This document shows, in pieces, positions 1-64,000 of a stretch of DNA of 64,000 nucleotides. The notes under the pieces were generated by a model, which was given only the letters and a program-made list of their open reading frames with translations, was not told the DNA's origin and ran no database searches. Both the position numbers and the translations under genes were made by a program. Positions within the stretch are counted from its first letter, which is position 1. The number at the start of each line of letters is the position of its first letter. The stretch is from Halopseudomonas pachastrellae (GTDB lineage: Bacteria > Pseudomonadota > Gammaproteobacteria > Pseudomonadales > Pseudomonadaceae): NCBI RefSeq assembly GCF_900114765.1, contig NZ_FOUD01000016.1, positions 1 through 64,000 on the forward strand, in the 5' to 3' direction.

Positions 1-1
1 G

Positions 2-286
2 GAGCGGGTTAACCAGAATCGTCTTACCCCTGAAGGCAAGCGCATCTATGCCAGGCGCAAGGAAACCGTCGAGCGCAGCTTTGCGGACGCCAAGGAGCTG
101 CACGGGCACCGTTATGCCCGATTCCGTGGGCTGCGCAAGGTAATGAAACAGTGCCTGCTGGCAGCCGCCTGCCAAAACATGAAGAAGATTGCCCGCCTGC
201 TGGCGATGCTTTTACGCCTGCAATCCGGGATAAGAAGCGGCACTTGCCTGCCAGGCTGGAAATGGAGCTGCTCGGACGGTTTTTAG
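2..286 (+). mobile_element. IS1182-family transposase, C-terminal part (5' end outside window)
   Basis: The frame is open from base 2 to a TAG at 284-286, giving 94 residues. The reading ERSFADAKELHGHRYARFRG followed by a ...CLLAAACQNMKKIARLL... stretch matches the conserved C-terminal end of IS1182-type DDE transposases, including the Glu-Arg pair of the catalytic region. Only the tail is visible because the window cuts the gene, so intactness cannot be judged. The last 30 or so residues (tryptophan- and cysteine-rich) look less conserved. A hairpin terminator for this strand follows at 384-406. No terminal inverted repeat could be assigned between 287 and 340. The neighbouring doxX is itself broken, so this edge appears to have been reshaped by mobile DNA. 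Confidence 0.8.
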
Positions 287-339
287 CGGTTAGCAGGCTA
301 AATTACCCGACACCTGCAAAATCATCACAAACACCCCAG

Positions 340-369
340 AAAAACGAAACCCCGCGAAAACACGGGGTT
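340..369 (-). terminator. Rho-independent terminator for the pykA-doxX side
   Basis: The arms AACCCCG (348-354) and CGGGGTT (363-369) enclose an 8-base loop. On the minus strand the stem is followed by TTTCGTTTTT. This fits termination of transcripts coming leftward from pykA and the doxX remnant. Confidence 0.65.
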
Positions 370-383
370 CGTCAGCAGTCTGA

Positions 384-406
384 GCCCCGCCGAGCGGGGC
401 TTTTTT
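384..406 (+). terminator. Rho-independent terminator after the transposase
   Basis: GCCCCGC (384-390) and GCGGGGC (394-400) form a perfect 7-bp stem with a 3-base loop, followed by six T residues on the plus strand. It sits tail to tail with the minus-strand terminator at 340-369. Confidence 0.75.
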
Positions 407-415
407 GTGGTTGCT

Positions 416-1073
416 TCACAGCCCTTGCAGACGGCGGTTGAACCAGTAGTCAACACTCACCCAACGCCCACCGCCGGTAAAGAACAGGCTCAGCAGCAGT
501 ACGAAGTAGGTGATGGCGAACTCGATGCCGTTGTTGAGGATGACCAGGCGGCCGCTGCTGGTCAGCCAGTCGTAGTTGCCGTGCTCCTGCAGCAGTGCCT
601 TGGCTCGTGCGAGCTTTTCGGCGGAGGCGGCGACGCGGTCGTTGGCAAAGAGCGAGCTGGGGTCTGCAATGGCTGACCAGCCGTAGGGCCAGTGCACGGT
701 AAAAGCGGCTACCAGCATGGTGATCATCAGCGGAATGCTGATCCAGCGGGTCGCAAAGCCGATTAGAAGTAGTACGGCGCCTATGACTTCGGTGAGGGTG
801 GCCAGCCAGGCCAGCAACTCGGGAAACGGCAGGCCGAGGCCCTGTTCAAACCAGCTGACGGTCGAATCGATATGGGCCATTTTTCGGCCATGCCGCGTTG
901 TCGGTCGCTTATGTGGAATAACCACACTGCGCTTGCTCCGCCTTGCCTGGCCGAAAAATGGCCTCCGGCAGACGGGTGAACGAAACGCCAACAGACCCTT
1001 GCAGCGGGGCGATAAAGTCGAGGGTTTGGGTGCGGTCCAGCAGGCGCTGGGCCGGCAGCAGGGTAGAAAGCAT
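416..1073 (-). pseudogene. DoxX-family membrane protein gene disrupted by a palindromic element
   Basis: Reading the minus strand from an ATG at 1073 gives a typical DoxX N terminus (MLSTLLPAQRLLDRTQTLDF). The frame then runs into unrelated sequence and a TAA inside the inserted element, at about 911. The rest of the protein resumes in another frame from ATG 880: MAHIDSTVSWFEQGLGLPFP, then the hydrophobic DoxX helices, ending at 416. The first transmembrane region of a normal DoxX protein (about 20-25 residues between the two parts) is replaced by foreign sequence. DoxX proteins are small four-helix inner-membrane proteins with poorly defined redox-related roles. A truncated 154-residue product from ATG 880 is conceivable but would lack helix 1. 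The gene lies 50 bp after pykA on the same strand. Confidence 0.72.
875..963. repeat. Palindromic insertion-like element inside doxX
   Basis: Perfect 16-bp inverted repeats, GGCCATTTTTCGGCCA (875-890) and TGGCCGAAAAATGGCC (948-963), bound an 89-bp segment. An inner hairpin TGTGG-AATAA-CCACA lies at 912-926. The doxX reading frame is interrupted exactly here. The foreign stretch may extend right to about 1008, where the DoxX-like reading stops. No target-site duplication was recognised. The architecture resembles REP/MITE-type non-coding elements; family assignment is not possible from this window. Confidence 0.65.
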
Positions 1074-1125
1074 GGCATCGGGTCCTTGGTGGTGACCACC
1101 AGAAGACGCCGATGCCAGCCGGTTG

Positions 1126-2577
1126 TTACACCAGCTCTTCGCCTACGTGCAGCAGCTTCATGGAGTTGGTGCCGCCACGGGAGTTGTAGACATCGCCCTT
1201 GGTCAGAATGACCCAGTCACCGGGCTGCACATGACCTGCCGCCAGCAGTCGGTTGACCGCTTGCTGGTTGATCTCGCTGGAGGGCAGTTCAGCCGGGTTG
1301 AACGGGATGGCCTGCACACCGCGCATCAGTGAAACCCGGCCCAGGGTCTGGGCGTTGGGTGACAGCGCAAATATCGGCAGGTGCGAGCGGATGCGCGACA
1401 TGATCAGCGGGGTGTAGCCGCTCTCGGTCAGGGTGATGATCGCAGTTACGCCCGGGAAGTGGTTACCGGCATACATGGCGGCCAGTGCCACGGTTTCATC
1501 ACAGCGCTCGAAGGTCTGGTACAGGCGGTGGCCGGATTTTTTGCTGACCGGCTGCTTTTCTGCACCAATGCAGACGCGGCTCATGGCACGAACAGCCTCA
1601 ACCGGATAGTCGCCGGCGGCGCTTTCGGCCGAAAGCATGACCGCATCGGTGTAGTCCAGCGCGGCGTTGGCAACGTCGGATACCTCGGCGCGGGTCGGCA
1701 TGGGGCTGGTGATCATCGACTCCATCATCTGGGTGGCGGTGATCACGACCTTGTTCTGCTTGCGGGCGCGGCTGATGATGTGCTTTTGAATGCCGACCAG
1801 CTCGGCGTCGCCAATTTCTACACCCAGGTCGCCACGGGCAACCATGACGGCATCGCTCGCCTGGATCAGGCCGTCGAGGGCTTCGTCATCGGCAACCGCT
1901 TCGGCGCGTTCGATCTTGGCTACCAGCCAGGCGTCGGACTCGGCATCACGCAGCAGCTTACGCGCCAGTTCCATGTCGGCGGCATCACGCGGGAAGGAAA
2001 CCGCGACATATTCCATCTGCAGCTCGGCCGCGAGGTTGATATCGGCGCGGTCCTTGTCGGTCAGCGCAGCGGCAGACAGGCCGCCACCGCGGCGGTTGAT
2101 GCCCTTGTTGTTGGACAGCGGGCCGCCGGTGGTGACGCGGCAGCGCACTTCGTCGCGACCGACACTCTCAACCTGCAGTACCACGCGGCCGTCATCGAGC
2201 AGCAGCTCGTCGCCGGCGCGGCAGTCCTTGACCAGGTCCGGATAGTCCAGGCCCACGATGTCCTGATTGCCGTCTTCCAGCCCGTGGCTGGTGGACAGGC
2301 GGAAGTGATCGCCAACCTCAAGTGAAATGGGGCCATCGGCAAAGCGCCCGATGCGAATCTTGGGGCCTTGCAGGTCGCCCAGCAAGGCAACGTGCTGACC
2401 GTTCTCGGCGGCAATCTCGCGGACCAGGCGGGCGCGCTGGCGGTGCTCGTCGGCACTGCCATGGGAGAAGTTCAGTCGTGCCACGTTCATGCCCGCGTTA
2501 ATCAGCTCGGCGATACGTTCCGGGCTGCTGCTGGCGGGGCCGAGAGTGGCAACGATCTTGGTGCGGCGCAGTGACAT
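1126..2577 (-). CDS. pykA: Pyruvate kinase (PykA type)
   Basis: A 483-residue protein, the usual length for Pseudomonas PykA. It converts phosphoenolpyruvate and ADP to pyruvate and ATP in the cytoplasm. The N terminus SLRRTKIVATLGPASSSPER and the substrate loop NFSHG are typical. The active-site lysine motif LVAKIERAEA, the MVARGDLGVEI loop and the ATQMMESM segment are all present. Much longer upstream reading is open, but ATG 2577 is preceded by AAGGA and gives the family-typical start. The gene is divergent from edd with a 94-bp intergenic region, linking the last glycolytic step to the Entner-Doudoroff genes. No HexR-like palindrome was found between them. Confidence 0.95.
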   Translation of the reverse strand: MSLRRTKIVATLGPASSSPERIAELINAGMNVARLNFSHGSADEHRQRARLVREIAAENGQHVALLGDLQGPKIRIGRFADGPISLEVGDHFRLSTSHGLEDGNQDIVGLDYPDLVKDCRAGDELLLDDGRVVLQVESVGRDEVRCRVTTGGPLSNNKGINRRGGGLSAAALTDKDRADINLAAELQMEYVAVSFPRDAADMELARKLLRDAESDAWLVAKIERAEAVADDEALDGLIQASDAVMVARGDLGVEIGDAELVGIQKHIISRARKQNKVVITATQMMESMITSPMPTRAEVSDVANAALDYTDAVMLSAESAAGDYPVEAVRAMSRVCIGAEKQPVSKKSGHRLYQTFERCDETVALAAMYAGNHFPGVTAIITLTESGYTPLIMSRIRSHLPIFALSPNAQTLGRVSLMRGVQAIPFNPAELPSSEINQQAVNRLLAAGHVQPGDWVILTKGDVYNSRGGTNSMKLLHVGEELV

Positions 2578-2671
2578 GCAATGGTCCTTGTGCGGTGGGT
2601 TTTTGCTGCGCCATACAATAGACCATAATGCCGCTAGACGGGTAGGTTGACGGCGAATTGGAGTGGTAGCG

Positions 2672-4486
2672 ATGCACCCCGAAGTAGTAGCGGTTACAGA
2701 ACGGTTGCGCGAGCGCAGTCGCGTGTCCAGGGCTGCGTATCTGGTGCAGATGGCGCAGGCCCCAGCGGGGCGCAGCGGGCTGTCTTGCGGCAACCTGGCG
2801 CACGGCATGGCGGCGTGCTCGGCGCAGGACAAGGCCCGCATCCGGATGATTGATGAGGTCAACATCGGCATGGTCAGCGCCTACAACGACATGTTGTCGG
2901 CCCACCAACCCTACGAGCGTTACCCGCAATTGTTGCGTGATTACCTGCGCAGCATCGGCGCGACTGGCCAGGTGGCGGGCGGCGTGCCGGCCATGTGTGA
3001 CGGGGTGACCCAGGGTGAACCCGGAATGGAGCTGTCATTGGCCAGCCGCGATGTGATCGCCATGGGCACGGCAGTGGCGCTGTCGCACAACATGTTCAAT
3101 GGCGTGTTGTGCTTTGGTATTTGCGACAAGATTGTGCCGGGGCTGCTGCTTGGTGCGCTGCGCTTTGGTCATTTGCCGGTCGTCTTTGTGCCGTCCGGCC
3201 CCATGCCCAGTGGCCTGCCGAATAGCGAGAAGGTTCGGGTACGGCAACTGTACGCCGAGGGTAAGGTGGACCGCGAGCAACTGCTGGCTGCAGAAAGCGC
3301 GTCCTACCACAGCCCCGGCACCTGTACTTTCTACGGCACCGCCAATACCAACCAGATGCTGCTCGAAGCCATGGGCCTGCAGCTGCCCGGTGCGTCTTTT
3401 GTTGCCCCGGATACGCCGTTGCGTGACGCGCTGAGCCGGGCCGCAGCCAAGGCTGCGGTCACGCTGGCGCGGGCCGGGGAGGGCAGCCTGAGCCAGGTGC
3501 TGGATGAGCGTGCGCTGATCAATGCCGTGGTCATGCTGCTGGCCACCGGTGGCTCGACCAACCTGACATTGCACCTGGTTGCCATCGGTCAGGCGGCCGG
3601 GCTGCAACTGCGTTGGGAGGACATGGCGGATCTGTCGCGGGTGGTGCCGACGCTGGCGCACATCTATCCCAGCGGCAAGGCAGACATCAACCAGTTTCAG
3701 GCGGCGGGCGGGACTGCCTGGCTGTTCCGGGAGCTATTGACGGCGGGCCTGCTGCACGAGGATGTGCAAACCGTCGCCGGTGCCGGCTTGTCGCGCTACT
3801 GCCAGGAACCCTATCTGCACAATGGCGAGCTTGCCTGGCGTGATGGTCCGCAGGCCAGCCTGGACAGCGACGTACTGCGCCCGGTCAGCGCGCCCTTTGC
3901 CGCCGATGGCGGCTTGCGCATGCTTGACGGCGAGCTGGGCCGCGGCGTGGTGAAGGTGTCTGCGGTGGCGCCGGAGCATCGGCAGGTGACCGCGCCCTGT
4001 CGCGTATTTGATAGCCAGGAAGACTTTGTAGCTGCTTTTCAGGCTGGTGAGCTGGCGCGGGACCTGGTGGCCGTGGTGCGATTTCAGGGGCCGGCAGCCA
4101 ACGGCATGCCCGAACTGCATCGTTTGATGCCTTACCTCGGCGCCCTGCAGGACAAGGGCCACCGTGTGGCTCTGGTGACAGACGGCCGCCTGTCCGGTGC
4201 TTCGGGCAAGGTACCTGCGGCTATTCACTTGTGCCCCGAGGCATTGCAGGGCGGAGCGATCTCGCGGCTGCAAGACGGTGATGTGCTCAGCCTGGATGCT
4301 GACGCCGGTACGCTGCAGGTGCAGGTCGAGGGCTCTGACTGGCAGCAGCGCGAGCAGGCTGCCTGCCCGCAGACGGTGCGCCGGGGCTGGGGTCGTGAGC
4401 TGTTTGCGTTCATGCGCGCCCAAGCCAGCTCGGCCGAGCTGGGGGGCTGCGTGTTCACTGCCGGGCTGCACGAGGCTGACCAGTGA
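2672..4486 (+). CDS. edd: 6-phosphogluconate dehydratase
   Basis: A 604-residue enzyme that dehydrates 6-phosphogluconate to 2-keto-3-deoxy-6-phosphogluconate, the first committed Entner-Doudoroff step. Cluster-binding and catalytic signatures of the IlvD/Edd family are seen: [49 protein letters not shown], and the C-terminal [15 protein letters not shown]. Start [12 protein letters not shown] (2672) matches known Edd N termini; a GTG three codons earlier is less likely. The stop overlaps the GTG start of pgl by 4 nt, so edd, pgl and eda should be cotranscribed. No zwf, glk or hexR is next to it, unlike the usual Pseudomonas clusters. Confidence 0.95.
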
Positions 4487-5199
4487 ACCGGTCATGGCAG
4501 GCAGTGTTGCGGGAGCGTGGCGTCGCCTGGGTAGAAACCGCCTCGCCGGCCGCGCATGCACAAGGCTTGGCCGAGACGGTGGCGGCGGCCCTGCGCGAGG
4601 CGCTGGCGTCGCGCGGCGAGGCGCGCCTGGCGTTGTCGGGCGGGCGCAGTCCTATTCCGTTTTTGCAGGCGCTGGCATGCCACGTGCTTGACTGGGAGCA
4701 GGTAAAACTCACCCTGGTCGATGAGCGCTGGGTGAGCAGTGATCAGCCTGAGAGCAACGAGCGGCTGTTGCGCCGCCATCTGCAGCCGGTCTTTGATCGG
4801 TTGCACTGGCAGCCACTGTATCAGGGCGCAAGTCCTGCGCAGGATGCAGTTACGGCGGGCGCCGCACTGCTCAAGTGGCAGCCGCTGGATGTTGTGGTGC
4901 TGGGCATGGGGCTGGATGGCCACACTGCCTCGCTGTTTCCCGGTCAGCCGCAGGTAAGTCAATGGCTGCAGCCTGGCGCCGGCGCGCTGTGCGCGGCCAC
5001 GCTGGCGGCGGATGCGTCGCCAAGGTTGACGCTGACCGGTCGTGCGTTACACTCCGCGCGCCGCCAGCTACTGGCGATCAGCGGCGAGCAAAAATTGCAG
5101 GTGTTGATCGGGGCGCTGGAGCGCGCTCCGGCGGATTGCCCGATAGCGGCGTTTTTGCGCGCGCCGCTGGAGATTCACTATTGCCCGGACCAAGCTTGA
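4483..5199 (+). CDS. pgl: 6-phosphogluconolactonase
   Basis: A 238-residue protein of the Sol/DevB family, which hydrolyses 6-phosphogluconolactone to 6-phosphogluconate. Visible family motifs are LALSGGRSPIPF near residue 47, TLVDERWV and GMGLDGHTASLFPG. The start is a GTG at 4483 within the edd stop (GTGA overlap), indicating translational coupling. In most pseudomonads pgl follows zwf; here it follows edd and is followed 8 nt later by eda. The middle gene of the operon therefore makes the substrate of the first. Confidence 0.93.
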   Translation: MNRSWQAVLRERGVAWVETASPAAHAQGLAETVAAALREALASRGEARLALSGGRSPIPFLQALACHVLDWEQVKLTLVDERWVSSDQPESNERLLRRHLQPVFDRLHWQPLYQGASPAQDAVTAGAALLKWQPLDVVVLGMGLDGHTASLFPGQPQVSQWLQPGAGALCAATLAADASPRLTLTGRALHSARRQLLAISGEQKLQVLIGALERAPADCPIAAFLRAPLEIHYCPDQA

Positions 5200-5207
5200 G
5201 GACACTG

Positions 5208-5849
5208 ATGTCGCTGCCTGAAAAGACTCGCCTGCTTGATAGCCTGTTTGCAGACTGCCGCCTATTGCCGCTGCTCAATATTGAGCGCCTGGCAGATGTG
5301 CTGCCGCTGGCCGATGCCCTCAGCGCCGGCGGCGTGACGACGCTGGAAATTACCCTGCGTACGCCCCTGGGGATAGACGCTATTGCGCTGCTGCGCGCCG
5401 AGCGCCCGGCACTGACAATCGGCGCCGGCACGGTGCTGGATGCAAGCCAGTTCGCTGCGGTGCAGGCTGCAGGCGCAGCATTTGTGGTCACGCCTGGCTG
5501 CACCGAGGAACTATTGGAAGCGGGCCGCGATGGCCTGATTCCCCTGCTGCCGGGCATCGCAACCGCATCCGAGCTGATGCAGGGTTATCGCCTGGGTTAC
5601 CGGCGCTTCAAGCTGTTCCCCGCAGAAATTGCCGGTGGTGTTGGCCTTATCAAAGCCTTTGCCGGCCCGTTCCGGGACGCCGCGTTTTGCCCCACCGGTG
5701 GGGTGACGGCAGACAACCTGGGGGCCTATCTGGCCCAGCCGAATGTGATGGCGGTAGGCGGCAGCTGGATTGCGCCGCCGCAGCTGATTGCCGCAGAGCG
5801 CTGGCAGGACATTACCGCACTGGCCAAGGCCGCGGTGGCCGCCGGGTAA
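5208..5849 (+). CDS. eda: KDPG/KHG aldolase
   Basis: A 213-residue class I aldolase that cleaves 2-keto-3-deoxy-6-phosphogluconate to pyruvate and glyceraldehyde 3-phosphate, closing the Entner-Doudoroff route. The catalytic glutamate is in TTLEITLRTP, the glycine-rich phosphate loop in TIGAGTV, and the Schiff-base lysine in RRFKLFPAE. FVVTPGC and FCPTGGV are also conserved. Start ATG 5208 follows GAGGA with correct spacing. A longer reading upstream overlaps pgl and is rejected. A GC-rich hairpin at 5851-5870 follows the stop. Confidence 0.95.
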   Translation: MSLPEKTRLLDSLFADCRLLPLLNIERLADVLPLADALSAGGVTTLEITLRTPLGIDAIALLRAERPALTIGAGTVLDASQFAAVQAAGAAFVVTPGCTEELLEAGRDGLIPLLPGIATASELMQGYRLGYRRFKLFPAEIAGGVGLIKAFAGPFRDAAFCPTGGVTADNLGAYLAQPNVMAVGGSWIAPPQLIAAERWQDITALAKAAVAAG

Positions 5850-5850
5850 C

Positions 5851-5870
5851 GCGCCGACGGATGTCGGCGC
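5851..5870. terminator. Hairpin between convergent eda and the Usp gene
   Basis: GCGCCGAC (5851-5858) and GTCGGCGC (5863-5870) form a perfect 8-bp stem with a GGAT loop. There is no good T run on either side, so it may be a weak or bidirectional terminator, or only a barrier. Confidence 0.45.
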
Positions 5871-5879
5871 GGTCTTGCC

Positions 5880-6812
5880 TTACGGCTTGCTAGGGTCGAC
5901 GAACCCGTCGGGCTTGAGAATCAGCAGATCACAGGGCGTCGCGTCGATCAGGCGCTCGGCGGTATGGCCGATCAGCGCGCTTTCCAGACGCGAGCGCGAT
6001 ACGGCGCCCATGATCAGCAGATCAATCTTCTGCTCCTCGACAAAGCCCGGCAGTGCTTCTTCCGGGTCTCCCTCAAGCAGGTGCGTTGCAGCCCCATCGG
6101 CAGGTGAGCGCGCGAGCAACTGACTGAACGCAGTGGCGTGATGCTGCTTCACATCCTTGGCGTAGCCTTCGTAGTCGGCAATGACACTGGCATCGAACAC
6201 CATGGTGCGTGGCAGCGGTGTGTAGCAGTGGGCCAGATGCAGCTGCGCGTTGAGCTGCTGGCCAAGCTCATGGCCACAGGCGATCAGCTTGTTGTCCAGC
6301 GCTGCCGGCTTGTCGGCGCTGTGCAGCGGATCGACACTGGCGCACAGCTGCTTCAGCGGGTTTTCGCCATGCTTGACCAGCCACAGTGGCACTTCACAGT
6401 AACGAATCAGCTGCCAGTCTGCAGCGCTCAGCAGCAGGCGCTTGAGCGGATTACGCTGGTGGGTGGTTTTCAGCACCAGATCCGGCTTGCGCGCCTGTAC
6501 CTCGCGCAGCACGTGGCGGTCCAGGCGCTTGCCCCAGACGGCGGTGGTCTCGACCTGGACACCCTGCGAGCGCAGCGGCGCCGCCAGCTTTTCCAGATAG
6601 GCGGTGTGATGCTCAAGCAGCGACTGGCGCGCTTTTTCCAGCGAGTGCGACTCGAACAGCATGCCGCCATCCAGCGCCGGGATGTAGTCGCAGATCATCA
6701 GGCTGAGGCTGGCCTGTCCATAATGCTCAAGCAGTTGTGTTGCGCGCTCCAGGGCGGGCTGCTGCTCCTCGCGGGAAGCGTCGATGACGACCAGAATGTG
6801 GCGAATATCCAT
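5880..6812 (-). CDS. Tandem-domain universal stress protein (UspE-like)
   Basis: A 310-residue cytoplasmic protein with two Usp folds in series: residues about 1-140 (start MDIRHILVVIDAS) and about 160-300 (ending LIMGAVSRSRLESALIGHTA, then LLILKP). The length and two-domain layout match UspE. The second domain keeps the G-x2-G-x9-G(S/T)-like nucleotide-binding region only partly (MGAVSRSRLESALIG). Pseudomonas tandem Usp proteins support survival without oxygen. A symmetric TGAC-N4-GTCA sequence about 70 bp upstream (6885-6896) could be a degenerate ANR box. The start was chosen by homology; 24 extra upstream codons are open but atypical. Confidence 0.88.
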   Translation of the reverse strand: MDIRHILVVIDASREEQQPALERATQLLEHYGQASLSLMICDYIPALDGGMLFESHSLEKARQSLLEHHTAYLEKLAAPLRSQGVQVETTAVWGKRLDRHVLREVQARKPDLVLKTTHQRNPLKRLLLSAADWQLIRYCEVPLWLVKHGENPLKQLCASVDPLHSADKPAALDNKLIACGHELGQQLNAQLHLAHCYTPLPRTMVFDASVIADYEGYAKDVKQHHATAFSQLLARSPADGAATHLLEGDPEEALPGFVEEQKIDLLIMGAVSRSRLESALIGHTAERLIDATPCDLLILKPDGFVDPSKP

Positions 6813-6884
6813 ACAGCTGACTCCTGTTGTCCAAGGCTCTGGTTCGGGAATGTCCAGCCTAGCGAAGCCTGCCGGGTTTTGCAC

Positions 6885-6896
6885 TGACCTGGGTCA
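6885..6896. promoter_or_regulatory. Possible degenerate ANR/FNR-type palindrome
   Basis: TGAC (6885-6888), four bases, then GTCA (6893-6896): the core spacing of an ANR site (TTGAT-N4-ATCAA) but with mismatched outer and inner positions. It lies between the divergent Usp and lipoprotein genes. The assignment rests mainly on the known ANR control of Pseudomonas usp genes. Confidence 0.3.
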
Positions 6897-6958
6897 TCGC
6901 ATGTGTCACTGCAGAACAGAGCGCAGCTGCCGATACAGGGCCATTAGCGGAGGTAAAT

Positions 6959-7333
6959 ATGAACAGATTCTGGCTCTATCCGGCGTTGGCTGCGCTGCTC
7001 AGCGGGTGCGCCTCCTCGGCCTACAATAAACACCTTGATGAAGCCTACAAGGCCTATGCCGAGGGTGACTGCAGCCGGGTGATCAGCGAGCTCTCGCGCA
7101 CCGAGCGCGGGATTCGAAGCAGGCCCTATCTGCAGCCGGAAGTCTCGCTGCTGCGTGGCCAGTGTCTGGAGCGGCAGTCGCTCTATCTGGATGCCATTCA
7201 GATTTATCGCTTTATGCTCGACAGCTATCCCTCAAGCGAATACAGCTACCGCGCGGCGGCGCGGCTGGAAACCTTGCGGCAACTGGGGCACTACGATCCG
7301 GCCCGGCCAGTGCCGCCGCGCGCAGAGGATTGA
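6959..7333 (+). CDS. Small TPR-like lipoprotein
   Basis: A 124-residue protein with a lipoprotein signal (MNRFWLYPALAALLSGCASS, lipidated Cys17). Its mature part resembles one or two tetratricopeptide helices: HLDEAYKAYAEGDCSRVISEL, then LLRGQCLERQSLYLDAIQIY. It is probably anchored in the envelope. Function is unknown; TPR lipoproteins of this size often act as assembly partners. It is 68 bp upstream of the DUF4124 and PilZ genes on the same strand, so it may share their transcript. An in-frame ATG with a GGAGG-like RBS supports the start. Confidence 0.7.
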   Translation: MNRFWLYPALAALLSGCASSAYNKHLDEAYKAYAEGDCSRVISELSRTERGIRSRPYLQPEVSLLRGQCLERQSLYLDAIQIYRFMLDSYPSSEYSYRAAARLETLRQLGHYDPARPVPPRAED

Positions 7334-7401
7334 GCGCTTGGCTGGATAGTGGCCGTCCGCTATGCTCAGAGGCCTGTTCGTCCTATCGGGGTTAGCCCAC
7401 C

Positions 7402-7824
7402 ATGCGCATCCTGCTGCTATTGGCCTGTTGTGGCCTCAGCCTGCCTCTGCAGGCCGAGATCTACCGCTGGGTAGATGCCAACGGGCAGGTGCACTTTGGC
7501 GAGCGGCCGCGTCCGGGTGCTGAAACGGTCGAGGTCCGTCCGCAGGTGATCGAGCGCGACCAGCGCATGCGAGACGGTGAGGCCGACATGCAGCGATTGT
7601 ATGAAGTACGTACCGCCGAGCGCGAGCAACGCAATGCGCAGCTGGCTGAGCGCAGGCGTCAGCAGAATGCGCGCTGCCAGCAACTGCAACAGCGTCTGGC
7701 TGACTTCCAGCGTCGCACCTACTGGTATGAGGAAGATGCGCAGGGCAGGCAGGTAGAGGTCAGTCCGGCGCGCGTGCGTGAGGCCGAGGCGGCGGTTCGC
7801 CAACAAATAGCGGAGCAATGCTGA
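7402..7824 (+). CDS. DUF4124-domain exported protein
   Basis: A 140-residue protein with an N-terminal signal peptide (MRILLLLACCGLSLPLQA), followed directly by the DUF4124 motif EIYRWVDANGQVHFGERP. The rest is a charged, Glu/Gln/Arg-rich helical stretch (about residues 55-110) likely to be coiled coil, then a conserved-looking YWYEEDAQGRQVEVSP. DUF4124 proteins are common in Pseudomonas and are predicted periplasmic; their role is unknown. The stop is one base before the ATG of the PilZ gene, so the two are probably coupled. Confidence 0.78.
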   Translation: MRILLLLACCGLSLPLQAEIYRWVDANGQVHFGERPRPGAETVEVRPQVIERDQRMRDGEADMQRLYEVRTAEREQRNAQLAERRRQQNARCQQLQQRLADFQRRTYWYEEDAQGRQVEVSPARVREAEAAVRQQIAEQC

Positions 7825-7825
7825 C

Positions 7826-8221
7826 ATGCACCTGCTACCCGACTCAGGCCCGGTGCCCGCACCTGAGCAGCGGCGGATACCGCGACATCAATTAACCGCC
7901 TATCTGGCGGTCTATAACAGCCTGACCGGCCGCCCCTTCGGCTATATCGGCAACCTGTCTTCCCACGGAATCATGCTGCTCTGCGCGATGCCGGTCATGC
8001 TCAATGAGGAATACCACCTGGAGCTGCATCTGCCCGAGTTGAGCGCCAAGGACTACCCGCGCTGTATTCGTTTCAAGGCGCGCAGTCGCTGGTGCCGGGC
8101 CGATGTTACGCCCGGTCATTACGACTGCGGTTTCAGTATCAGCCACAATCGTGAAGCCTTCGCCGGCCTCACCACCGCCTTGCAGCGCTACTTCACGTTC
8201 GGCGACTTTGCCGGTGCCTGA
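7826..8221 (+). CDS. PilZ-domain c-di-GMP-binding protein
   Basis: A 131-residue single-domain protein. The two c-di-GMP contact motifs are visible: an arginine-rich QRRIPRHQL near residue 15 (RxxxR) and GNLSSHGIML near residue 40 ((D/N)xSxxG). The domain continues through EYHLELHLP and FKARSRWCR. It should act as a cytoplasmic c-di-GMP receptor, but its target cannot be read from the sequence. It is one of four c-di-GMP-related genes in this part of the window, with the HD-GYP gene at 12.2 kb and the EAL genes at 27.0 and 30.6 kb. Confidence 0.85.
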   Translation: MHLLPDSGPVPAPEQRRIPRHQLTAYLAVYNSLTGRPFGYIGNLSSHGIMLLCAMPVMLNEEYHLELHLPELSAKDYPRCIRFKARSRWCRADVTPGHYDCGFSISHNREAFAGLTTALQRYFTFGDFAGA

Positions 8222-8266
8222 GGCGCTCAGGTACGTTACCCTGCCGCTTTGCCTGCAGGGGGAGAT

Positions 8267-9721
8267 ATGAGCAAGCGCTTTTTCTGGTACGACTTTGAGT
8301 CCACCGGCATCGACCCGCGGCGCGATCGACCGGTGCAGGTGGCGGGGTTGGCAACCAACGCCGAGCTGGAACAAGTAGGCGAGCCACTGTGCATTGATGC
8401 GCGCTTGCCGGCCGATGTACTGCCCCATCCGCAGGCGTGTCTGGTCACCGGCATCACGCCGCAGCGGCTGGCCAACGGCCTGCCGGAAGCCGAGTTTATC
8501 CAGCGCCTGCACGATCAGATGATCCAGCCCGGCACCTGCAGTGTCGGTTACAACAACCTGCGCTTTGACGACGAGATGACGCGCTTCTCGTTGTATCGCA
8601 ACTTCCATGACCCCTATGCACGTGAGTGGCAGGGCGGCAATAGCCGCTGGGACCTGCTCGATGCCCTGCGCGCTGCGCATGCGCTGCGCCCGGAGGGCAT
8701 TGAATGGCCGCAGGTTGATGGCTTTACCAGTCTGCGTCTTGAGCTGCTGACCGCAGCCAACGGCATCGACCACGGGCAGGCTCACGATGCCCTCGCTGAT
8801 GTGCGCGCCACCATTGCCATGGCAAGGCTGCTCAAGCGCGCCCAGCCGCGCCTGTTTGATTATCTGCTGGGTCTGCGCGACAAACGCCGGGTGGCGGAAT
8901 TTATCGATTTGCAGCAGGTGCGGCCGCTGGTGCATGTCTCGGGCCGTTTCGGGCGTGAACGCAGCGGCCTGTCGCTGGTTTTGCCGCTGGGCTGGCACCC
9001 GGTCAACCGCAACGCGGTGATTGTCTATGATCTGGCCGCTGATCCGGCGGTGCTGACTGATCTGCCGCCGGAGCAGATACGCGAGCGGCTTTACACGCGT
9101 ACCGAGGATCTGCCGGCGGGGCAGCAGCGTCCGGGGCTCAAGCTGGTACATATCAACAAGTGTCCGGTGCTGGCTGACACCAAGGTGCTGCTCCCGGCGG
9201 ATATTGAGCGCTTGCAACTGGATATGCCGTTGCTGAGTGCACGGGCAGAGGAGCTGGCCCGCTGGCGTGAGCAGGGGCAGGCGGTGCTGGCCGAGATCTA
9301 CCGTGAGCAACCAGGCGACGACAGCGCCGAGCAAGACGCCGAGGTGCAACTGTACGATGGCTTTCTCAGTGATGCCGATCGCCGCCTGATGACCGCCATA
9401 CGCGAGGCCGATGGTGCGGCACTGGGAGCGATGCGTTGGCCTTTGCGTGATCAACGGCTGGTGGACATGTTGCCGCGTTACCGGGCGCGTAACTTCCCGG
9501 ACAGCCTGAATGCAGAGGAGCAGCAGCAATGGTTGGCCTGGTGCGCTGCCAGATTGTCAGGCGCCGCCCCGGGTGCCCCGGTCACCTTGCCGGTTTTCCT
9601 GCAGGAGATTGATGCCCTGTTGCCAACCCTGGATGCGGCGCAGCAGGCGCTATTACAAAGTTGGCGTGCGTACGGGGTGCAGCAGGCCCAGCTGCTGGGC
9701 ATCCAGCAAACGGCCGGGTAA
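8267..9721 (+). CDS. sbcB: Exodeoxyribonuclease I
   Basis: A 484-residue 3'-to-5' single-strand DNA exonuclease of the DnaQ superfamily, used in mismatch repair and recombination. Exo I shows FFWYDFESTGIDPRRDRPVQ (metal-binding Asp and Glu of motif I) at the start. The motif II region is VGYNNLRFDDEMTRFSLYRN, and the HGQAHDALADVRATIAMA motif (His and Asp) is near residue 175. Start ATG 8267 follows GGGGGAG. The SH3-like and C-terminal helical domains are complete. It is convergent with mvaT, with a shared bidirectional terminator between them; sbcB-mvaT-purU adjacency matches the arrangement known in Pseudomonas. Confidence 0.95.
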   Translation: MSKRFFWYDFESTGIDPRRDRPVQVAGLATNAELEQVGEPLCIDARLPADVLPHPQACLVTGITPQRLANGLPEAEFIQRLHDQMIQPGTCSVGYNNLRFDDEMTRFSLYRNFHDPYAREWQGGNSRWDLLDALRAAHALRPEGIEWPQVDGFTSLRLELLTAANGIDHGQAHDALADVRATIAMARLLKRAQPRLFDYLLGLRDKRRVAEFIDLQQVRPLVHVSGRFGRERSGLSLVLPLGWHPVNRNAVIVYDLAADPAVLTDLPPEQIRERLYTRTEDLPAGQQRPGLKLVHINKCPVLADTKVLLPADIERLQLDMPLLSARAEELARWREQGQAVLAEIYREQPGDDSAEQDAEVQLYDGFLSDADRRLMTAIREADGAALGAMRWPLRDQRLVDMLPRYRARNFPDSLNAEEQQQWLAWCAARLSGAAPGAPVTLPVFLQEIDALLPTLDAAQQALLQSWRAYGVQQAQLLGIQQTAG

Positions 9722-9789
9722 ATCCGGAATGGGCGCGGGCGCTGGTGATGGCCCTGTGGGGCTGGCCCTGATGCCTGCGATGAGGCAAT

Positions 9790-9821
9790 AAAAAACCCGA
9801 TGCGCTGGCATCGGGTTTTTT
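9790..9821. terminator. Bidirectional terminator between sbcB and mvaT
   Basis: CCCGATGC (9796-9803) and GCATCGGG (9808-9815) form a stem flanked by a run of A on the left and six T on the right. It therefore works as an intrinsic terminator on both strands for the convergent genes. Confidence 0.9.
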
Positions 9822-9834
9822 GTTACTGCAGCTA

Positions 9835-10206
9835 TCAGCCCAGGATGGTAACCCAGGACTCGACAGTGTCGGCGCCGTACTTTTCTTTCCAGGTCTTCAG
9901 AGTCTTGTGGTTGCCGCCTTTGGTTTCGATAACCTCACCGGTGTTCGGGTTTTTGTACTGCTTAACCTTGCGCGCGCGCTTGGCGCCGCCAGCAGCTTTA
10001 CCCTTGGGGGCGGCCAGCTTGTTGTCCGGGTCAAGAATGGCAGCTACATCCTTCAGCGACTTGTTGTACTGGCCCATCAGGCTGCGCAGCTTTTCTTCGA
10101 ACTCGATTTCTTTCTTAAGTTTGTCATCATTGGACATCGAGTTCAGACGCTCTTTAAGTTCGCGGATCTGTTCTTCGATGTTTCGGTATTCTTGCAGCAT
10201 GGACAT
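9835..10206 (-). CDS. mvaT: Nucleoid-associated protein MvaT (H-NS family)
   Basis: A 123-residue xenogeneic silencer that coats AT-rich DNA and represses foreign and virulence-type genes. The N-terminal half (about 1-60) is a charged helical oligomerisation region (EYRNIEEQIRELKERLNSM). The C-terminal half carries the DNA-binding signature RARKVKQYKNPNTGEV and ETKGGNHKTLKTWKEKYG, with the R-G-N loop that reads the minor groove. Start MSMLQEYRN at 10206 is preceded by AAGGAA; a further ATG two codons on is possible. A strong sigma-70 promoter lies at 10252-10280. This is the only H-NS-like gene in the window. Confidence 0.96.
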   Translation of the reverse strand: MSMLQEYRNIEEQIRELKERLNSMSNDDKLKKEIEFEEKLRSLMGQYNKSLKDVAAILDPDNKLAAPKGKAAGGAKRARKVKQYKNPNTGEVIETKGGNHKTLKTWKEKYGADTVESWVTILG

Positions 10207-10251
10207 GGGATAGTTTCCTTTATGTCTAGTTTGATAATCAGGACGAAAAGA

Positions 10252-10280
10252 ATAATAGGTTATGCCTGCTGAACCTACAA
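10252..10280 (-). promoter_or_regulatory. Sigma-70 promoter of mvaT
   Basis: On the minus strand, TTGTAG (10280-10275), a 17-base spacer, then TATTAT (10257-10252). This is close to consensus and about 45 bp before the mvaT ATG. The predicted transcript would begin near 10245. The remaining 260 bases to purU hold no gene that can be supported. Confidence 0.65.
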
Positions 10281-10540
10281 TAAGTTGTTGTCTATCCCAG
10301 CGTGCCATAATCGGCGTTTTTATGTTTGCGATGTCATCTCTTTCCCCGCCGCGACGCGCTGTAACATCACCAAAGCAGCGATAGTGCTCGTCTTCGTTTG
10401 CGCTGCTCTGCCTGACGCCTTAATGACCGAATTAGTCCGCACGCAAACAGGGGCAACAGGGTAGAATGTCGCGGCCCGAAATGTCCTGTTCAAGTGATAC
10501 GGGCAATGTCTTTTGAAAATCGCACACCACAGGAGAGCAA

Positions 10541-11392
10541 ATGCGCACTTTCAGGCTGGTAATCGCCTGCCCGGATCGGGTTGGCATCGTTGCCAAGGTC
10601 AGTAACGTACTGGCAACCTATAACGGCTGGATTACCGAAGCCAATCATCATTCGGATAACTTGTCCGGTTGGTTTTTCATGCGCCACGAGATTCGCGCTG
10701 ATTCCCTGCCGTTTGACCTGGAAGGGCTGCGCACTGCCTTCGCGCCGATCGCCCGAGAGTTTCAAATGGACTGGCGAGTAAGTGACTCGGCAGTGCGTAA
10801 GAAAGTGGTGTTGATGGCCAGTCGCGAGTCCCACTGTCTGGCCGACTTGTTGCACCGCTGGCACAGCGGTGAACTGGACTGTGACATCAGCAGTGTCATA
10901 TCCAACCATGACGATTTACGCAGCATGGTAGAGTGGCACGGTATTCCCTTTCATCATGTTCCAGTCGATCCGAAAGACAAAGAGCCGGCGTTTGCTGAAG
11001 TTACTCGACTGGTTGAAGAGCAAGAGGCCGAGTGTATTGTGCTGGCGCGCTATATGCAGATTTTGCCGCCGGCCCTGTGCGAGCGTTACGCACACCGCAT
11101 TATCAATATTCATCACAGCTTTTTGCCGTCCTTCGTTGGCGCACGGCCTTATCACCAAGCCGCCCAGCGAGGGGTCAAGCTAATTGGGGCGACCTGCCAC
11201 TATGTGACAGAAGAGCTCGATGCCGGGCCGATCATTGAGCAGGATGTGGTGCGTATCACCCATCGCAACAATGCTGAAGACATGGTGCGGCTAGGCAAGG
11301 ATGTGGAAAAGATGGTGCTGTCGCGCGGCCTGCGCTATCACCTGGAAGATCGCGTGCTGGTTCACGACAACAAGACGGTAGTGTTCAGCTAA
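10541..11392 (+). CDS. purU: Formyltetrahydrofolate deformylase
   Basis: A 283-residue enzyme hydrolysing 10-formyl-THF to formate and THF, balancing one-carbon pools and feeding PurT. An N-terminal ACT domain (about 1-80, MRTFRLVIACPDRVGIVAKV) is followed by a formyltransferase-like domain. That domain has the catalytic core HHSFLPSFVGARPYHQA (His and nearby Asn-type residues) and TCHYVTEELDAGPIIEQD with the essential Asp. AGGAG precedes the ATG by 6 bases. Divergent from mvaT, as in other pseudomonads. Confidence 0.95.
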   Translation: MRTFRLVIACPDRVGIVAKVSNVLATYNGWITEANHHSDNLSGWFFMRHEIRADSLPFDLEGLRTAFAPIAREFQMDWRVSDSAVRKKVVLMASRESHCLADLLHRWHSGELDCDISSVISNHDDLRSMVEWHGIPFHHVPVDPKDKEPAFAEVTRLVEEQEAECIVLARYMQILPPALCERYAHRIINIHHSFLPSFVGARPYHQAAQRGVKLIGATCHYVTEELDAGPIIEQDVVRITHRNNAEDMVRLGKDVEKMVLSRGLRYHLEDRVLVHDNKTVVFS

Positions 11393-11460
11393 GCTGTAGA
11401 GGGACGTTCGTGGTGCTGGCGCCGGTGTCGAGGTGTCAGCACACCCTCACAGGAGGCTTT

Positions 11461-11874
11461 ATGCTCAAATCCGTCAAAGTGCGCGATTACATGACCACGG
11501 ACCTGGTCACCTTTTCTCCCGAGATGGATCTGTTTCGTGCCATCGACCGGCTACTGGCCCACCGCATTTCCGGCGCCCCGGTGCTCGACGCCGATGGGCA
11601 TCTGGTTGGGCTGTTGTCCGAAGGTGATTGCCTGAAGGGCATTCTGGCCGGTAGCTACTTCGAGGAGGCCGGCGGTAGCGTGGCCTCGGTCATGACAGTG
11701 GTTGTTGAGACCATCGATGCGGACGCCGACATCGTCAAGGCGGCCGAGCATTTCATTACCATGCGTCGTCGGCGCCTGCCGGTGATCGACGAGGGCAAGC
11801 TGGTAGGGCAGATCAGTCGTCGCGACATTCTGCGTGCCATGCAGACCTATAACGAGCATGGAGCCCCTAAATGA
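11461..11874 (+). CDS. Two-CBS-domain protein
   Basis: A 137-residue cytoplasmic protein made almost entirely of a tandem CBS pair: residues about 8-60 (VRDYMTTDLVTFSPEMDL, AHRISGAPVLDADGHLVGLLSEGD) and about 78-130 (SVMTVVVETIDADADIVKAA, RRLPVIDEGKLVGQISRRD). Such pairs bind adenine nucleotides and act as energy sensors, but the partner is unknown. ATG 11461 follows AGGAGG. The stop overlaps the ATG of a 50-codon ORF (ATGA), suggesting that a small acidic peptide is made with it. Confidence 0.85.
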   Translation: MLKSVKVRDYMTTDLVTFSPEMDLFRAIDRLLAHRISGAPVLDADGHLVGLLSEGDCLKGILAGSYFEEAGGSVASVMTVVVETIDADADIVKAAEHFITMRRRRLPVIDEGKLVGQISRRDILRAMQTYNEHGAPK

Positions 11875-12023
11875 GCGATGAAGAAGAGCTGAGCCCGCTG
11901 GCCGCTGGCGCGGCTAGTCTGCCGCCCACTTTGGGAGAAGGCTGCTTGCTGCGGTTTGACCCGGACGAGCTGACCGATGAAATGGGTGCAGAGTTTGATG
12001 CGCCGCTGACGCCGGAGAGCTGA
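11871..12023 (+). CDS. Small acidic protein, 50 residues, coupled to the CBS gene
   Basis: The ORF begins inside the CBS stop (ATGA overlap at 11871-11874) and ends at TGA 12021-12023. The product is 50 residues, strongly acidic (start MSDEEELSPLAAG, later FDPDELTDEMGAEFDAP) with no membrane segment. No family is recognised. Support comes from the tight overlap, codon use similar to the flanking genes and the absence of another gene in the interval. It might be a regulator or stabiliser of the CBS protein, but this is inference only. Confidence 0.5.
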   Translation: MSDEEELSPLAAGAASLPPTLGEGCLLRFDPDELTDEMGAEFDAPLTPES

Positions 12024-12171
12024 TCCAGGTTGCGCGGCACGCTGGAAAAGGCGCTCGGCCAATGGCATATTGTCATCATAGTGAGGGAGTCATCCGCAGC
12101 GCGCGCAAAGCCGTGCCGAGGCGGGCTGTACGGATACGCGGCACAACAATCATTAAAGGCCGTAACCGAGC

Positions 12172-13419
12172 ATGCTCAAGAAGATTTCGACTGCCACCCT
12201 GCGTAAGGGCATGTTTGTAGACCAGTTTTGTGGCTCCTGGTTGGATCATCCTTTTTGGAGTCGCAAGTTGTTGATCAAGGATGACAAGACCCTCGAGACC
12301 ATCGTGCACAGTTCTATCACCGAAGTGGTGATCGATACTGCCAAAGGCGCTGACGTTGCTCCTAACCCAACTAGCAACGCCGCGCCCGATCCTGCCCCTG
12401 AAACCGATTCTGCCCCTTGCCCCAGCGCTGAAGTGCCCACTGCCGAAATGCCGTCGGTGGCGCCGGAGCTGCCGGTCAGCGTAGCGCTGGAAGAGGAGGT
12501 GCAGCGCGCCAAAGCCATTTTTCGCCATGGCAAACAGGCGGTGCGCAGCATGTTTCAGGAAGTGCGTCTGGGCAAGGCGCTGGATACCGAGGGGCTGCAG
12601 GACATGGTTGAGGATATGAACCGCTCCCTGGCTCGCAACCCCCACGCGCTGCTCAGCGTGGCGCGGATCAAGCACAAGGATGAGTACACCTATCTGCATT
12701 CGGTGGCGGTGGCCGCGCTGATGGTAGGGCTGGCGCGGGCGGCCGGGCTGGACGAAGCCGCAGTGCGGGATGCGGGCATGGCTGGGCTGTTGCACGACCT
12801 CGGTAAGGCGATGATGCCCGAGGAGGTGCTGAACAAGCCGGGCCGACTGACCGACCAGGAATTCGACGTCATGCGTCAGCATCCCATGGAGGGTTACAAG
12901 TTGTTGCAGGAGTGGCAGGACGTACCCCAGGCCGTGCTGGATGTGTGCCTGCATCACCATGAAAAGATGGACGGTACCGGTTACCCGGAGCGCCTGGCTG
13001 GTGAGGACATCAGCCTGATGTCGCGCATGGGCGCCATTTGCGATGTGTATGACGCCATTACCTCAAACCGACCCTACAAGGCAGGCTGGGACCCGTCCGA
13101 GTCGCTCAGTCGCATGGCCAGCTGGAAAGGGCACTTTGATCCCAAGTTGTTCCAGTTGTTTGTCCGCATGCTTGGCATTTACCCGGTTGGCTCGCTGGTG
13201 CGCCTGACCTCCAGGCGCTTGGGCGTTGTGGTAGAGCAGAATCCGACGGCGCTGCTGCTGCCGCGCGTGCGGGTGTTCTACTCGGCAACTCTTCGGCAGG
13301 CGGTCCCAGTAACGCTGATCGATCTGGCCGAGGCGGGGCAGCCGGAGCGCATTGTCGGCAGAGAGGATCCGGAGAACTGGCCCTTCAAGAGCCTGGACCG
13401 GTTCTGGGCGGGAGACTGA
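12172..13419 (+). CDS. HD-GYP c-di-GMP phosphodiesterase with DUF3391 domain
   Basis: A 415-residue cytoplasmic protein. Residues about 1-60 form a DUF3391-like domain (TATLRKGMFVDQFCGSWLDHPFW). A Pro/Ala-rich linker follows (about 62-103). Residues about 135-340 carry the HD-GYP domain with HDLGK (about 209) and HHEKMDGTGYPERL (about 261). All metal-binding and GYP residues are present, so c-di-GMP hydrolysis is expected. The C-terminal tail resembles the beta-rich extension seen in Pseudomonas homologues. It is separated from the CBS operon by 148 bp and ends at a strong terminator. Confidence 0.92.
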   Translation: MLKKISTATLRKGMFVDQFCGSWLDHPFWSRKLLIKDDKTLETIVHSSITEVVIDTAKGADVAPNPTSNAAPDPAPETDSAPCPSAEVPTAEMPSVAPELPVSVALEEEVQRAKAIFRHGKQAVRSMFQEVRLGKALDTEGLQDMVEDMNRSLARNPHALLSVARIKHKDEYTYLHSVAVAALMVGLARAAGLDEAAVRDAGMAGLLHDLGKAMMPEEVLNKPGRLTDQEFDVMRQHPMEGYKLLQEWQDVPQAVLDVCLHHHEKMDGTGYPERLAGEDISLMSRMGAICDVYDAITSNRPYKAGWDPSESLSRMASWKGHFDPKLFQLFVRMLGIYPVGSLVRLTSRRLGVVVEQNPTALLLPRVRVFYSATLRQAVPVTLIDLAEAGQPERIVGREDPENWPFKSLDRFWAGD

Positions 13420-13424
13420 CAAAA

Positions 13425-13454
13425 GAAACGGGCAGCCTGAGCTGCCCGTTTCAT
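13425..13454. terminator. Bidirectional terminator between HD-GYP gene and ahpF
   Basis: AAACGGGCAGC (13426-13436) and GCTGCCCGTTT (13441-13451) form an 11-bp stem with a 4-base loop. Flanking A- and T-rich sequence lets it serve the convergent genes on both strands. Confidence 0.85.
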
Positions 13455-13480
13455 TTACTGCCCTAAGGCCCTAGCCTGTA

Positions 13481-15067
13481 TCAGGCTTCGGCGACGGCTT
13501 CTTTGGCTTGTGCCTGCGCCGGATCCGGTGTGCGGATCAGGTGGTCGAAGGCGGCCAGCGACGCAGTGGAACCAGCGCCCATGGCGATGATGATCTGCTT
13601 GAAGGGCACCGTAGTCACGTCGCCAGCGGCAAATACGCCGTTCAGGTTGGTGGCACCGCGTGCATCAATCTCGATCTCGCCAAAGCGGGTCAGGTTCAGT
13701 TCGCTGTCCTTCAGCCATTCGGTGTTGGGTACCAGACCGATCTGGACGAAGATACCGGCAACGTCGACCTGCTTGAGCTCCTCGGTGGTGCGGTCCTTGT
13801 AGGTCAGACCCACTACCTTGTTGCCGTCACCACGGACTTCTGTGGTTTGTGCGCTCTTGATGATCTCGATGTTGCTCATCGAACGCGCCTTGCGCTGCAG
13901 CACCTCGTCGGCACGCAGGGTGTCGGCAAACTCCAGCACGGTGACGTGCTCGACGATACCGGCCAGGTCAATCGCGGCCTCGATGCCGGAGTTGCCCCCG
14001 CCGATCACGGCTACGCGCTTGCCCTTGAACAGCGGGCCGTCACAGTGCGGGCAGTACGCCACGCCCTTGCCACGGTATTCCTGCTCACCGGGTACGTTCA
14101 TTTCTCTCCAGCGCGCGCCGGTCGCCAGGATGACCGAACGGCTGCGCAGGGTCGCGCCACTTTCCAGGCCAATTTCGACGTAGTCACCGGTTTCCAGGCT
14201 GGCGGCCTTTTGCTCGGTAATTACGTCAACCTCGTACTCCTTCACGTGTTGCTCCAGGCTGGCAACCAGCTTCGGGCCTTCGGTGTAGGGCACGGAGATG
14301 AAGTTCTCGATGCCGACGGTATCCATGACCTGGCCACCGAAGCGCTCGGCAACGATACCGGTGCGGATGCCTTTACGCGCAGCGTAGATGGCTGCCGAGG
14401 CGCCGGCCGGTCCGCCACCGACGATCAGTACGTCGTAGGGCGCCTTGTCGTTCAGCTCGGCGGCCTTGCGCTTGCTTGCGCCACTGTCGACCTTGTTGAC
14501 GATTTCGGCGAGGGTCATGCGGCCCTGACCGAAGGGCTGGCCGTTCAGGTATACCGACGGCACGGCCATGATCTGGCGCTCGTCGACTTCATCCTGGAAC
14601 AGGGCACCGTCAATCATCACGTGGGTGATGTTAGGGTTCAGTACCGCCATCAGGTTCAGCGCCTGGACCACGTCCGGGCAGTTCTGGCAAGACAGCGAGA
14701 TGTATGTCTCGAAGTGAAACTCGCCTTCGAGGTTACGAATCTGCTCCAGCAGCGCCGGGTCTGACTTGGACGGGTGGCCGCCGGATTGCAGCAGTGCCAG
14801 TATTAGTGAGGTGAACTCGTGGCCCATCGGGATGCCGGCGAAGCGGATCCGGGGTGTTTCGCCTGCCGGACCCACACCCATGCTCGGGGTGCGTTTGTCT
14901 TCGGCGGCTACCAGGCCGATTTTGCTCGACATTTCGGCGATTTCGACCGCGAGCTCGTGCAATTCTTTGCCCTTGGGGCTGTCATCAGTGGACACGCTGA
15001 CTTCAATCGGGTTAACGATGTGTTGCAGGTACGTGTCCAGTTGCTTCTTCAGGTTAGCGTCCAACAT
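13481..15067 (-). CDS. ahpF: Alkyl hydroperoxide reductase subunit F
   Basis: A 528-residue flavoprotein that passes electrons from NADH to AhpC. The N-terminal tandem thioredoxin-like fold holds the redox pair [11 protein letters not shown] (about residue 130). The thioredoxin-reductase-like part has FAD and NADH glycine motifs [20 protein letters not shown] and [14 protein letters not shown], with the second redox pair CPHCDG. The C terminus [16 protein letters not shown] is the FAD-closing motif. ATG 15067 gives [14 protein letters not shown]; an upstream ATG adds 9 atypical residues. It lies 103 bp after ahpC with a terminator in between, so it may depend on read-through or its own promoter. 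Confidence 0.96.
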
Positions 15068-15103
15068 GTGCGTGTCCTTTTGAGTAAGAGTCAAATTCTG
15101 GGC

Positions 15104-15156
15104 ATAAAAAACCCGGCCCGCCGTCTGCGCGCCTGAGGCTGCGCAGCGGGCCGGGT
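15104..15156 (-). terminator. Terminator between ahpC and ahpF
   Basis: ACCCGGCCCGC (15111-15121) pairs with GCGGGCCGGGT (15146-15156) around an inner GC-rich hairpin. On the minus strand it is followed by a TTTTTT run. It should limit ahpC read-through into ahpF, giving more AhpC than AhpF. Confidence 0.8.
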
Positions 15157-15169
15157 CATCAGGCCGATC

Positions 15170-15733
15170 TTAGATCTTGCCTACCAGGTCGAGGGAGGGA
15201 GCCAGAGTGGCTTCGCCTTCCTTCCACTTGGCCGGGCACACTTCACCCGGGTGGGCAGCGATGTACTGGGCGGCCTTGACCTTGCGAACCATGTCCTCGG
15301 CGTTACGGCCGATGCCTTCGGAGGTGATTTCAACAGCCTGGATCACGCCCTCGGGGTCGATGATGAAGGTGCCGCGGTTAGCCAGGCCCTGGTCTTCGCG
15401 CAGAACTTCGAAGTTGCGGCTGATCTGCATGGTCGGGTCACCGATCATGGCGTACTTGATCTTGCCGATAGTTTCGGAGCTGTCGTGCCATGCTTTGTGG
15501 GTGAAGTGGGTGTCGGTGGAGACCGAGTACACTTCAACGCCCATTTTTTGCAGCTCGTCGTAGTAGTCGGCAACGTCGCCCAGCTCGGTCGGGCAAACGA
15601 AGGTGAAGTCAGCCGGGTAGAAGAAGAAAACGGCCCACTTGCCTTTAACGTCGGCTTCGGTCAGTTCGAAGAACTCGCCGTTTTTGAATGCAGACGCTTT
15701 GAACGGTTTGATTTCGGTGTTGATAACGGACAT
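15170..15733 (-). CDS. ahpC: Alkyl hydroperoxide reductase subunit C (peroxiredoxin)
   Basis: A 187-residue typical 2-Cys peroxiredoxin that reduces organic peroxides, hydrogen peroxide and peroxynitrite. The peroxidatic cysteine is in [17 protein letters not shown] (about residue 47) and the resolving cysteine in [10 protein letters not shown] near the end. The start [16 protein letters not shown] is identical in style to known AhpC. AGGAG-like bases precede ATG 15733. An OxyR-type site sits 80-116 bp upstream, so peroxide induction is expected. Confidence 0.97.
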
Positions 15734-15812
15734 GTAGAACTCCTTTGTGAGTTGTTTCGTCGTTGGTTGAGAAGACAGGTGCAATGGTATGCGCCTGAGC
15801 TAAATACTTAAA

Positions 15813-15849
15813 ATAAATTTCAACTAAATCCTGAATAGCTTTTCGCTAT
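15813..15849. promoter_or_regulatory. OxyR binding site upstream of ahpC
   Basis: Four tetranucleotides at exact 7-base spacing: ATAA (15813), CTAA (15824), ATAG (15835), CTAT (15846). The OxyR pattern is ATAG-N7-CTAT-N7-ATAG-N7-CTAT, and 14 of 16 core bases match. Placement just upstream of the expected ahpC promoter fits activation. The surrounding 240 bases between ahpC and moaC hold no other gene. Confidence 0.75.
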
Positions 15850-15973
15850 GTACGGTGCCGCGCCGTTACGGTGTTGATCATGCTTGAGGCGTATGACCGT
15901 TTCGAGGTCATACGGTTCTGCGTCAACCCCGATTGCAGTAAAGTGGCGGCTGGTTACCTCGGAGAATCACTGT

Positions 15974-16453
15974 ATGCTGACTCATCTGGACGCACAAGGG
16001 CGGGCGAACATGGTTGATGTTACCGCCAAGGCTGTCACCGCGCGTGAGGCGGTTGCCGAGTCGCGTGTGCGCATGCGTCCTGAAACCCTGGAACTGATCC
16101 AGGCGGGCGGCCACCCCAAGGGGGATGTGCTCGCCGTCGCGCGTATTGCCGGCATTCAGGCAGCCAAAAAGACCTCCGACCTGATTCCGCTTTGCCACCC
16201 GTTGATGCTGACCAGCGTCAAGGTGGAGCTGACGCCGCAGCCGCCAGATGCCGTACACATTCAGGCGCGTTGCAAACTGGCCGGCCAGACTGGCGTGGAA
16301 ATGGAAGCCCTGACAGCCGTGAGTGTGGCGGCGCTAACCCTCTATGATATGTGTAAGGCGGTGGACAAGGGCATGGTCATTGAACAAACGCGCTTGCTGC
16401 ACAAATCGGGCGGCAAGAGCGGTGACTATCATTTGCAGGAGCCGGGTGCATGA
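15974..16453 (+). CDS. moaC: Cyclic pyranopterin monophosphate synthase accessory protein
   Basis: A 159-residue enzyme acting with MoaA to turn GTP into cyclic pyranopterin monophosphate, the first molybdenum-cofactor intermediate. Conserved features are [45 protein letters not shown] and [11 protein letters not shown], with the catalytic Asp and Lys in the last. Start ATG 15974 gives [16 protein letters not shown] as in known homologues. It overlaps moaD by 4 nt, so the operon is moaC-moaD-moaE-moaA. Confidence 0.95.
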
Positions 16454-16698
16454 TCCATCTGCAGTTCTTTGCCCGTTACCGGGATGCGCTGGGCTGCGAT
16501 GCCGAGCAGCTCGCCTGGGATGAGGACCTGCGCACCCTGGCTGATGTACGCAGCCGCCTGCTGGCGCGCGGCGAACCCTGGCAGGTGCTGGCCGAGCCGC
16601 GGCTGATGTGCGCCCGCAACCAGGAGCTGTGTGATCTGGCCACCGCCGTGGCCGATGGTGACGAGGTTGCCTTTTTTCCACCGGTGACCGGGGGCTGA
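16450..16698 (+). CDS. moaD: Molybdopterin synthase small subunit
   Basis: An 82-residue ubiquitin-fold sulphur carrier that donates sulphur from its C-terminal thiocarboxylate. The protein ends [10 protein letters not shown], with the required Gly-Gly. The N terminus [19 protein letters not shown] is typical. It overlaps moaC (ATGA) and is 1 base from moaE, with which it forms the synthase. Confidence 0.93.
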
Positions 16699-16699
16699 G

Positions 16700-17167
16700 A
16701 TGCGAATCAGCGTACAGACAGCCAGCTTTGATCCGGGCGCGTTGCTCAACGAGCTGCACGCCGATTACCGGGGCACGGGCGCGGTGGTCGGCTTTGTCGG
16801 CTATGTGCGCGACTTCAATGATGGCGATGCGGTCAGCGGCATGTGGCTGGAGCATTATCCGGGCATGACCGAAAAAGCCCTGGCGGGCATCGTCGAGCAG
16901 GCGCAGGCGCGCTGGTTGTTGCATGAGGTGCACGTGCTGCATCGTGTCGGGCAACTGGAGCCGGGCGAGCCGATCGTTTTTGTCGGCGTGGCCAGCGCGC
17001 ACCGTCAGGCCGCCTTTGAGGCCAATACTTTCATCATGGATTACCTGAAAACCCGCGCCCCGTTCTGGAAGCGCGAAAGCACACCTGAGGGTGAGCGCTG
17101 GGTCGACGCCAAAGACAGTGATGAACAGGCGCTGAGTCGCTGGCAATCAGCGGGGGAGTCGTCATGA
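16700..17167 (+). CDS. moaE: Molybdopterin synthase catalytic subunit
   Basis: A 155-residue partner of MoaD that inserts two sulphurs into cyclic pyranopterin monophosphate. Recognisable segments are [43 protein letters not shown], and the catalytic C-terminal lysines in [14 protein letters not shown]. Its stop overlaps moaA by 4 nt. Confidence 0.94.
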
Positions 17168-18150
17168 GTCTGCAGGACGGCCTGGGTCGGCGTATCGAGT
17201 ATCTGCGGCTGTCGGTGACTGACCGCTGCGATTTCCGTTGTGTCTACTGCATGGCGGAAGACATGACCTTTTTGCCCCGCGCGCAAATTCTGTCCCTGGA
17301 AGAGATCGAACGACTGGTCCGCCTGTTTGTTTCCCTTGGCGTGCGCAAGATTCGCCTGACTGGCGGTGAGCCGCTGGTCAGGCGTGGCATTGTTGATTTG
17401 TGCGCGCGGATCAGCGCGCTGCCCGGGCTGCGCGAGCTGGTGATGACCAGTAACGGCTCACAGTTGGTGAAAATGGCCGAGCCGCTGGCCGCCGCCGGGG
17501 TTAAGCGCCTTAACATCAGTCTGGACAGCCTGGATGCCGAGCGCTTTAAGGCCATTACCCGCACCGGCGAACTGCAGCAGGTGCTCGATGGGATCCAGGC
17601 GGCGCGGGCTGCCGGCTTTGAACGGATCAAGCTGAATACCGTGGTGCTCAAGGGCCGCAACCACGACGAGGTGCCGGCGCTGACCGACTACGCCCTGTCG
17701 CGCGGGCTGGACATCACTTTTATCGAAGAGATGCCGCTGGGCGAAGTAGGGCGCGAGCGTGGCGAAGCCTACTGCTCCAGTGACGAGGTGCGCGCCATGC
17801 TGGGCGAGCGCTATCGCCTGCTCGACAGCACCGAGAGCAGCGGCGGGCCAGCGCGGTACTTGCGGGTAGAGGGTTACCCCGACAGCCGTATCGGCTTTAT
17901 CTCGCCGCACTCGCACAACTTTTGCGATACCTGCAACCGCGTCCGTCTGACCACCGAAGGGCGCCTGCTGCTGTGTCTGGGGCATGAGAATGCGCTGGAC
18001 ATGCGCCGCCTGCTGCGCCAGCACCCCGGCGACGATGCCCCGGTGCGCGAGGCGCTGGAGCGTGCCTTGCTCTACAAGCCGGCGCGGCACGAGTTCAGCG
18101 TGGGCGGCGAGGTTCAGGTGCTGCGTTTCATGAACGCGACCGGCGGCTGA
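17164..18150 (+). CDS. moaA: GTP 3',8-cyclase (radical SAM)
   Basis: A 328-residue enzyme that rearranges GTP for molybdenum-cofactor synthesis. The N-terminal radical-SAM cluster is [12 protein letters not shown] (Cx3Cx2C). The C-terminal substrate cluster is [19 protein letters not shown] (Cx2Cx13C). The GGEPLVRR motif contacts SAM. The usual C-terminal Gly-Gly is present (NATGG). It is the last gene of the moa operon and is followed by 126 bases containing the ANR box of hemN. Confidence 0.96.
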
Positions 18151-18201
18151 ACCCCGCTCGGGCTGCCCGGCAGCGTTGTCGGGCCTGCCCGCTCTTGCTT
18201 A

Positions 18202-18215
18202 TTGACACTGATCAA
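18202..18215. promoter_or_regulatory. ANR/FNR box before hemN
   Basis: TTGACACTGATCAA matches the ANR/FNR consensus TTGAT-N4-ATCAA with one core mismatch. Its centre is about 42 bp before a predicted start near 18250, with a TAGGCT -10 element at 18238-18243. That is the class II position for activation under low oxygen. Confidence 0.75.
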
Positions 18216-18276
18216 CAACTCTCCGACCCAGCGCGCGTAGGCTGTACGCAAGCTAGTTAATCTCTGGAGAGCCCCC

Positions 18277-19659
18277 ATGCTGCCTACCCTTCGCTGGGAT
18301 GCGGACCTGATCCGTCGATACGATCACGCCGGTCCGCGTTACACCTCCTATCCAACTGCGGTGCAGTTTCACGATGGTGTGAAGCCGCTGGATTTTTTTC
18401 ATGCCGTTGACGCCAGTCGCGCCGCCAACCGCGCGCTGTCGCTGTATGTCCACATCCCGTTCTGCGCCAACATCTGCTACTACTGCGGTTGCAACAAGGT
18501 GATTACCAAGGATCGCAGTCGTGCTCGCGAGTATCTGGCCTGCCTGGAGCGCGAAATGGAGCTGGTCAGCGCCCATCTGGGCCCGGATCAGCTGGTGGAA
18601 CAGCTGCACTTTGGCGGCGGTACACCGACCTTTCTCAGCCATCAGGAGCTGGGTGAGCTGATGGCGGCGCTGCGCCGCAACTTCAAACTGCACGATGACG
18701 ATATCGGTGACTACAGCATCGAGATCGACCCCCGCGAGGCGGATTGGGCGACCATGGGCCTGCTGCGCGAGCTGGGTTTTAACCGGGTCAGCTTTGGGGT
18801 GCAGGACCTGGACCCCGAGGTGCAGCGCGCGGTCAACCGCCTGCAATCGCTGGAGCAGACCCAGACCGTGATGGACGCGGCCCGCACCCTGGCCTACCGC
18901 TCGATCAATATCGACCTGATCTACGGCTTGCCCAAGCAGACCCCCGAGCGTTTTGCCCGCACCGTCGAGGCGATTATCGAGCTCAAGCCCGACCGGCTGT
19001 CGGTGTTCAACTACGCGCACCTGCCCGAGCGCTTCATGCCGCAGCGCCGTATCAACAGCGCTGACCTGCCGGCGCCCGCGCAGAAGCTGGAGATGTTCGA
19101 GAACAGCGTGCGCCAGCTGATGGATGCAGGCTACCGCTATATCGGTATGGACCACTTTGCCTTGCCCGATGACAGCCTGAGCGTGGCGCAGGAAAACGGC
19201 GAGCTGCAGCGCAACTTTCAGGGCTACACCACCCACGGACATTGCGATTTGATTGGCTTGGGCGTGTCTTCGATCAGCCAGGTCGGCGACCTCTACAGCC
19301 AGAACTCGGCGGATCTCAAGGTCTACCAGCGAGCTCTGCAGCAGGACGAGCTGGCGACCCAGCGAGGGCTGGTTTGCCACACCGACGATGTCATTCGCCG
19401 CGCGGTGATCGGCCAGCTGATCTGTCATTTCAGCCTCAGCTTCAACGACATCGAGCAGCGCTTTGGCATCGACTTTCATGAGTACTTTGCCGGCTGCCTG
19501 CCGATGCTGGAGCAGATGGCGCGCGATGGCTTGATCATCCTGACGCCCGGCGGTATTCGAGTGCTGGCGGCAGGGCGGCTGCTGATACGCTCGATCTGCA
19601 TGCTGTTCGATGCGTACCAGAGCGAGCTGAGCCAGCAGCGCTTCTCGCGGATTATCTAG
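18277..19659 (+). CDS. hemN: Oxygen-independent coproporphyrinogen III dehydrogenase
   Basis: A 460-residue radical-SAM enzyme converting coproporphyrinogen III to protoporphyrinogen IX without oxygen. The cluster motif YVHIPFCANICYYCGCNK (Cx3Cx2CxC) is the HemN-specific form with the fourth cysteine. GGGTPTFLS, RVSFGVQDLDPEVQ and NIDLIYGLPKQT are also conserved. Length matches true HemN rather than the shorter HemW/HutW group. An ANR box upstream supports control by low oxygen. ATG 18277 follows GGAGAG. Confidence 0.96.
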   Translation: MLPTLRWDADLIRRYDHAGPRYTSYPTAVQFHDGVKPLDFFHAVDASRAANRALSLYVHIPFCANICYYCGCNKVITKDRSRAREYLACLEREMELVSAHLGPDQLVEQLHFGGGTPTFLSHQELGELMAALRRNFKLHDDDIGDYSIEIDPREADWATMGLLRELGFNRVSFGVQDLDPEVQRAVNRLQSLEQTQTVMDAARTLAYRSINIDLIYGLPKQTPERFARTVEAIIELKPDRLSVFNYAHLPERFMPQRRINSADLPAPAQKLEMFENSVRQLMDAGYRYIGMDHFALPDDSLSVAQENGELQRNFQGYTTHGHCDLIGLGVSSISQVGDLYSQNSADLKVYQRALQQDELATQRGLVCHTDDVIRRAVIGQLICHFSLSFNDIEQRFGIDFHEYFAGCLPMLEQMARDGLIILTPGGIRVLAAGRLLIRSICMLFDAYQSELSQQRFSRII

Positions 19660-19723
19660 CGCCTCTGCCGAACCTCCCCCTCTGCCTGCTATGCTGCGGG
19701 CAGACTGGGGCAGAGGGCAGGCT

Positions 19724-20905
19724 ATGAAGGTATTGAGAGAGCGCAGCGGGCAACGCCGCCTGCTGCTGTTGCTGGTTGTTGCTCTGCTGGTGCTGCTGTC
19801 GTGGCTAGGGCTGGGGGATCGCAGTTCCGCAGCTCAGCTGGATGCCTCGCTGTTGCAGGCCTCGGTTGCCTTTGCCTCTGCCCGCGCCCTCAACGCGCTC
19901 ATTTCTGTTCTGCAATCAACCACCATCAGCTTCAGCCTGTTTGGCGGCGTGGCCGTCACGCTGGGCGAAATGCTGGACCCCTTCAATGATCTGATCGAGC
20001 AGTACGCCTATCTCATGCAATGGGCCATCGGCTCGTTGCTGGCGCAGAAAATACTGCTTGGGCTGGTGGGGCAGACCTTTTTTAAGTGGCTGCTGACGCT
20101 CTCTGCCGTGCTGCTGGGCGCTGCCCTTTGGGTGCGCGGCGGGCGCCACGCAGGGCTGTTCTTGCGCCTGTTTCTGGCCATCGCCTTTCTGCGTTTTGTG
20201 CTGGTGGCGGTGGTGCTGGTCAACGGTGAAGTGGATCGTTGGTACCTGACGCAGCAGAGCCGCGAGCAAATCGCTCTGCTGGATCGCCTGCCGGGAGAGG
20301 TCGAGGTGCTTGGCGCTGACGCCAATGCCGACGCCGCGCTGCTGGGTGGCTCAGCTGCAGGGCAGGCGCTGGACAGTCAATTGGCCATGCTCGACGAACA
20401 GCGTAGCCGCCTGATCATCGCCCAGCGCGATGCCGGCAGGGCCATCAGCGAACAGCGCCAGGCGCTGACGGCTCTGGAGCAGCAGCTCGATTGGTCTGAG
20501 CGCCTCAACCCCTTTGCCGAGGTCCCGGCCAGAGAGGACGCCGCCAACAGGCTGGCGCTGCTGCGCGGCAGCTATCAGCGTATCAGTCAGGAGCTGAGCG
20601 AGGTCGAACAGCAGCGTGAGCAAGTGCTCAAGGAGCGTGCAGCGCTGTTGGTTGACAGTGACTCCAGCTGGCGTGGCTTTGGTGAGCAGTTGGCCAAGGT
20701 GGGCGATCCGCAAACCTACATGGCCATCAAGCAGGCGCTGGATGATGCCGTCGACAGCGTACTGCAGGTGATGACGCTGTTTGTGCTGCGCACGCTGATC
20801 CTGCCACTGCTGTTTTTCTATCTGCTGTTGCGTGGCATGCGCTGGCTCTGGCGGTTGGATGCGGCATGGCTGCTGGCTGAGCGGCGGTCTGCGCTCGGCA
20901 GTTGA
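19724..20905 (+). CDS. Unknown membrane protein with a central coiled coil
   Basis: A 393-residue protein with no family recognised with confidence. Predicted layout: one membrane segment near the N terminus (RRLLLLLVVALLVLLSWLGL). Several hydrophobic stretches follow between about 60 and 170 (including LFGGVAVTLGEM, WLLTLSAVLLGAALWV and LRFVLVAVVLV). A long Gln/Glu/Arg-rich helical region lies at about 215-320, likely coiled coil and probably exposed on one side. A C-terminal membrane helix ends it (LFVLRTLILPLLFFYLLLRG). Start MKVLRERSGQ (19724) was preferred over a longer reading. It is 64 bp after hemN on the same strand; co-expression is possible. A structural or channel-like role is only a guess. 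Confidence 0.7.
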   Translation: MKVLRERSGQRRLLLLLVVALLVLLSWLGLGDRSSAAQLDASLLQASVAFASARALNALISVLQSTTISFSLFGGVAVTLGEMLDPFNDLIEQYAYLMQWAIGSLLAQKILLGLVGQTFFKWLLTLSAVLLGAALWVRGGRHAGLFLRLFLAIAFLRFVLVAVVLVNGEVDRWYLTQQSREQIALLDRLPGEVEVLGADANADAALLGGSAAGQALDSQLAMLDEQRSRLIIAQRDAGRAISEQRQALTALEQQLDWSERLNPFAEVPAREDAANRLALLRGSYQRISQELSEVEQQREQVLKERAALLVDSDSSWRGFGEQLAKVGDPQTYMAIKQALDDAVDSVLQVMTLFVLRTLILPLLFFYLLLRGMRWLWRLDAAWLLAERRSALGS

Positions 20906-20965
20906 GAGGAATTTGCAGGTGGGTGTGCTCAGCCCAACTACTCTATGCCGGGCGTCAGCGCTTGC

Positions 20966-21397
20966 TTAACTTTTAACCAGTTCGGCTACCGCCTGGCGTA
21001 AGCCGGTATAGCCGGTGCAGCGGCAGAGGCTGCCGTGCAGCGCCTGCTCCAGCTCCTGCGCCGTGGCTGCCGGGTTGTTGCGCAACTCGGCGGTCAGGGT
21101 GCTGGCGATGACCAGCGCGGCGGTTACCCGCTCGAACACCGGTTCATTGCGTAACCCTTCAATGGTTTGCACCGAGCGGCCTTGCAGCAGGCAGGCCAGC
21201 AGCAGGCAGGCGGGTGTTGATTGGCCGTCGACCAGTACGCTGCAGGCGCCGCAGCGGCCGATACCGCAGCCTTCTTTTGGCCCGGTCAGGCCCAGGTCCA
21301 GGCGCAGAATGTCGAGCAGGCGCCGGGTGGGGGATAGCTCGATAGTCTGCTCGCTGCCGTTGACGCTGAACTGCAGGGTCATGCGTGGCTCGTTCAT
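20966..21397 (-). pseudogene. Xanthine-dehydrogenase-type [2Fe-2S] subunit with an internal deletion
   Basis: A 143-residue reading of the small iron-sulphur subunit of molybdenum hydroxylases (XDH/isoquinoline oxidoreductase type). The plant-type ferredoxin cluster is intact (C44, C49, C52, C64 in GPKEGCGIGRCGACSVLVDG). The second-cluster motif CRCTGYTGL (C125, C127) is present. The preceding C-x2-C block, normally QCGFCTPGM-like, is absent: FERVTAAL runs directly into VIASTL at residue 95, which fits an in-frame loss of about 15-20 residues. Without those cysteines the second cluster cannot form. It overlaps the stop of a truncated large-subunit gene (ATGA), so both are remnants of one operon. 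Confidence 0.65.
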
Positions 21398-21891
21398 GGC
21401 TGTTGCTCCTGCATGGCCGTGAGTAGGGTTGTCGGGCGTACCGGCAGCTTGTCCGCTCGCACGCCGGTGGCGTTTTCGATAGCGGCGGTCAACGCCGGGC
21501 TGATGGCTTCAATGCCCAGCTCGCCGATGCCGCGTACCGGGTAGCTGTCGTCGCCAAGAATCCTCTCAATCACATCCACCCGCTGCTCTGGCGCATCGGC
21601 CATGGTTGGAATCAGGTAGGCGTCGAGGTTATCAAGCAGGAACTGGCCGTCCTGCATGGGTACGTCTTCCAGCAATGCCATGCCCATGCCCATGACGGCT
21701 GCCCCCTCGATCTGGCCGCGATAGCTGGGCGGGTGGATGACCTTGCCGCCAGCGGTGATGTGATGCAGCTGCATCACGCGCACCCGGCCGGTCAGGCGGT
21801 CAACGGCAACACGGGCCACGCTGGCGATCAGTAGCTGCAGGTAACGGCCACGGGGCGTTGCGTCCGGGCCGGTAGGAAGGTCGAAATGCAC
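21394..21891 (-). pseudogene. Molybdenum hydroxylase large subunit, C-terminal remnant
   Basis: About 165 residues matching the C-terminal part of the molybdopterin-binding subunit: RVRVMQLHHITAGGKVIHPP, QIEGAAVMGMGMALLEDV, VRGIGELGIEAISPALTAAI with the conserved Gly-Glu of the active site. The family is normally over 700 residues; the first three quarters, including most cofactor contacts, are missing. Upstream codons (to about 22000) stay open but show no family resemblance. The remaining 3' piece overlaps the small-subunit remnant. A deletion has removed the gene body and its promoter region. Confidence 0.75.
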
Positions 21892-22034
21892 CTTCAGCGC
21901 CTGCAGACGCGTATCGCTGCAGGTAGGTAAATACTTGTCCGTAGGGTCAGCTATTGGTTGTTGAGCAGGCTTGCGAAGACCGCTTTGGCCCGTGCTCTGG
22001 ACCGTATGAGTGCACTGCGTACGTTTCTGGTCGA

Positions 22035-22066
22035 CAGTTGTGCGCGCTCAGGTGCGCGCACAACTG
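22035..22066. repeat. Strong inverted repeat upstream of the hydroxylase remnant
   Basis: CAGTTGTGCGCGC (22035-22047) and GCGCGCACAACTG (22054-22066) form a perfect 13-bp stem with loop TCAGGT. No T run follows on either strand, so it is not a typical terminator. A second small hairpin GCAACT...AGTTGC lies at 22081-22099. Both fall in the gene-free 228 bases between the remnant and the DUF6515 gene. Confidence 0.6.
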
Positions 22067-22119
22067 CCTGCAAAAAGTGAGCAACTGGTCAATAGTTGCA
22101 GGGCGTGCCTTCAAGCGCG

Positions 22120-22869
22120 TCAACGCACGGTGTAGCCACGGGCCTCAAGGCAGGCTGTCATTGCGCGTTGGTAGTCGGCACGGCTGGCCACAGACTGGCT
22201 GGCTGCGACGCCGCCGTAGGGCTGGGTCGGGTCGTACCCTGTCTGGTTGCTGCCCCACTGATGACACTCGTACTTGTCCTGTGCTTGCTGCTGCTCACTC
22301 TGGTTACGCGCGGGGTAGATGAACAGCGCATCGGTGCTGCTGGTTTGCGCGCTGCTCGGCGCATCAACTACCACGTATTGTGCTCCCCGCTGCACGTAGT
22401 ACACGTCTTCGTAACGATAGTAGGGTTGCCCGCCGATGGTGAGGGTCACATACCCCGTCGGCAGCACCGGAATGCTAAGGCCGACCGGCGGCATCACAAT
22501 GATGAAGCTGCCGCCGTGGGGGCGGTACCAGAGCCCTCGGACATAGTAGTAGTCGTGGTCACGGTGGTGGACCATGCGGTAGCCGCTGGGGAGTTGCGGT
22601 ACAACGCTGCCCCGCTGGCCCGCAGGTGCTCGTGTCACCGGTTGTTGAGGCTGCTGTTGGTGACTGTGCTGCGGGCCCTGCTGGTAACTGCCGCCTTGCC
22701 GGCGCTGATCACGTGAGTCACCTTGTCTGCCGCTGTTATTGTGCTGCGGGCTTTGTTGCTGCTGGCGACCGTCGTGGCTATCTGGCGCTGCCAGTGCCCC
22801 AGTGCTGAGCATCAGGGTTGTGGCTGCCAGGGCCAGCAGGCCAGTGGATGATGTAATGCGATTGGTCAT
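22120..22869 (-). CDS. DUF6515-like exported protein
   Basis: A 249-residue protein with a signal peptide (about residues 1-28, ...LALAATTLMLSTGALAA). A low-complexity Gln/Ser/Gly/His region follows (about 29-80). The DUF6515-type domain has YRMVHHRDHDYYYVRGLWYR, SIPVLPTGY and YYRYEDVYYVQRG. The last about 55 residues form a separate module: KYECHQWGSNQTGYDPTQP, then DYQRAMTACLEARGYTVR. The same module, in diverged form, ends the upstream gene product, so the two are probably functionally linked. Predicted periplasmic or surface-associated. Function unknown. GGAGCAATCACT precedes the ATG. Confidence 0.75.
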   Translation of the reverse strand: MTNRITSSTGLLALAATTLMLSTGALAAPDSHDGRQQQQSPQHNNSGRQGDSRDQRRQGGSYQQGPQHSHQQQPQQPVTRAPAGQRGSVVPQLPSGYRMVHHRDHDYYYVRGLWYRPHGGSFIIVMPPVGLSIPVLPTGYVTLTIGGQPYYRYEDVYYVQRGAQYVVVDAPSSAQTSSTDALFIYPARNQSEQQQAQDKYECHQWGSNQTGYDPTQPYGGVAASQSVASRADYQRAMTACLEARGYTVR

Positions 22870-22883
22870 AGTGATTGCTCCGG

Positions 22884-23417
22884 TTAGCGTACGCTGTAGC
22901 CGCGCCCGACAAGGCAGGCTTCGAGCGCCCGTTGGTAGCTGCCTTCGGTCAGTGCCTGGTGCGCTGCTCGCTCGGCGTTGATGGCTTCAATTTGATCTGC
23001 TTCTTGAGCGTCGCCTGCAGCGCCAACGACGGCGCCTATCACAGCGCCTACCAGCGCACCTTCGCCGCCATGATGTGGGCCGCTGAGGACGGCACCGGCC
23101 ACGCCGCCGACCACCGCACCCGTTGCGGTGTTGTTGCCGGGTGAGGCCGGTACCGGCAGGCTGGCGTTGCCGCCGCTCATGGTTGCCGGATCAAAATGAG
23201 ATTGCTGTACGGCCCATAGGTGGCATTCGTAGCGGTCGCGGCTGATCTGCTCAGGGCTTTGACCGGCGGATGGGTATACCGCCAGCGGCGCGGCGGGTTG
23301 CGTCTGGCTGGCGTGTGGGGCCGGTGCAGTGGTGCAGGCGGCCAGCAACAGCAGTGGTGCGAGTAGCAGCTTGGCAGATGTGGGTAAGTGCGGTGTATTG
23401 GTGGAGGTTGCTTGCAT
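22884..23417 (-). CDS. Glycine-zipper lipoprotein sharing a C-terminal module with its neighbour
   Basis: A 177-residue lipoprotein (lipidated Cys28 in LLLLAACTT). RDRYECHLWAVQQSHFDP (about 60-77) and SYQRALEACLVGRGYSVR (C-terminal) match the module at the end of the neighbouring protein. Between these halves lies a glycine-zipper insert (about 96-140: ATGAVVGGVAGAVLSG, ALVGAVIGAVVGAAGD) of the kind that inserts in or spans outer membranes. The two genes lie 14 bp apart on the same strand. Role unknown; an envelope-stress or permeability function is possible. Confidence 0.75.
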   Translation of the reverse strand: MQATSTNTPHLPTSAKLLLAPLLLLAACTTAPAPHASQTQPAAPLAVYPSAGQSPEQISRDRYECHLWAVQQSHFDPATMSGGNASLPVPASPGNNTATGAVVGGVAGAVLSGPHHGGEGALVGAVIGAVVGAAGDAQEADQIEAINAERAAHQALTEGSYQRALEACLVGRGYSVR

Positions 23418-23596
23418 GAGGCAGCTCTGGCGAAGACATCCGGGTCAGGGTGGTGACCGTTTTCCCTCGCGGTCTCTGGTTCGCGGGGCGCGTTTGGGGC
23501 GCAGCAACCACGTGAAGCCAGCTTACCCAGGCCTCTGTCAGCCGCCGCCAGCACTCTGTAAAGAATGTGTAAATCTGCAGATCAAAAAGCAGGCAC

Positions 23597-23622
23597 AAAA
23601 AAGCCCCGTCGGACGGGGCTTT
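23597..23622 (-). terminator. Terminator of the ferritin gene
   Basis: AGCCCCGTC (23602-23610) and ACGGGGCT (23613-23620) form a stem. The minus strand continues into TTTTTT (23601-23596). It ends transcription of ftnA 18 bp after its stop. Confidence 0.8.
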
Positions 23623-23639
23623 TGAGGTGAGGGCAGCGG

Positions 23640-24104
23640 TTACATCTGCGATTGCAGATAGTTCTTCTCGCCAACCATCTTGATCAGGCGCAGCTGCTGT
23701 TCCAGCCAGTAGGCGTGGTCTTCTTCGGTATCTTGCAGTTGCAGCTCGAGAATTTCACGGGTCTGGTAGTCAGCGCAGCGCTCGCACAGGGCGATGGCCT
23801 TGGCCAGGTTCTCGCGTACTTCATATTCCAGCTTGAGGTCAGACTCCAGCATTTCCTGCACGGTGAAGCCGGGGGTGATCACCGACGGCCGCATGTCCGG
23901 CTTGCCTTCCAGAAACAGGATGCGCTTGAGGATGGCATCGGCGTGCTGGGTTTCTTCTTCCATTTCGTGGTTGATGCGCTCGTACAGCTTGGCGTAACCC
24001 ATGTCTTCGTACAGGCGCGAGTGCAGGAAGTACTGATCACGCGCACCCAGCTCTCCGCGCAACAGCTCGATCAGGCAATTGACGACGTCCGGATGACCTT
24101 GCAT
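23640..24104 (-). CDS. ftnA: Bacterioferritin-family ferritin, probably non-haem (FtnA/BfrA type)
   Basis: A 154-residue iron-storage protein forming a 24-mer cage. Ferroxidase ligands of the bacterioferritin type are visible: Glu18, Glu51, His54, Glu93, Glu127, His130 (in [19 protein letters not shown] and [13 protein letters not shown]). Bacterioferritins bind haem through a methionine at position 52; here that position is Thr (EEETQH). This matches the Pseudomonas protein once called BfrA and later shown to be a non-haem ferritin. The start [15 protein letters not shown] is typical. An AT-rich region upstream (24105-24240) may hold the promoter. No bacterioferritin-associated ferredoxin is nearby. 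Confidence 0.9.
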
Positions 24105-24316
24105 GGCACTGCTCTCCCACTCATTAGTTAACAATGCGGCCATTGTGCAGCATGTTGCGCTTGAATGCCATGTTTTGCTTTAAAAAGTCCAATAATTACA
24201 ACGGGTTATATGTATTTTGATAGTAAGGAAAGCGCAAAGTAGAGGTGTTTGCGCGCGCGAGCTTTTCTCGTTCGTTTGGCAAGTTGTTGATCCTGCACCA
24301 AAACACCGCTGCAGCG

Positions 24317-24754
24317 TCAGCTGGGCGCTGCCTTGCCAGACATGCTTTGGCGGAAACGCGCCGGGGTCAGGCCGGCCCCCTTGCGAAAGAACTTTACGAA
24401 GTTGGTTGGCTCAGAAAAGCCCAGTTGATGAGCCACGCTCGCTACTGACGCATCGCTGTGTGCCAGCAGGCGTTTTGCTTCCAGCAGGATGCGCGCGGAG
24501 ATAACGCTCTTGGCAGAGCGACCTTCGGCACTGACGCAGGCGCGGCTGATGGCGCTTTGTGAATAGCCAAGGCGTTTTGCGTAGTACTGCAGCTGATGCT
24601 CTGTGGCGAATGTCTGTTCAAGCAGCTGGATAAACAGACGGTATGTCCGGTGGTGAACGGCGTCGGCTGGTGGGTGATCCAGGTGCAGCTTTTGCTGCTG
24701 CCTGGCCACGCGGATAAGCAGGGCCATCCTCTCGCGGGTTACAGGTCGGCACAT
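24317..24754 (-). pseudogene. AraC-family regulator lacking its N-terminal half
   Basis: 145 residues containing an AraC/XylS DNA-binding domain: FATEHQLQYYAKRLGYSQSAISRA (first helix-turn-helix) and SVASVAHQLGFSEPTNFVKFFRKG (second), then the PARFRQS end. Full-length relatives are about 290 residues with an N-terminal cupin-like effector domain, absent here. The reading stops resembling the family at the point where a plus-strand NmrA-like remnant begins (24753). The simplest reading is one deletion that removed the 5' parts of two divergent genes. A short DNA-binding protein could still be made, but no promoter is evident. Confidence 0.7.
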
Positions 24755-24964
24755 CGTCTATCAGCAAATCGCACCACAGCAGTTGAAAGAGGGCTTGCTG
24801 CAAGCCGGCTTGCCGGAGGATTACGCGGATTTTCTGCTGCTGATTCTGAGCTACTTTGCCAGGGTCATAGCAAAGCGGTGACAGGCAGCGTGAAAGCGTT
24901 GCTGGGCCGCGAGCCGATCACCTTTGAGCAGTACGGAAACGACTACCGCGCGGCTTGGATATAG
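24753..24964 (+). pseudogene. NmrA-like NAD(P)-binding protein, C-terminal fragment with frameshift
   Basis: Plus-strand codons from 24753 read YQQIAPQQLKEGLLQAGLPE then DYADFLLLILSYFA, typical of the C-terminal end of NmrA-like SDR proteins. A TGA follows at 24880. Shifting one base near 24860 restores GHSKAVTGSVKALLGREPIT then FEQYGNDYRAAWI to a TAG at 24964, again typical. The gene is therefore truncated at its 5' end and also carries a 1-base deletion. It lies head to head with an AraC remnant, and such regulator/oxidoreductase pairs are common. Confidence 0.7.
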
Positions 24965-25036
24965 GCGGCTACGCGGGGTTGTAGTATGCAGCGTGGCGCC
25001 TAACTTGGGCGCCACGGCGAGGTGTAGGTTGGGGGC

Positions 25037-25110
25037 TGGAGCGGGTGAAGGGAATCGAACCCTCGTATGCAGCTTGGGAAGCTGCCGTTCTACCATTGAA
25101 CTACACCCGC
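25037..25110 (-). tRNA. tRNA-Gly (anticodon CCC)
   Basis: On the minus strand the 5' end is at 25110 (GCGGGTG) and pairs with CACCCGC before the discriminator T. CCA is encoded (25039-25037). The anticodon loop TTCCCAA gives anticodon CCC, reading GGG. The T arm GAGGGTTCGATTCCCTTC is standard. Length is 74 nt. Confidence 0.95.
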
Positions 25111-25201
25111 GCAGGCGCTCTTTTTACCAGAGTCGCCTGCGACAGGGAAGGGGGCAGATGCGGTTATGCCGTGGCGCGGCCGCTGCGCAGCGGGGCGCTT
25201 G

Positions 25202-26200
25202 TTAGAGCGCTTCGGTAACCCGCTTGAGCAGTGCGTAGCTGTGCTGGCGTGCGCTCTGGTCAAAAATCGGGCTGTTGACGATCAGCTCGTTGACGCCGGT
25301 GCGTTCCAGCAGTTCGGCCAACTGGCCACCAACCGCCTCAACGTCTCCGATCAGGCTGCCTGACAGCGTCGACATGACCTGGTGGCGTTCATGCGGTTGC
25401 CACAGTGATTCCATGTCGTGGGTCGGCGGCGGCAGTTGGCCCGGCTTACCCCGAATCAGGTTGAGGAAAGCCTGCTGGTGCGAGCTGGCGAGGTAGTGCG
25501 CCTGTTCTCGGTCGTCTGCGAGGTACGCGTTGATGCCCAGCATGGCGTAGGGCGATGGCAGCTGCTCGCTTGGGGTAAAGCTTTCGCGATACAGGCGCAG
25601 GGCGCTGAACAGGTAGTCGGGCGAAAACTGCCCGGCAAAGGCAAAGGGTAAGCCCAGGCGGCCGGCCAGCTGCGCGCTGAAGGTGCTGGAGCCGAGCAGC
25701 CAAATGGGCACATTCAAGCCGGTGCCGGGCACGGCGCTCAGGCGCTGGCCGGGTTTGGCCGGTGCAAACAGCTGGCGCAATTCATCCAGCATCTGAGGAA
25801 AGTCTTCGCCATCGGTGCGGCCGCGGCGTAACGCTTGAGCGGTCATGCCGTCGGTGCCCGGGGCGCGGCCCAGGCCAAGATCAATACGGCCGGGGTAGAG
25901 CGATTCCAGGGTGCCAAACTGCTCGGCAATTTGCAGTGGGGCGTGGTTGGGCAGCATGATGCCGCCCGAGCCGATGCGGATGCGTTCGGTGCCGGCGGCC
26001 AGATAGCCCATGACCACCGAGGTGGCGGCGCTGGCGATGCCCGTCATGTTGTGGTGCTCGGCAACCCAGAAGCGGCGGTAACCCAGCGCTTCCGTGTGCT
26101 GCGCCAATTCCAGCGCGTTGTGCAGCGCGGTGGCGGCGGTGGCGCCTTCGGCAATGGAACAGAGGTCCAGTACGGAGAGAGGAAAATTTGAGCCGGGCAT
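25202..26200 (-). CDS. LLM-class flavin-dependent oxidoreductase
   Basis: A 332-residue luciferase-like monooxygenase of the MsnO8 subgroup. Conserved segments are [52 protein letters not shown] and [16 protein letters not shown]. Such enzymes use reduced flavin; the substrate cannot be read from sequence. It is 91 bp downstream of the 5' end of tRNA-Gly on the same strand and divergent from the cupredoxin operon. Many relatives are annotated without known function. Confidence 0.88.
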
Positions 26201-26354
26201 CTTGGTTCCTGCATTTCGGTGTGCAATCCGGCTATGCTAGCCTCCTTTGGTATCGGGCGACACCGCAGCACGCTAATCGTCGTGAAGGGCGGGCCGTAAC
26301 GGCAGTAGGCGGAGACGCGTCGATCGGGCTTCGTTTCGTTAGGGGGGGAGTATC

Positions 26355-27029
26355 GTGCGCAAGGTTAGAGATGTAGGACGCATAAGCCGTTTCTGGCTGC
26401 GTTTTGGTCTGCTGTTGCTGGCTCAGGCGTTGTTGCTGGAATCGAGCCTTGCGGCGCAAATCCGGCTGACCGATGAGACAGGCGCACCGCTGGCCAATGC
26501 TGTGCTGTTGATTGACGGGGTGCCGCCCGCACCGAACGACAGCTATGTGATGGATCAGGTTGATCGTCAGTTTAGGCCGCATGTACTGGTTGTGCCGGTC
26601 GGAGCGCGGGTGGATTTTCCCAACAGCGATGATGTGCGTCATCACGTCTACTCCTTCTCCGAAGCAAAGTCATTTGAGTTGCGTCTGTTCAATGGTATGG
26701 ATGCGCCTCCGGTGACCTTTGACCAGGCGGGCGCAGTCGTATTGGGCTGCAATATTCACGATGCGATGGTCGGCTACATTCTGGTTACCGGCAGTCCCCG
26801 TTTTGCAGTAAGCGATGCGTCGGGCCGCGTTTCCCTGCCGGACTTGCCTGCAGGCACCTGGCCGGTCTCCTGGTGGCATCCCAGCCGCTTCCAGCAGGCG
26901 CCGGCCTCGCTGGGTGAGCTGGACCTGGGACAGGACGGGTTGGTTGTGAGTTTGCCGCTCACGCCTGTGCCGGAAGAGCCCGCGCAACCCCTGTCGCCGC
27001 TGCAACAGCGCTTCAAGTCGGCGCAGTAG
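26355..27029 (+). CDS. Periplasmic cupredoxin-like protein (methylamine utilization-like)
   Basis: A 224-residue exported protein, start GTG 26355 after a purine-rich GGGGGAG. Signal peptide about residues 12-33. Residues 35-145 form a plastocyanin-like beta domain with candidate type-1 copper ligands: His96 or His97 (SDDVRHHVYSF), Cys132, His135 and Met138 (GCNIHDAMVGYI). The C-terminal part (about 146-195) looks like a second beta domain (SGRVSLPDLPAGTW). It is often annotated as a methylamine utilization protein, but no mau genes are present, so that label is uninformative. First of four tightly spaced genes; 4 bp to the EAL gene. It may sense or deliver copper or electrons in the periplasm. 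Confidence 0.82.
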   Translation: MRKVRDVGRISRFWLRFGLLLLAQALLLESSLAAQIRLTDETGAPLANAVLLIDGVPPAPNDSYVMDQVDRQFRPHVLVVPVGARVDFPNSDDVRHHVYSFSEAKSFELRLFNGMDAPPVTFDQAGAVVLGCNIHDAMVGYILVTGSPRFAVSDASGRVSLPDLPAGTWPVSWWHPSRFQQAPASLGELDLGQDGLVVSLPLTPVPEEPAQPLSPLQQRFKSAQ

Positions 27030-27033
27030 CCCT

Positions 27034-29322
27034 ATGCGCTTGGGATACCTGAGGACGCGGCTGATTCTGACGTCAGTAGGTCTGCTTGCGCTGGTCCTCG
27101 GCGCGGTGTTTGTGGTGGTTTATACCGCAACGGACCTGTCCGCCAACCGGCAGGCACAGAAGCAGTTGCAGGTAGGCAGCAATGTATTCAGCAATCTGCT
27201 TGAGGCGCGTGCGCATGAGTTGGTGGCTGCTACCGAGATATTGGTCGCCGATTTTGGTTTTCGCCAAGCGGTGGCCACCGGCGATCAGCCGACGATTCGT
27301 TCAGCGTTGCTCAACCAGGTCATACGTATTGGTGCTGACCAGGCGATGTTGTTTGACGCCCAGGGGGGGATGCGTATCTTCTCGGTCAGGAATGGCGATT
27401 CCGTCCCAGGCGATGTGCAGGCGCTGCAGCGACTGTCTGACCAGGCCATGATTGCGATTATTGACGATCAGCCCTATCTGCTGGTCGAGGCGGTGGTTAA
27501 GGCGCCGGTGGTGCTCGGTCAGGTTGCGATGGCCTTCAGTCTGGATGAAGAACTCGCGCTCGAACTGCAGAAGCTTACCGGGTTGGAAATCCGGTTTGTC
27601 AGCAGCCACGCCGGTAACGTCATGACCAGCTTCTCAACGCTGACTGACTCGGCGCCTGAAATGCGCGCTGCTGACGACGGGGACATGGTGGAAACCGAAG
27701 GGTACCTGACCACCGTCTTCACGCTGCTTGAACAATCCGAGTATCGGGTTGAGGCACAATTGGCCAGCCCATTGAGTGAGACCTTGGCGAGCTTCGACCT
27801 GCTCAAGCGGGAGCTCTTGATCATTACTCTGGTAGCGTTGCTCGCGTCTTCGCTGCTGGCAGTGCACCTGTCGGGCAGCCTTGCCCGGCCGGTTGCGCAG
27901 TTGGCCGAAGCGGCGACTCGCATCGGTCGAGGTGACTACACCGGTCAGGTCCAGCTTGATCGCAATGATGAGCTGGGGTTGCTGGCTGAGCGGATTGATG
28001 CCATGCGGGTGGGCATCGCCGAGCGTGAAGAGCTGATTGTGCATAACGCTTTACACGATCCGCTGACCGGGTTGCCGAACGTCGGGGTTGTCCGGGAGCA
28101 GCTCAGAAGTGCGATCGCCGGTGGGCAGGGCGGGGTGCTGGCGCAGTGCAACCTGCTGACTGCTGACCTGCTGCTGAAGGCACGTGGGCAAGACTTCATG
28201 GATACGTTGATACGGCAGTCGGTAGCCAGCCTTGAAGGCTTTCTGCCTGCCAATGTGCTGTTGGCCTGGCAACCGGGCAGCGGCTTCTTGTTGCTGCTTA
28301 AGGAGCGCGAGCTGGAAGAGGCCGTGGTCATCATGGACGGCGCACTGGCTCGACTCGCACAGAAAATGCAGGTTCAGGACATCAAGCTCAGCTCGCAGTG
28401 GCTGGCTGGGCTGGTGGCCTGGCCGCAGCACGGACGTGACCCGCAGGAGCTGCTCCGCCAGGCAAGTATTGCGCTGAACGATGCCGCACCCGGGGCAGAA
28501 CGTATCGCCGTTTATCAGGCGCAGAGTGATCAGGCCTATCAGCGGCGTATTCGGTTGGCACGGGATCTGCGCTACGCTGCACAACACCATGAGCTGAGCG
28601 CGGTATTCCAACCCAAGCTTGATCTGGCCTCCGGCGAGGTGCGGCAGGTTGAGGCACTGATGCGCTGGCAGCACAGTCAGCTTGGCATGATCCGGCCTGA
28701 CGAGTTTATTCCGCTTGCCGAGCAGACCGGCAGTATCACTATGCTCACCGAGTGGATGATCGTGGCAGTGCTGTCGCAGCTCCGTGACTGGATTGACCGC
28801 GGCATTCACCTGCAAGTCGCCATGAACCTATCCGCGCGCGACCTGGATGATCCCGAGTTCCCGCGGCGCGTCGAGCGGATGCTGCGTGCCCAGCAGATCA
28901 GTCCGGATTATCTCGCTTTGGAAGTGACCGAAAGTGCAGTCATGCGCGACCCGCAGGCCAGCATTGACAGTCTGCTGGTATTACGCGATTTGGGCATTAG
29001 CCTATCGGTGGATGATTACGGAACCGGCTATTCGTCGCTAGCGACGCTCAAGAGCTTGCCGGTGCAGGATTTGAAAATCGACAAGTCTTTTGTCCTGCAG
29101 CTGGCCGAAAACAGCGATGATGCGGTTATTGTGAAATCGACCATCGAGCTTGCCCATAACATGGGGCTTAGGGTCATCGCCGAGGGAATTGAAAATGCCG
29201 GCTCGCTAGCCTGGCTCAAGGCGCGTCACTGTGATGTGGTACAGGGGTACTTCATAAGCCGTCCGCTGTCTGCCGCTGACCTGGAGCGCTGGATGGATGA
29301 GACGCGCGGAACGTTCGTTTAG
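27034..29322 (+). CDS. Membrane EAL-domain c-di-GMP phosphodiesterase with degenerate GGDEF
   Basis: 762 residues. TM1 about 8-30; extracytoplasmic sensor about 31-258, starting with a dCACHE-like helix (LLEARAHELVAATEILVADF); TM2 about 260-282; HAMP about 283-335. A GGDEF-like domain follows (HDPLTGLPN kept, but the GGDEF site itself is replaced by GSGFLLLL). The EAL domain is about 505-755. EAL residues are intact: VEALMRW, MNLSARDL, LEVTESAV, VDDYGTGYSS, LKIDKSF, AEGIE and VVQGYF. Hydrolysis of c-di-GMP to pGpG is expected, with the GGDEF remnant perhaps regulatory. The sensor faces the same compartment as the copper and haem proteins encoded beside it. Confidence 0.9.
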   Translation: MRLGYLRTRLILTSVGLLALVLGAVFVVVYTATDLSANRQAQKQLQVGSNVFSNLLEARAHELVAATEILVADFGFRQAVATGDQPTIRSALLNQVIRIGADQAMLFDAQGGMRIFSVRNGDSVPGDVQALQRLSDQAMIAIIDDQPYLLVEAVVKAPVVLGQVAMAFSLDEELALELQKLTGLEIRFVSSHAGNVMTSFSTLTDSAPEMRAADDGDMVETEGYLTTVFTLLEQSEYRVEAQLASPLSETLASFDLLKRELLIITLVALLASSLLAVHLSGSLARPVAQLAEAATRIGRGDYTGQVQLDRNDELGLLAERIDAMRVGIAEREELIVHNALHDPLTGLPNVGVVREQLRSAIAGGQGGVLAQCNLLTADLLLKARGQDFMDTLIRQSVASLEGFLPANVLLAWQPGSGFLLLLKERELEEAVVIMDGALARLAQKMQVQDIKLSSQWLAGLVAWPQHGRDPQELLRQASIALNDAAPGAERIAVYQAQSDQAYQRRIRLARDLRYAAQHHELSAVFQPKLDLASGEVRQVEALMRWQHSQLGMIRPDEFIPLAEQTGSITMLTEWMIVAVLSQLRDWIDRGIHLQVAMNLSARDLDDPEFPRRVERMLRAQQISPDYLALEVTESAVMRDPQASIDSLLVLRDLGISLSVDDYGTGYSSLATLKSLPVQDLKIDKSFVLQLAENSDDAVIVKSTIELAHNMGLRVIAEGIENAGSLAWLKARHCDVVQGYFISRPLSAADLERWMDETRGTFV

Positions 29323-29332
29323 ATGGGCTGCC

Positions 29333-30193
29333 ATGAAAAAAACTGTGTTGTGTGGAATGGGCTTGCTGTGCCTGGCGGGAACGGTCTGCGCTGATACCGG
29401 TGGCCGCCTGCTGGCGACCGGAGGGGTGACCAACATCGAAGGCTCAGCCGGCGGCGGCATTGTGCCGTGGGCGGTGCTGTCCGGCTACGGTGCTCGGGGT
29501 GAGTGGGGCGGTGATGCTTTTGCCACTCGCGTCGACACGGGAGACTATCGGCTCGACGCCTTCGGTGCGTCGCTGGCATTCAATAACCGGGTGGAGCTTT
29601 CGGTGGCTCGGCAGCGACTGGATATGGATGCGCTGACCAAGGCGGCCGGCCTGCCGCATAAGAGTCTCAATCAGGATATCTTAGGCGTGAAGCTGCGGTT
29701 GTTCGGGGACCTGGTGTACGACCGCTTGCCGCAGGTCGCGGTGGGTGCGCAGTACAAACGTCAGACTAACTTCCTGATCCCGTCGCTGGTTGGTGCCCGG
29801 CGGGATTCGGATACTGATTATTATCTTGCCGGCTCCCGCCTGTTCCTTGGCGCAGTGGGCGGCTATAACCTGCTAGTGAATGGCACACTGCGCTATTCGC
29901 GGGCCAATGAGACCGGGCTGTTGGGTTTTGGTGGCGACCGGCGCGACAGTCGGACACTGCTCAAGGAGGGGAGTGTGGCGCTGCTGCTCAACCCTCGCTG
30001 GGTGGTGGGGGTTGAGTATCGGGAGAAGCCAGACAATCTATCCTTTGCTGGCGAAAGCGATTGGCAGGATGTGTTTGTCGGCTATTTCCCGAGTAAGCGT
30101 CTGGCTCTGGCTGCTGCCTGGGCTGAGTTGGGCGAGATTGCCACGCTGGAGGGTCAGCGAGGCATCTTCCTTTCCATGCAGCTGAGTTATTGA
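29333..30193 (+). CDS. DUF3034 family outer-membrane-like protein
   Basis: 286 residues with signal peptide (MKKTVLCGMGLLCLAGTVCA). The mature part starts DTGGRLLATGGVTNIEGSAG and is rich in alternating hydrophobic/polar strands. It ends in an aromatic residue (...GIFLSMQLSY), as in outer-membrane beta-barrels. DUF3034 proteins have no assigned function. ATG 29333 is 10 bp after the EAL stop and the next gene starts 7 bp after this stop, so it is part of the four-gene operon. A pore or anchor for the system is a reasonable but unproven role. Confidence 0.8.
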   Translation: MKKTVLCGMGLLCLAGTVCADTGGRLLATGGVTNIEGSAGGGIVPWAVLSGYGARGEWGGDAFATRVDTGDYRLDAFGASLAFNNRVELSVARQRLDMDALTKAAGLPHKSLNQDILGVKLRLFGDLVYDRLPQVAVGAQYKRQTNFLIPSLVGARRDSDTDYYLAGSRLFLGAVGGYNLLVNGTLRYSRANETGLLGFGGDRRDSRTLLKEGSVALLLNPRWVVGVEYREKPDNLSFAGESDWQDVFVGYFPSKRLALAAAWAELGEIATLEGQRGIFLSMQLSY

Positions 30194-30200
30194 GGTTCCC

Positions 30201-30641
30201 ATGCGTAGACAATTACGTGCGACGGCCGGTGTTGCGCTTGTTCTGTTCGGCCTCGTCGGGTGTGCTATCAGCCCGGCGCCGGAGAACGATAGCCTGTACC
30301 AGGCGATGGGAGGCCAGGCTGGCATCAATCGCGTGGTGGAAGGACTGCTTTACCAGATCGCGGATGACGAGCGTATTGTTCATCACTTCGCTGACACCGA
30401 CATAGTGCGATTGCAGGAAAAACTGCAGGAGCAGTTCTGTGTCGAGGCGGGAGGCCCTTGCGTGTATTCCGGCGACAGCATGGCCGACGTGCATGCCGGA
30501 TTTGAGCTAACCGAAGCGGATTTCAATGCGCTGGTTGAAGACCTGATTGCGGCAATGGAGGCCGAGCAGTTGCCGGTGACAGTTCAGAATCGCCTGCTGC
30601 AGCGTCTGGCGCCGATGCGCGCAGATATCATTTACCGCTAG
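30201..30641 (+). CDS. Group 1 truncated haemoglobin, lipoprotein form
   Basis: 146 residues. A lipobox (VLFGLVGCAIS, Cys21) precedes the globin fold, so it is expected to be lipid-anchored in the envelope, unusual for a truncated haemoglobin. The globin starts SLYQAMGGQAGINRVVEGLL (the typical YexlGG region). The proximal haem ligand is His98 (MADVHAGFELTEADF). The E-helix region is RLQEKLQEQFCVEAGGPCVY, with two cysteines flanking the loop. The likely ligand is O2 or NO. Last gene of the operon; its stop overlaps the end of the convergent EAL gene by 4 nt. Confidence 0.85.
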   Translation: MRRQLRATAGVALVLFGLVGCAISPAPENDSLYQAMGGQAGINRVVEGLLYQIADDERIVHHFADTDIVRLQEKLQEQFCVEAGGPCVYSGDSMADVHAGFELTEADFNALVEDLIAAMEAEQLPVTVQNRLLQRLAPMRADIIYR

Positions 30642-32959
30642 CTGCTGGCACTCGGCTTGTCGGCGTCAAGCACCCGGATCTCGGTGATCAGGCTGGCCGA
30701 AGGCATGCCGATGGCGGCGCCCTGGGCATGCTGGATGCCCAGGGCACGCACCTGATTCAACACCGCCGGGTTGTGTACGAACTCGGCCACGGTCTGCATG
30801 CTCAGCTCCTGCGCAAATTGCACAATGCCGCGGCACAGGGTCAGTGCGGTGGGGTTGCTGTCGAGCTGGCGGATCAGGCTGCCGTCGATCTTGATCAGGT
30901 CTACATCCAGGCGCAGCAGGTGCTCAAAGTTGGAGTAACCGGTGCCAAAGTCATCAATGGCAATACGGCAGCCCTGCGCCTTGGCGCGGTCAATGAACTG
31001 CCGTACCGCGCTGTAGTTCTCGATCCCTTCTGATTCCAGAATCTCAAAGATGACCTGCTTGCCCATGCCGCGTGAGGCGATGGAGTCGAGGATGTGGTCG
31101 CTCAGCTCCGGGTCCAGCAGGTCTTCGCAGGAGAGGTTGAGCGAAAAGCTCCACGGCTGCCCTTCAAAGCGCTCCAGCGCCAGATCAACCATGCGGCGGG
31201 TGAGGGTGCGGTAGAGGCGAATCTTTTTGGCCAGATCCAGAAAATGAACCGGGCTGACGGGTTCGCCCTGCTCATCGAGCATGCGCACCAGGCACTCGTA
31301 CTTGTCGATCTGGCCGGTGGCCAGATTAAGGATGGGTTGGTAGAAGGCGACGATGCGTCCGCTATCCAAAGCGGCGCGCAGGCGGTTGGCGCCGATCAGG
31401 TTTTGCTCGTAGCCCTCACGCACACGTTGGCTGGCATCGTAGAAGACAAAGCTCTCCAGATTCAGGCGGGCCAGCTCCAGGGCGATGTTGGCGCCGTGCA
31501 GCAATTGCTCGCCGCTCAGGTCGGCGGCGTTGCCCTGCTGGCTGCAGGCCACGCCCAGGCTGGCGTTGAGTGTCAGGGGCTGATCCTCCCAGCGCACCTG
31601 CAGCTCGCCGATAAACGCCAGCAGGTCCTCCAGCGCCGGCGTCAACTGCTCGGCGTTATGGTGCCCGGGCAACCAGATGGCGAGCTCGTCGGCGGGCATG
31701 CGGTACAGCCGGGCGCCCCGCCAGTCGGGGTTAGTGTCCAGCTTTTCTTGTAGTGCGTGGGCCAGGCTGATGATCACGTGGTCACCGCAGCTGTGGCCGT
31801 AAAAATCGTTAATTTCCTTGAAGGAGTCGATATTTAGCAGGATCAGGCTGGCGGTGTGGCTTTTCTTCAGGTCGGCCAGCAGACGCTCGCGGTTGGGCAG
31901 GCCGGTCAGGCTGTCGGTGTACAGGTTCTGCAGCTGGCGCAGGGTGCCGGCCACCAGATACAGCACCAGACCCGATATCAGCAGCATGATGACGCCGGCA
32001 ATCAGCTGAATGCGCAGGTTGCTCTCGCGCATGGGGGCCAATACCGCGTCTATCTCGGCCTGCGGCACGCCGATGCCAAAGATCATCCCGGCCTGGCTGC
32101 GGGCAAAGAAGAGTCGGTAATCGTCGCCGGCCAGGGTTTGCTGCAGTTGCTGCAGCGGCGCCGTGAGCTGACGCGCATTGACTATCTGTGGCAGCGTTTG
32201 CGGCTCCAGCTGGTTGCCCAGCTGGAGGTCAATTACGGCGTTGATCAGCGGCTGGGCCTGGGCCTGATCGGTTGCGGCAGACAGGCTGGAGAGGTTGCGG
32301 TTGGCGTGGTCCAGCAGAAACGAGAAGGTACCGGGCGTGACTTCTACCCGGCTGATGGTGCGAATGATGTCGTCGGCCAGCCAGTCGGTGACGGCCAGAC
32401 CGATCGGCGTGCCTGCGTTGTTGGTGATCAGGGTAGCGTGGCTGATTACGACACTGCTGATGCTGTCTTTGTAGTAGGCCGCGGTCCAGTTCTGGCTCGG
32501 GTCGCTGTCGGCGGCGGCGTTGGCGGCGCGCAGGCGCTGGAACCACTCGCGCAGCTGCGCTTGTTCTGCACTCGGCACGTCGGTTACGGCAAGGCGCTGT
32601 TCCTGCCGGTAGGCATAGCGGGCGGGCAGGGCGGCGTTGGCGTACCAGAGGGTGCTGCCGTGGGTGTCGGGGAAGTCGCGCAGGGCCCGGCGCAGGCTGT
32701 CGTCCAGCTCCTCGCCCGGGCGCGGCATCAGGCTGCCGGCGCGGGCCAGGCCTGCGGTGCTTTGCGCCATCAGGCGGTGATGGGCGTTGATGCGGTCCAG
32801 GTTGGCGTAGAAGGTGTCGGCAATCTGGCGTTGGCGCAGCTGCGCCATGGCTTTTTCGGCGAACTCCAGGTTGGCGCTTGCCATCAGCCAACTGACCACC
32901 AGCACCAGCCCGACCATCAGGCTGAGCAGGATCATGATCGCGCGTTTGACTGGCAGCAT
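30638..32959 (-). CDS. GGDEF/EAL membrane protein, probable c-di-GMP phosphodiesterase
   Basis: 773 residues. TM1 about 8-27, periplasmic dCACHE-type sensor about 30-310, TM2 about 316-338, GGDEF-like about 345-505, EAL about 520-765. The diguanylate cyclase motif is lost (MPADEL in place of GGDEF). The phosphodiesterase motif is ECL (KYECLVRM); NLSCEDL, ILESEG, IDDFGTGYSN, LIKIDGS and the AQG glutamine are kept. The EGxE position reads EFVH, so its last glutamate is lost. Activity is likely but may be reduced. Convergent with the truncated haemoglobin; the Sel1 lipoprotein gene lies just upstream on the same strand. Confidence 0.85.
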   Translation of the reverse strand: MLPVKRAIMILLSLMVGLVLVVSWLMASANLEFAEKAMAQLRQRQIADTFYANLDRINAHHRLMAQSTAGLARAGSLMPRPGEELDDSLRRALRDFPDTHGSTLWYANAALPARYAYRQEQRLAVTDVPSAEQAQLREWFQRLRAANAAADSDPSQNWTAAYYKDSISSVVISHATLITNNAGTPIGLAVTDWLADDIIRTISRVEVTPGTFSFLLDHANRNLSSLSAATDQAQAQPLINAVIDLQLGNQLEPQTLPQIVNARQLTAPLQQLQQTLAGDDYRLFFARSQAGMIFGIGVPQAEIDAVLAPMRESNLRIQLIAGVIMLLISGLVLYLVAGTLRQLQNLYTDSLTGLPNRERLLADLKKSHTASLILLNIDSFKEINDFYGHSCGDHVIISLAHALQEKLDTNPDWRGARLYRMPADELAIWLPGHHNAEQLTPALEDLLAFIGELQVRWEDQPLTLNASLGVACSQQGNAADLSGEQLLHGANIALELARLNLESFVFYDASQRVREGYEQNLIGANRLRAALDSGRIVAFYQPILNLATGQIDKYECLVRMLDEQGEPVSPVHFLDLAKKIRLYRTLTRRMVDLALERFEGQPWSFSLNLSCEDLLDPELSDHILDSIASRGMGKQVIFEILESEGIENYSAVRQFIDRAKAQGCRIAIDDFGTGYSNFEHLLRLDVDLIKIDGSLIRQLDSNPTALTLCRGIVQFAQELSMQTVAEFVHNPAVLNQVRALGIQHAQGAAIGMPSASLITEIRVLDADKPSASS

Positions 32960-32976
32960 TCCCTTGGCTCCGGTGT

Positions 32977-34179
32977 TCAGCGGCTATTCAGGCGGTTTTG
33001 TATCTGGTTACGAGCGGCGGCCAGCTGCGCGCTGTCCAACTGCCCCGAGAGTTGTTCAAGATAGCGCTTGCCGCGCTGTTCGCCATTGACCAGTGACAGG
33101 CTCAGCCAGACGTAAGCGCTTTGCGCATCCTCCGGGCCGCCTGTGCCGCGCAGGTAATCCAGCCCCAGCCGGTACTGCGCCTCGGCCGAGCCGCGCTCGG
33201 CGGCCTGTTCCAGCCAGTATCGTCCGGCGGCTGTGCCGTTCTTGTCGATGCCAAGGGCCAGCATGGCGGGCAGGTGGCCAGCTGCTGCAGCCAGACGCAG
33301 CTGGGTTTCGGCGCGGGCCGGATCGGCAGCGGTGCCCAGGCCTTGTTTATAGGCCTGCGCCAGTTGGTAGTGGGCCTCGGGCAGTTCTTGCGCGGCGGCC
33401 TTCTGCAGCCAGCCAAAGGCTTGCTCGGGGGCTTGGGGTTTGAGCAGCTCGGCAAGCAGCAGTTGCCCATTGGCCTGGCCCTGATCCGCCGACAGGCGCG
33501 CCCAGCGCAATGCCTCGGTCTGATTGCCGTTGCTGTTGTTGATGGCGGCCAGGTGGTGCCGGGCTTTGGCGTCACCTGCATGGGCTGCGGTGCGGCACAG
33601 CGGCTCGGCCTGCTGATAGTTTCTGATCGCGAACAGCAGATAGCACTCCTGCGCCTGGGCCGAACGGCCTGCTTGTCCATTGCTGCTGGCAGACGACCCT
33701 GCGGCAGGCGCTCCTGCAGCGGCTGTTTGCGGGTCAGAACTGCCCGTTGCCGGTACGCGCTTGGCGAACTCATCGACGACGTCAGGACAGGAGAACGCGT
33801 AGCCCGCTTTCAGGCGCTGCAGTGCGTCGCGGGTGGCCGGCTGGCTGTTGTAGCGATAGGCGATAGCACGGCAGCGGCTGTCCCGTTCTGCGCGCACCAC
33901 CGGCACGTAGTCGCGGTAGGCCGGGTCGTCGGTATGCTCGTTCAGGTAGCGGGTCAGCGGGTCGATGTAGGCCTGGTCGAACAGCGTTTCAACCTCGGCG
34001 TGCCGTGCTTCAGCTTGCGGGTCGCCGGTTATGCTGGCCGCGAGGTCTGCCAATTTCTGGGCCTGGGTTTTGATGGCGTCACTCGAGCGACCGAAAACGC
34101 TGTTCTGGTCGGACAGCGTCTGACAGCCGCCAAGAGCTACGGCGAGCACCAACAGCACGGTAGTGTGGATCCGCATCAT
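32977..34179 (-). CDS. Sel1/TPR-repeat lipoprotein
   Basis: 400 residues with a lipobox (VLAVALGGCQ, Cys19). An N-terminal helical part (about 30-150) and an Ala/Ser/Gly linker (about 148-175) precede a C-terminal array of Sel1-type repeats. Examples are AKARHHLAAI, ANGQLLLAELL, PEAHYQLAQAYKQGLGT, PARAETQLRLAAAAG and AEAQYRLGLDYLRGTGG. Sel1 lipoproteins scaffold envelope complexes. It is 17 bp before the GGDEF/EAL gene, so it is probably an operon partner and candidate periplasmic input for that protein. A second ATG at codon 2 is an alternative start. Confidence 0.85.
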   Translation of the reverse strand: MMRIHTTVLLVLAVALGGCQTLSDQNSVFGRSSDAIKTQAQKLADLAASITGDPQAEARHAEVETLFDQAYIDPLTRYLNEHTDDPAYRDYVPVVRAERDSRCRAIAYRYNSQPATRDALQRLKAGYAFSCPDVVDEFAKRVPATGSSDPQTAAAGAPAAGSSASSNGQAGRSAQAQECYLLFAIRNYQQAEPLCRTAAHAGDAKARHHLAAINNSNGNQTEALRWARLSADQGQANGQLLLAELLKPQAPEQAFGWLQKAAAQELPEAHYQLAQAYKQGLGTAADPARAETQLRLAAAAGHLPAMLALGIDKNGTAAGRYWLEQAAERGSAEAQYRLGLDYLRGTGGPEDAQSAYVWLSLSLVNGEQRGKRYLEQLSGQLDSAQLAAARNQIQNRLNSR

Positions 34180-34386
34180 CTCTCTCTGGTGAGGTGGCGA
34201 GCGGCCTTTGCCGAGACGGCGCTGCAGGCAAAGGCTTAGGGAAAGGCGTATTCCGCTTGTGGCCGTCCGTTGCCGTTGCAGCGTTGGTCAGTCTATCAGA
34301 AAGCCCGCGCAGCCCATGCATGATGGCAAATAGGCAGTCGTTTTGTCGATGGGGTTCCATCGAGAGAGCACAGGGTACAGAAGAGC

Positions 34387-34402
34387 TGGAACGCTTTTTG
34401 CG
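34387..34402 (+). promoter_or_regulatory. Sigma-54 promoter of flhA
   Basis: CTGGAACGCTTTTTGC matches the sigma-54 consensus (TGGCAC-N5-TTGC) with the required GG-N10-GC spacing. The start would be near 34414, about 47 bp before the flhA ATG. RpoN-dependent flhA transcription with FleQ is known in Pseudomonas. Confidence 0.75.
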
Positions 34403-34429
34403 TAGTCCCAGGCAAGTATGTGAATAGCG

Positions 34430-34443
34430 TCAAATATTTGATT
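34430..34443 (+). promoter_or_regulatory. FleQ-like palindrome downstream of the flhA promoter
   Basis: GTCAAATATTTGAT contains the perfect palindrome TCAAATATTTGA (34431-34442) and resembles the FleQ half-site pattern GTCA...TGAC. It lies about 15 bp after the predicted start. FleQ is known to use atypical sites downstream of the flhA promoter in P. aeruginosa. The remaining upstream region (34180-34386) shows no gene. Confidence 0.5.
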
Positions 34444-34460
34444 CGGGGACACTTCTGCCA

Positions 34461-36587
34461 ATGGCTGTTGATCGCGCACAACTGATGGGCAACATGCGGA
34501 CCAATCTGGCCGGGCTGCGTCACGGCAGCCTGGGGATTCCCGTGCTGCTGCTGGTGATGCTCGGCATGATGATGCTGCCGATTCCGCCATTTTTGCTGGA
34601 CGTGTTCTTTACCTTCAACATCGCGCTGTCGCTGGTGGTGCTGCTGGTCTGTGCCTACGCACTGCGGCCGCTGGACTTTGCGGTATTCCCGACCATTCTG
34701 CTGATCTCCACGTTGCTGCGTCTGGCGCTGAACGTGGCCTCCACCCGCGTGGTGCTGCTGTACGGTCACGAGGGTGGTGACGCGGCCGGTAAGGTGATTC
34801 AGGCCTTTGGTGAGGTGGTGATCGGCGGTAACTACGTTGTCGGTCTGGTGGTGTTCGCCATCCTGATGATCATCAACTTTGTGGTGGTCACCAAGGGCGC
34901 GGGGCGCATTTCCGAGGTCAGCGCGCGCTTCACCCTGGATGCCATGCCCGGCAAGCAGATGGCTATTGATGCTGATTTGAACTCGGGCCTGATCGATCAG
35001 GAGCAGGCCAAGACCCGTCGCCGGGAAGTGGCGCAGGAAGCCGAGTTCTACGGCTCCATGGACGGTGCCAGCAAATTTGTCCGCGGCGACGCTATTGCCG
35101 GCCTGCTGATTCTGTTTATCAACGTACTTGGCGGCCTGGCCATTGGTATGGCGCAGCACGGTCTGCCGTTTGCCGAGGCGGGCCGCATCTATGTGCTGCT
35201 GACTATTGGTGACGGCTTGGTGGCGCAGATTCCGTCGCTGCTGCTGTCGACTGCGGCGGCCATCATGGTGACCCGTGTTTCCACTTCCGAGGACATGGGC
35301 GCGCAGGTTCAGCGGCAGATGTTCGCCTCGCCCAAGGCGCTGGCAGTTGCAGCGGCGATTCTGATCGTCATGGGCCTGATCCCCGGCATGCCGCACTTTT
35401 CGTTCCTGAGCCTGGGTGCTATCGCTGCCGGGGGCGCCTGGTTTATCGCCAAGCGCCAGAAGGAAAAGGCCGAAGAAGAAGTCGAGGCCGAGCGCAAGCG
35501 GGCGCAAGTACCGGCCGTGCAGGCGCCGGAAACCCGCGAGCTGGGCTGGGACGACGTTACCCCGGTGGATATGGTCGGGCTGGAGGTAGGCTACCGCCTG
35601 ATCCCGCTGGTGGACCGTAATCAGGGTGGGCAGCTACTGGCGCGTATCAAGGGCGTGCGCAAAAAACTGTCGCAGGACCTCGGCTTTCTGATGCCGTCGG
35701 TACATATCCGCGACAACCTGGATCTGGCGCCCAACGCCTATCGCCTGACGCTGATGGGTGTCAGCGTGGCCGAGGCCGAGATCTACCCGGACCGCGAACT
35801 GGCGATCAACCCCGGTCAGGTGTTTGGCGATATCAAGGGTATTGCCGGCAAGGACCCGGCCTTTGGCCTGGACGCGGTCTGGATCGAGGCATCGCAGAAG
35901 GATCAGGCCCAGTCGCTGGGTTACACCGTGGTAGACGCCAGTACCGTGGTAGCGACCCACATCAACCAGATTCTGCACAAGCACGCGCATGAGCTTATTG
36001 GCCATGAGGAGGTGCAGCAGTTGATGCAGGTGCTGGCCAAGGCCTCGCCCAAGCTGGCCGAGGAGCTGGTGCCGGGCCTGATTTCGGTCTCCAACCTACT
36101 CAAGGTGCTGCAGGGTCTGCTGCAGGAGCAGGTGCCGGTGCGGGACATTCGTACCATCGCCGAGGCCATCGCCAACAACTCGGGCAAGAGTCAAGATACT
36201 GGCGCGCTGATCGGCGCGGTGCGGGTCGCGCTGTCGCGCTCAATCGTGCAAAGCATTGTGGGGCTTGACTCCGAGCTGCCTGTGATCACCTTGGAGCCAA
36301 GGTTGGAACAGATGTTGCTACAGAGTCTGCAGAAGGCCGGGCAAGGCGCTGACGACGGAATGTTGTTGGAGCCGGGCATGGCCGAGAAGCTGCAACGCTC
36401 GCTGGCCGACGCGGTACAACGGCAGGAGGTGCAGGGCAAGCCGGCGATTCTGCTGGTGGCCGGGCCGATTCGCATGATGATGGCCAAGTTTGTCCGCTAT
36501 GCGGCGCCCGGAGCCCACGTACTGTCCTACCAGGAAATACCGGACAGCAAGCAGGTCACCATCATTGCGACGGTTGGCCAGAACTAG
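34461..36587 (+). CDS. flhA: Flagellar type III export protein FlhA
   Basis: 708 residues. This inner-membrane component forms the nonameric export gate. It has eight membrane helices in about the first 320 residues, with the conserved FHIPEP-family block MVTRVSTSEDMGAQV and LDAMPGKQMAIDADLNSGLI. A large cytoplasmic domain follows (about 345-700: GYRLIPLVDRNQGG, GKDPAFGLDAVWI, ASTVVATHINQILHKHAHEL). First gene of the flhA-flhF-fleN-fliA unit. No flhB or fliR precedes it; instead a Sel1 lipoprotein gene lies on the other strand. Confidence 0.97.
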   Translation: MAVDRAQLMGNMRTNLAGLRHGSLGIPVLLLVMLGMMMLPIPPFLLDVFFTFNIALSLVVLLVCAYALRPLDFAVFPTILLISTLLRLALNVASTRVVLLYGHEGGDAAGKVIQAFGEVVIGGNYVVGLVVFAILMIINFVVVTKGAGRISEVSARFTLDAMPGKQMAIDADLNSGLIDQEQAKTRRREVAQEAEFYGSMDGASKFVRGDAIAGLLILFINVLGGLAIGMAQHGLPFAEAGRIYVLLTIGDGLVAQIPSLLLSTAAAIMVTRVSTSEDMGAQVQRQMFASPKALAVAAAILIVMGLIPGMPHFSFLSLGAIAAGGAWFIAKRQKEKAEEEVEAERKRAQVPAVQAPETRELGWDDVTPVDMVGLEVGYRLIPLVDRNQGGQLLARIKGVRKKLSQDLGFLMPSVHIRDNLDLAPNAYRLTLMGVSVAEAEIYPDRELAINPGQVFGDIKGIAGKDPAFGLDAVWIEASQKDQAQSLGYTVVDASTVVATHINQILHKHAHELIGHEEVQQLMQVLAKASPKLAEELVPGLISVSNLLKVLQGLLQEQVPVRDIRTIAEAIANNSGKSQDTGALIGAVRVALSRSIVQSIVGLDSELPVITLEPRLEQMLLQSLQKAGQGADDGMLLEPGMAEKLQRSLADAVQRQEVQGKPAILLVAGPIRMMMAKFVRYAAPGAHVLSYQEIPDSKQVTIIATVGQN

Positions 36588-36647
36588 CAGCACCGAATGA
36601 TTGAGACATCTGCCAGGGCAGATGACCGTTAAGCGACGAGGTCAGCC

Positions 36648-38021
36648 ATGAAAGTCAAACGTTTCTTTGCCGCCGATATGCGCCAGGCGATGAAGCTGGT
36701 CCGCGATGAGCTGGGCGCCGATGCGTCCATCATTGCCAACCGCCGGGTGGCTGGCGGCGTCGAACTGACAGCAGCCCTGGATTACGAAGCGCCGCGCCTG
36801 AGCGCGCCGACGCCGGGCCTGGATCAGGAACTGAAAAAGACCCAGGAGCGCATTGTCGCTGCCCGCGCCGAGCTGGAAGACGGCCAGATGGCTTCCCACG
36901 ACCAGCCGCTGGTCAACCGCCAGCTGTTTGGTGACAGCACCCGTCACGCCGCACGCCAGGGCTCTGCCGAAGCTCGCGAACTGCTGGACCGGCTGATTCA
37001 GGAGCCGACCGAACCGGCTCCCGCCGCGCAGGCAGCGCCGCGTCGTCCTCAAGCTGCTGCCCCGGCGCCGGCTGCTGAAGCCGACAGCGCAGGGCTCAGC
37101 GCCATGCGCGCCGAGCTGGCCGGGCTGCGCGAGATGCTGGAGTCCCAGCTGGGTGGTCTGGCCTGGGGGCAGCTGAATCAGCAAAAACCCAAGCAGGCTG
37201 GCCTCTGGCGTCGTCTGACGCAGATGGGCCTGCCGGCGGATGTCTGCCAGGGCTTGCTGCGTCAGGTTTCTGACGTGACTGATGCGCGCCAGGCTTGGCG
37301 TATGTTGCTGGCGCATCTGGCGCAACGCGTCCCGGTGCTGCGCGAAGAACCCATTGATGCCGGCGGCGTAATCGCCCTGGTTGGCCCCACCGGTGCCGGC
37401 AAAACCACCACGCTGGGCAAGCTGGCCGCCCGTTATGTGCTCAAGCACGGTAGTCAGCACGTTGCGCTGGTGACCATGGATACCTACCGTATTGGCGCCC
37501 ACGAGCAATTGCGCACCCTGGGGCGTATTCTCAACGTGCCGGTCAAGGTGGTGGACGACAAGCAGAACCTCGGTGATGTGCTGGCTGACTTTGCCGGCAA
37601 GCGCCTGGTGCTGATCGACACCGCCGGCCTGCAGGCCAATGACCCGTACCTGCGTGGTCAGCTGGACGCACTGGCCCAGCAGGGCCGTCAGGTGCGCAAC
37701 CTGCTGGTACTGGCAGCGACCAGTCAGCACCGGGTGATGAAAGCGGCGTATCACAACTACAAGTCCTGCGGTCTGTCCGGTTGTATCCTGACCAAGGTTG
37801 ATGAAGCGGCTACGCTGGGAGAGTCACTGGGGCTGGCTATGGAGCAGGGTTTGCCGGTAGCCTATCTGGCAGATGGCCAGCGGATTCCGGACGATCTGAG
37901 CAAGGCCGTGGGCCACCAGCTGGTCAGTCGCGCGGTCAGCATGGCAGGTAACGAAGCGCCGGCAGATCAGGCCATGGCAGACGTGTTTGCCGGTATGATG
38001 CACGGCCAGCGGGCAGGCTAA
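36648..38021 (+). CDS. flhF: SRP-type GTPase FlhF
   Basis: 457 residues. FlhF places the flagellum at the cell pole. An N-terminal basic region (MKVKRFFAADMRQAMKLVRDE) and Pro/Ala-rich linker (about 122-142) precede the NG domain. GTPase motifs: GPTGAGKTTTLGKLAARYV (G1), DTYRIGAHEQL, DTAGLQ (G3) and TKVDEA (G4). It is followed by fleN, its antagonist in number control. The stop lies inside an 18-bp tandem duplication. Confidence 0.96.
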   Translation: MKVKRFFAADMRQAMKLVRDELGADASIIANRRVAGGVELTAALDYEAPRLSAPTPGLDQELKKTQERIVAARAELEDGQMASHDQPLVNRQLFGDSTRHAARQGSAEARELLDRLIQEPTEPAPAAQAAPRRPQAAAPAPAAEADSAGLSAMRAELAGLREMLESQLGGLAWGQLNQQKPKQAGLWRRLTQMGLPADVCQGLLRQVSDVTDARQAWRMLLAHLAQRVPVLREEPIDAGGVIALVGPTGAGKTTTLGKLAARYVLKHGSQHVALVTMDTYRIGAHEQLRTLGRILNVPVKVVDDKQNLGDVLADFAGKRLVLIDTAGLQANDPYLRGQLDALAQQGRQVRNLLVLAATSQHRVMKAAYHNYKSCGLSGCILTKVDEAATLGESLGLAMEQGLPVAYLADGQRIPDDLSKAVGHQLVSRAVSMAGNEAPADQAMADVFAGMMHGQRAG

Positions 38022-38049
38022 GTTAAGTTAACAGGCTAAGTTAAGTTAA
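38014..38049 (+). repeat. 18-bp perfect tandem duplication at the flhF-fleN junction
   Basis: CAGGCTAAGTTAAGTTAA occurs twice in direct succession (38014-38031 and 38032-38049). The first copy contains the flhF stop. The duplication lengthens the flhF-fleN spacer and could affect coupling. Confidence 0.85.
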
Positions 38050-38071
38050 ACAGACAAGGTACCAAGCGCAG

Positions 38072-38899
38072 ATGGGCAGCAATCACCCGGTTCAGGTTAT
38101 CGCAGTCACCGGCGGCAAAGGCGGCATCGGCAAGACCAACGTGTCGGTCAACCTCAGTCTGGCGTTGGCCGACATGGGGCGGCGCGTCGTGCTGCTGGAC
38201 GCTGACCTTGGCCTGGCCAACGTCGACGTTCTGCTCGGCCTCAAGCCCAAGGCGACGCTGGCGGATGTGCTCGACGGCAAGTGCGACCTGCGCGATGTCA
38301 TGGTCACCGGCCCCGGCGGCATTCGCATCGTGCCTGCCGCCTCCGGTGCGGCCAGCATGGTCAGCCTCAGCCCGCAACAGCACGCCGGCCTGATTCAGGC
38401 GTTCAGCGAGATTGGCGACAATATCGATGTGCTGGTTGTGGATACCGCTGCCGGTATCGGCGATTCGGTGGTCAGCTTTGTTCGCGCCGCGCAGGAAGCG
38501 CTGATCGTTGTCTGCGATGAGCCGACCTCCATTACCGATGCCTACGCGCTGATCAAATTGCTCAACCGCGATCACGGCATGACGCGTTTCCGCGTATTGG
38601 CCAATATGGTGGGCACGCCGCAGGAAGGACGCATGGTGTTTGCTAAACTCACCAAGGTAACCGACCGTTTTCTGGATGTGGCTCTGCAGTATGTCGGCGC
38701 AGTTCCCTTTGATGAGTCTGTACGCAAGTCGGTACAGAAGCAGCGCGCGGTGTTTGAGGCGTTTCCGCGCAGTAAGGCGTCGCTGGCGATTCGGGCCATT
38801 GCCCAGAAGGTGGATGCCTGGCCGTTGCCAGCCAACCCCCGCGGTCACCTGGAGTTCTTTGTCGAGCGCCTGGTGCAGCCGACAGGAACCGATCTATGA
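38072..38899 (+). CDS. fleN: Flagellar number regulator FleN (MinD-like ATPase)
   Basis: 275 residues. A ParA/MinD-type ATPase that binds FleQ and holds the flagellum number at one. Deviant Walker A is TGGKGGIGKTNVSVNLSLAL; the DADLGLANVDVLLGL segment and the VDTAAGIGDSVV switch follow. The C-terminal part contains a predicted amphipathic stretch. Overlaps fliA by 4 nt. Confidence 0.96.
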   Translation: MGSNHPVQVIAVTGGKGGIGKTNVSVNLSLALADMGRRVVLLDADLGLANVDVLLGLKPKATLADVLDGKCDLRDVMVTGPGGIRIVPAASGAASMVSLSPQQHAGLIQAFSEIGDNIDVLVVDTAAGIGDSVVSFVRAAQEALIVVCDEPTSITDAYALIKLLNRDHGMTRFRVLANMVGTPQEGRMVFAKLTKVTDRFLDVALQYVGAVPFDESVRKSVQKQRAVFEAFPRSKASLAIRAIAQKVDAWPLPANPRGHLEFFVERLVQPTGTDL

Positions 38900-39633
38900 C
38901 AGCACGGGCCGGCAGATTGAACATGTATACACGCGCACAGGGCTCGGCCGAGCAGCAGGATCGCCTGGTCGAGCAGTATGCCCCGCTGGTCAAACGTATC
39001 GCCTACCACCTGCTTGGACGTCTGCCTTCCAGCGTCCAGGTCGAAGATCTTATGCAAGCCGGCATGATCGGCTTGCTCGAAGCCTCTCGCAAATTCGATT
39101 TTGGCAAAGGTGCCAGCTTTGAAACCTACGCAGGCATCCGCATTCGTGGCGCCATGCTGGATGAGGTGCGCAAGGGCGACTGGGCCCCGCGGTCGGTGCA
39201 CCGCAATACGCGTATGGTCAGTGATGCGTTGCGGGCGGTAGAGGCGCGCTTGGGGCGTGATGCTAAAGATCATGAGGTTGCGGTCGAACTGGATATGAGT
39301 CTCGAGGAGTACTACGCCATCCTCAGCGATACCGCCGGCAGCAAACTGTTCAGCTTTGACGATTTGCTGGAGGCCGGGGCGCCGGCTGATGTGCAAGGGG
39401 GCGAGGAGCCCTTGAGCGGCCTGCAGGACGAGCGTTTTCGTGCGGCGCTGGTGGAGGCGATTGATGGTCTGCCGGAGCGCGAACGGCTATTGCTGTCGCT
39501 TTATTATGATGAGGAATTGAACCTCAAGGAGATCGGCGCGGTACTGGGCGTCAGTGAGTCGCGGGTCAGCCAGCTGCACAGTCAGTGCGCTGCTCGGCTA
39601 CGGGCCAAGCTGACAAACTGGCGAAATGATTGA
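38896..39633 (+). CDS. fliA: Flagellar sigma factor FliA (sigma-28)
   Basis: 245 residues with regions 2, 3 and 4: LVEQYAPLVKRIAYHLLGRL, VEDLMQAGMIGLLEASRKFD, FETYAGIRIRGAMLDEVRKG, then LPERERLLLSLYYDEELNLK and the helix-turn-helix GVSESRVSQLHSQCAARLRA. It directs late flagellar and chemotaxis genes. ATG 38896 overlaps the fleN stop; an internal ATG at 38923 is an alternative. Followed by a 219-base interval before cheY in which no clear sigma-28 promoter was seen. Confidence 0.96.
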   Translation: MTARAGRLNMYTRAQGSAEQQDRLVEQYAPLVKRIAYHLLGRLPSSVQVEDLMQAGMIGLLEASRKFDFGKGASFETYAGIRIRGAMLDEVRKGDWAPRSVHRNTRMVSDALRAVEARLGRDAKDHEVAVELDMSLEEYYAILSDTAGSKLFSFDDLLEAGAPADVQGGEEPLSGLQDERFRAALVEAIDGLPERERLLLSLYYDEELNLKEIGAVLGVSESRVSQLHSQCAARLRAKLTNWRND

Positions 39634-39852
39634 TTTTGTCGCCAACATCCGGACAATGCTCGGATTGCCTGGCTGGCAGATGGCCGTCAGGGCGCGGTAA
39701 CCGGCGTTGAGCAGGGCGCATCTGAACAGGTCATTGACGCCAGTGGCCTGCTCAGAGCTTCTTCTACGGCTTGTGTGGCCATTGGCAATGGGTTTTGGGA
39801 GTGCAGGCCTGCACTTATCCTGGTTTGTACGGAGGTCGACTTGGACAAGAAT

Positions 39853-40230
39853 ATGAAAATTCTCATCGTTGATGATTTTTCGACGATGAGGCGCATCATC
39901 AAGAATCTGTTGCGCGACCTCGGGTTTACCAACACCGCCGAGGCCGACGACGGCAACACGGCGCTGCCGATGCTGCAAAGCGGCAACTTCGACTTTCTGG
40001 TGACCGACTGGAACATGCCGGGCATGAGCGGTATCGACCTGCTGCGTGCGGTGCGTGCCGACGACCGGCTGAAACACCTGCCGGTACTCATGGTGACCGC
40101 CGAGGCCAAACGTGACCAGATCATCGAGGCCGCCCAGGCCGGTGTGAATGGCTACGTCGTCAAACCCTTCACTGCGCAGGCGCTGAAAGAAAAGATCGAG
40201 AAGATTTTCGAGCGGGTGCAGCCTAAATAA
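39853..40230 (+). CDS. cheY: Chemotaxis response regulator CheY
   Basis: 125 residues, a single receiver domain that binds the flagellar switch when phosphorylated. Acid pair Asp7-Asp8, phosphoacceptor Asp52 ([11 protein letters not shown]), Thr82 (MVTAEAK) and Lys104 (YVVKPF) are in place. Start [12 protein letters not shown] is the known form for Pseudomonas; a TTG four codons earlier is possible. It is followed 21 bp later by its phosphatase gene. Confidence 0.97.
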
Positions 40231-40251
40231 CAATCAGCCGGGGTACAGGTT

Positions 40252-41043
40252 ATGGCTTTGAGCAAGGATCCCGGTCAGGCGACTGCCCAGGAATTCGAAC
40301 ATTCTCTCAAGGACAATGCGCACCAGCTGGTTGGTCACCTTGAAAGTGGCGACTTCGCCGAGGCGTTGCTGGTGATTCACGCCATTAATCAGGCGCGTGA
40401 TCGTGGTTTGTACCACGAGGTCGGTCAACTGACCCGCGCCCTGCATAACGCGATTGTCAACTTCCAGATAGACACCTCCCACGCACTGGGTGGAGATGCT
40501 GAAACCTCCAAGATTTCCGATGCCTCCGATCGCCTGGATTATGTTGTCCAGCTGACCGACAAGGCGGCCAACCGCACCATGGATCTGGTCGAGGCCAGCG
40601 CGCCCAAGGTGTCCGAGCTGGGCCAGCAGGCCAGCGCACTCAAGGAAGACTGGCAGCGCCTGCAACGGCGCGAAATGGCGGCTGACGAGTTTCGTGATCT
40701 GTATCGCCGCGTGGGTGAGTTTCTGGATCGCACCGAAACCACCAGCTCCGAGGTGTCAGCGCACCTCAACGATATTCTGATCGCCCAGGACTACCAGGAC
40801 CTGACAGGCCAGGTAATCAAGCGCGTGACGACACTGGTGCACGACGTCGAGGAGAGCCTCGTCAGTCTGGTGCGTATGGCCGGACAGGTGGATCGCATTA
40901 CGGGTATCAATCACGCTGAAGTCAGCGAGACAAAAAAAACCTCCTCCAGGGGTGAAGGTCCGCAGATTCATGCCGATAAAAGAGAAGACGTTGTTTCCGG
41001 TCAGGACGAAGTTGATGACCTCCTGTCCAGTCTGGGCTTCTGA
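40252..41043 (+). CDS. cheZ: CheY-phosphate phosphatase CheZ
   Basis: 263 residues, mostly long helices forming a four-helix bundle. The catalytic motif QDYQDLTGQVIKRV (Asp and Gln) is at about residues 180-193. The C-terminal peptide DEVDDLLSSLGF binds CheY. Sits between cheY and cheA as usual. Confidence 0.95.
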   Translation: MALSKDPGQATAQEFEHSLKDNAHQLVGHLESGDFAEALLVIHAINQARDRGLYHEVGQLTRALHNAIVNFQIDTSHALGGDAETSKISDASDRLDYVVQLTDKAANRTMDLVEASAPKVSELGQQASALKEDWQRLQRREMAADEFRDLYRRVGEFLDRTETTSSEVSAHLNDILIAQDYQDLTGQVIKRVTTLVHDVEESLVSLVRMAGQVDRITGINHAEVSETKKTSSRGEGPQIHADKREDVVSGQDEVDDLLSSLGF

Positions 41044-41206
41044 CTCCTGCCGAAGTCGCCGTGTCTTGCTCCGGCGTGGCCCGACTGACAGCTGGCAAAT
41101 CAGGCATCTGCCGGATCGCAGCGCTCAATAACAACGGCGCGCGCAGCCGGCAAGCCTGGATGGCGCCAAGCCGTTTACCGATAACACGCCCGAGGGGAGT
41201 GGGTGC

Positions 41207-43480
41207 ATGAGTTTCGAAGCGGATGAAGAAATTCTCCAGGACTTTCTGGTAGAGGCCGGAGAGATTCTGGAGCAATTGTCCGAGCAGTTGGTCGAGTTGG
41301 AAAACCGGCCCGACGACATGGACCTGCTCAATGCCATCTTCCGCGGCTTCCACACCGTCAAGGGCGGTGCCGGCTTCCTGCAGCTTGATGCTCTGGTAGC
41401 CTGCTGTCACATCGCTGAGAACGTGTTCGACATCCTGCGCAAGGGCGAGCGTACTGTTACCTCCGAGCTGATGGATGTCGTGCTGCAGGCGCTGGATACC
41501 GTCAATAGCATGTTTGATCAGGTGCGCGAGCAGCAGGAGCCAACCCCGGCCGACCCTGCGCTGCTTGAAGCCCTGGCCCAACTGGCGCAACCGGCTTCCG
41601 CCGAAGAGGCCGCCGCTCCGCAACCTGAACCCGACCCCGAGCCTTCTCCCCCCGTAGAACCCGTGACTGTGCCCGCAGCGGGCGGCACTGACGACGGCGA
41701 CATTACCGACGACGAGTTTGAGCAACTGCTCGACGCCTTGCACGGCGACGGCGGCAGCCCCAGCGCGCAGCCGGCCATACCCGAGAAGCCCGCCGCCGCT
41801 GCGGCAGACTCTGACGAGATTACCGACGACGAATTTGAAGCGCTGCTTGATCAGTTGCACGGCAGCGGCAATGCACCGGCCGCCGCGGCACCGGCTGCGC
41901 CCGCCGCCAGCGCTGCAAAAGACGCTTCGGCCAGTGACGACATCAGCGATGACGAATTTGAAGCCTTGCTTGATGAGCTGCACGGCAAAGGCTCTGCGCC
42001 GGGCCAGCAAGGCGCCGGTGAGGCGGGCGCAGGCGACTCGTCAGCCGCAGCGGGCTCGGACAACATTACTGACGATGAATTTGAGGCGCTGCTGGATCAG
42101 CTGCATGGCAAGGGCAGCGCGCCCGGCGCTGCTGCCGAGTCGGCTGGTGCGGTAACGTCGCCCAAGCCCGCGGCCCCGGCCGCCAAGGCTGAAGCACCCA
42201 AGGCCGAAGCGCCCAAGCCCGCAGCCAAACCGGCGGCGGCCCCTGCGGCCAAGGCGCCTGCTGCGCCAGCGGCGAGCAAGCCGGCCAGCGCGGCCGAAGC
42301 CCCGGCAGCTGTCGAAACCACCGTGCGGGTAGACACTGCGCGGCTGGATGAAATCATGAACATGGTTGGGGAGCTGGTACTGGTGCGCAACCGCCTGGTG
42401 CGCCTGGGTGTTTCCAGCGGTGACGAGGAACTGGGCAAGGCCGTTGCCAATCTGGATGTGGTGACAGCCGACCTGCAGATGTCGGTCATGAAGACCCGCA
42501 TGCAGCCGATCAAGAAAGTCTTTGGTCGATTCCCCCGCGTGGTGCGAGACCTGGCGCGCAACCTGAAGAAAGAAATCAATCTTGAGCTGATCGGTGAAGA
42601 GACCGATCTGGACAAGAACCTGGTTGAGGCGCTGGCCGATCCGCTGGTCCACCTGGTGCGCAACTCGGTCGACCACGGTATCGAAATGCCGGATGAGCGT
42701 GAAGCAGCCGGCAAGTCACGCACCGGTAAGGTAGTGCTGTCGGCGCAGCAGGAAGGCGATCACATCCTGCTCACCATCGTTGATGATGGCAAGGGTATGG
42801 ACCCGGAAATCCTGCGTGCCAAGGCAGTTGAGAAGGGCATGATGGAGAAGGATGCGGCTGATCGCCTGAGCGATACCGAATGCTTCAACCTGATTCTGGC
42901 GCCCGGATTCTCGACCAAGACCGAAATTTCCGACGTGTCCGGCCGTGGTGTCGGCATGGATGTGGTCAAGACCAAGATCTCCCAGCTCAACGGCACCATC
43001 AATATCGAGTCAACCAAGGGGCAGGGGTCGCGTATCGCGATCAAGGTGCCGCTGACGCTGGCTATCATGCCGACGCTGATGGTCATGCTGTCCGACCAGG
43101 CGTTCGCGCTGCCGCTGGTCAGCGTGAACGAGATCTACAGCCTGGATCTGTCGCGCACCAACGTGGTCGACGGTCAGGAAGTCATCATCGTGCGCGACAA
43201 GGCACTGCCGCTGTTCTACCTCAAGCGTTGGCTGATGCCGGGCGTTGAGGACACCAGTGACCATTCCGCCGCCAGTGTGGTGATCGTATCGGTCGGCACG
43301 CAGCGGGTCGGCTTTGTGGTTGACCAGCTGGTTGGCCAGGAAGAGGTCGTGATCAAACCGCTGGGTCGCATGCTGCAAGGCACGGCCGGCATGGCGGGCG
43401 CAACGATTACCGGTGACGGGCGGATTGCTCTGATCCTGGATATTCCCAGTCTGCTCAAGCGCTACGCACGGCGCATGTGA
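41207..43480 (+). CDS. cheA: Chemotaxis histidine kinase CheA
   Basis: 757 residues. P1: His49 in FRGFHTVKGGAGFLQL. A long linker (about 110-370) contains four acidic repeats of the type ITDDEFEALLDQLHGKGS and a Pro/Ala/Lys stretch; no typical P2 domain is seen. P3 dimerisation begins near TVRVDTARLDEIMNMVGELV. P4 catalytic motifs: HLVRNSVDHGIEMP (N box), VDDGKGMDP (G1), RGVGMDVV (G2). P5 (about 610-757) is the CheW-like coupling domain. Its transcript includes cheB and motCD downstream. Confidence 0.96.
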   Translation: MSFEADEEILQDFLVEAGEILEQLSEQLVELENRPDDMDLLNAIFRGFHTVKGGAGFLQLDALVACCHIAENVFDILRKGERTVTSELMDVVLQALDTVNSMFDQVREQQEPTPADPALLEALAQLAQPASAEEAAAPQPEPDPEPSPPVEPVTVPAAGGTDDGDITDDEFEQLLDALHGDGGSPSAQPAIPEKPAAAAADSDEITDDEFEALLDQLHGSGNAPAAAAPAAPAASAAKDASASDDISDDEFEALLDELHGKGSAPGQQGAGEAGAGDSSAAAGSDNITDDEFEALLDQLHGKGSAPGAAAESAGAVTSPKPAAPAAKAEAPKAEAPKPAAKPAAAPAAKAPAAPAASKPASAAEAPAAVETTVRVDTARLDEIMNMVGELVLVRNRLVRLGVSSGDEELGKAVANLDVVTADLQMSVMKTRMQPIKKVFGRFPRVVRDLARNLKKEINLELIGEETDLDKNLVEALADPLVHLVRNSVDHGIEMPDEREAAGKSRTGKVVLSAQQEGDHILLTIVDDGKGMDPEILRAKAVEKGMMEKDAADRLSDTECFNLILAPGFSTKTEISDVSGRGVGMDVVKTKISQLNGTINIESTKGQGSRIAIKVPLTLAIMPTLMVMLSDQAFALPLVSVNEIYSLDLSRTNVVDGQEVIIVRDKALPLFYLKRWLMPGVEDTSDHSAASVVIVSVGTQRVGFVVDQLVGQEEVVIKPLGRMLQGTAGMAGATITGDGRIALILDIPSLLKRYARRM
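41698..42119 (+). repeat. Four acidic repeats in the CheA linker
   Basis: Four copies of an about 18-residue unit, (I/T)(T/S)DDEFE(A/Q)LLDxLHGxGx, begin at about 41698, 41818, 41938 and 42061, separated by 20-28 residues of Ala/Pro/Ser-rich sequence. The third and fourth end in near-identical ELHGKGSAPG and QLHGKGSAPG. Each unit looks like a short amphipathic binding peptide, possibly docking CheY, CheB or ParP. Confidence 0.85.
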
Positions 43481-43588
43481 TAGCCTGAGCCGGAGCCTGC
43501 AAGGGGCTCCGGCACGGCAAGCGCCCGGCATTTTGCCTGTGGTGCGGCACGACTCATTTTAGATGCAGGATGCAGTTCGGGAGAGGGT

Positions 43589-44704
43589 ATGGCGGTCAAG
43601 GTTCTGGTGGTCGACGATTCGGGTTTCTTTCGCCGCAGGGTGACGGAGATTCTGGCGGGCGACCCGCAAATCCAGGTGGTTGGTACCGCCAACAATGGCC
43701 GCGAGGCGATTGAGCAGACCCTTGCGTTGCATCCGGACGTAATCACCATGGATTACGAGATGCCGGTCATGGACGGCATCGAAGCGGTGCGGCAGATCAT
43801 GCAGCGCTGTCCGACCCCGGTCATCATGTTTTCCTCGCTGACCTACGAGGGCGCTCGCGTCAGTCTGGATGCGCTGGATGCTGGCGCGGCCGACTATCTC
43901 CCAAAAAATTTCGAAGACATCTCGCGTAACCCGGATAAGGTGCGCCAGCTGCTGTGCGAGCGAGTGCAGGGCTTGGCACGTACCAACCGCCGCTCGCTGG
44001 GTTTGAGCAACACGCACCACGCGCAGCCGGCGAGCACCCTGAGTACGCCGGCTCGCAGCATCAGCCCGACGCCCGCCGCACCGCCGCCGCGCCCGGCTGC
44101 TGCGCCGACCACGCCGGCCAAAACCAGCCCGGCGCCGCGTAAGCGCAGCTACAAACTGGTCGCTATTGGCACCTCCACCGGCGGTCCGGTGGCGCTGCAG
44201 AAGGTGTTGACGCAGCTGCCGGCCAATTTCCCGGCGCCGCTGCTGCTCGTACAGCACATGCCTGCTGCCTTTACCAAGGCGTTTGCCGAGCGGCTCGATA
44301 AACTCTGTCGCATCTCCGTGAAGGAAGCCGAAGACGGCGATACCTTACGGCCGGGGCGCGCACTGCTGGCGCCGGGCGGCAAGCAGATGATGGTCGACTC
44401 GCGCGGTGTAGTGCGCATCTTGCCGGGCGATGAGCGGTTGAATTACAAGCCCTGTGTTGACGTGACCTTCGGCTCTGCCGCCAAGGCATTCCAGGACAAG
44501 GTGTTGGCCATTGTATTGACCGGTATGGGCGCTGACGGCCGCGAAGGCGCGCGTCTGCTCAAGCAGGCCGGCAGTGCCATCTGGGCGCAGGATGAAGCCA
44601 GCTGCGTGATCTACGGCATGCCGATGGCGGTCGCCAAGGCCAATCTGGCCGATGGCATCTACCCGCTGGATGACATCGGGCGCTACCTGGCAGAGATCGG
44701 CTGA
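43589..44704 (+). CDS. cheB: Chemotaxis methylesterase CheB
   Basis: 371 residues: receiver domain 1-125 (acid pair in [11 protein letters not shown], Asp55 in [11 protein letters not shown]), Pro/Ala linker about 140-185, methylesterase domain about 190-371. The catalytic triad is Ser in [12 protein letters not shown], His in [17 protein letters not shown] and Asp in [10 protein letters not shown]. It removes methyl groups from receptors. Stop overlaps the motC ATG by 1 base. No cheR is present in the window. Confidence 0.96.
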
Positions 44705-45444
44705 TGGATATCCTCAGCATCATTGGCGTCATTCTGGCTTTTGTCGCCATTATCGGCGGCAATTATCTGGAAGGTGGGCATGCCAGTGCCTTGCTGAATG
44801 GCCCGGCGGCGCTGATTGTCATCGGCGGTACCCTGGGCGCGGCTTTTATCCAGACGCCGCTGACCGTGTTCAAACGCGCTCTGGTGATCCTGCGCTGGAT
44901 TGTCTTTCCGCCTTCCAATCGTCTGCGCGAAGGTATCTCCCAGGTTATCAACTGGAGCACCATTGCCCGCAAGGAAGGCCTGCTTGGGCTGGAATCGCTG
45001 GCCGATCTGGAGGCCGACCCCTTTGCTCGCAAGGGCCTGCAGTTGCTGGTCGACGGCAGTGAGCCGGAGGCGCTGCGCAGCATTCTTGAAGTGGAGCTGG
45101 TCAACCGCGAACACGCTGACCTGATGGCGGCCAAGGTCTACGAGAGCATGGGTGGCTACTCGCCCACCATCGGCATCATTGGCGCGGTCATGGGTCTGAT
45201 TCATGTCTTGGGCAACCTGGCCGACCCTTCGCGTCTGGGCGCCGGCATAGCGGTGGCCTTTGTCGCGACCATTTACGGTGTGGCGCTGGCCAACCTGTTC
45301 CTCCTGCCGGTCGCCGCCAAACTCAAGGCGGTGGTCATGCAGGGGTCCAAGTATCGCGAGATGATGCTGGAGGGGCTGCTGTCCATTGCTGAAGGTGAAA
45401 ACCCGCGGTCCATCGAAATGAAGCTTGAAGGCTTCCTCGACTGA
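44704..45444 (+). CDS. motC: Flagellar stator protein MotC (MotA homologue)
   Basis: 246 residues with four membrane helices (about 2-22, 33-50, 150-170, 182-203). The cytoplasmic loop between helices 2 and 3 has charged residues, and the proton-path segment is SPTIGIIGAVMGLIHVLGNL. Pairs with MotD, encoded 15 bp downstream, to form the second stator known in Pseudomonas. Confidence 0.94.
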   Translation: MDILSIIGVILAFVAIIGGNYLEGGHASALLNGPAALIVIGGTLGAAFIQTPLTVFKRALVILRWIVFPPSNRLREGISQVINWSTIARKEGLLGLESLADLEADPFARKGLQLLVDGSEPEALRSILEVELVNREHADLMAAKVYESMGGYSPTIGIIGAVMGLIHVLGNLADPSRLGAGIAVAFVATIYGVALANLFLLPVAAKLKAVVMQGSKYREMMLEGLLSIAEGENPRSIEMKLEGFLD

Positions 45445-45459
45445 GTCAGGGGTTGCCCT

Positions 45460-46296
45460 ATGCGCCGACAACGTCATGAAGAGCACGAGAATCACGAGCG
45501 CTGGCTGGTGTCCTACGCCGATTTCATCACGTTGCTGTTCGCCTTTTTCGTCGTCATGTATTCCATCTCCTCGGTCAACGAGGGCAAGTACAAGGTGCTG
45601 TCGGACACCCTTGAGGGTGCGTTCAACCAGCCGCAGCGCTCGGTGGACCCTATCCAGATTGGTGACCAGCTGCCGCGTGGCCTGACCCGGGAGAACAACG
45701 ATGCCAGCGGCGCCGGCACGCCCGATTCTGGCAGCGATGCGCTGGCAGACATTACCACAGCAATGCAATCGGCCTTCGGTGAGCTGATTCAGGCTGGCGA
45801 GCTGGAGGTGCGGGGCAACGAGCTGTGGGTCGAGATCGAGCTGAGTTCGGGGCTGCTGTTCCCCAGCGGCGATGCGCTGCCGCTGGATGCCGCCTTTGAC
45901 CTGGTGGAGCGGATTGCCGCCATCCTCAAGCCCTATGACAACCCGGTACATGTCGAGGGCTTTACCGACAATCTGCCGATGCGCTCCGGGCGCTATCCGA
46001 CCAACTGGGAGTTGTCCGCCGCACGGGCTGCGACGGTGGTGCGCATGCTCAGCAATGGCGGCGTCAACCCCGACCGACTGGCTGCGGTAGGCTATGGTGA
46101 ATTTAGACCGGTTGCCGATAACAACACGGCTGCCGGGCGCCGCGCCAATCGGCGGGTGGTGTTGCTGGTATCTCGCTATCTGGACCGCCGGCATGAGCCC
46201 TTTGCTGCGCCGACCGAGGGCGTGGATGAGATGCGCGAGGCGCGTTTGCCCTCGGAGGCTTCTGGCACGGGTTCTGCATCGAACCCATCCCAGTAG
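45460..46296 (+). CDS. motD: Flagellar stator protein MotD (MotB homologue)
   Basis: 278 residues: cytoplasmic basic tail, one membrane helix (about 17-36, VSYADFITLLFAFFVVMYSI) with the proton-binding Asp, linker, then an OmpA-type peptidoglycan-binding domain (about 140-240; VHVEGFTDNLPMRSGRYPTN, ANRRVVLLV). Anchors the stator to the wall. Confidence 0.94.
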   Translation: MRRQRHEEHENHERWLVSYADFITLLFAFFVVMYSISSVNEGKYKVLSDTLEGAFNQPQRSVDPIQIGDQLPRGLTRENNDASGAGTPDSGSDALADITTAMQSAFGELIQAGELEVRGNELWVEIELSSGLLFPSGDALPLDAAFDLVERIAAILKPYDNPVHVEGFTDNLPMRSGRYPTNWELSAARAATVVRMLSNGGVNPDRLAAVGYGEFRPVADNNTAAGRRANRRVVLLVSRYLDRRHEPFAAPTEGVDEMREARLPSEASGTGSASNPSQ

Positions 46297-46382
46297 TCTG
46301 AAATGGATTAGTCTGTCAAAATGTTGTCGTATTTCCACGGTGTAAGGGTGTCCGTTCCATGGCGCGCCCGCGGAGGAAAGGT

Positions 46383-47177
46383 ATGAGAGTCTGGGCCGTT
46401 GCCAACCAGAAAGGGGGAGTGGGTAAAACCACGTCCGCCGTGGCGCTGGCTGGCCTGCTGGCGGACCAGGGCCAGCAGGTGCTGGTGGTCGACCTGGACC
46501 CGCACGGCTCCATGACCAGCTATTTTGGTCATGACCCTGACCAGCTCACCAGCAGCGTATTCAATCTGTTTCAGCATAATGGTCAGGTGCCTGACGGTCT
46601 GGCTGCCGCGCTGCTCAAGGACACCTCCCATCCCAATATCCGCCTGATGCCGTCCAGCACCTCGCTGGCGACGCTGGAGCGCCAGTCTGCTGCCCAGGGT
46701 GGTTATGGGTTGGTTATTTCCCGGGCGCTGGCGCAGCTGTGGAACGACTACCAGTTCGTGATCATCGACAGCCCGCCGCTGCTGGGCGTGTCCATGATCA
46801 ACGCGCTGGCTGCCTGTGAGCAGCTGATCATCCCGGTGCAAACCGAGTTTCTTGCGCTCAAGGGCCTTGAGCGTATGGTGCACACCCTGAACATGGTCAA
46901 CCGCTCCCGTAAGCAGGCGCTGCCCTATACCATCGTGCCGACGCTGTTTGATCGGCGTACCCAGGCATCGCTGAATACCCTGCGCCTGCTGCGCCGCGAT
47001 TACGCCGAGCATCTGTGGCAGGCCTATATCCCGATCGATACCAAGCTGCGCGACGCCAGTCTGGCCGGCGTGGTGCCGTCGCAGCTCGACGGTAATGCCC
47101 GCGGTGTACTGGCCTATCGTGCATTGCTGCGTTACCTTCTGGCGCAATCGTTGAGCCGTGGCGAGCAGGTCGCCTGA
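46383..47177 (+). CDS. parC: ParA-like ATPase ParC for polar chemotaxis arrays
   Basis: 264 residues. Deviant Walker A in ANQKGGVGKTTSAVALAGLL, VVDLDPHGSMTSYFG, and IDSPPLLGVSMINAL. ParC positions chemosensory arrays at the pole. Start MRVWAVANQK (46383) was chosen; eight extra codons upstream are open. Followed by parP, matching the ParC-ParP pair of Vibrio and Pseudomonas. Confidence 0.92.
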   Translation: MRVWAVANQKGGVGKTTSAVALAGLLADQGQQVLVVDLDPHGSMTSYFGHDPDQLTSSVFNLFQHNGQVPDGLAAALLKDTSHPNIRLMPSSTSLATLERQSAAQGGYGLVISRALAQLWNDYQFVIIDSPPLLGVSMINALAACEQLIIPVQTEFLALKGLERMVHTLNMVNRSRKQALPYTIVPTLFDRRTQASLNTLRLLRRDYAEHLWQAYIPIDTKLRDASLAGVVPSQLDGNARGVLAYRALLRYLLAQSLSRGEQVA

Positions 47178-47276
47178 GCCATGCGAAACTCCGTGACCAG
47201 AGCCGCTAATGCTTTGGCACTGCAAGCCGATACACAATCAAGGCCGTGCGCGGCGTAGTGAGCTGATGTCCAGGTT

Positions 47277-48029
47277 ATGAACAAGCCCCAGTTACCGGTA
47301 CAGCAATATGTTCCTGAGCAGACCATCCAGCATTATCTGGATGCGTTGCTGCAGGATGCGGCCGACGAGCTGGCCCGCGCCGACGCCGAAGTCCCGGCGC
47401 CCGCACCGACACCGGCGCCGGTAGCGACAGAGCCGCCCCGCGCGGCGGTGGTGCACAAGCTGGAGCGCCCGGTCGATATTATCGAGCCTGAGGTGCCGGC
47501 TGAGCCGGTGCTAGAGCCGCCGGCGGCGCCACCGCCGGTGCAGCCGGCCGTGGCTGCCTGGCGGGAGGAGCCTTTCGAAGCGCTGCTGTTTGACGTTGGC
47601 GGTTTGAAGCTGGCCGTGCCTCTGGTGCTGCTGGGCACCATTTACCCGCTTGAGGGCGAAATTACCCCGCTGTTTGGTCAGCCGGACTGGTTTCTTGGCA
47701 TTTTGTCCACGCCGGCCGGCAATCTGAAGGTGCTGGACACCGCCCGCTGGGTGATGCCGGAGCGCTACACGCCCGAGCTGCAGGATACCCTGAGCTTTGT
47801 TATCTCGGTGGAAGGCTATGATTGGGGTATGGCGGTACATGGTGTGCAGCAATCCATTCGCCTCAGCCCGGAGCAGGTCAAGTGGCGCTCCCAGCAGGGT
47901 AAGCGGCCCTGGTTGGCTGGCACGGTAATCGAACACATGTGTGCATTGCTGGATGTCTCGGCCTTGGCCGAGCTGATTGTAGGCAGTGGTGGTGCGGCTG
48001 GTAATGCCGCTGCGCCAGCATTAGGATGA
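47277..48029 (+). CDS. parP: ParP, CheW-domain adaptor for polar arrays
   Basis: 250 residues. N-terminal peptide (about 1-25) and Pro/Ala-rich linker (about 35-95) lead into a CheW-like domain (about 100-235: EALLFDVGGLKLAVPLVLLG, GILSTPAGNLKVLDTARWVM). ParP links ParC to CheA and receptors. 70 bp precede cheW. Confidence 0.9.
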   Translation: MNKPQLPVQQYVPEQTIQHYLDALLQDAADELARADAEVPAPAPTPAPVATEPPRAAVVHKLERPVDIIEPEVPAEPVLEPPAAPPPVQPAVAAWREEPFEALLFDVGGLKLAVPLVLLGTIYPLEGEITPLFGQPDWFLGILSTPAGNLKVLDTARWVMPERYTPELQDTLSFVISVEGYDWGMAVHGVQQSIRLSPEQVKWRSQQGKRPWLAGTVIEHMCALLDVSALAELIVGSGGAAGNAAAPALG

Positions 48030-48099
48030 GCATGGCAGGGCAGCGTCGCCAGGCGACGGATTTGGCTCTGGACTTCAATGATGATCGGGAAGCAAGACA

Positions 48100-48579
48100 A
48101 TGAAAAATAATTCGGGACAAGGTGCTGAAGATCCGATCCTGCAATGGGTGACCTTTCACCTGGACAACGAGAGCTACGGCATCAACGTGATGCAGGTCCA
48201 GGAGGTGCTGCGCCACACCGAGATTGCACCGGTACCCGGCGCGCCGACCTATGTACTCGGCATCATCAACCTGCGCGGCAACGTGGTGACAGTGATCGAT
48301 ACCCGTCAGCGCTTTGGTCTGACGCCAGCCCCGATCACCGACAACACCCGTATCGTCATCATTGAAGCCGACAAGCAGGTGGTCGGGATTCTGGTCGACT
48401 CGGTTGCCGAGGTGGTTTATCTGCGTCAGTCCGAGATCGAGACGGCGCCCAACGTCGGCACCGATGAGTCCGCCAAGTTTATTCAGGGCGTCTGCAACAA
48501 GAACAACGAACTGCTGATTCTGGTCGATCTGGAAAAGATGATGACCGAAGATGAGTGGGCCGAGCTGTCAGGATTCTGA
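48100..48579 (+). CDS. cheW: Chemotaxis coupling protein CheW
   Basis: 159 residues, a single CheW domain joining CheA to receptors. Typical segments: VTFHLDNESYGINVMQVQEV, LGIINLRGNVVTVIDTRQRF, VVGILVDSVAEVVYL and GVCNKNNELLILVDLEKMM. The next gene starts 3 bases after its stop. Confidence 0.95.
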   Translation: MKNNSGQGAEDPILQWVTFHLDNESYGINVMQVQEVLRHTEIAPVPGAPTYVLGIINLRGNVVTVIDTRQRFGLTPAPITDNTRIVIIEADKQVVGILVDSVAEVVYLRQSEIETAPNVGTDESAKFIQGVCNKNNELLILVDLEKMMTEDEWAELSGF

Positions 48580-48582
48580 TTG

Positions 48583-48978
48583 ATGAATGAACCCTGGTTG
48601 CTGCTGGTACTCGGCGGGTTGCTCGGTATCCTGCTGGCCGCGTTGGCGGTGCTGTTCATGCAGGTGCGCCGTCTGCCGGTCGAGCAGCAGCAACAGGAAG
48701 CTCGACTGCAGGCTCGCTTGGAGCAGCTGTCGCGTGAGCTGGCGACCTTTCAGCAGGGCAGTATCCGCATGGGTGAGGAGATCACCGCGCTGCGTCAGCA
48801 GGTCAAGCGCCTGGAAGACAAGCAGCTCAAGCTGGAACAGCATGACCCGCAGTCCCTCCCGTACAACCAGGCCGCTCGGCTGGTTGGCATGGGCGCCAGT
48901 ATTGAAGACCTGACCCAATCCTGTGGCCTGTCCAAGGCCGAAGCCGAGCTGTTCGTCAAGTTGCACGCCTCGCGCTAG
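48583..48978 (+). CDS. DUF2802 protein
   Basis: 131 residues. One N-terminal membrane helix (WLLLVLGGLLGILLAALAVLF), then a coiled coil (about 30-90, Gln/Glu/Arg-rich), ending in the DUF2802 helix-turn-helix-like segment ARLVGMGASIEDLTQSCGLS followed by KAEAELFVKLHA. Always near cheW in pseudomonads; role unknown. ATG 48583 is preferred to the TTG one codon upstream. Confidence 0.85.
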   Translation: MNEPWLLLVLGGLLGILLAALAVLFMQVRRLPVEQQQQEARLQARLEQLSRELATFQQGSIRMGEEITALRQQVKRLEDKQLKLEQHDPQSLPYNQAARLVGMGASIEDLTQSCGLSKAEAELFVKLHASR

Positions 48979-49010
48979 GCTCAGCAGACCCTAGGCATGA
49001 CCTGAGCGCG

Positions 49011-49334
49011 TTACTCTTCCTTCCTGTTCTCCAGCTGTAACGGCTTTTCCTTGCCGCCATCGGGATCAAAGCCCTTCGGGCGTTTGCCCTTGATATACCA
49101 GGCAAAGGCAATGATCTCGGCGATGGTGCGATACAACGCCTCGGGTATCTGATCACCCAGCTCCATGCGTGCGAGCATGCGCGCCAGATCGGCATTCTCG
49201 TAAATTGGCACTTCATACTGCATCGCCAGCTGAACGATTTGTTCGGCCAGGTCACCTTCGCCCTTGGCGGTGATGGTGGGCGCCTGTTCGCCGCCGTCGT
49301 AGACCAGGGCGATGGCTTCGCGTGCATCGCTCAT
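49011..49334 (-). CDS. FlhB C-terminal-like protein (FlhX type)
   Basis: 107 residues matching the cytoplasmic domain of FlhB/YscU substrate-switch proteins, without the membrane part: AIALVYDGGEQAPTITAKGE, QIVQLAMQYEVPIYENADLA, LGDQIPEALYRTIAEIIAFA. The self-cleaving NPxH motif is absent. Such short paralogues can modulate export specificity. Its ATG overlaps the stop of the fliK-like gene by 1 base, so the two are cotranscribed and likely act together. Confidence 0.85.
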   Translation of the reverse strand: MSDAREAIALVYDGGEQAPTITAKGEGDLAEQIVQLAMQYEVPIYENADLARMLARMELGDQIPEALYRTIAEIIAFAWYIKGKRPKGFDPDGGKEKPLQLENRKEE

Positions 49335-51103
49335 CAGGTGACCTCGTCGATCCAGGTTTGCTGTACGGCCTGCCGTGGGGCAGGTGGCGTGCCGCAGTGG
49401 CAGCTGATCTCGCCGACATCCAGCCCCTTGGCCAGCAGGCGGTCTCGCAGGGTGCTCAGTTCGCTGTTCAGCAGGGCGAGTGTCGGTTGCTGTTCGGCCC
49501 AGAGTTCGCTGCTGACGCGATCATTGCGCAGTCTGGCAATGGCCTGCAGGTTGCCCAGGTGATCCAGGTTAAAGGCCAGGCGCACCTCCCAGACGGGCAC
49601 CGGTTCGGGTTGCTCGCGATCTGGCGCGGGACTGTCGCGTTGAATGCGCATCTGCACGTGGTTGAACTGCTGACCGTCGCGTAGCGGGATTTCCAGCTGC
49701 CAGGTGGTCTGGGTGCTGCCGTCTGAAAATGTCTGGGTCTGGCCCATGCTCTGCAGCTGGTGATGCTGGATGCGCGAGAGCAGGGCGGCGGTCAGTCGTA
49801 GCAGGCTGCCTAGGTCGCCGGTGTCGCCCAGCGCCTGCAGTGCCCGGCTGGGCAGCGGGAACAGGCCGGGTTTGGTCGCCGTCTGCTGCTGCGTCGCCTT
49901 TATCGCCTGCTGCCAGGGCCCCGGCGGCAGACCAGCGGTTTGCAGGCTGCCGGGCGGCAGCTGTTGCTGCAGGGTTACCAGCAAACCGATCAGCGCGCCC
50001 TTGAGGTCGGCTCCGGCCAGGGGTTCTGCAGCGGCCGGGCTGGCCAGACTGGCAAGCAGGGGCAGCAGCTTGTCGAGCGCAGGCAGGGGGTTGGGTGTGC
50101 GGGTTGCACCCTCTGCGGTCAGGGTGGCCGGGTTGGCCGCAGGCTCTCCACCGCCGGGGGTGACCGGGGCAGCTGCGGCGGCAGCCTGACGGCCAAGAAT
50201 CTGACTCAGCTGGGCCAGGTTGCTTTCCAGAAAGGCGCCGCTCTGGGCGACGGCGTTGGCAACGCCCGTTGCGGTGGTCAATTGCGGCGCGCTGACGATC
50301 TGGTTGAGCACGTTCTGAATTGCCTGGTGCAACTGCGGCACCGCTGGCAGTGGCTGCGGGTTGCTGGCCAGGGTCTGCAGGCGGGCCAACAGTGGTTCGG
50401 CCGAGCCTTGGCGTTGCAGCGCCTCGCGCAGCCCCTGCAGCAGGTCGGCCTGGCGCACCTGTTCGCTGCCGCTTTGTACGCGCAGTTCGCCCTGGTTGCC
50501 TACGGTGGCGTTGAGCAGGGTGCCGGGGGCGACCGGCCGCGTGCTGCTCAGCTGCAGCAGGGTTTGTGGCGTGCTGTGCTGCACCAGTTCGGCAACCAGT
50601 TGATAGCGGGCGATCTTGCCGTCGGGCGCGGGTACCGGTTGCTGCTCGATAACCCGTGCTTGCAGCTGGCTACCTGCGGGAAATTGCTGCGGGTCGAGCC
50701 GCGTCAGGGCAGGCCCGGGCCCGGGCGCGTTGCTGGTGGCCGGCTGCAAGGCCGCCATCAGTTGATTCTGCGAGATCGCCTGTACCAGCAGCTGGCTGCC
50801 GGCTGGCAGCGGCTGAGGGCTGCTGGTCGGCAGGTTAGTGCTGGTGCCGGGTGGGGAGGTAGTACCAAGGTTCTGTTTCGAGATGCGCAGCAGCAGTTCA
50901 AACTGGCCATTGGCGTTGGGGCGCTCGCTGCTCTGGACCACCTCGGCACGTGCCTGTTCGCCGCCCAATAGGGCCAATGCGTCAATTGGCCGCAAGAGTT
51001 GCAGAGCGACCACCAGGGCGTCGGCACTGCGGGCCGGCGCCGCGCTGGCGGGCGCTGCGGGCTGGGTCTGGCTGGTCGGCGGCAGGCGAATATCAGGGCT
51101 CAT
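49334..51103 (-). CDS. FliK-like flagellar hook-length control protein
   Basis: 589 residues, start MSPDIRLPPTSQTQ at ATG 51103. Low-complexity Pro/Gln/Ala/Leu sequence fills about 1-420. The C-terminal domain (about 440-560) carries the FliK pattern: TTWQLEIPLRDGQQFNHVQM, WEVRLAFNLDHLGNLQAIAR, LLNSELSTLRDRLLAKGLDV. FliK measures hook length and signals FlhB; here the partner is the short FlhX-like protein next to it. Whether it is the main FliK or a paralogue is unclear, since fliK usually lies elsewhere. Confidence 0.85.
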   Translation of the reverse strand: MSPDIRLPPTSQTQPAAPASAAPARSADALVVALQLLRPIDALALLGGEQARAEVVQSSERPNANGQFELLLRISKQNLGTTSPPGTSTNLPTSSPQPLPAGSQLLVQAISQNQLMAALQPATSNAPGPGPALTRLDPQQFPAGSQLQARVIEQQPVPAPDGKIARYQLVAELVQHSTPQTLLQLSSTRPVAPGTLLNATVGNQGELRVQSGSEQVRQADLLQGLREALQRQGSAEPLLARLQTLASNPQPLPAVPQLHQAIQNVLNQIVSAPQLTTATGVANAVAQSGAFLESNLAQLSQILGRQAAAAAAPVTPGGGEPAANPATLTAEGATRTPNPLPALDKLLPLLASLASPAAAEPLAGADLKGALIGLLVTLQQQLPPGSLQTAGLPPGPWQQAIKATQQQTATKPGLFPLPSRALQALGDTGDLGSLLRLTAALLSRIQHHQLQSMGQTQTFSDGSTQTTWQLEIPLRDGQQFNHVQMRIQRDSPAPDREQPEPVPVWEVRLAFNLDHLGNLQAIARLRNDRVSSELWAEQQPTLALLNSELSTLRDRLLAKGLDVGEISCHCGTPPAPRQAVQQTWIDEVT

Positions 51104-51152
51104 GTTGTCACATGTTGACGTAAATCGAGGTCCCCGGCCAAGGGGCTGCATG

Positions 51153-51158
51153 TATAAT
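51153..51158 (+). promoter_or_regulatory. Candidate -10 element for the ccm operon
   Basis: A perfect TATAAT lies 117 bp before the ccmA start. No convincing -35 is seen at 17-base spacing; TTGACG at 51115-51120 is too far away. Interval 51104-51274 contains no gene. Confidence 0.35.
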
Positions 51159-51274
51159 GGCGCCGCTGAAATAATAGCGCTCGGCGGAGTCTGTTGGCCT
51201 GACAGAGTATAGCGGCAGCCGGCGCGAGAACATGAATAGGGTGGCGACTCGACAGGGTAGCCTACGGAGTACAG

Positions 51275-51910
51275 GTGGCGGCTGAGCAGATCGACATCAT
51301 CGACCTGACCTGCGAGCGGGACGAACGCGAGCTGTTTCGCGGGCTGAGTTGTCGCCTGCAGGCCGGTGACGTGCTGCAGGTTGCCGGGCCCAACGGCGCC
51401 GGCAAGACCAGTCTGCTGCGTATTCTGGCCGGGCTGATGCCGGCTGCTGACGGCGATATTCACTACGCCGGGCAATCCATTCTTGGCGGCGCTGGCCGTG
51501 AACGCTGGCGCCGCAGCTTGCTGTTTCTTGGGCACGCAACGGCGGTCAAGGCCACCCTGAGCGCTGAGGAAAACCTCGCCTGGCTGTGCGCGTTGGATCA
51601 GCCGGTGGCGCGTGAGGCAATCTGGGAAGCCCTGGCTGCCGTCGGGCTGCGCGGCTACGAAGACGTACCCTGCCGGCAGATGTCGGCCGGTCAGCAGCGC
51701 CGGGTCGCGCTGGCACGCCTGCGGCTGCAGGACAAACCGGTCTGGGTACTGGATGAGCCGTTCACCGCGCTTGATCAGGCCGCCGTGCGCGCGCTGGAGC
51801 AACAGATTCTGGACTTTGCCGACAGCGGCGGCTCGGTTGTCCTGACCACGCACCACAGCCTGGAGCACCTGAGCCAGGTACGTCAGCTGGATCTGGGGCG
51901 GGTGGCCTGA
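51275..51910 (+). CDS. ccmA: Haem export ATPase CcmA
   Basis: 211 residues, ABC ATPase. Walker A GPNGAGKTSLLRIL, signature MSAGQQRRVALARL, Walker B VWVLDEPFTALD, switch His in TTHHSLEH. Drives release of haem-loaded CcmE from CcmABCD. Starts with GTG at 51275. Overlaps ccmB by 1 base. Confidence 0.95.
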   Translation: MAAEQIDIIDLTCERDERELFRGLSCRLQAGDVLQVAGPNGAGKTSLLRILAGLMPAADGDIHYAGQSILGGAGRERWRRSLLFLGHATAVKATLSAEENLAWLCALDQPVAREAIWEALAAVGLRGYEDVPCRQMSAGQQRRVALARLRLQDKPVWVLDEPFTALDQAAVRALEQQILDFADSGGSVVLTTHHSLEHLSQVRQLDLGRVA

Positions 51911-52584
51911 TGCGTGCAGTGATCTGGCAATTGCTGCACCGCGAATGGCAGCTCAGCTGGCGCCGGCCGGGTGATGTGCTCAACCCGCTGGTGTTCTTTG
52001 CCATGGTGATCACCCTGTTTCCGCTGGCCGTTGGCCCGGAGCCGCAGATGCTGCAGCGCATGGCCTCCGGCGTGATCTGGGTGGCGGCCCTGCTGGCCAC
52101 GCTGCTGTCACTGGACGGCCTGTTTCGCAGCGATTTTGAGGACGGCTCGCTTGAGCAATGGGTACTGTCACCGCACCCGCTGACCTTGCTGGTACTGGTG
52201 AAAGTGCTGCACCACTGGCTGATGTGTGGCGTGTTGCTGGTTTTGCTCACGCCCCTGCTGGGCATGATGCTGGCGCTGCCCTGGTCGGTTATTCCGGTGC
52301 TCTGTGTCACCCTGTTGCTGGGCACCGCCGTTCTGAGTTTGCTGGGGGCGATCGGCGCGGCGCTGACGGTCGGCCTCAAGGGTGGCGGCAGCATGTTGCT
52401 GGCGCTGCTGATTTTGCCACTGTATATCCCGGTGCTGATTCTCGGCACCGGCACTATGGATGCGGCGCTGCAGGGCTTGCCCGTGCAGGGCTACCTGCTC
52501 TGGATGAGCTGCCTGGCGGTGCTGGCGTTGAGTTTGTCTCCGCTGGCCATCGCAGCAGGTTTGCGTATCGGGGTTAGCGAATAA
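51910..52584 (+). CDS. ccmB: Haem exporter membrane protein CcmB
   Basis: 224 residues with six membrane helices. Conserved start [21 protein letters not shown] and loop [20 protein letters not shown]. Works with CcmA. 20 bp to ccmC. Confidence 0.95.
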
Positions 52585-52604
52585 CATGCGGAGTTGAACG
52601 GCCA

Positions 52605-53348
52605 ATGAGCTGGACTTTTTTCCACAAGCTGGGTTCGCCCAAATGGTTCTATGAGATCAGCAGCAAGCTGCTGCCGTGGGTGGCTGTTTTCAGCGTGCTG
52701 ATGCTCGCGGTTGGTCTGGTCTGGGGGCTGGTCTTTGCGCCAGAGGACTACCAGCAGGGCAACAGCTTTCGCATCATCTATATCCACGTGCCAGCGGCCA
52801 TTCTGGCCCAGTCCTGCTACATGATGCTGGCGGTCGCCGGCGTGGTCGGGCTGGTCTGGCGCATGAAGCTGGCCGACGTGGCGCTGCAATGCGCAGCCCC
52901 CATCGGTGCCTGGATGACCCTGGTTGCGCTGTTTACCGGCTCCATTTGGGGCAAGCCGACCTGGGGCACCTACTGGGAGTGGGATGCCCGCCTGACTTCC
53001 ATGCTGATCCTGCTGTTTTTGTACTTTGGCATCATTGCCCTGCGCATGGCGATCAGCAACCGTGACACCGCAGCCAAGGCCACGGCGGTGATGGCGATTG
53101 TCGGCGTGATCAACATTCCGATCATCAAATACTCGGTGGACTGGTGGAATACCCTGCACCAGCCCGCCACCTTCACCATCACCGAGAAGCCGGCCATGCC
53201 GCCGGAAATGTGGATGCCGCTGCTGGTAATGGTGCTGGCCTTTTACGGCCTGTTTACCCTGAACCTGTTGATGCGCATGCGCCTAGAGGTGCTGCGCCGC
53301 GAACACAAGACCCGCTGGGCGCGGGCCGCTCTGGAGAGCAATACATGA
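52605..53348 (+). CDS. ccmC: Haem lyase component CcmC
   Basis: 247 residues with six membrane helices and the tryptophan-rich haem-handling motif [19 protein letters not shown], flanked by conserved histidines ([10 protein letters not shown] and [10 protein letters not shown]). Loads haem onto CcmE. Overlaps ccmD by 4 nt. Confidence 0.96.
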
Positions 53349-53512
53349 GCAACCTGACCGAGTTTTTTGCCATGGGTGGCCATGGCCCCTATGTCTGGAC
53401 CGCTTACGGATTGACGGGCGCGGTTCTGATTCTGTTGTTCCTGACCCCGATACTTGGACGTCGTCGGCTGGTGCAGGCTGAAGCACGCCGTCGTCGGCGA
53501 GAGGAAACCTGA
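53345..53512 (+). CDS. ccmD: CcmD
   Basis: 55 residues: [20 protein letters not shown] with one membrane helix (about 19-37) and a basic tail ([10 protein letters not shown]). Stabilises the CcmABC-CcmE complex. ATG 53345 overlaps the ccmC stop, and its stop overlaps the ccmE ATG by 1 base. Confidence 0.9.
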
Positions 53513-53970
53513 TGCATCCCGCACGAAAAAAACGCCTGATCCTGATTCTGCTGGTGTTGCTGGGCGTAGGCGCTGCCGTGGCGCTGGCTCTGAGCGCGCT
53601 GCGCGAAAACATCAACCTGTTCTACACCCCCACCCAGATTGCCAATGGCGAGGTGCCCGAAGGGGCGCGCATCCGTGCCGGCGGCATGGTGGTCGACGGC
53701 AGCGTCAAGCGCTCCACCGACAGCCTGGATGTGCAATTTGACGTCTCCGATGGCGCCGAGGCGGTAACCATCGCCTACAGCGGCATCCTGCCGGACCTGT
53801 TCCGTGAAGGGCAGGGCATTGTCGCCCTGGGCCGGGTAAATGCCGATGGCGTGCTGGTGGCCGATGAAGTGCTGGCCAAGCACGACGAGGAATACATGCC
53901 GCCCGAAGTGGCCAAGGCCATGAGCGATGCGATGCAGAACAAGGCAGCGCAGCCGGTAACAGCCGAATAA
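53512..53970 (+). CDS. ccmE: Haem chaperone CcmE
   Basis: 152 residues. Signal anchor about 8-28, OB-fold domain with the haem-binding His in [14 protein letters not shown] (about 123). Typical [16 protein letters not shown] and [17 protein letters not shown]. Carries haem from CcmC to CcmF. Confidence 0.96.
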
Positions 53971-53980
53971 GGGGTAACAG

Positions 53981-55954
53981 ATGATTCCCGAGCTTGGGCA
54001 GATTGCCCTGATCATTGCACTGTGCCTGGCCGTACTGCAGGCCAGCGTGCCGCTCTATGGCGCCTGGCGTGGCGACGCGCTGGCGATGAACGTGGCGCAG
54101 CCGGCGGCCGCGGCGCAGTGTCTGTTTGTTGCCTTTGCTTTTGCCTGTCTGGTGCAGGCCTTTGTGGTCGATGACTTCAGCGTGACCTATGTTGCGCTCA
54201 ACTCCAACTCGGCCATGCCCTGGTACTACAAGGTCAGCGCAGTGTGGGGTGGTCACGAAGGCTCGCTGCTGCTGTGGGCGCTCATCCTGGCTGGCTGGAC
54301 CTTCGCGGTCGCCATCTTCTCGCGCGATCTGCCGGAAGAAATGCTGGCGCGTGTGTTGTCGGTAATGGGCATGATCAGCGTCGGTTTTTTGTGTTTCATG
54401 CTGATGACCTCCAACCCGTTCGATCGGCAACTGCCGTTCCACCCGGTGGACGGCAATGACCTGAACCCGCTGCTGCAGGACTTTGGCCTGATTGTTCACC
54501 CGCCGATGCTCTACATGGGCTACGTCGGCTTCTCCGTTGCCTTTGCCTTTGCCATTGCTGCGCTGCTGGGCGGTCGCCTGGACGCGGCCTGGGCGCGCTG
54601 GTCGCGGCCCTGGACCATCGTCGCCTGGGCGTTTTTGACCATCGGTATCGTGCTTGGCTCCTGGTGGGCCTATTACGAGCTGGGCTGGGGCGGCTGGTGG
54701 TTCTGGGACCCGGTCGAGAACGCTTCCTTCATGCCCTGGCTGGTCGGCACGGCGCTGATTCACTCGCTGGCCGTGACCGAAAAGCGCGGCGTGTTCAAGA
54801 GCTGGACCGTACTGCTGGCCATCGCCGCCTTCTCGCTCAGCCTGCTGGGGACCTTCCTGGTACGTTCCGGCGTGCTCACCTCGGTGCACGCCTTTGCCAG
54901 CGACCCTGATCGCGGCGTGTTCATCCTCGGCTTTTTGCTGGTGGTGGTCGGCGGATCGCTACTGCTCTACGCCCTGCGTGCCCCGGTGGTCAAAAGCCAG
55001 ATCGGCTTTGCCTGGAGCTCGCGTGAGGCGCTGCTGCTGGTCAACAACGTGGTGCTGGTGGTGGCCGCATTGATGGTGCTACTGGGTACCCTGTATCCGC
55101 TGATCATGTCGGCTTTCGATACCCTGGTGTCGGTTGGTCCGCCGTACTTCAACGGCATGTTCCTGCCGCTGATGGCAATTCTGATGGCTGCGCTGGGCGT
55201 CGGTATTCTCAGCCGCTGGAAGCAAACGCCGGTCTCCTGGCTGGTGGGTCAGCTGAAATGGGTGCTGGTGCTCTCTGCGGTAGGCGCGGTGGTTATCGCT
55301 GTCTGGCTGGGCGCGCATCAACTGGCAATCGGCAGCCTGCTGCTGCTGGTGTTCTGGGTGTGCGGCGCCTCGCTGCGTGATGTGCTGCACAAGACCCGCA
55401 ACAAGGGCCTGGTGGCAGGCGTGCGCGCGCTGCCGCGCAGCTACTGGGGCATGACCCTGGCGCACATCGGTATTGCCGTGTGCGCTGTCGGCGTTGTCGG
55501 CGCGAGCCTGTTCGACAATCAGCGTGATCTGCGCATGGCGCCGGGCGATGCGCTGGAGCTGGGCGGCTATACCTTCATCTTTGATGGTGTACGCCACCGT
55601 GAAGGGCCCAACTGGATCTCCGATCAGGGCTCGGTCAGCGTCTACGCCGGTGATCGTCAGATCACCACCCTGCACCCCGAGAAGCGCCTGTATCGCGTGA
55701 AGAATCAGGTCATGACCGAGGCAGGTATTGATGCCGGCTTTACCCGTGACCTCTTTGTCGCCATGGGCGAGCCGCTGGAAGGGGATGCCTGGGCAATGCG
55801 CGTGCACATCAAGCCCTTCGTGCGCTGGATCTGGCTGGGCGGCCTGATGATGATGGCCGGCGGTCTGCTGGCGGCCAGTGACAAGCGCTACCGTCTGAAG
55901 GTGCGCCAGCGCGCCGACAAGACGGCCCAACGTTTGCCCGGGGAGATTGCCTGA
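53981..55954 (+). CDS. ccmF: Haem lyase CcmF
   Basis: 657 residues with many membrane helices. WWD motif region GWGGWWFWDPVENASFMPWL; conserved GSLLLWALILAGW and FLVRSGVLTSVHAFASDPDRG. C-terminal periplasmic part about 535-635. Attaches haem to apocytochrome c. Overlaps ccmG by 1 base. Confidence 0.96.
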   Translation: MIPELGQIALIIALCLAVLQASVPLYGAWRGDALAMNVAQPAAAAQCLFVAFAFACLVQAFVVDDFSVTYVALNSNSAMPWYYKVSAVWGGHEGSLLLWALILAGWTFAVAIFSRDLPEEMLARVLSVMGMISVGFLCFMLMTSNPFDRQLPFHPVDGNDLNPLLQDFGLIVHPPMLYMGYVGFSVAFAFAIAALLGGRLDAAWARWSRPWTIVAWAFLTIGIVLGSWWAYYELGWGGWWFWDPVENASFMPWLVGTALIHSLAVTEKRGVFKSWTVLLAIAAFSLSLLGTFLVRSGVLTSVHAFASDPDRGVFILGFLLVVVGGSLLLYALRAPVVKSQIGFAWSSREALLLVNNVVLVVAALMVLLGTLYPLIMSAFDTLVSVGPPYFNGMFLPLMAILMAALGVGILSRWKQTPVSWLVGQLKWVLVLSAVGAVVIAVWLGAHQLAIGSLLLLVFWVCGASLRDVLHKTRNKGLVAGVRALPRSYWGMTLAHIGIAVCAVGVVGASLFDNQRDLRMAPGDALELGGYTFIFDGVRHREGPNWISDQGSVSVYAGDRQITTLHPEKRLYRVKNQVMTEAGIDAGFTRDLFVAMGEPLEGDAWAMRVHIKPFVRWIWLGGLMMMAGGLLAASDKRYRLKVRQRADKTAQRLPGEIA

Positions 55955-56502
55955 TGCGTCGTGCACTGCTGATTCTGCCGCTGCTGATTTTTCTGGTGCT
56001 GGCCGGTTTCTTTCTCTCCAGCCTGATGAGTAAAGAGGCCGGGGTGACCGAGCTGGAGCTGCCGTCGCCTTTGCTGGACAAGCCCTTCCCGAGTTTTGAC
56101 CTGCCGTCTGTGCTGGATGAGCAAACGCGCATTACCCAGGCCGACTTCCAAGGCCCGGCGCTGGTCAATATCTGGGCCACCTGGTGTGTGGCCTGCCGCG
56201 TCGAGCACCCGGTGCTCAACCGTCTGGCGGCTGAAGGCGTGGTGATCTACGGGGTCAACTACAAGGACAACAGCGCTGATGCGATCAAATGGCTCAAGGA
56301 TTTTCACAATCCGTACCAGTTGAACATCAGCGATGCTGACGGCCGTCTGGGGCTGGACCTGGGCGTCTATGGCGCGCCGGAAACCTACCTGATCGATGCC
56401 CAGGGCAATATCCGCTACAAGTTTATCGGCGTGATCGATGACCGCGTCTGGGAGACCAATCTGGCCGCGCGCTATCAGGCGCTGGTCGAGGAGGCCCAAT
56501 GA
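55954..56502 (+). CDS. ccmG: Thiol:disulfide oxidoreductase CcmG (DsbE)
   Basis: 182 residues. Signal anchor about 4-24, thioredoxin fold with redox pair in NIWATWCVACRVEHPVL, and the cis-Pro loop in YGAPETYLID. Reduces the apocytochrome CxxCH cysteines. Overlaps ccmH by 4 nt. Confidence 0.95.
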   Translation: MRRALLILPLLIFLVLAGFFLSSLMSKEAGVTELELPSPLLDKPFPSFDLPSVLDEQTRITQADFQGPALVNIWATWCVACRVEHPVLNRLAAEGVVIYGVNYKDNSADAIKWLKDFHNPYQLNISDADGRLGLDLGVYGAPETYLIDAQGNIRYKFIGVIDDRVWETNLAARYQALVEEAQ

Positions 56503-56981
56503 CCCGACGACTGAACTGGCTTGCTCTGAGCCTGTTGCTGCTGGTGGGCAGCGTCAGCGCGGCGGTAGATACCTTTGAGTTCAGCTCCGAACAGGAGCGT
56601 GACCGGTTTTACGCGATTGGCGCCGAGCTGCGTTGCCCCAAGTGTCAGAACCAGAATATCGCCGATTCTGACGCACCTATCGCCTCTGACCTGCGCAAGG
56701 AAGTGTATCGCCTGCTGGACGAAGGCCAGAGCGATGAAGAAATCGTGGATTACATGGTCGCCCGTTACGGCGAATTTGTGCGCTACAAGCCGGCGCTGAA
56801 CCGCGAGACGTTGGTGCTCTGGTTTGGTCCGTTGTTTTTCCTGCTTGCCGGCGTGCTGGCCATTGTGCTGCTGGTACGTCGGCGCCAGAAGGTCGCCGCC
56901 TCTGCACCGGCAGCCGAGCTGTCGCCGCAAGAGCAGCAGCGCCTGGACGACCTGTTGAACAAGAAGAGCCAAGATGACTGA
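56499..56981 (+). CDS. ccmH: Cytochrome c maturation protein CcmH
   Basis: 160 residues. Signal peptide about 1-24, redox motif LRCPKCQNQNIADSDAPIAS, C-terminal membrane helix (WFGPLFFLLAGVLAIVLLVR). Short single-domain form; the TPR part is encoded separately by ccmI. Overlaps ccmI by 8 nt. Confidence 0.95.
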   Translation: MTRRLNWLALSLLLLVGSVSAAVDTFEFSSEQERDRFYAIGAELRCPKCQNQNIADSDAPIASDLRKEVYRLLDEGQSDEEIVDYMVARYGEFVRYKPALNRETLVLWFGPLFFLLAGVLAIVLLVRRRQKVAASAPAAELSPQEQQRLDDLLNKKSQDD

Positions 56982-58185
56982 TTTGTGGTTTGCGGCCGCC
57001 GGCCTGGTGCTGGTGGCCATTGTAATGGTGCTGTGGCCGCTCTGGCGCCGCCGTCAAAGCGAGCGGGTAGATCGTACTGCGCTCAACGTTGCGCTGTATG
57101 AAGAGCGGGTTGCTGAACTGGAAGCCCAGCAGCGTGCAGGTGATCTGAGCGAGGCCCAGCTGGCTGCTGCCAAGGGTGAAGCCAGCCGACTGCTGCTCGA
57201 AGACACCGCCGCCGCTGACGCCCGCCAGGCGCCGCTGACCCGCCAACTGACCTGGGTGCTGATCATTGGTGCCCTTGCCCTGCCATTGGCCGTGCTGGGG
57301 CTCTATCGCCAATGGGGCGCTGCCGACGGGCTGGCGCTGTATCGCGAGATGCAGGCGACGCCGCAGGTAGAGACCCTGGAGGCGCTGATCGATCGTACCC
57401 AGCGGGTGGTCGAGGTGCAGCCGGAAAACGGCGAAGCCTGGTACATGCTGGGCCGCGCCTACATGAGCGCGCAGAACCCGGAGAAGGCAGCAGATGCCTT
57501 TGGCAATGCGCTGGCGCGCCTGGGTGAGCAGCCCGAGGTGTTGGCGCAATTGGCGCAGGCGCGCTACTTCGCCAACGGCAACCAGCTGGATGCCGAAACG
57601 GCCCGTGCACTGGACAAGGCCATCGAGCTGGACCCGCAACAACCTACCGCTCTGGGCCTGCTGGGTATCGCAGCCTTTGAGGCCGGGGACTTTGCCGGCT
57701 CCATTCGTTACTGGCAGTCGCTGATGCAGGGCATGGACCCGGAAAGCCCCGGCGCCCAGGCCATTCAAGGCGGCATTGAGCGCGCGCTTCAGCGTATGGT
57801 CGATGCCGGACAGACGCCGCCACCGGCAGCCGAGCCCGCGGCGGGCCCGACCATCAGCCTGCGTGTGAGCGTGGCGCCTGAACTGCTGGCCGAGCTGCCG
57901 GCCGATGCCAGCGTGTTTGTCTTTGCCCGCGACCCCAACGGCCCGCCGATGCCTTTGATCGCCAAGCGCCTGAGCCTCTCGCAGCTGCCGCTGGAGATTA
58001 CCCTCAGCGCGGACGACGCGATGCTGCCCGGCGTCACCCTGGATGAGGAGACCGCGCTGCAGCTGGTTGCCCGCGTATCGCCCACTGGCGACGCGCGTGA
58101 AGGGACGCATCTGGGGCAGTTGGATGAGGTGCATGCCGGGCAGGATGGGACGTTGGAGCTGGTGATCGACCGCGCGATTAACTGA
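56974..58185 (+). CDS. ccmI: Cytochrome c maturation protein CcmI
   Basis: 403 residues. Two N-terminal membrane helices (about 4-20 and 91-110) around a leucine-zipper-like loop, then TPR repeats (about 130-270: GEAWYMLGRAYMSAQNPEKA, PTALGLLGIAAFEAGDFAGS) and a C-terminal beta domain. Holds apocytochrome c for CcmF and CcmH. Last gene of the operon. Confidence 0.94.
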   Translation: MTDLWFAAAGLVLVAIVMVLWPLWRRRQSERVDRTALNVALYEERVAELEAQQRAGDLSEAQLAAAKGEASRLLLEDTAAADARQAPLTRQLTWVLIIGALALPLAVLGLYRQWGAADGLALYREMQATPQVETLEALIDRTQRVVEVQPENGEAWYMLGRAYMSAQNPEKAADAFGNALARLGEQPEVLAQLAQARYFANGNQLDAETARALDKAIELDPQQPTALGLLGIAAFEAGDFAGSIRYWQSLMQGMDPESPGAQAIQGGIERALQRMVDAGQTPPPAAEPAAGPTISLRVSVAPELLAELPADASVFVFARDPNGPPMPLIAKRLSLSQLPLEITLSADDAMLPGVTLDEETALQLVARVSPTGDAREGTHLGQLDEVHAGQDGTLELVIDRAIN

Positions 58186-58200
58186 GGTATTTGGTCGTTT

Positions 58201-58480
58201 ATGCTTGTTAGCCTCGCATAAAATGGCCGCTCTGTATCAGCGCCTGGCTGCCTTCTGGCCAGCTTTTCGCCTTCACGGCGAGCCAAGGGGGGCTGCTTGC
58301 CCAGCCCCCCTTAGCGATCCCCCGGGGCACCCGACTACGCGGCCCTTCGGGTTCGCTGCGTTGCTCGATTTATCGGGGAGCCACAAAACTCGTCGCTGCG
58401 CTCCTCAGACATCCTGTGGCTCTTTTTCCCGATAAATCTGCGCTACTCGCCCGCGTAAACGGGACTAGGAGCTGTGCCCA
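58201..58480. repeat. Gene-free palindromic stretch after ccmI
   Basis: The 437 bases between ccmI and the next gene hold several inverted repeats and no supported gene. Hairpin A: 58285-58295 with 58302-58312 (11 bp, AAGGGGGGCTG and complement). Hairpin B: 58367-58385 with 58415-58438, 19 paired bases interrupted by a T5 bulge (GATTTATCGGG, then GAGCCACA, and complements). Smaller ones involve GCCTTCACGGCG. The density resembles a dispersed non-coding repeat of the REP/MITE kind; hairpin A may end ccm transcription. Confidence 0.6.
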
Positions 58481-58622
58481 CTTCAACATTGTTTTTTGAT
58501 TCGTAACCTTTTGCCTGGTGACCGGTAATTGTCTGCTCGGGCTGAACCAGAAGCACGGCTGTAGAGTCCATTCTGTAACAGGACCTTTACAGCGCCTGCA
58601 GGGCAGGCGGGAGGCGTGCGCT

Positions 58623-58988
58623 ATGTTGACCCATATTCCGTTTGGTAACAGCAAGGTGCTGGGCTTTCGCATTGAGGGCAAGGTCAGTGCCGAGATGCTC
58701 GACGAGATGCTTGAGCTGATTGAGGCCAAGTTACGCGAGCACGCCAAGGTGCGGCTATACGTGGAGATACCGGCCTTTGGCGGTATGGCTGCCGAGGCGC
58801 TGTACAAGGATCTGAAGTACGGTATCAGTCACTGGAATCGCTTTGAGCGCGAGGCGGTGGTGACCGACCAGGGCTGGCTGGAGAAGCTGGTCGGGCTGGC
58901 TGACCGCCTGGTGCCGGGTGTCGAAGCGCGGGTCTTTCCGGCCGCCGAGAAAGACGCCGCGCGGGACTGGATTCAGGCGCTGGAGTGA
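58623..58988 (+). CDS. SpoIIAA-like (STAS-type) protein
   Basis: 121 residues. The domain begins LTHIPFGNSKVLGFRIEGKV and includes KVRLYVEIPAFGGMAAEALY and NRFEREAVVTDQGWLEKLVG. This is the SpoIIAA-like family (DUF3478-type), cytoplasmic and possibly lipid-binding, without a known partner here. ATG 58623 follows GGGAGG. Convergent with the MFS gene, 8 bp apart. Confidence 0.85.
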   Translation: MLTHIPFGNSKVLGFRIEGKVSAEMLDEMLELIEAKLREHAKVRLYVEIPAFGGMAAEALYKDLKYGISHWNRFEREAVVTDQGWLEKLVGLADRLVPGVEARVFPAAEKDAARDWIQALE

Positions 58989-58996
58989 GGGGCGGC

Positions 58997-60313
58997 TCAG
59001 TCCTGCTGTACCTCGGGCAGGCTGACCGCCAGCAGTGCGCCAGCCAGCCCCACGCCGGACAGCAACAGCAGCATGCCGGCGGCGCCAATCAGCGAGCTGA
59101 GCAGGCCGAACAGGCCGGTCGCCAGCAGAATCAGGCCAATGGCGCTGTTGCTGACCGCAACATAGTCGGTGCGCTTGTTACCGCCGGCCATGTCCAGTAC
59201 ATAGGTCTTGCGGCCCACGCGCACGCCGGCGTGGGCAATCCCCAATACAAAGAACGCCACCGGGAACAGCCATGCATGCAGGTTGTCAGGCAGTGGCGCC
59301 CAGAGATCAATGGCGATGACCACCGGCCCCAGCAGGCTGGCCAAAAGCGCCGCGCGGATCAGCACCTGGCGGCTGGAGGCATCCGACATGCGGCCCCAAA
59401 CGCCCGCACTCAGGCTGCTGGCCAGCCCGTTGGCGACTAGAAAGGCGCCGAGCATGCCAAAGCTGGTTTCCACTTCTTGGGCCATGACCACGTAGTAGGG
59501 CGCCGACAGCGCTGAACACAGCAGCAGGGCGCGGGTAACCACAAAGCGGCGAAACGGCGCGTCGTCGCGCAGCAGGCTGATGCGGCCAAGGGCGTGGCTC
59601 AAGGCATTGCCGCCGCCTTCGGTGGCGCCGGGCGCCTCATCAATGCCGCGATATATCAGCGCCGCCGCTACCCAGAGCAGCGCCGCGCCGATCAGCAGGG
59701 CTGCGTAAAACAGCATGTCGTCATCGCTGGGCGGGTAGATCAGGCAATACACGCCAAAGGCCAGTGCCAGCCAGCCCGACAGGCTGGTCGCGACCCCGTT
59801 CAGCCGGCCGCGCCGGGTTTTGGGCACGGTCTTGCCAATCACATCCTTGCTCGCCACCGAGCACAGCCCGCGCGCCAGGCTGAAAATAACCAGGCAAACA
59901 ATGATCAGCGCACCGGCCAGCGTGCCCTCGATGCTCCAGGCCACTGCGCCCATGGCCAGCAGGGCGGCGGCCTGCAACAGGCTGCCGACAATCCACACGC
60001 CGCGCCGGTAGGGCATGCGGCGAATCCAGGCGGCGATCAGCAGCTGCGGCAGCATGGAGCCGGATTCGCGAATCGGCACCAGCCAGGCAATCAGCGCCAC
60101 TGGTGCGCCGACCACACCCATCAGCCAGGCCAGGGTGGTTTTCGGGTTGGTCAGGGTATCGCCCAGGCTGGTCAGCGTATTGGCCAGCACCTGGCGGAAG
60201 AAATTCTGCGGCACATCCGAGCAGGCGGCGTCGGGAATGTCTTTGCAGACGCGCGCGTCTTCTTCGTTCATCAGCTTGCTGTAAAGGTCGTCTAGGCGTG
60301 GTGTCTGGGGCAT
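58997..60313 (-). CDS. MFS transporter
   Basis: 438 residues with an about 50-residue cytoplasmic head (start MPQTPRLDDLYSKLMNEEDA) and twelve predicted membrane helices. The loop after helix 2 (IRRMPYRRGVW) and the central loop (about 245-265) fit the MFS fold. Substrate unknown. Start at 60313 was chosen because upstream codons to 60511 show no hydrophobic or conserved sequence. Divergent from smc with 163 bases between. Confidence 0.85.
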   Translation of the reverse strand: MPQTPRLDDLYSKLMNEEDARVCKDIPDAACSDVPQNFFRQVLANTLTSLGDTLTNPKTTLAWLMGVVGAPVALIAWLVPIRESGSMLPQLLIAAWIRRMPYRRGVWIVGSLLQAAALLAMGAVAWSIEGTLAGALIIVCLVIFSLARGLCSVASKDVIGKTVPKTRRGRLNGVATSLSGWLALAFGVYCLIYPPSDDDMLFYAALLIGAALLWVAAALIYRGIDEAPGATEGGGNALSHALGRISLLRDDAPFRRFVVTRALLLCSALSAPYYVVMAQEVETSFGMLGAFLVANGLASSLSAGVWGRMSDASSRQVLIRAALLASLLGPVVIAIDLWAPLPDNLHAWLFPVAFFVLGIAHAGVRVGRKTYVLDMAGGNKRTDYVAVSNSAIGLILLATGLFGLLSSLIGAAGMLLLLSGVGLAGALLAVSLPEVQQD

Positions 60314-60476
60314 CGTCTGGTTTCCTGCTGAACCTGTGCTGCGGCGCTGGCAAGTGTGCCGCAAGCCACGGTTGCAGGCCAGTGTCACAGGTATTTGCCT
60401 GCAACCCTTCTCATACGGGCACCGTCCGGGTAACAATGCGGGTTTGGCCCAAGGCAGCAAGGACAACGCCCCTTTC

Positions 60477-63400
60477 ATGCGACTCAAATGCATCAAGCTG
60501 GCCGGCTTCAAATCCTTTGTGGACCCGACTACCGTCTATTTCCCTACCAACATGGGTGCGGTGGTGGGGCCGAACGGCTGTGGCAAGTCCAACATCATTG
60601 ATGCGGTGCGCTGGGTCATGGGCGAAAGCTCGGCCAAGAACCTGCGCGGCGAGTCGATGACCGACGTCATCTTTAACGGCTCCAACTCGCGCAAACCGGT
60701 AGGGCAGGCCTCCATTGAGCTGGTGTTCGACAACAGCGACGGCACCCTGCAGGGCGAGTACGCCGGTTACAACGAGATTTCCATTCGCCGCAAGGTGACG
60801 CGCGAAGCGCAGAACCAGTACTTCCTCAATGGCACCAAGTGCCGCCGCCGCGACATTACCGACATCTTTATGGGCACCGGCCTTGGCCCGCGCAGCTACT
60901 CGATCATCGAGCAGGGCATGATCTCGCGCCTGATCGAAGCCAAGCCTGAAGAACTGCGCCTGTTCATCGAAGAAGCAGCCGGTATTTCCCGCTACAAGGA
61001 TCGTCGCCGCGAAACCGAAAACCGCATTCGTCGCACCCAGGAAAACCTGTCCCGCCTGACCGACCTGCGTGAGGAGCTGGAGCGTCAGCTGGCGCACCTG
61101 CATCGCCAGGCCCAGGCGGCAGAGAAGTACAAGGAGTTCAAGACCGAGGAGCGCCAACTCAAGGCCCAGTTGCAGGCGCTGCGCTGGCAGAACCTCAACG
61201 AGCAGGCCGGTCAGCGGGAACATCGCGTGCGTGACCTTGAAGTCGCGCTGGAGGCCTTGATTGCCGAGCAGCGCAACGCCGACAGCGAGATCGAAAAACA
61301 ACGCGACCAGCACAGCGACCTCACCGAGTCCTTTAACCGCGTGCAGGCGCAGTACTACAGCCTGGGCGCGGACATCAGCCGCATCGAGCAGATTCTGCAG
61401 TTCAACCGTGACCGCCAGCGGCAATTGCATAGCGACATTGAAGAGACCGAGCTGGCCTGGCAGGAGGCGCAGAGTCATCTGACCCAGGACGAGGCGCTGC
61501 TGGCCGATCTGCAGGCCGAACTCGACGGTATCGAGCCCGAGCTGGAAATGGCGGGCGCCGCCGAAGAAGACACCGGCATGGCGCTGCAGAGCGCTGAAGA
61601 TGCCATGCAGAACTGGCAGAGCGCCTGGGACCAGTTCAACCAGCGCGCCGCCGAGCCTCGTCAGCAGGCCGAAGTAGAGCAGTCGCGTATCCGTCATATG
61701 GAGCAATCGGTCGAGCGTCTGGGCGAGCGCATTCAGCGGCTTGAGGACGAGCGAGCGGGCCTGAGCGTCGGCAGCCTCGACGACGAACTGGCCGAGTTGT
61801 CCGAGCAACTGGCGGAGCTGGAGCTGCGCAGCGAAGGCGAGCAAATACAGCTGGCGGAGGTGGGCGAGCGCCTGCAACAGGATCGCGACACCCTGTCAGC
61901 CTTGCAGCAGGAGCAGGATATCCGCCGTGGCGAGCTGCAACGCGGCAGTGGCCGGCTGGCCTCACTCGAGGCCTTGCAGCAGGCGGCACTCGCCCAGGGC
62001 AGCGATGTTGGCGACTGGCTCAGCGCCCAAGGGTTGCAAGGTCGTGGGTTGCTGGCCGAGCAACTGCAGGTTGAAGCAGGCTGGGAGGCTGCCGTTGAGG
62101 CGGTTCTCGCCGATGACCTGCAGGCCATCGCGCTGGATGACCTGAGCAGCCTGGATGCCACCCTGGCCGAGTTTGAGCAGGGCAGTCTGCGCCTGCTGCA
62201 GCGCGGCGCGCCAGGACAAGCCAGCCCCGGCAGCCTGCTGGACAAGGTGGACAGCCCGCTCGACCTGCGCCCCTGGCTGGCGGCTATTCGCCCGGTCGAC
62301 TCCGTTGCCGAGGCACTGGCCCAGCGCGTAGAGCTGGCACCGCACGAATCCCTGATCACCCGCGAAGGCCATTGGGTTGGCCCCAACTGGCTGCGTTTTC
62401 GCCGTGGCGAGGCCAGCGAAGGCGGGGTGTTGGCTCGGCAGCAGGAAATGGAGCAGTTGCAGGCCAGTCTGGACGAGCAGCAGGCCGCACTGGATAGCGG
62501 GCAGGAACGTATTGATCAGCTGCGCGAAGGCATTCGCGTGCTGGAGCTGCAACGCGATGGCTTGCAGCAGACACTGGCTGCCAGCGGCCGGCAGCAGGGC
62601 GAACTCAAGGCCCAGTGGTCCGCCCGCCAGGTGCGGCTTGAGCAAATCAAAGCCCGCCGTCAGCGCATTGGCGAAGACCTGGAAGAGCTCAAGCGTCAGC
62701 GCGGTGAAGAGCTGGAGCAGATTGGCGAGGCACGTCTGACCCTGCAGGACGCGTTGGACAGCATGGCGGCGGATACTAGCCAGCGTGAAGCGCTGCTGCG
62801 CCAGCGCGACCTGGCCCGCGAAACCCTGGATTTGGCCCGCCAGCAGGCGCGTCAGCACAAGGATCGCGCGCACCAGCTGGCCCTGCGTGCGCAATCGCTT
62901 AACGCGCAGTTGAAGAGCACCCGGCAGGGGCTGGAACGTCAGCAGAGCCAGGCCGAACGGCTGTCCGAGCGGCGTGAACAGCTGCGCATGACCCTGGAAG
63001 AAAGTCAGGCGCCGGAAGACGATCAGCGTATCGAGCTGGAAAGCCTGCTGGAGCAGCGTGTGGAGGTGGAGCAGTCGCTCGGCGCCGCGCGCCAGGCGCT
63101 GGAAGGCGTAGATCAGCAGATGCGCGCGCAGGAAACCCGGCGCGTACAGGCTGAACAGCAGGCGCAGGTGCTGCGTACCCAGCTTGACGAGCAGCGCCTC
63201 AACGCCCGCGACCTGCAAACACGCCGTCAGGGCCTGCAGGAGCAACTGGCCGAGGCAGGTTACGACCTGCACGGCGTGCTGGCCACCTTGCCGCAGGACG
63301 CCAGCGAAAGCGACTGGGAGCAGCAGCTGGCGCAGCTGGATGCGCGCATTCAGCGCCTTGGCGCGATCAACCTGGCGGCCATTGAAGAGTATGAGCAGCA

Positions 63401-63971
63401 GTCGGAGCGCAAGCGCTATCTGGATGCGCAAAACGCTGACCTGGAAGAAGCGCTGGGCACCCTGGAGCAGGTGATTCGCAAGATTGACCGGGAAACCCGT
63501 GCGCGCTTTAAAGAGACCTTCGATAAGGTCAACCACGGCTTGCAGTCGCTGTTCCCGAAAGTCTTTGGTGGCGGTCACGCCTATCTGGAGTTGACCGGCG
63601 ATGATCTGCTCGACACCGGCGTGGCCATCATGGCGCGCCCGCCGGGCAAGAAGAACAGCACCATTCACCTGCTGTCCGGTGGTGAAAAGGCGCTGACGGC
63701 CATTGCCCTGGTGTTCTCGATCTTCCAGCTCAACCCGGCGCCGTTCTGTATGCTGGATGAGGTAGATGCGCCGCTGGATGACGCCAACGTGGGGCGTTAT
63801 GCCCGCATGGTCAAGGAGATGTCGGCGCGTGTGCAGTTCATCTATATCACCCACAACAAGATCGCCATGGAAATGGCGGATCAGTTGCTGGGTGTAACCA
63901 TGCATGAACCTGGCTGTTCGAGGCTGGTCACAGTAGACGTAGAAGAGGCGGCTGCGTTGGCGGCAGTGTAG
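60477..63971 (+). CDS. smc: Chromosome segregation protein SMC
   Basis: 1164 residues, complete. Head parts: Walker A GPNGCGKSNIIDAVRWVMG at about 32; signature LLSGGEKALTAIALVFSIFQ and Walker B FCMLDEVDAPLDDANVGRYA near the end. Two long coiled coils (about 165-500 and 650-1000) flank a hinge (about 510-640). SMC condenses and segregates the chromosome. ATG 60477 (MRLKCIKLAGFKSFVDP) matches known starts. The upstream 163 bases show no clear regulatory site. 29 bases remain after the stop. Confidence 0.97.
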   Translation: MRLKCIKLAGFKSFVDPTTVYFPTNMGAVVGPNGCGKSNIIDAVRWVMGESSAKNLRGESMTDVIFNGSNSRKPVGQASIELVFDNSDGTLQGEYAGYNEISIRRKVTREAQNQYFLNGTKCRRRDITDIFMGTGLGPRSYSIIEQGMISRLIEAKPEELRLFIEEAAGISRYKDRRRETENRIRRTQENLSRLTDLREELERQLAHLHRQAQAAEKYKEFKTEERQLKAQLQALRWQNLNEQAGQREHRVRDLEVALEALIAEQRNADSEIEKQRDQHSDLTESFNRVQAQYYSLGADISRIEQILQFNRDRQRQLHSDIEETELAWQEAQSHLTQDEALLADLQAELDGIEPELEMAGAAEEDTGMALQSAEDAMQNWQSAWDQFNQRAAEPRQQAEVEQSRIRHMEQSVERLGERIQRLEDERAGLSVGSLDDELAELSEQLAELELRSEGEQIQLAEVGERLQQDRDTLSALQQEQDIRRGELQRGSGRLASLEALQQAALAQGSDVGDWLSAQGLQGRGLLAEQLQVEAGWEAAVEAVLADDLQAIALDDLSSLDATLAEFEQGSLRLLQRGAPGQASPGSLLDKVDSPLDLRPWLAAIRPVDSVAEALAQRVELAPHESLITREGHWVGPNWLRFRRGEASEGGVLARQQEMEQLQASLDEQQAALDSGQERIDQLREGIRVLELQRDGLQQTLAASGRQQGELKAQWSARQVRLEQIKARRQRIGEDLEELKRQRGEELEQIGEARLTLQDALDSMAADTSQREALLRQRDLARETLDLARQQARQHKDRAHQLALRAQSLNAQLKSTRQGLERQQSQAERLSERREQLRMTLEESQAPEDDQRIELESLLEQRVEVEQSLGAARQALEGVDQQMRAQETRRVQAEQQAQVLRTQLDEQRLNARDLQTRRQGLQEQLAEAGYDLHGVLATLPQDASESDWEQQLAQLDARIQRLGAINLAAIEEYEQQSERKRYLDAQNADLEEALGTLEQVIRKIDRETRARFKETFDKVNHGLQSLFPKVFGGGHAYLELTGDDLLDTGVAIMARPPGKKNSTIHLLSGGEKALTAIALVFSIFQLNPAPFCMLDEVDAPLDDANVGRYARMVKEMSARVQFIYITHNKIAMEMADQLLGVTMHEPGCSRLVTVDVEEAAALAAV

Positions 63972-64000
63972 TTTTGATGGCGGGCATGCTAGCATCCGGC

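Follow-up and report, generated by a model that had tools for sequence, protein, structure and literature searches.

What joins a copper protein, an EAL enzyme, a barrel-like protein and a lipid-anchored haemoglobin in four consecutive genes? The question is raised by positions 26355-30641 of the window, that is, the whole stretch of 64,000 nucleotides analysed from contig NZ_FOUD01000016.1 of Halopseudomonas pachastrellae. The reading preferred here, at a probability of roughly 50%, is an envelope module that lowers c-di-GMP and is gated by the cupredoxin, with the barrel and the globin forming a second, outer-membrane pair.

Layout of the locus

A four-gene unit with small gaps had been proposed in a sequence-only reading of the window; its coordinates and gaps (4, 10 and 7 bp) were reproduced, with all genes head to tail on the + strand. 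The genes at and around the site are as follows.

25202..26200, - strand: luciferase-like monooxygenase gene, which bounds the site on its other side in the genus
26355-27029, + strand: cupredoxin gene (open reading frame, domain search)
27034-29322, + strand: receptor gene, dCache_3-HAMP-GGDEF(degenerate)-EAL (domain search, homologue alignment)
29333-30193, + strand: DUF3034 gene (domain search, alignment, structure model); the product carries an N-terminal export signal by our own sequence reading
30201-30641, + strand: lipobox-bearing group 1 truncated haemoglobin gene (domain search, alignment)
30638..32959, - strand: convergent GGDEF-EAL gene, which adjoins the site in the genus and elsewhere is not in the module

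The cupredoxin and its receptor

The first two products are composed of the following parts.

Cupredoxin, about residues 1-34: N-terminal export signal (our own sequence reading)
Cupredoxin, about residues 49-147: type-1 copper domain
Cupredoxin, residues 145-175: CarboxypepD_reg-like C-terminal stretch, below the Pfam cut-off
26640..26768, + strand: copper ligand set His96, Cys132, His135, Met138, with a C-x2-H-x2-M loop (alignment)
Receptor, residues 39-205 (27148..27648, + strand): dCache_3 extracytoplasmic sensor domain (domain search)
Receptor, residues 279-325: HAMP domain (domain search)
Receptor, residues 339-484: weak GGDEF domain (domain search)
Receptor, residues 510-744 (28561..29265, + strand): EAL domain (domain search, alignment)

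With its His-Cys-His-Met set on a cupredoxin fold, the product of the first gene is a predicted type-1 copper protein, amicyanin-like in both fold and ligands. His96, Cys132, His135 and Met138 are invariant in all 47 aligned homologues, and the set is also kept in 33/33 further cupredoxins, mostly outside DUF3034 loci. The ligands had earlier been named with His97 as an alternative to His96; the set as such is upheld, whereas His97 is kept in just 38/47 homologues, which makes His96 the likely copper ligand.

The second product was correctly recognized at the outset as a membrane EAL protein with an extracytoplasmic sensor: its dCache_3 domain lies between two hydrophobic stretches, near residues 10-30 and 259-281. 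After removal of three non-orthologous rows (L060, L063, L070), the EAL alignment retains E540, N598, E630, D660, D661, K681, E717 and Q737, which we take from general knowledge to be the catalytic residues, in 45/45 homologues. The window receptor thus carries the residues of a c-di-GMP phosphodiesterase and lacks the GGDEF motif of an active diguanylate cyclase; among the 45 homologues, a canonical GGDEF is found in 9, VGDEF in 1 and no xGDEF in 35. Judged from these motifs, the receptor should lower c-di-GMP.

The neighbourhoods of the two genes suggest a partnership of their products. In 398 sampled Pseudomonadota genomes, 59 cupredoxin matches were obtained (E below 1e-30), and 46 of them adjoin a receptor of dCache_3 type: 43 full-length EAL proteins, 2 adenylate/guanylate cyclases and 1 Ser/Thr kinase. 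Since the output varies beside the same cupredoxin, these arrangements point to the copper protein as an input partner of this receptor type. No such receptor adjoins the other 13, one of which is cut by a contig end and five of which adjoin another family, of about 400-residue proteins. The dCache_3 domain itself occurs in at least 153 of the 398 genomes, many of them without a strong cupredoxin match among the matches listed; the domain therefore has no need of a cupredoxin, and an exclusive tie between the two was rejected. Within 14 genomes chosen as cupredoxin holders, 15 of the 17 dCache_3 matches over the cut-off adjoin a cupredoxin (compared by hand).

Linkage across genomes

Linkage was counted in two overlapping sets of loci, A and B, the count in set B using 80 named loci. 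The globin gene lies directly 3' of DUF3034 in every locus with a DUF3034 match (54/54 in set A, 80/80 in set B), and all four genes are together in 43/55 and 77/80 loci, respectively. The order is kept in 36/55 set A loci (3 of these with an extra EAL gene upstream) and in 77/80 set B loci, which is beyond chance; given this, the genes are not mostly apart elsewhere, the finding that would have spoken against the original proposal. Three arrangements are observed, namely cupredoxin-EAL-DUF3034-globin, a divergent one, and DUF3034-globin-cupredoxin-EAL, and joined arrangements are also seen in independently annotated plasmids from Caballeronia and Novosphingobium. In loci without the EAL gene, a scan of 20 neighbours revealed no consistent stand-in.

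The unit consists of two pairs, DUF3034-globin and cupredoxin-dCache_3 receptor. The initial view of a single module is borne out by the widespread gene set and is refined by the separability of these pairs. DUF3034 occurs in 39/398 sampled genomes, and its named carriers include Pseudomonas, Stutzerimonas, Xanthomonas, Caballeronia and Novosphingobium. It is absent from all 14 well-known control genomes, which may be why it has been overlooked.

Within the genus of the window (37 genomes), the genes are gained and lost together, with p values, uncorrected for kinship, of 1.2e-8 for DUF3034-globin and 1.1e-5 for DUF3034-cupredoxin. At the same genus site, two genomes retain the globin alone and two the cupredoxin-EAL pair alone. 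Such separations are what would be expected if the pairs had two separate functions, the barrel and globin handling O2, peroxide or a haem ligand and the cupredoxin and receptor acting as an independent copper or redox sensor, with only regulation and niche in common. Among the 398 sampled genomes, 13 sites likewise have the cupredoxin-EAL pair without DUF3034-globin; one genome (G134) has DUF3034-globin but no cupredoxin at all. However, the three joined arrangements, together with the presence of the cupredoxin-EAL pair elsewhere in 6 of the 10 genomes whose incomplete locus is not at a contig end, suggest more than co-regulation. We regard two separate functions as possible, and as the alternative that survives best.

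The barrel

The third product belongs to DUF3034 (PF11231, 372 bits vs a cut-off of 25). It models as a 12-strand outer-membrane barrel whose last residue is Tyr, as anticipated from its aromatic end. A conserved glycine-rich block spans about residues 24-50 at the N-terminus, where model confidence is low. DUF3034 itself is mentioned in two published papers. Comparison with the 12-strand channels FapF, KdgM, NanC and COG4313 gives 8-14% identity, FapF being compared by fold only; DUF3034 differs from them by invariant charges of its own and by the N-terminal block. FapF exports amyloid subunits, and a barrel of this kind might analogously export or display the globin or another factor at the cell surface, the linkage then arising from c-di-GMP control of surface life. 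We consider this explanation unlikely.

The haemoglobin and the nature of the cue

The fourth product is, as first described, a truncated haemoglobin with a lipobox (PF01152, 55 bits). By sequence reading, the lipobox is LVGC, with Cys21 as its last residue. A crude lipobox pattern is matched in 98/135 globin loci of the overlapping sets, a value that is either an underestimate or a true mix. Long stop-to-stop frames suggesting fusions of the globin to other domains (L076, L087, L093, L095) were taken as frame artefacts. Position numbering follows an ungapped alignment to HbN. Proximal His98 is present in 55/55 homologues, and the distal pocket, formed here by Leu50, Leu71 and Leu75, is hydrophobic at B10 in 54/55, at E7 in 55/55 and at E11 in 55/55. 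These features reproduce the TrHbN-2 pattern of F8 His and hydrophobic B10, E7 and E11 given in passages of PMC11904497. The likeness to S. benthica SbHbN, as portrayed there, extends to a Cys at E16 (Cys80 in our numbering), whereas the window globin adds a lipobox, a second Cys (Cys87) seven residues on and the DUF3034 linkage; the Cys80/Cys87 pair is invariant in the aligned homologues. With so apolar a pocket, neither tight O2 binding nor NO dioxygenation of the HbN type is likely; a low O2 affinity is expected after passages of PMC11904497 and PMC4720485.

These observations bear on a periplasmic defence against NO or nitrosative stress, in which the cupredoxin would feed a globin acting as NO dioxygenase, and biofilm would be dispersed on NO by the EAL protein. 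The globin is a group 1 protein related to HbN, and the cupredoxin domain resembles that of a nitrite reductase; yet the TyrB10 and GlnE11 of HbN are replaced by hydrophobic residues in 54/55 and 55/55 homologues (Leu50 and Leu75 in the window). Furthermore, within the 37-genome genus and uncorrected for kinship, DUF3034 is found in 0/11 carriers of the NirS-type D1 protein and 0/15 carriers of NosZ; one NosZ carrier (G002) holds the cupredoxin-EAL pair alone. The exclusion is not general, as a genome of another family (G042) combines DUF3034, NirS-type protein and NosZ. NO from the organism's own denitrification is thus unsupported as the cue, and the defence reading appears improbable. Of the earlier proposal of a c-di-GMP module responding to O2, NO or copper redox state, the module is strengthened by the invariant metal ligands and EAL catalytic set, whereas none of the named cues finds support in these results.

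An electron-transfer set for methylamine oxidation, prompted by the amicyanin-like fold and ligands and by the database name 'methylamine utilization protein' of cupredoxin homologues elsewhere, can be dismissed for the window genome (G000), which lacks the dehydrogenase light chain (PF02975), as do the 16 DUF3034-bearing genus members, the only genus carrier (G034) having neither cupredoxin nor DUF3034, while two genomes outside the genus (G039, G044) combine methylamine dehydrogenase with the cupredoxin family and leave a link possible there.

Upstream patterns and literature

In 123 regions 5' of the cupredoxin, scanned with patterns from general knowledge and compared with shuffles, no clear regulator site was found. 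CueR, Fur, NsrR and SoxR patterns were not above shuffles, and the Anr/Dnr pattern was level with them at one and two mismatches and slightly higher at three (71 vs 48-60). At one mismatch, LexA slightly exceeded shuffles (17 vs 3-16). A sigma54-like pattern (11/123 vs 1-4, one mismatch) was dropped, its positions being scattered and on both strands. Among the literature matches listed, no title or abstract deals with the four-gene set, for which single-gene data may use other names; the set is apparently conserved and undescribed.

Relation to known systems

In NspS-MbaA, the solute-binding protein NspS serves from the periplasm as input subunit for MbaA, a membrane receptor of GGDEF/EAL type, whereas here a copper protein adjoins a receptor type with alternative outputs. 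In systems of the YfiBNR (TpbB)/HmsCDE type, an outer-membrane lipoprotein, a periplasmic protein and an inner-membrane receptor control c-di-GMP. The same three-part layout is seen here at the level of genes, with the globin as lipoprotein, the cupredoxin as periplasmic protein, a DUF3034 barrel added, and an EAL output instead of a cyclase; a domain search of the four window proteins revealed no YfiR or OmpA domain. Redox control of HmsC/HmsD is listed in a table of PMC8846402. The cupredoxin shares fold, His-Cys-His-Met set and C-x2-H-x2-M loop with amicyanin, pseudoazurin and plastocyanin, and differs in its CarboxypepD_reg-like C-terminal part and in its usual neighbour, a receptor and not an oxidoreductase. 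Globin-coupled sensors and DosP/YddV also tie a haem protein to c-di-GMP turnover; in the passages of PMC8846402 on them, the haem domain lies inside the enzyme, whereas the globin of this locus is an envelope protein in its own right.

Proposed mechanism

The gene set, its linkage, the invariant metal-binding and catalytic residues and the swapping of outputs are the observations on which the preferred reading is built. In the cupredoxin-gated module, whose purpose is probably to lower c-di-GMP upon a chemical cue outside the cell, the periplasmic cupredoxin would act as a detachable input subunit contacting the dCache_3-HAMP receptor. The receptor would respond to the redox state or copper occupancy of the cupredoxin, and c-di-GMP would then be degraded by the intact EAL domain, so that its level would fall. 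The outer-membrane DUF3034 barrel and the lipid-anchored globin would form a second, nearly inseparable pair in mutual contact. At the outer membrane, this pair would handle a redox-active small molecule or a haem ligand, and it may supply, remove or report the cue read by the cupredoxin and receptor. A stricter version can be proposed only tentatively: the copper protein as the detachable input of a receptor class whose output can be swapped between EAL, nucleotide cyclase and Ser/Thr kinase, and the barrel and lipid-anchored globin as a first stage, such that surface ligand or redox chemistry would be relayed from haem to copper to receptor to c-di-GMP.

In the main text of a review of c-di-GMP stimuli (PMC8846402), the word copper is absent. 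If the proposed module is right, DUF3034 would gain a function, the lipidated globin clade would be explained, and c-di-GMP signalling would gain a metalloprotein-gated input.

Four-Gene Set and Its Borders

The window belongs to contig C30, in a genome of 3.93 Mb. The four head-to-tail genes proposed by the sequence-only reading are recovered there with the spacing it gave (4, 10 and 7 bp), and each falls between the same two border genes:

25202–26200, −, luciferase-like monooxygenase (border gene)
26355–27029, +, gene 1, cupredoxin; no Pfam family above cut-off (CarboxypepD_reg, 22 bits vs 32 required)
27034–29322, +, gene 2, receptor; Pfam dCache_3, HAMP, GGDEF and EAL
29333–30193, +, gene 3; Pfam DUF3034, 372 bits
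30201–30641, +, gene 4, globin; Pfam Bac_globin, 55 bits
30638–32959, −, second GGDEF-EAL gene (border gene); convergent with the globin gene, 3' ends overlapping by 4 bp

The second GGDEF-EAL gene adjoins the module site across the genus, as a tandem pair in several genomes. Some 3.8 kb beyond the 3' end of the module lies a gene apparently resembling flagellar flhA (34461–36587, +). Named close matches of the window DUF3034 protein are mostly from Halopseudomonas.

Linkage of the Four Families

DUF3034 was found in 18 of 58 relatives and in 39 of 398 evenly drawn Pseudomonadota genomes. Neighbourhoods were compared in set A (54 fetched neighbourhoods plus the window, 55 loci) and set B (a separate scan, 80 named loci listed of 586 confirmed), which have at least six contigs in common. 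The proposed co-occurrence of the four families holds, with all four together in 43 of 55 set A loci and in 77 of the 80 listed for set B. The window order accounts for 36 of the complete set A loci; in six, cupredoxin-EAL is divergent from DUF3034-globin, and in one the order is DUF3034, globin, cupredoxin, EAL. Public annotation gives this last order on a Caballeronia plasmid and the divergent arrangement on a Novosphingobium plasmid. The globin gene directly follows DUF3034 wherever the latter was matched (54/54 and 80/80). Collectively, the four-gene set is a real, conserved module.

Among the 12 incomplete set A loci, two (L058, L063) lie at contig ends, as do two of the three set B exceptions (L129, L157); the third, L111, has 2.2 kb upstream without a receptor. 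For the ten uncut loci, the cupredoxin-EAL pair occurs elsewhere in six genomes (G042, G268, G280, G301, G316, G444), while a search for it in G076 and G134 found none. G181 has an EAL-DUF3034-globin locus and its cupredoxin elsewhere, beside another protein family; G197 carries a second cupredoxin without a receptor, plus two dCache_3 matches. G134, with DUF3034-globin and no cupredoxin match, also has a second, broken DUF3034 copy (G134:C3:72638-73313). Similarity to the window proteins co-varies across all four (Spearman 0.83–0.87, 121 pooled loci), as co-inheritance would predict and as the species tree alone would also give.

Across the 37 genomes of the genus, DUF3034 is present in 16, the cupredoxin in 17 and the module-type globin in 18 (E < 1e-40, weaker globin matches left out). 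With relatedness uncorrected, the associations are DUF3034-globin, p 1.2e-8; DUF3034-cupredoxin, p 1.1e-5; and cupredoxin-globin, p 2e-4. Between the identical two border genes, G002 and G017 retain cupredoxin-EAL alone and G018 and G028 the globin alone, which indicates that the module acts as two pairs sharing a site. The globin can thus persist after loss of its barrel.

Partners of the Cupredoxin

At E < 1e-30, 59 cupredoxins were counted in the 398 genomes, and 46 adjoin a gene 2-type receptor. Of these receptors, 43 are EAL proteins matched full-length (30 in DUF3034-globin loci, 13 elsewhere), two are dCache_3-HAMP-adenylate/guanylate cyclases (G121, G336) and one is a dCache_3-HAMP-Ser/Thr kinase (G209); a third cyclase receptor adjoins a cupredoxin in G044, outside this sample. 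The loci with cyclase or kinase outputs are L239, L216, L221 and L233. The sensor motif DFxF(R/K)xA...D..T..SA is common to the EAL and cyclase receptors and weaker in the kinase receptor. Since the cupredoxin is kept with one sensor type across changing outputs, it is best explained as the input partner of the dCache_3 receptor. The domain itself is more widespread than the cupredoxin, occurring in 153 of the 398 genomes.

The other 13 cupredoxins include one at a contig end (G288), two adjoining histidine kinases (G109 and, with a MauG-like peroxidase gene in between, G078), and five lacking both receptor and ~400-residue protein (two in G197, and G213, G076, G301; three in DUF3034-globin loci). 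The remaining five (G072, G181, G395, G403, G430) adjoin one family of ~400 residues, whose members are 29–61% identical, which shows that the cupredoxin can also serve something else. This pairing is seen at L211, L218, L220, L223, L226 and L241; a TonB receptor and a PKHD-type hydroxylase precede it at L220 and L223, and it lies beside an RND efflux system at L226, the only locus with a Porin_4 match (weak, below the Pfam cut-off). At L245 a MauG/CCP-type di-haem peroxidase gene comes after the cupredoxin, and then a HAMP-PAS histidine kinase.

EAL Receptor

The suggested membrane EAL protein with an extracytoplasmic sensor is well supported: dCache_3 is bracketed by two hydrophobic stretches (about residues 10–30 and 259–281) and followed by HAMP, GGDEF and EAL domains. 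The EAL catalytic residues are invariant in 45/45 aligned homologues (three non-orthologous rows, L060, L063 and L070, left out). In the window protein the GGDEF domain no longer carries its signature, and 35 of 45 homologues lack an xG(D/E)(D/E)F motif (GGDEF in nine, VGDEF in one). From these residues, the output of gene 2 is expected to be that of a phosphodiesterase, and a handful of relatives might be bifunctional. No Cys or His occurs among the dCache_3 positions conserved at ≥85% in the aligned homologues; a cofactor, if present, would therefore be partner-supplied.

An EAL-receptor paralogue lies immediately upstream of the cupredoxin in 3/55 set A and 10/80 set B loci (L064, L065, L105, L107 and similar Pseudomonas loci). 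At L112 (Pseudomonas lactucae) the receptor is broken across three reading frames, suggesting either decay or a sequencing error.

Globin and Candidate Signal

Gene 4 is, as first read, a truncated haemoglobin with a lipobox (group 1; LVGC, Cys21). Cys occupies the lipobox position in 41/55 aligned homologues, and with a rougher pattern search a lipobox-like motif was seen in 98/135 loci pooled from the overlapping sets. The proximal His98 and the Cys80/Cys87 pair, a putative disulfide, are invariant (55/55). By ungapped alignment to HbN, the distal residues are Leu50 (B10), Leu71 (E7) and Leu75 (E11), with hydrophobic residues in 54/55, 55/55 and 55/55 homologues, respectively. This matches the TrHbN-2 pattern as outlined in PMC11904497; globins of that type are expected to bind O2 with low affinity (PMC11904497; PMC4720485). 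The apolar pocket so predicted argues against both tight binding of O2 and NO dioxygenation of the HbN type.

Within the genus, DUF3034 occurs in 0/11 genomes with NirS-type D1 proteins (E < 1e-100; p 6e-4) and in 0/15 with NosZ above cut-off (p 6e-6), relatedness being uncorrected in both. G042, from another family, is however a counter-example carrying all three, and G002 has NosZ alongside cupredoxin-EAL. A scan of module upstream regions for sites of a few regulators gave no clear site. Remaining candidate cues are copper status, peroxide, sulfide and the redox state of the periplasm in general.

Comparison with Known Systems

The architecture of the module resembles those of YfiBNR/HmsCDE and NspS-MbaA. 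Unlike YfiBNR/HmsCDE, its four proteins have no YfiR- or OmpA-type domains detectable by Pfam. HmsC/HmsD appears as a table row in a review (PMC8846402), and haem-linked enzymes tabulated there carry the haem within the enzyme itself. Cache domains with covalent haem are reported in PMC12889525; the dCache_3 of the module lacks Cys/His at its ≥85% conserved positions. No paper on the four-gene set was found among the literature matches listed, in agreement with the earlier statement that no described function was known for it, and the module is apparently undescribed so far. Its second part is a predicted outer-membrane barrel-globin pair, and the whole is probably a novel form of signalling from the envelope to c-di-GMP, in which the cupredoxin is the probable input subunit.
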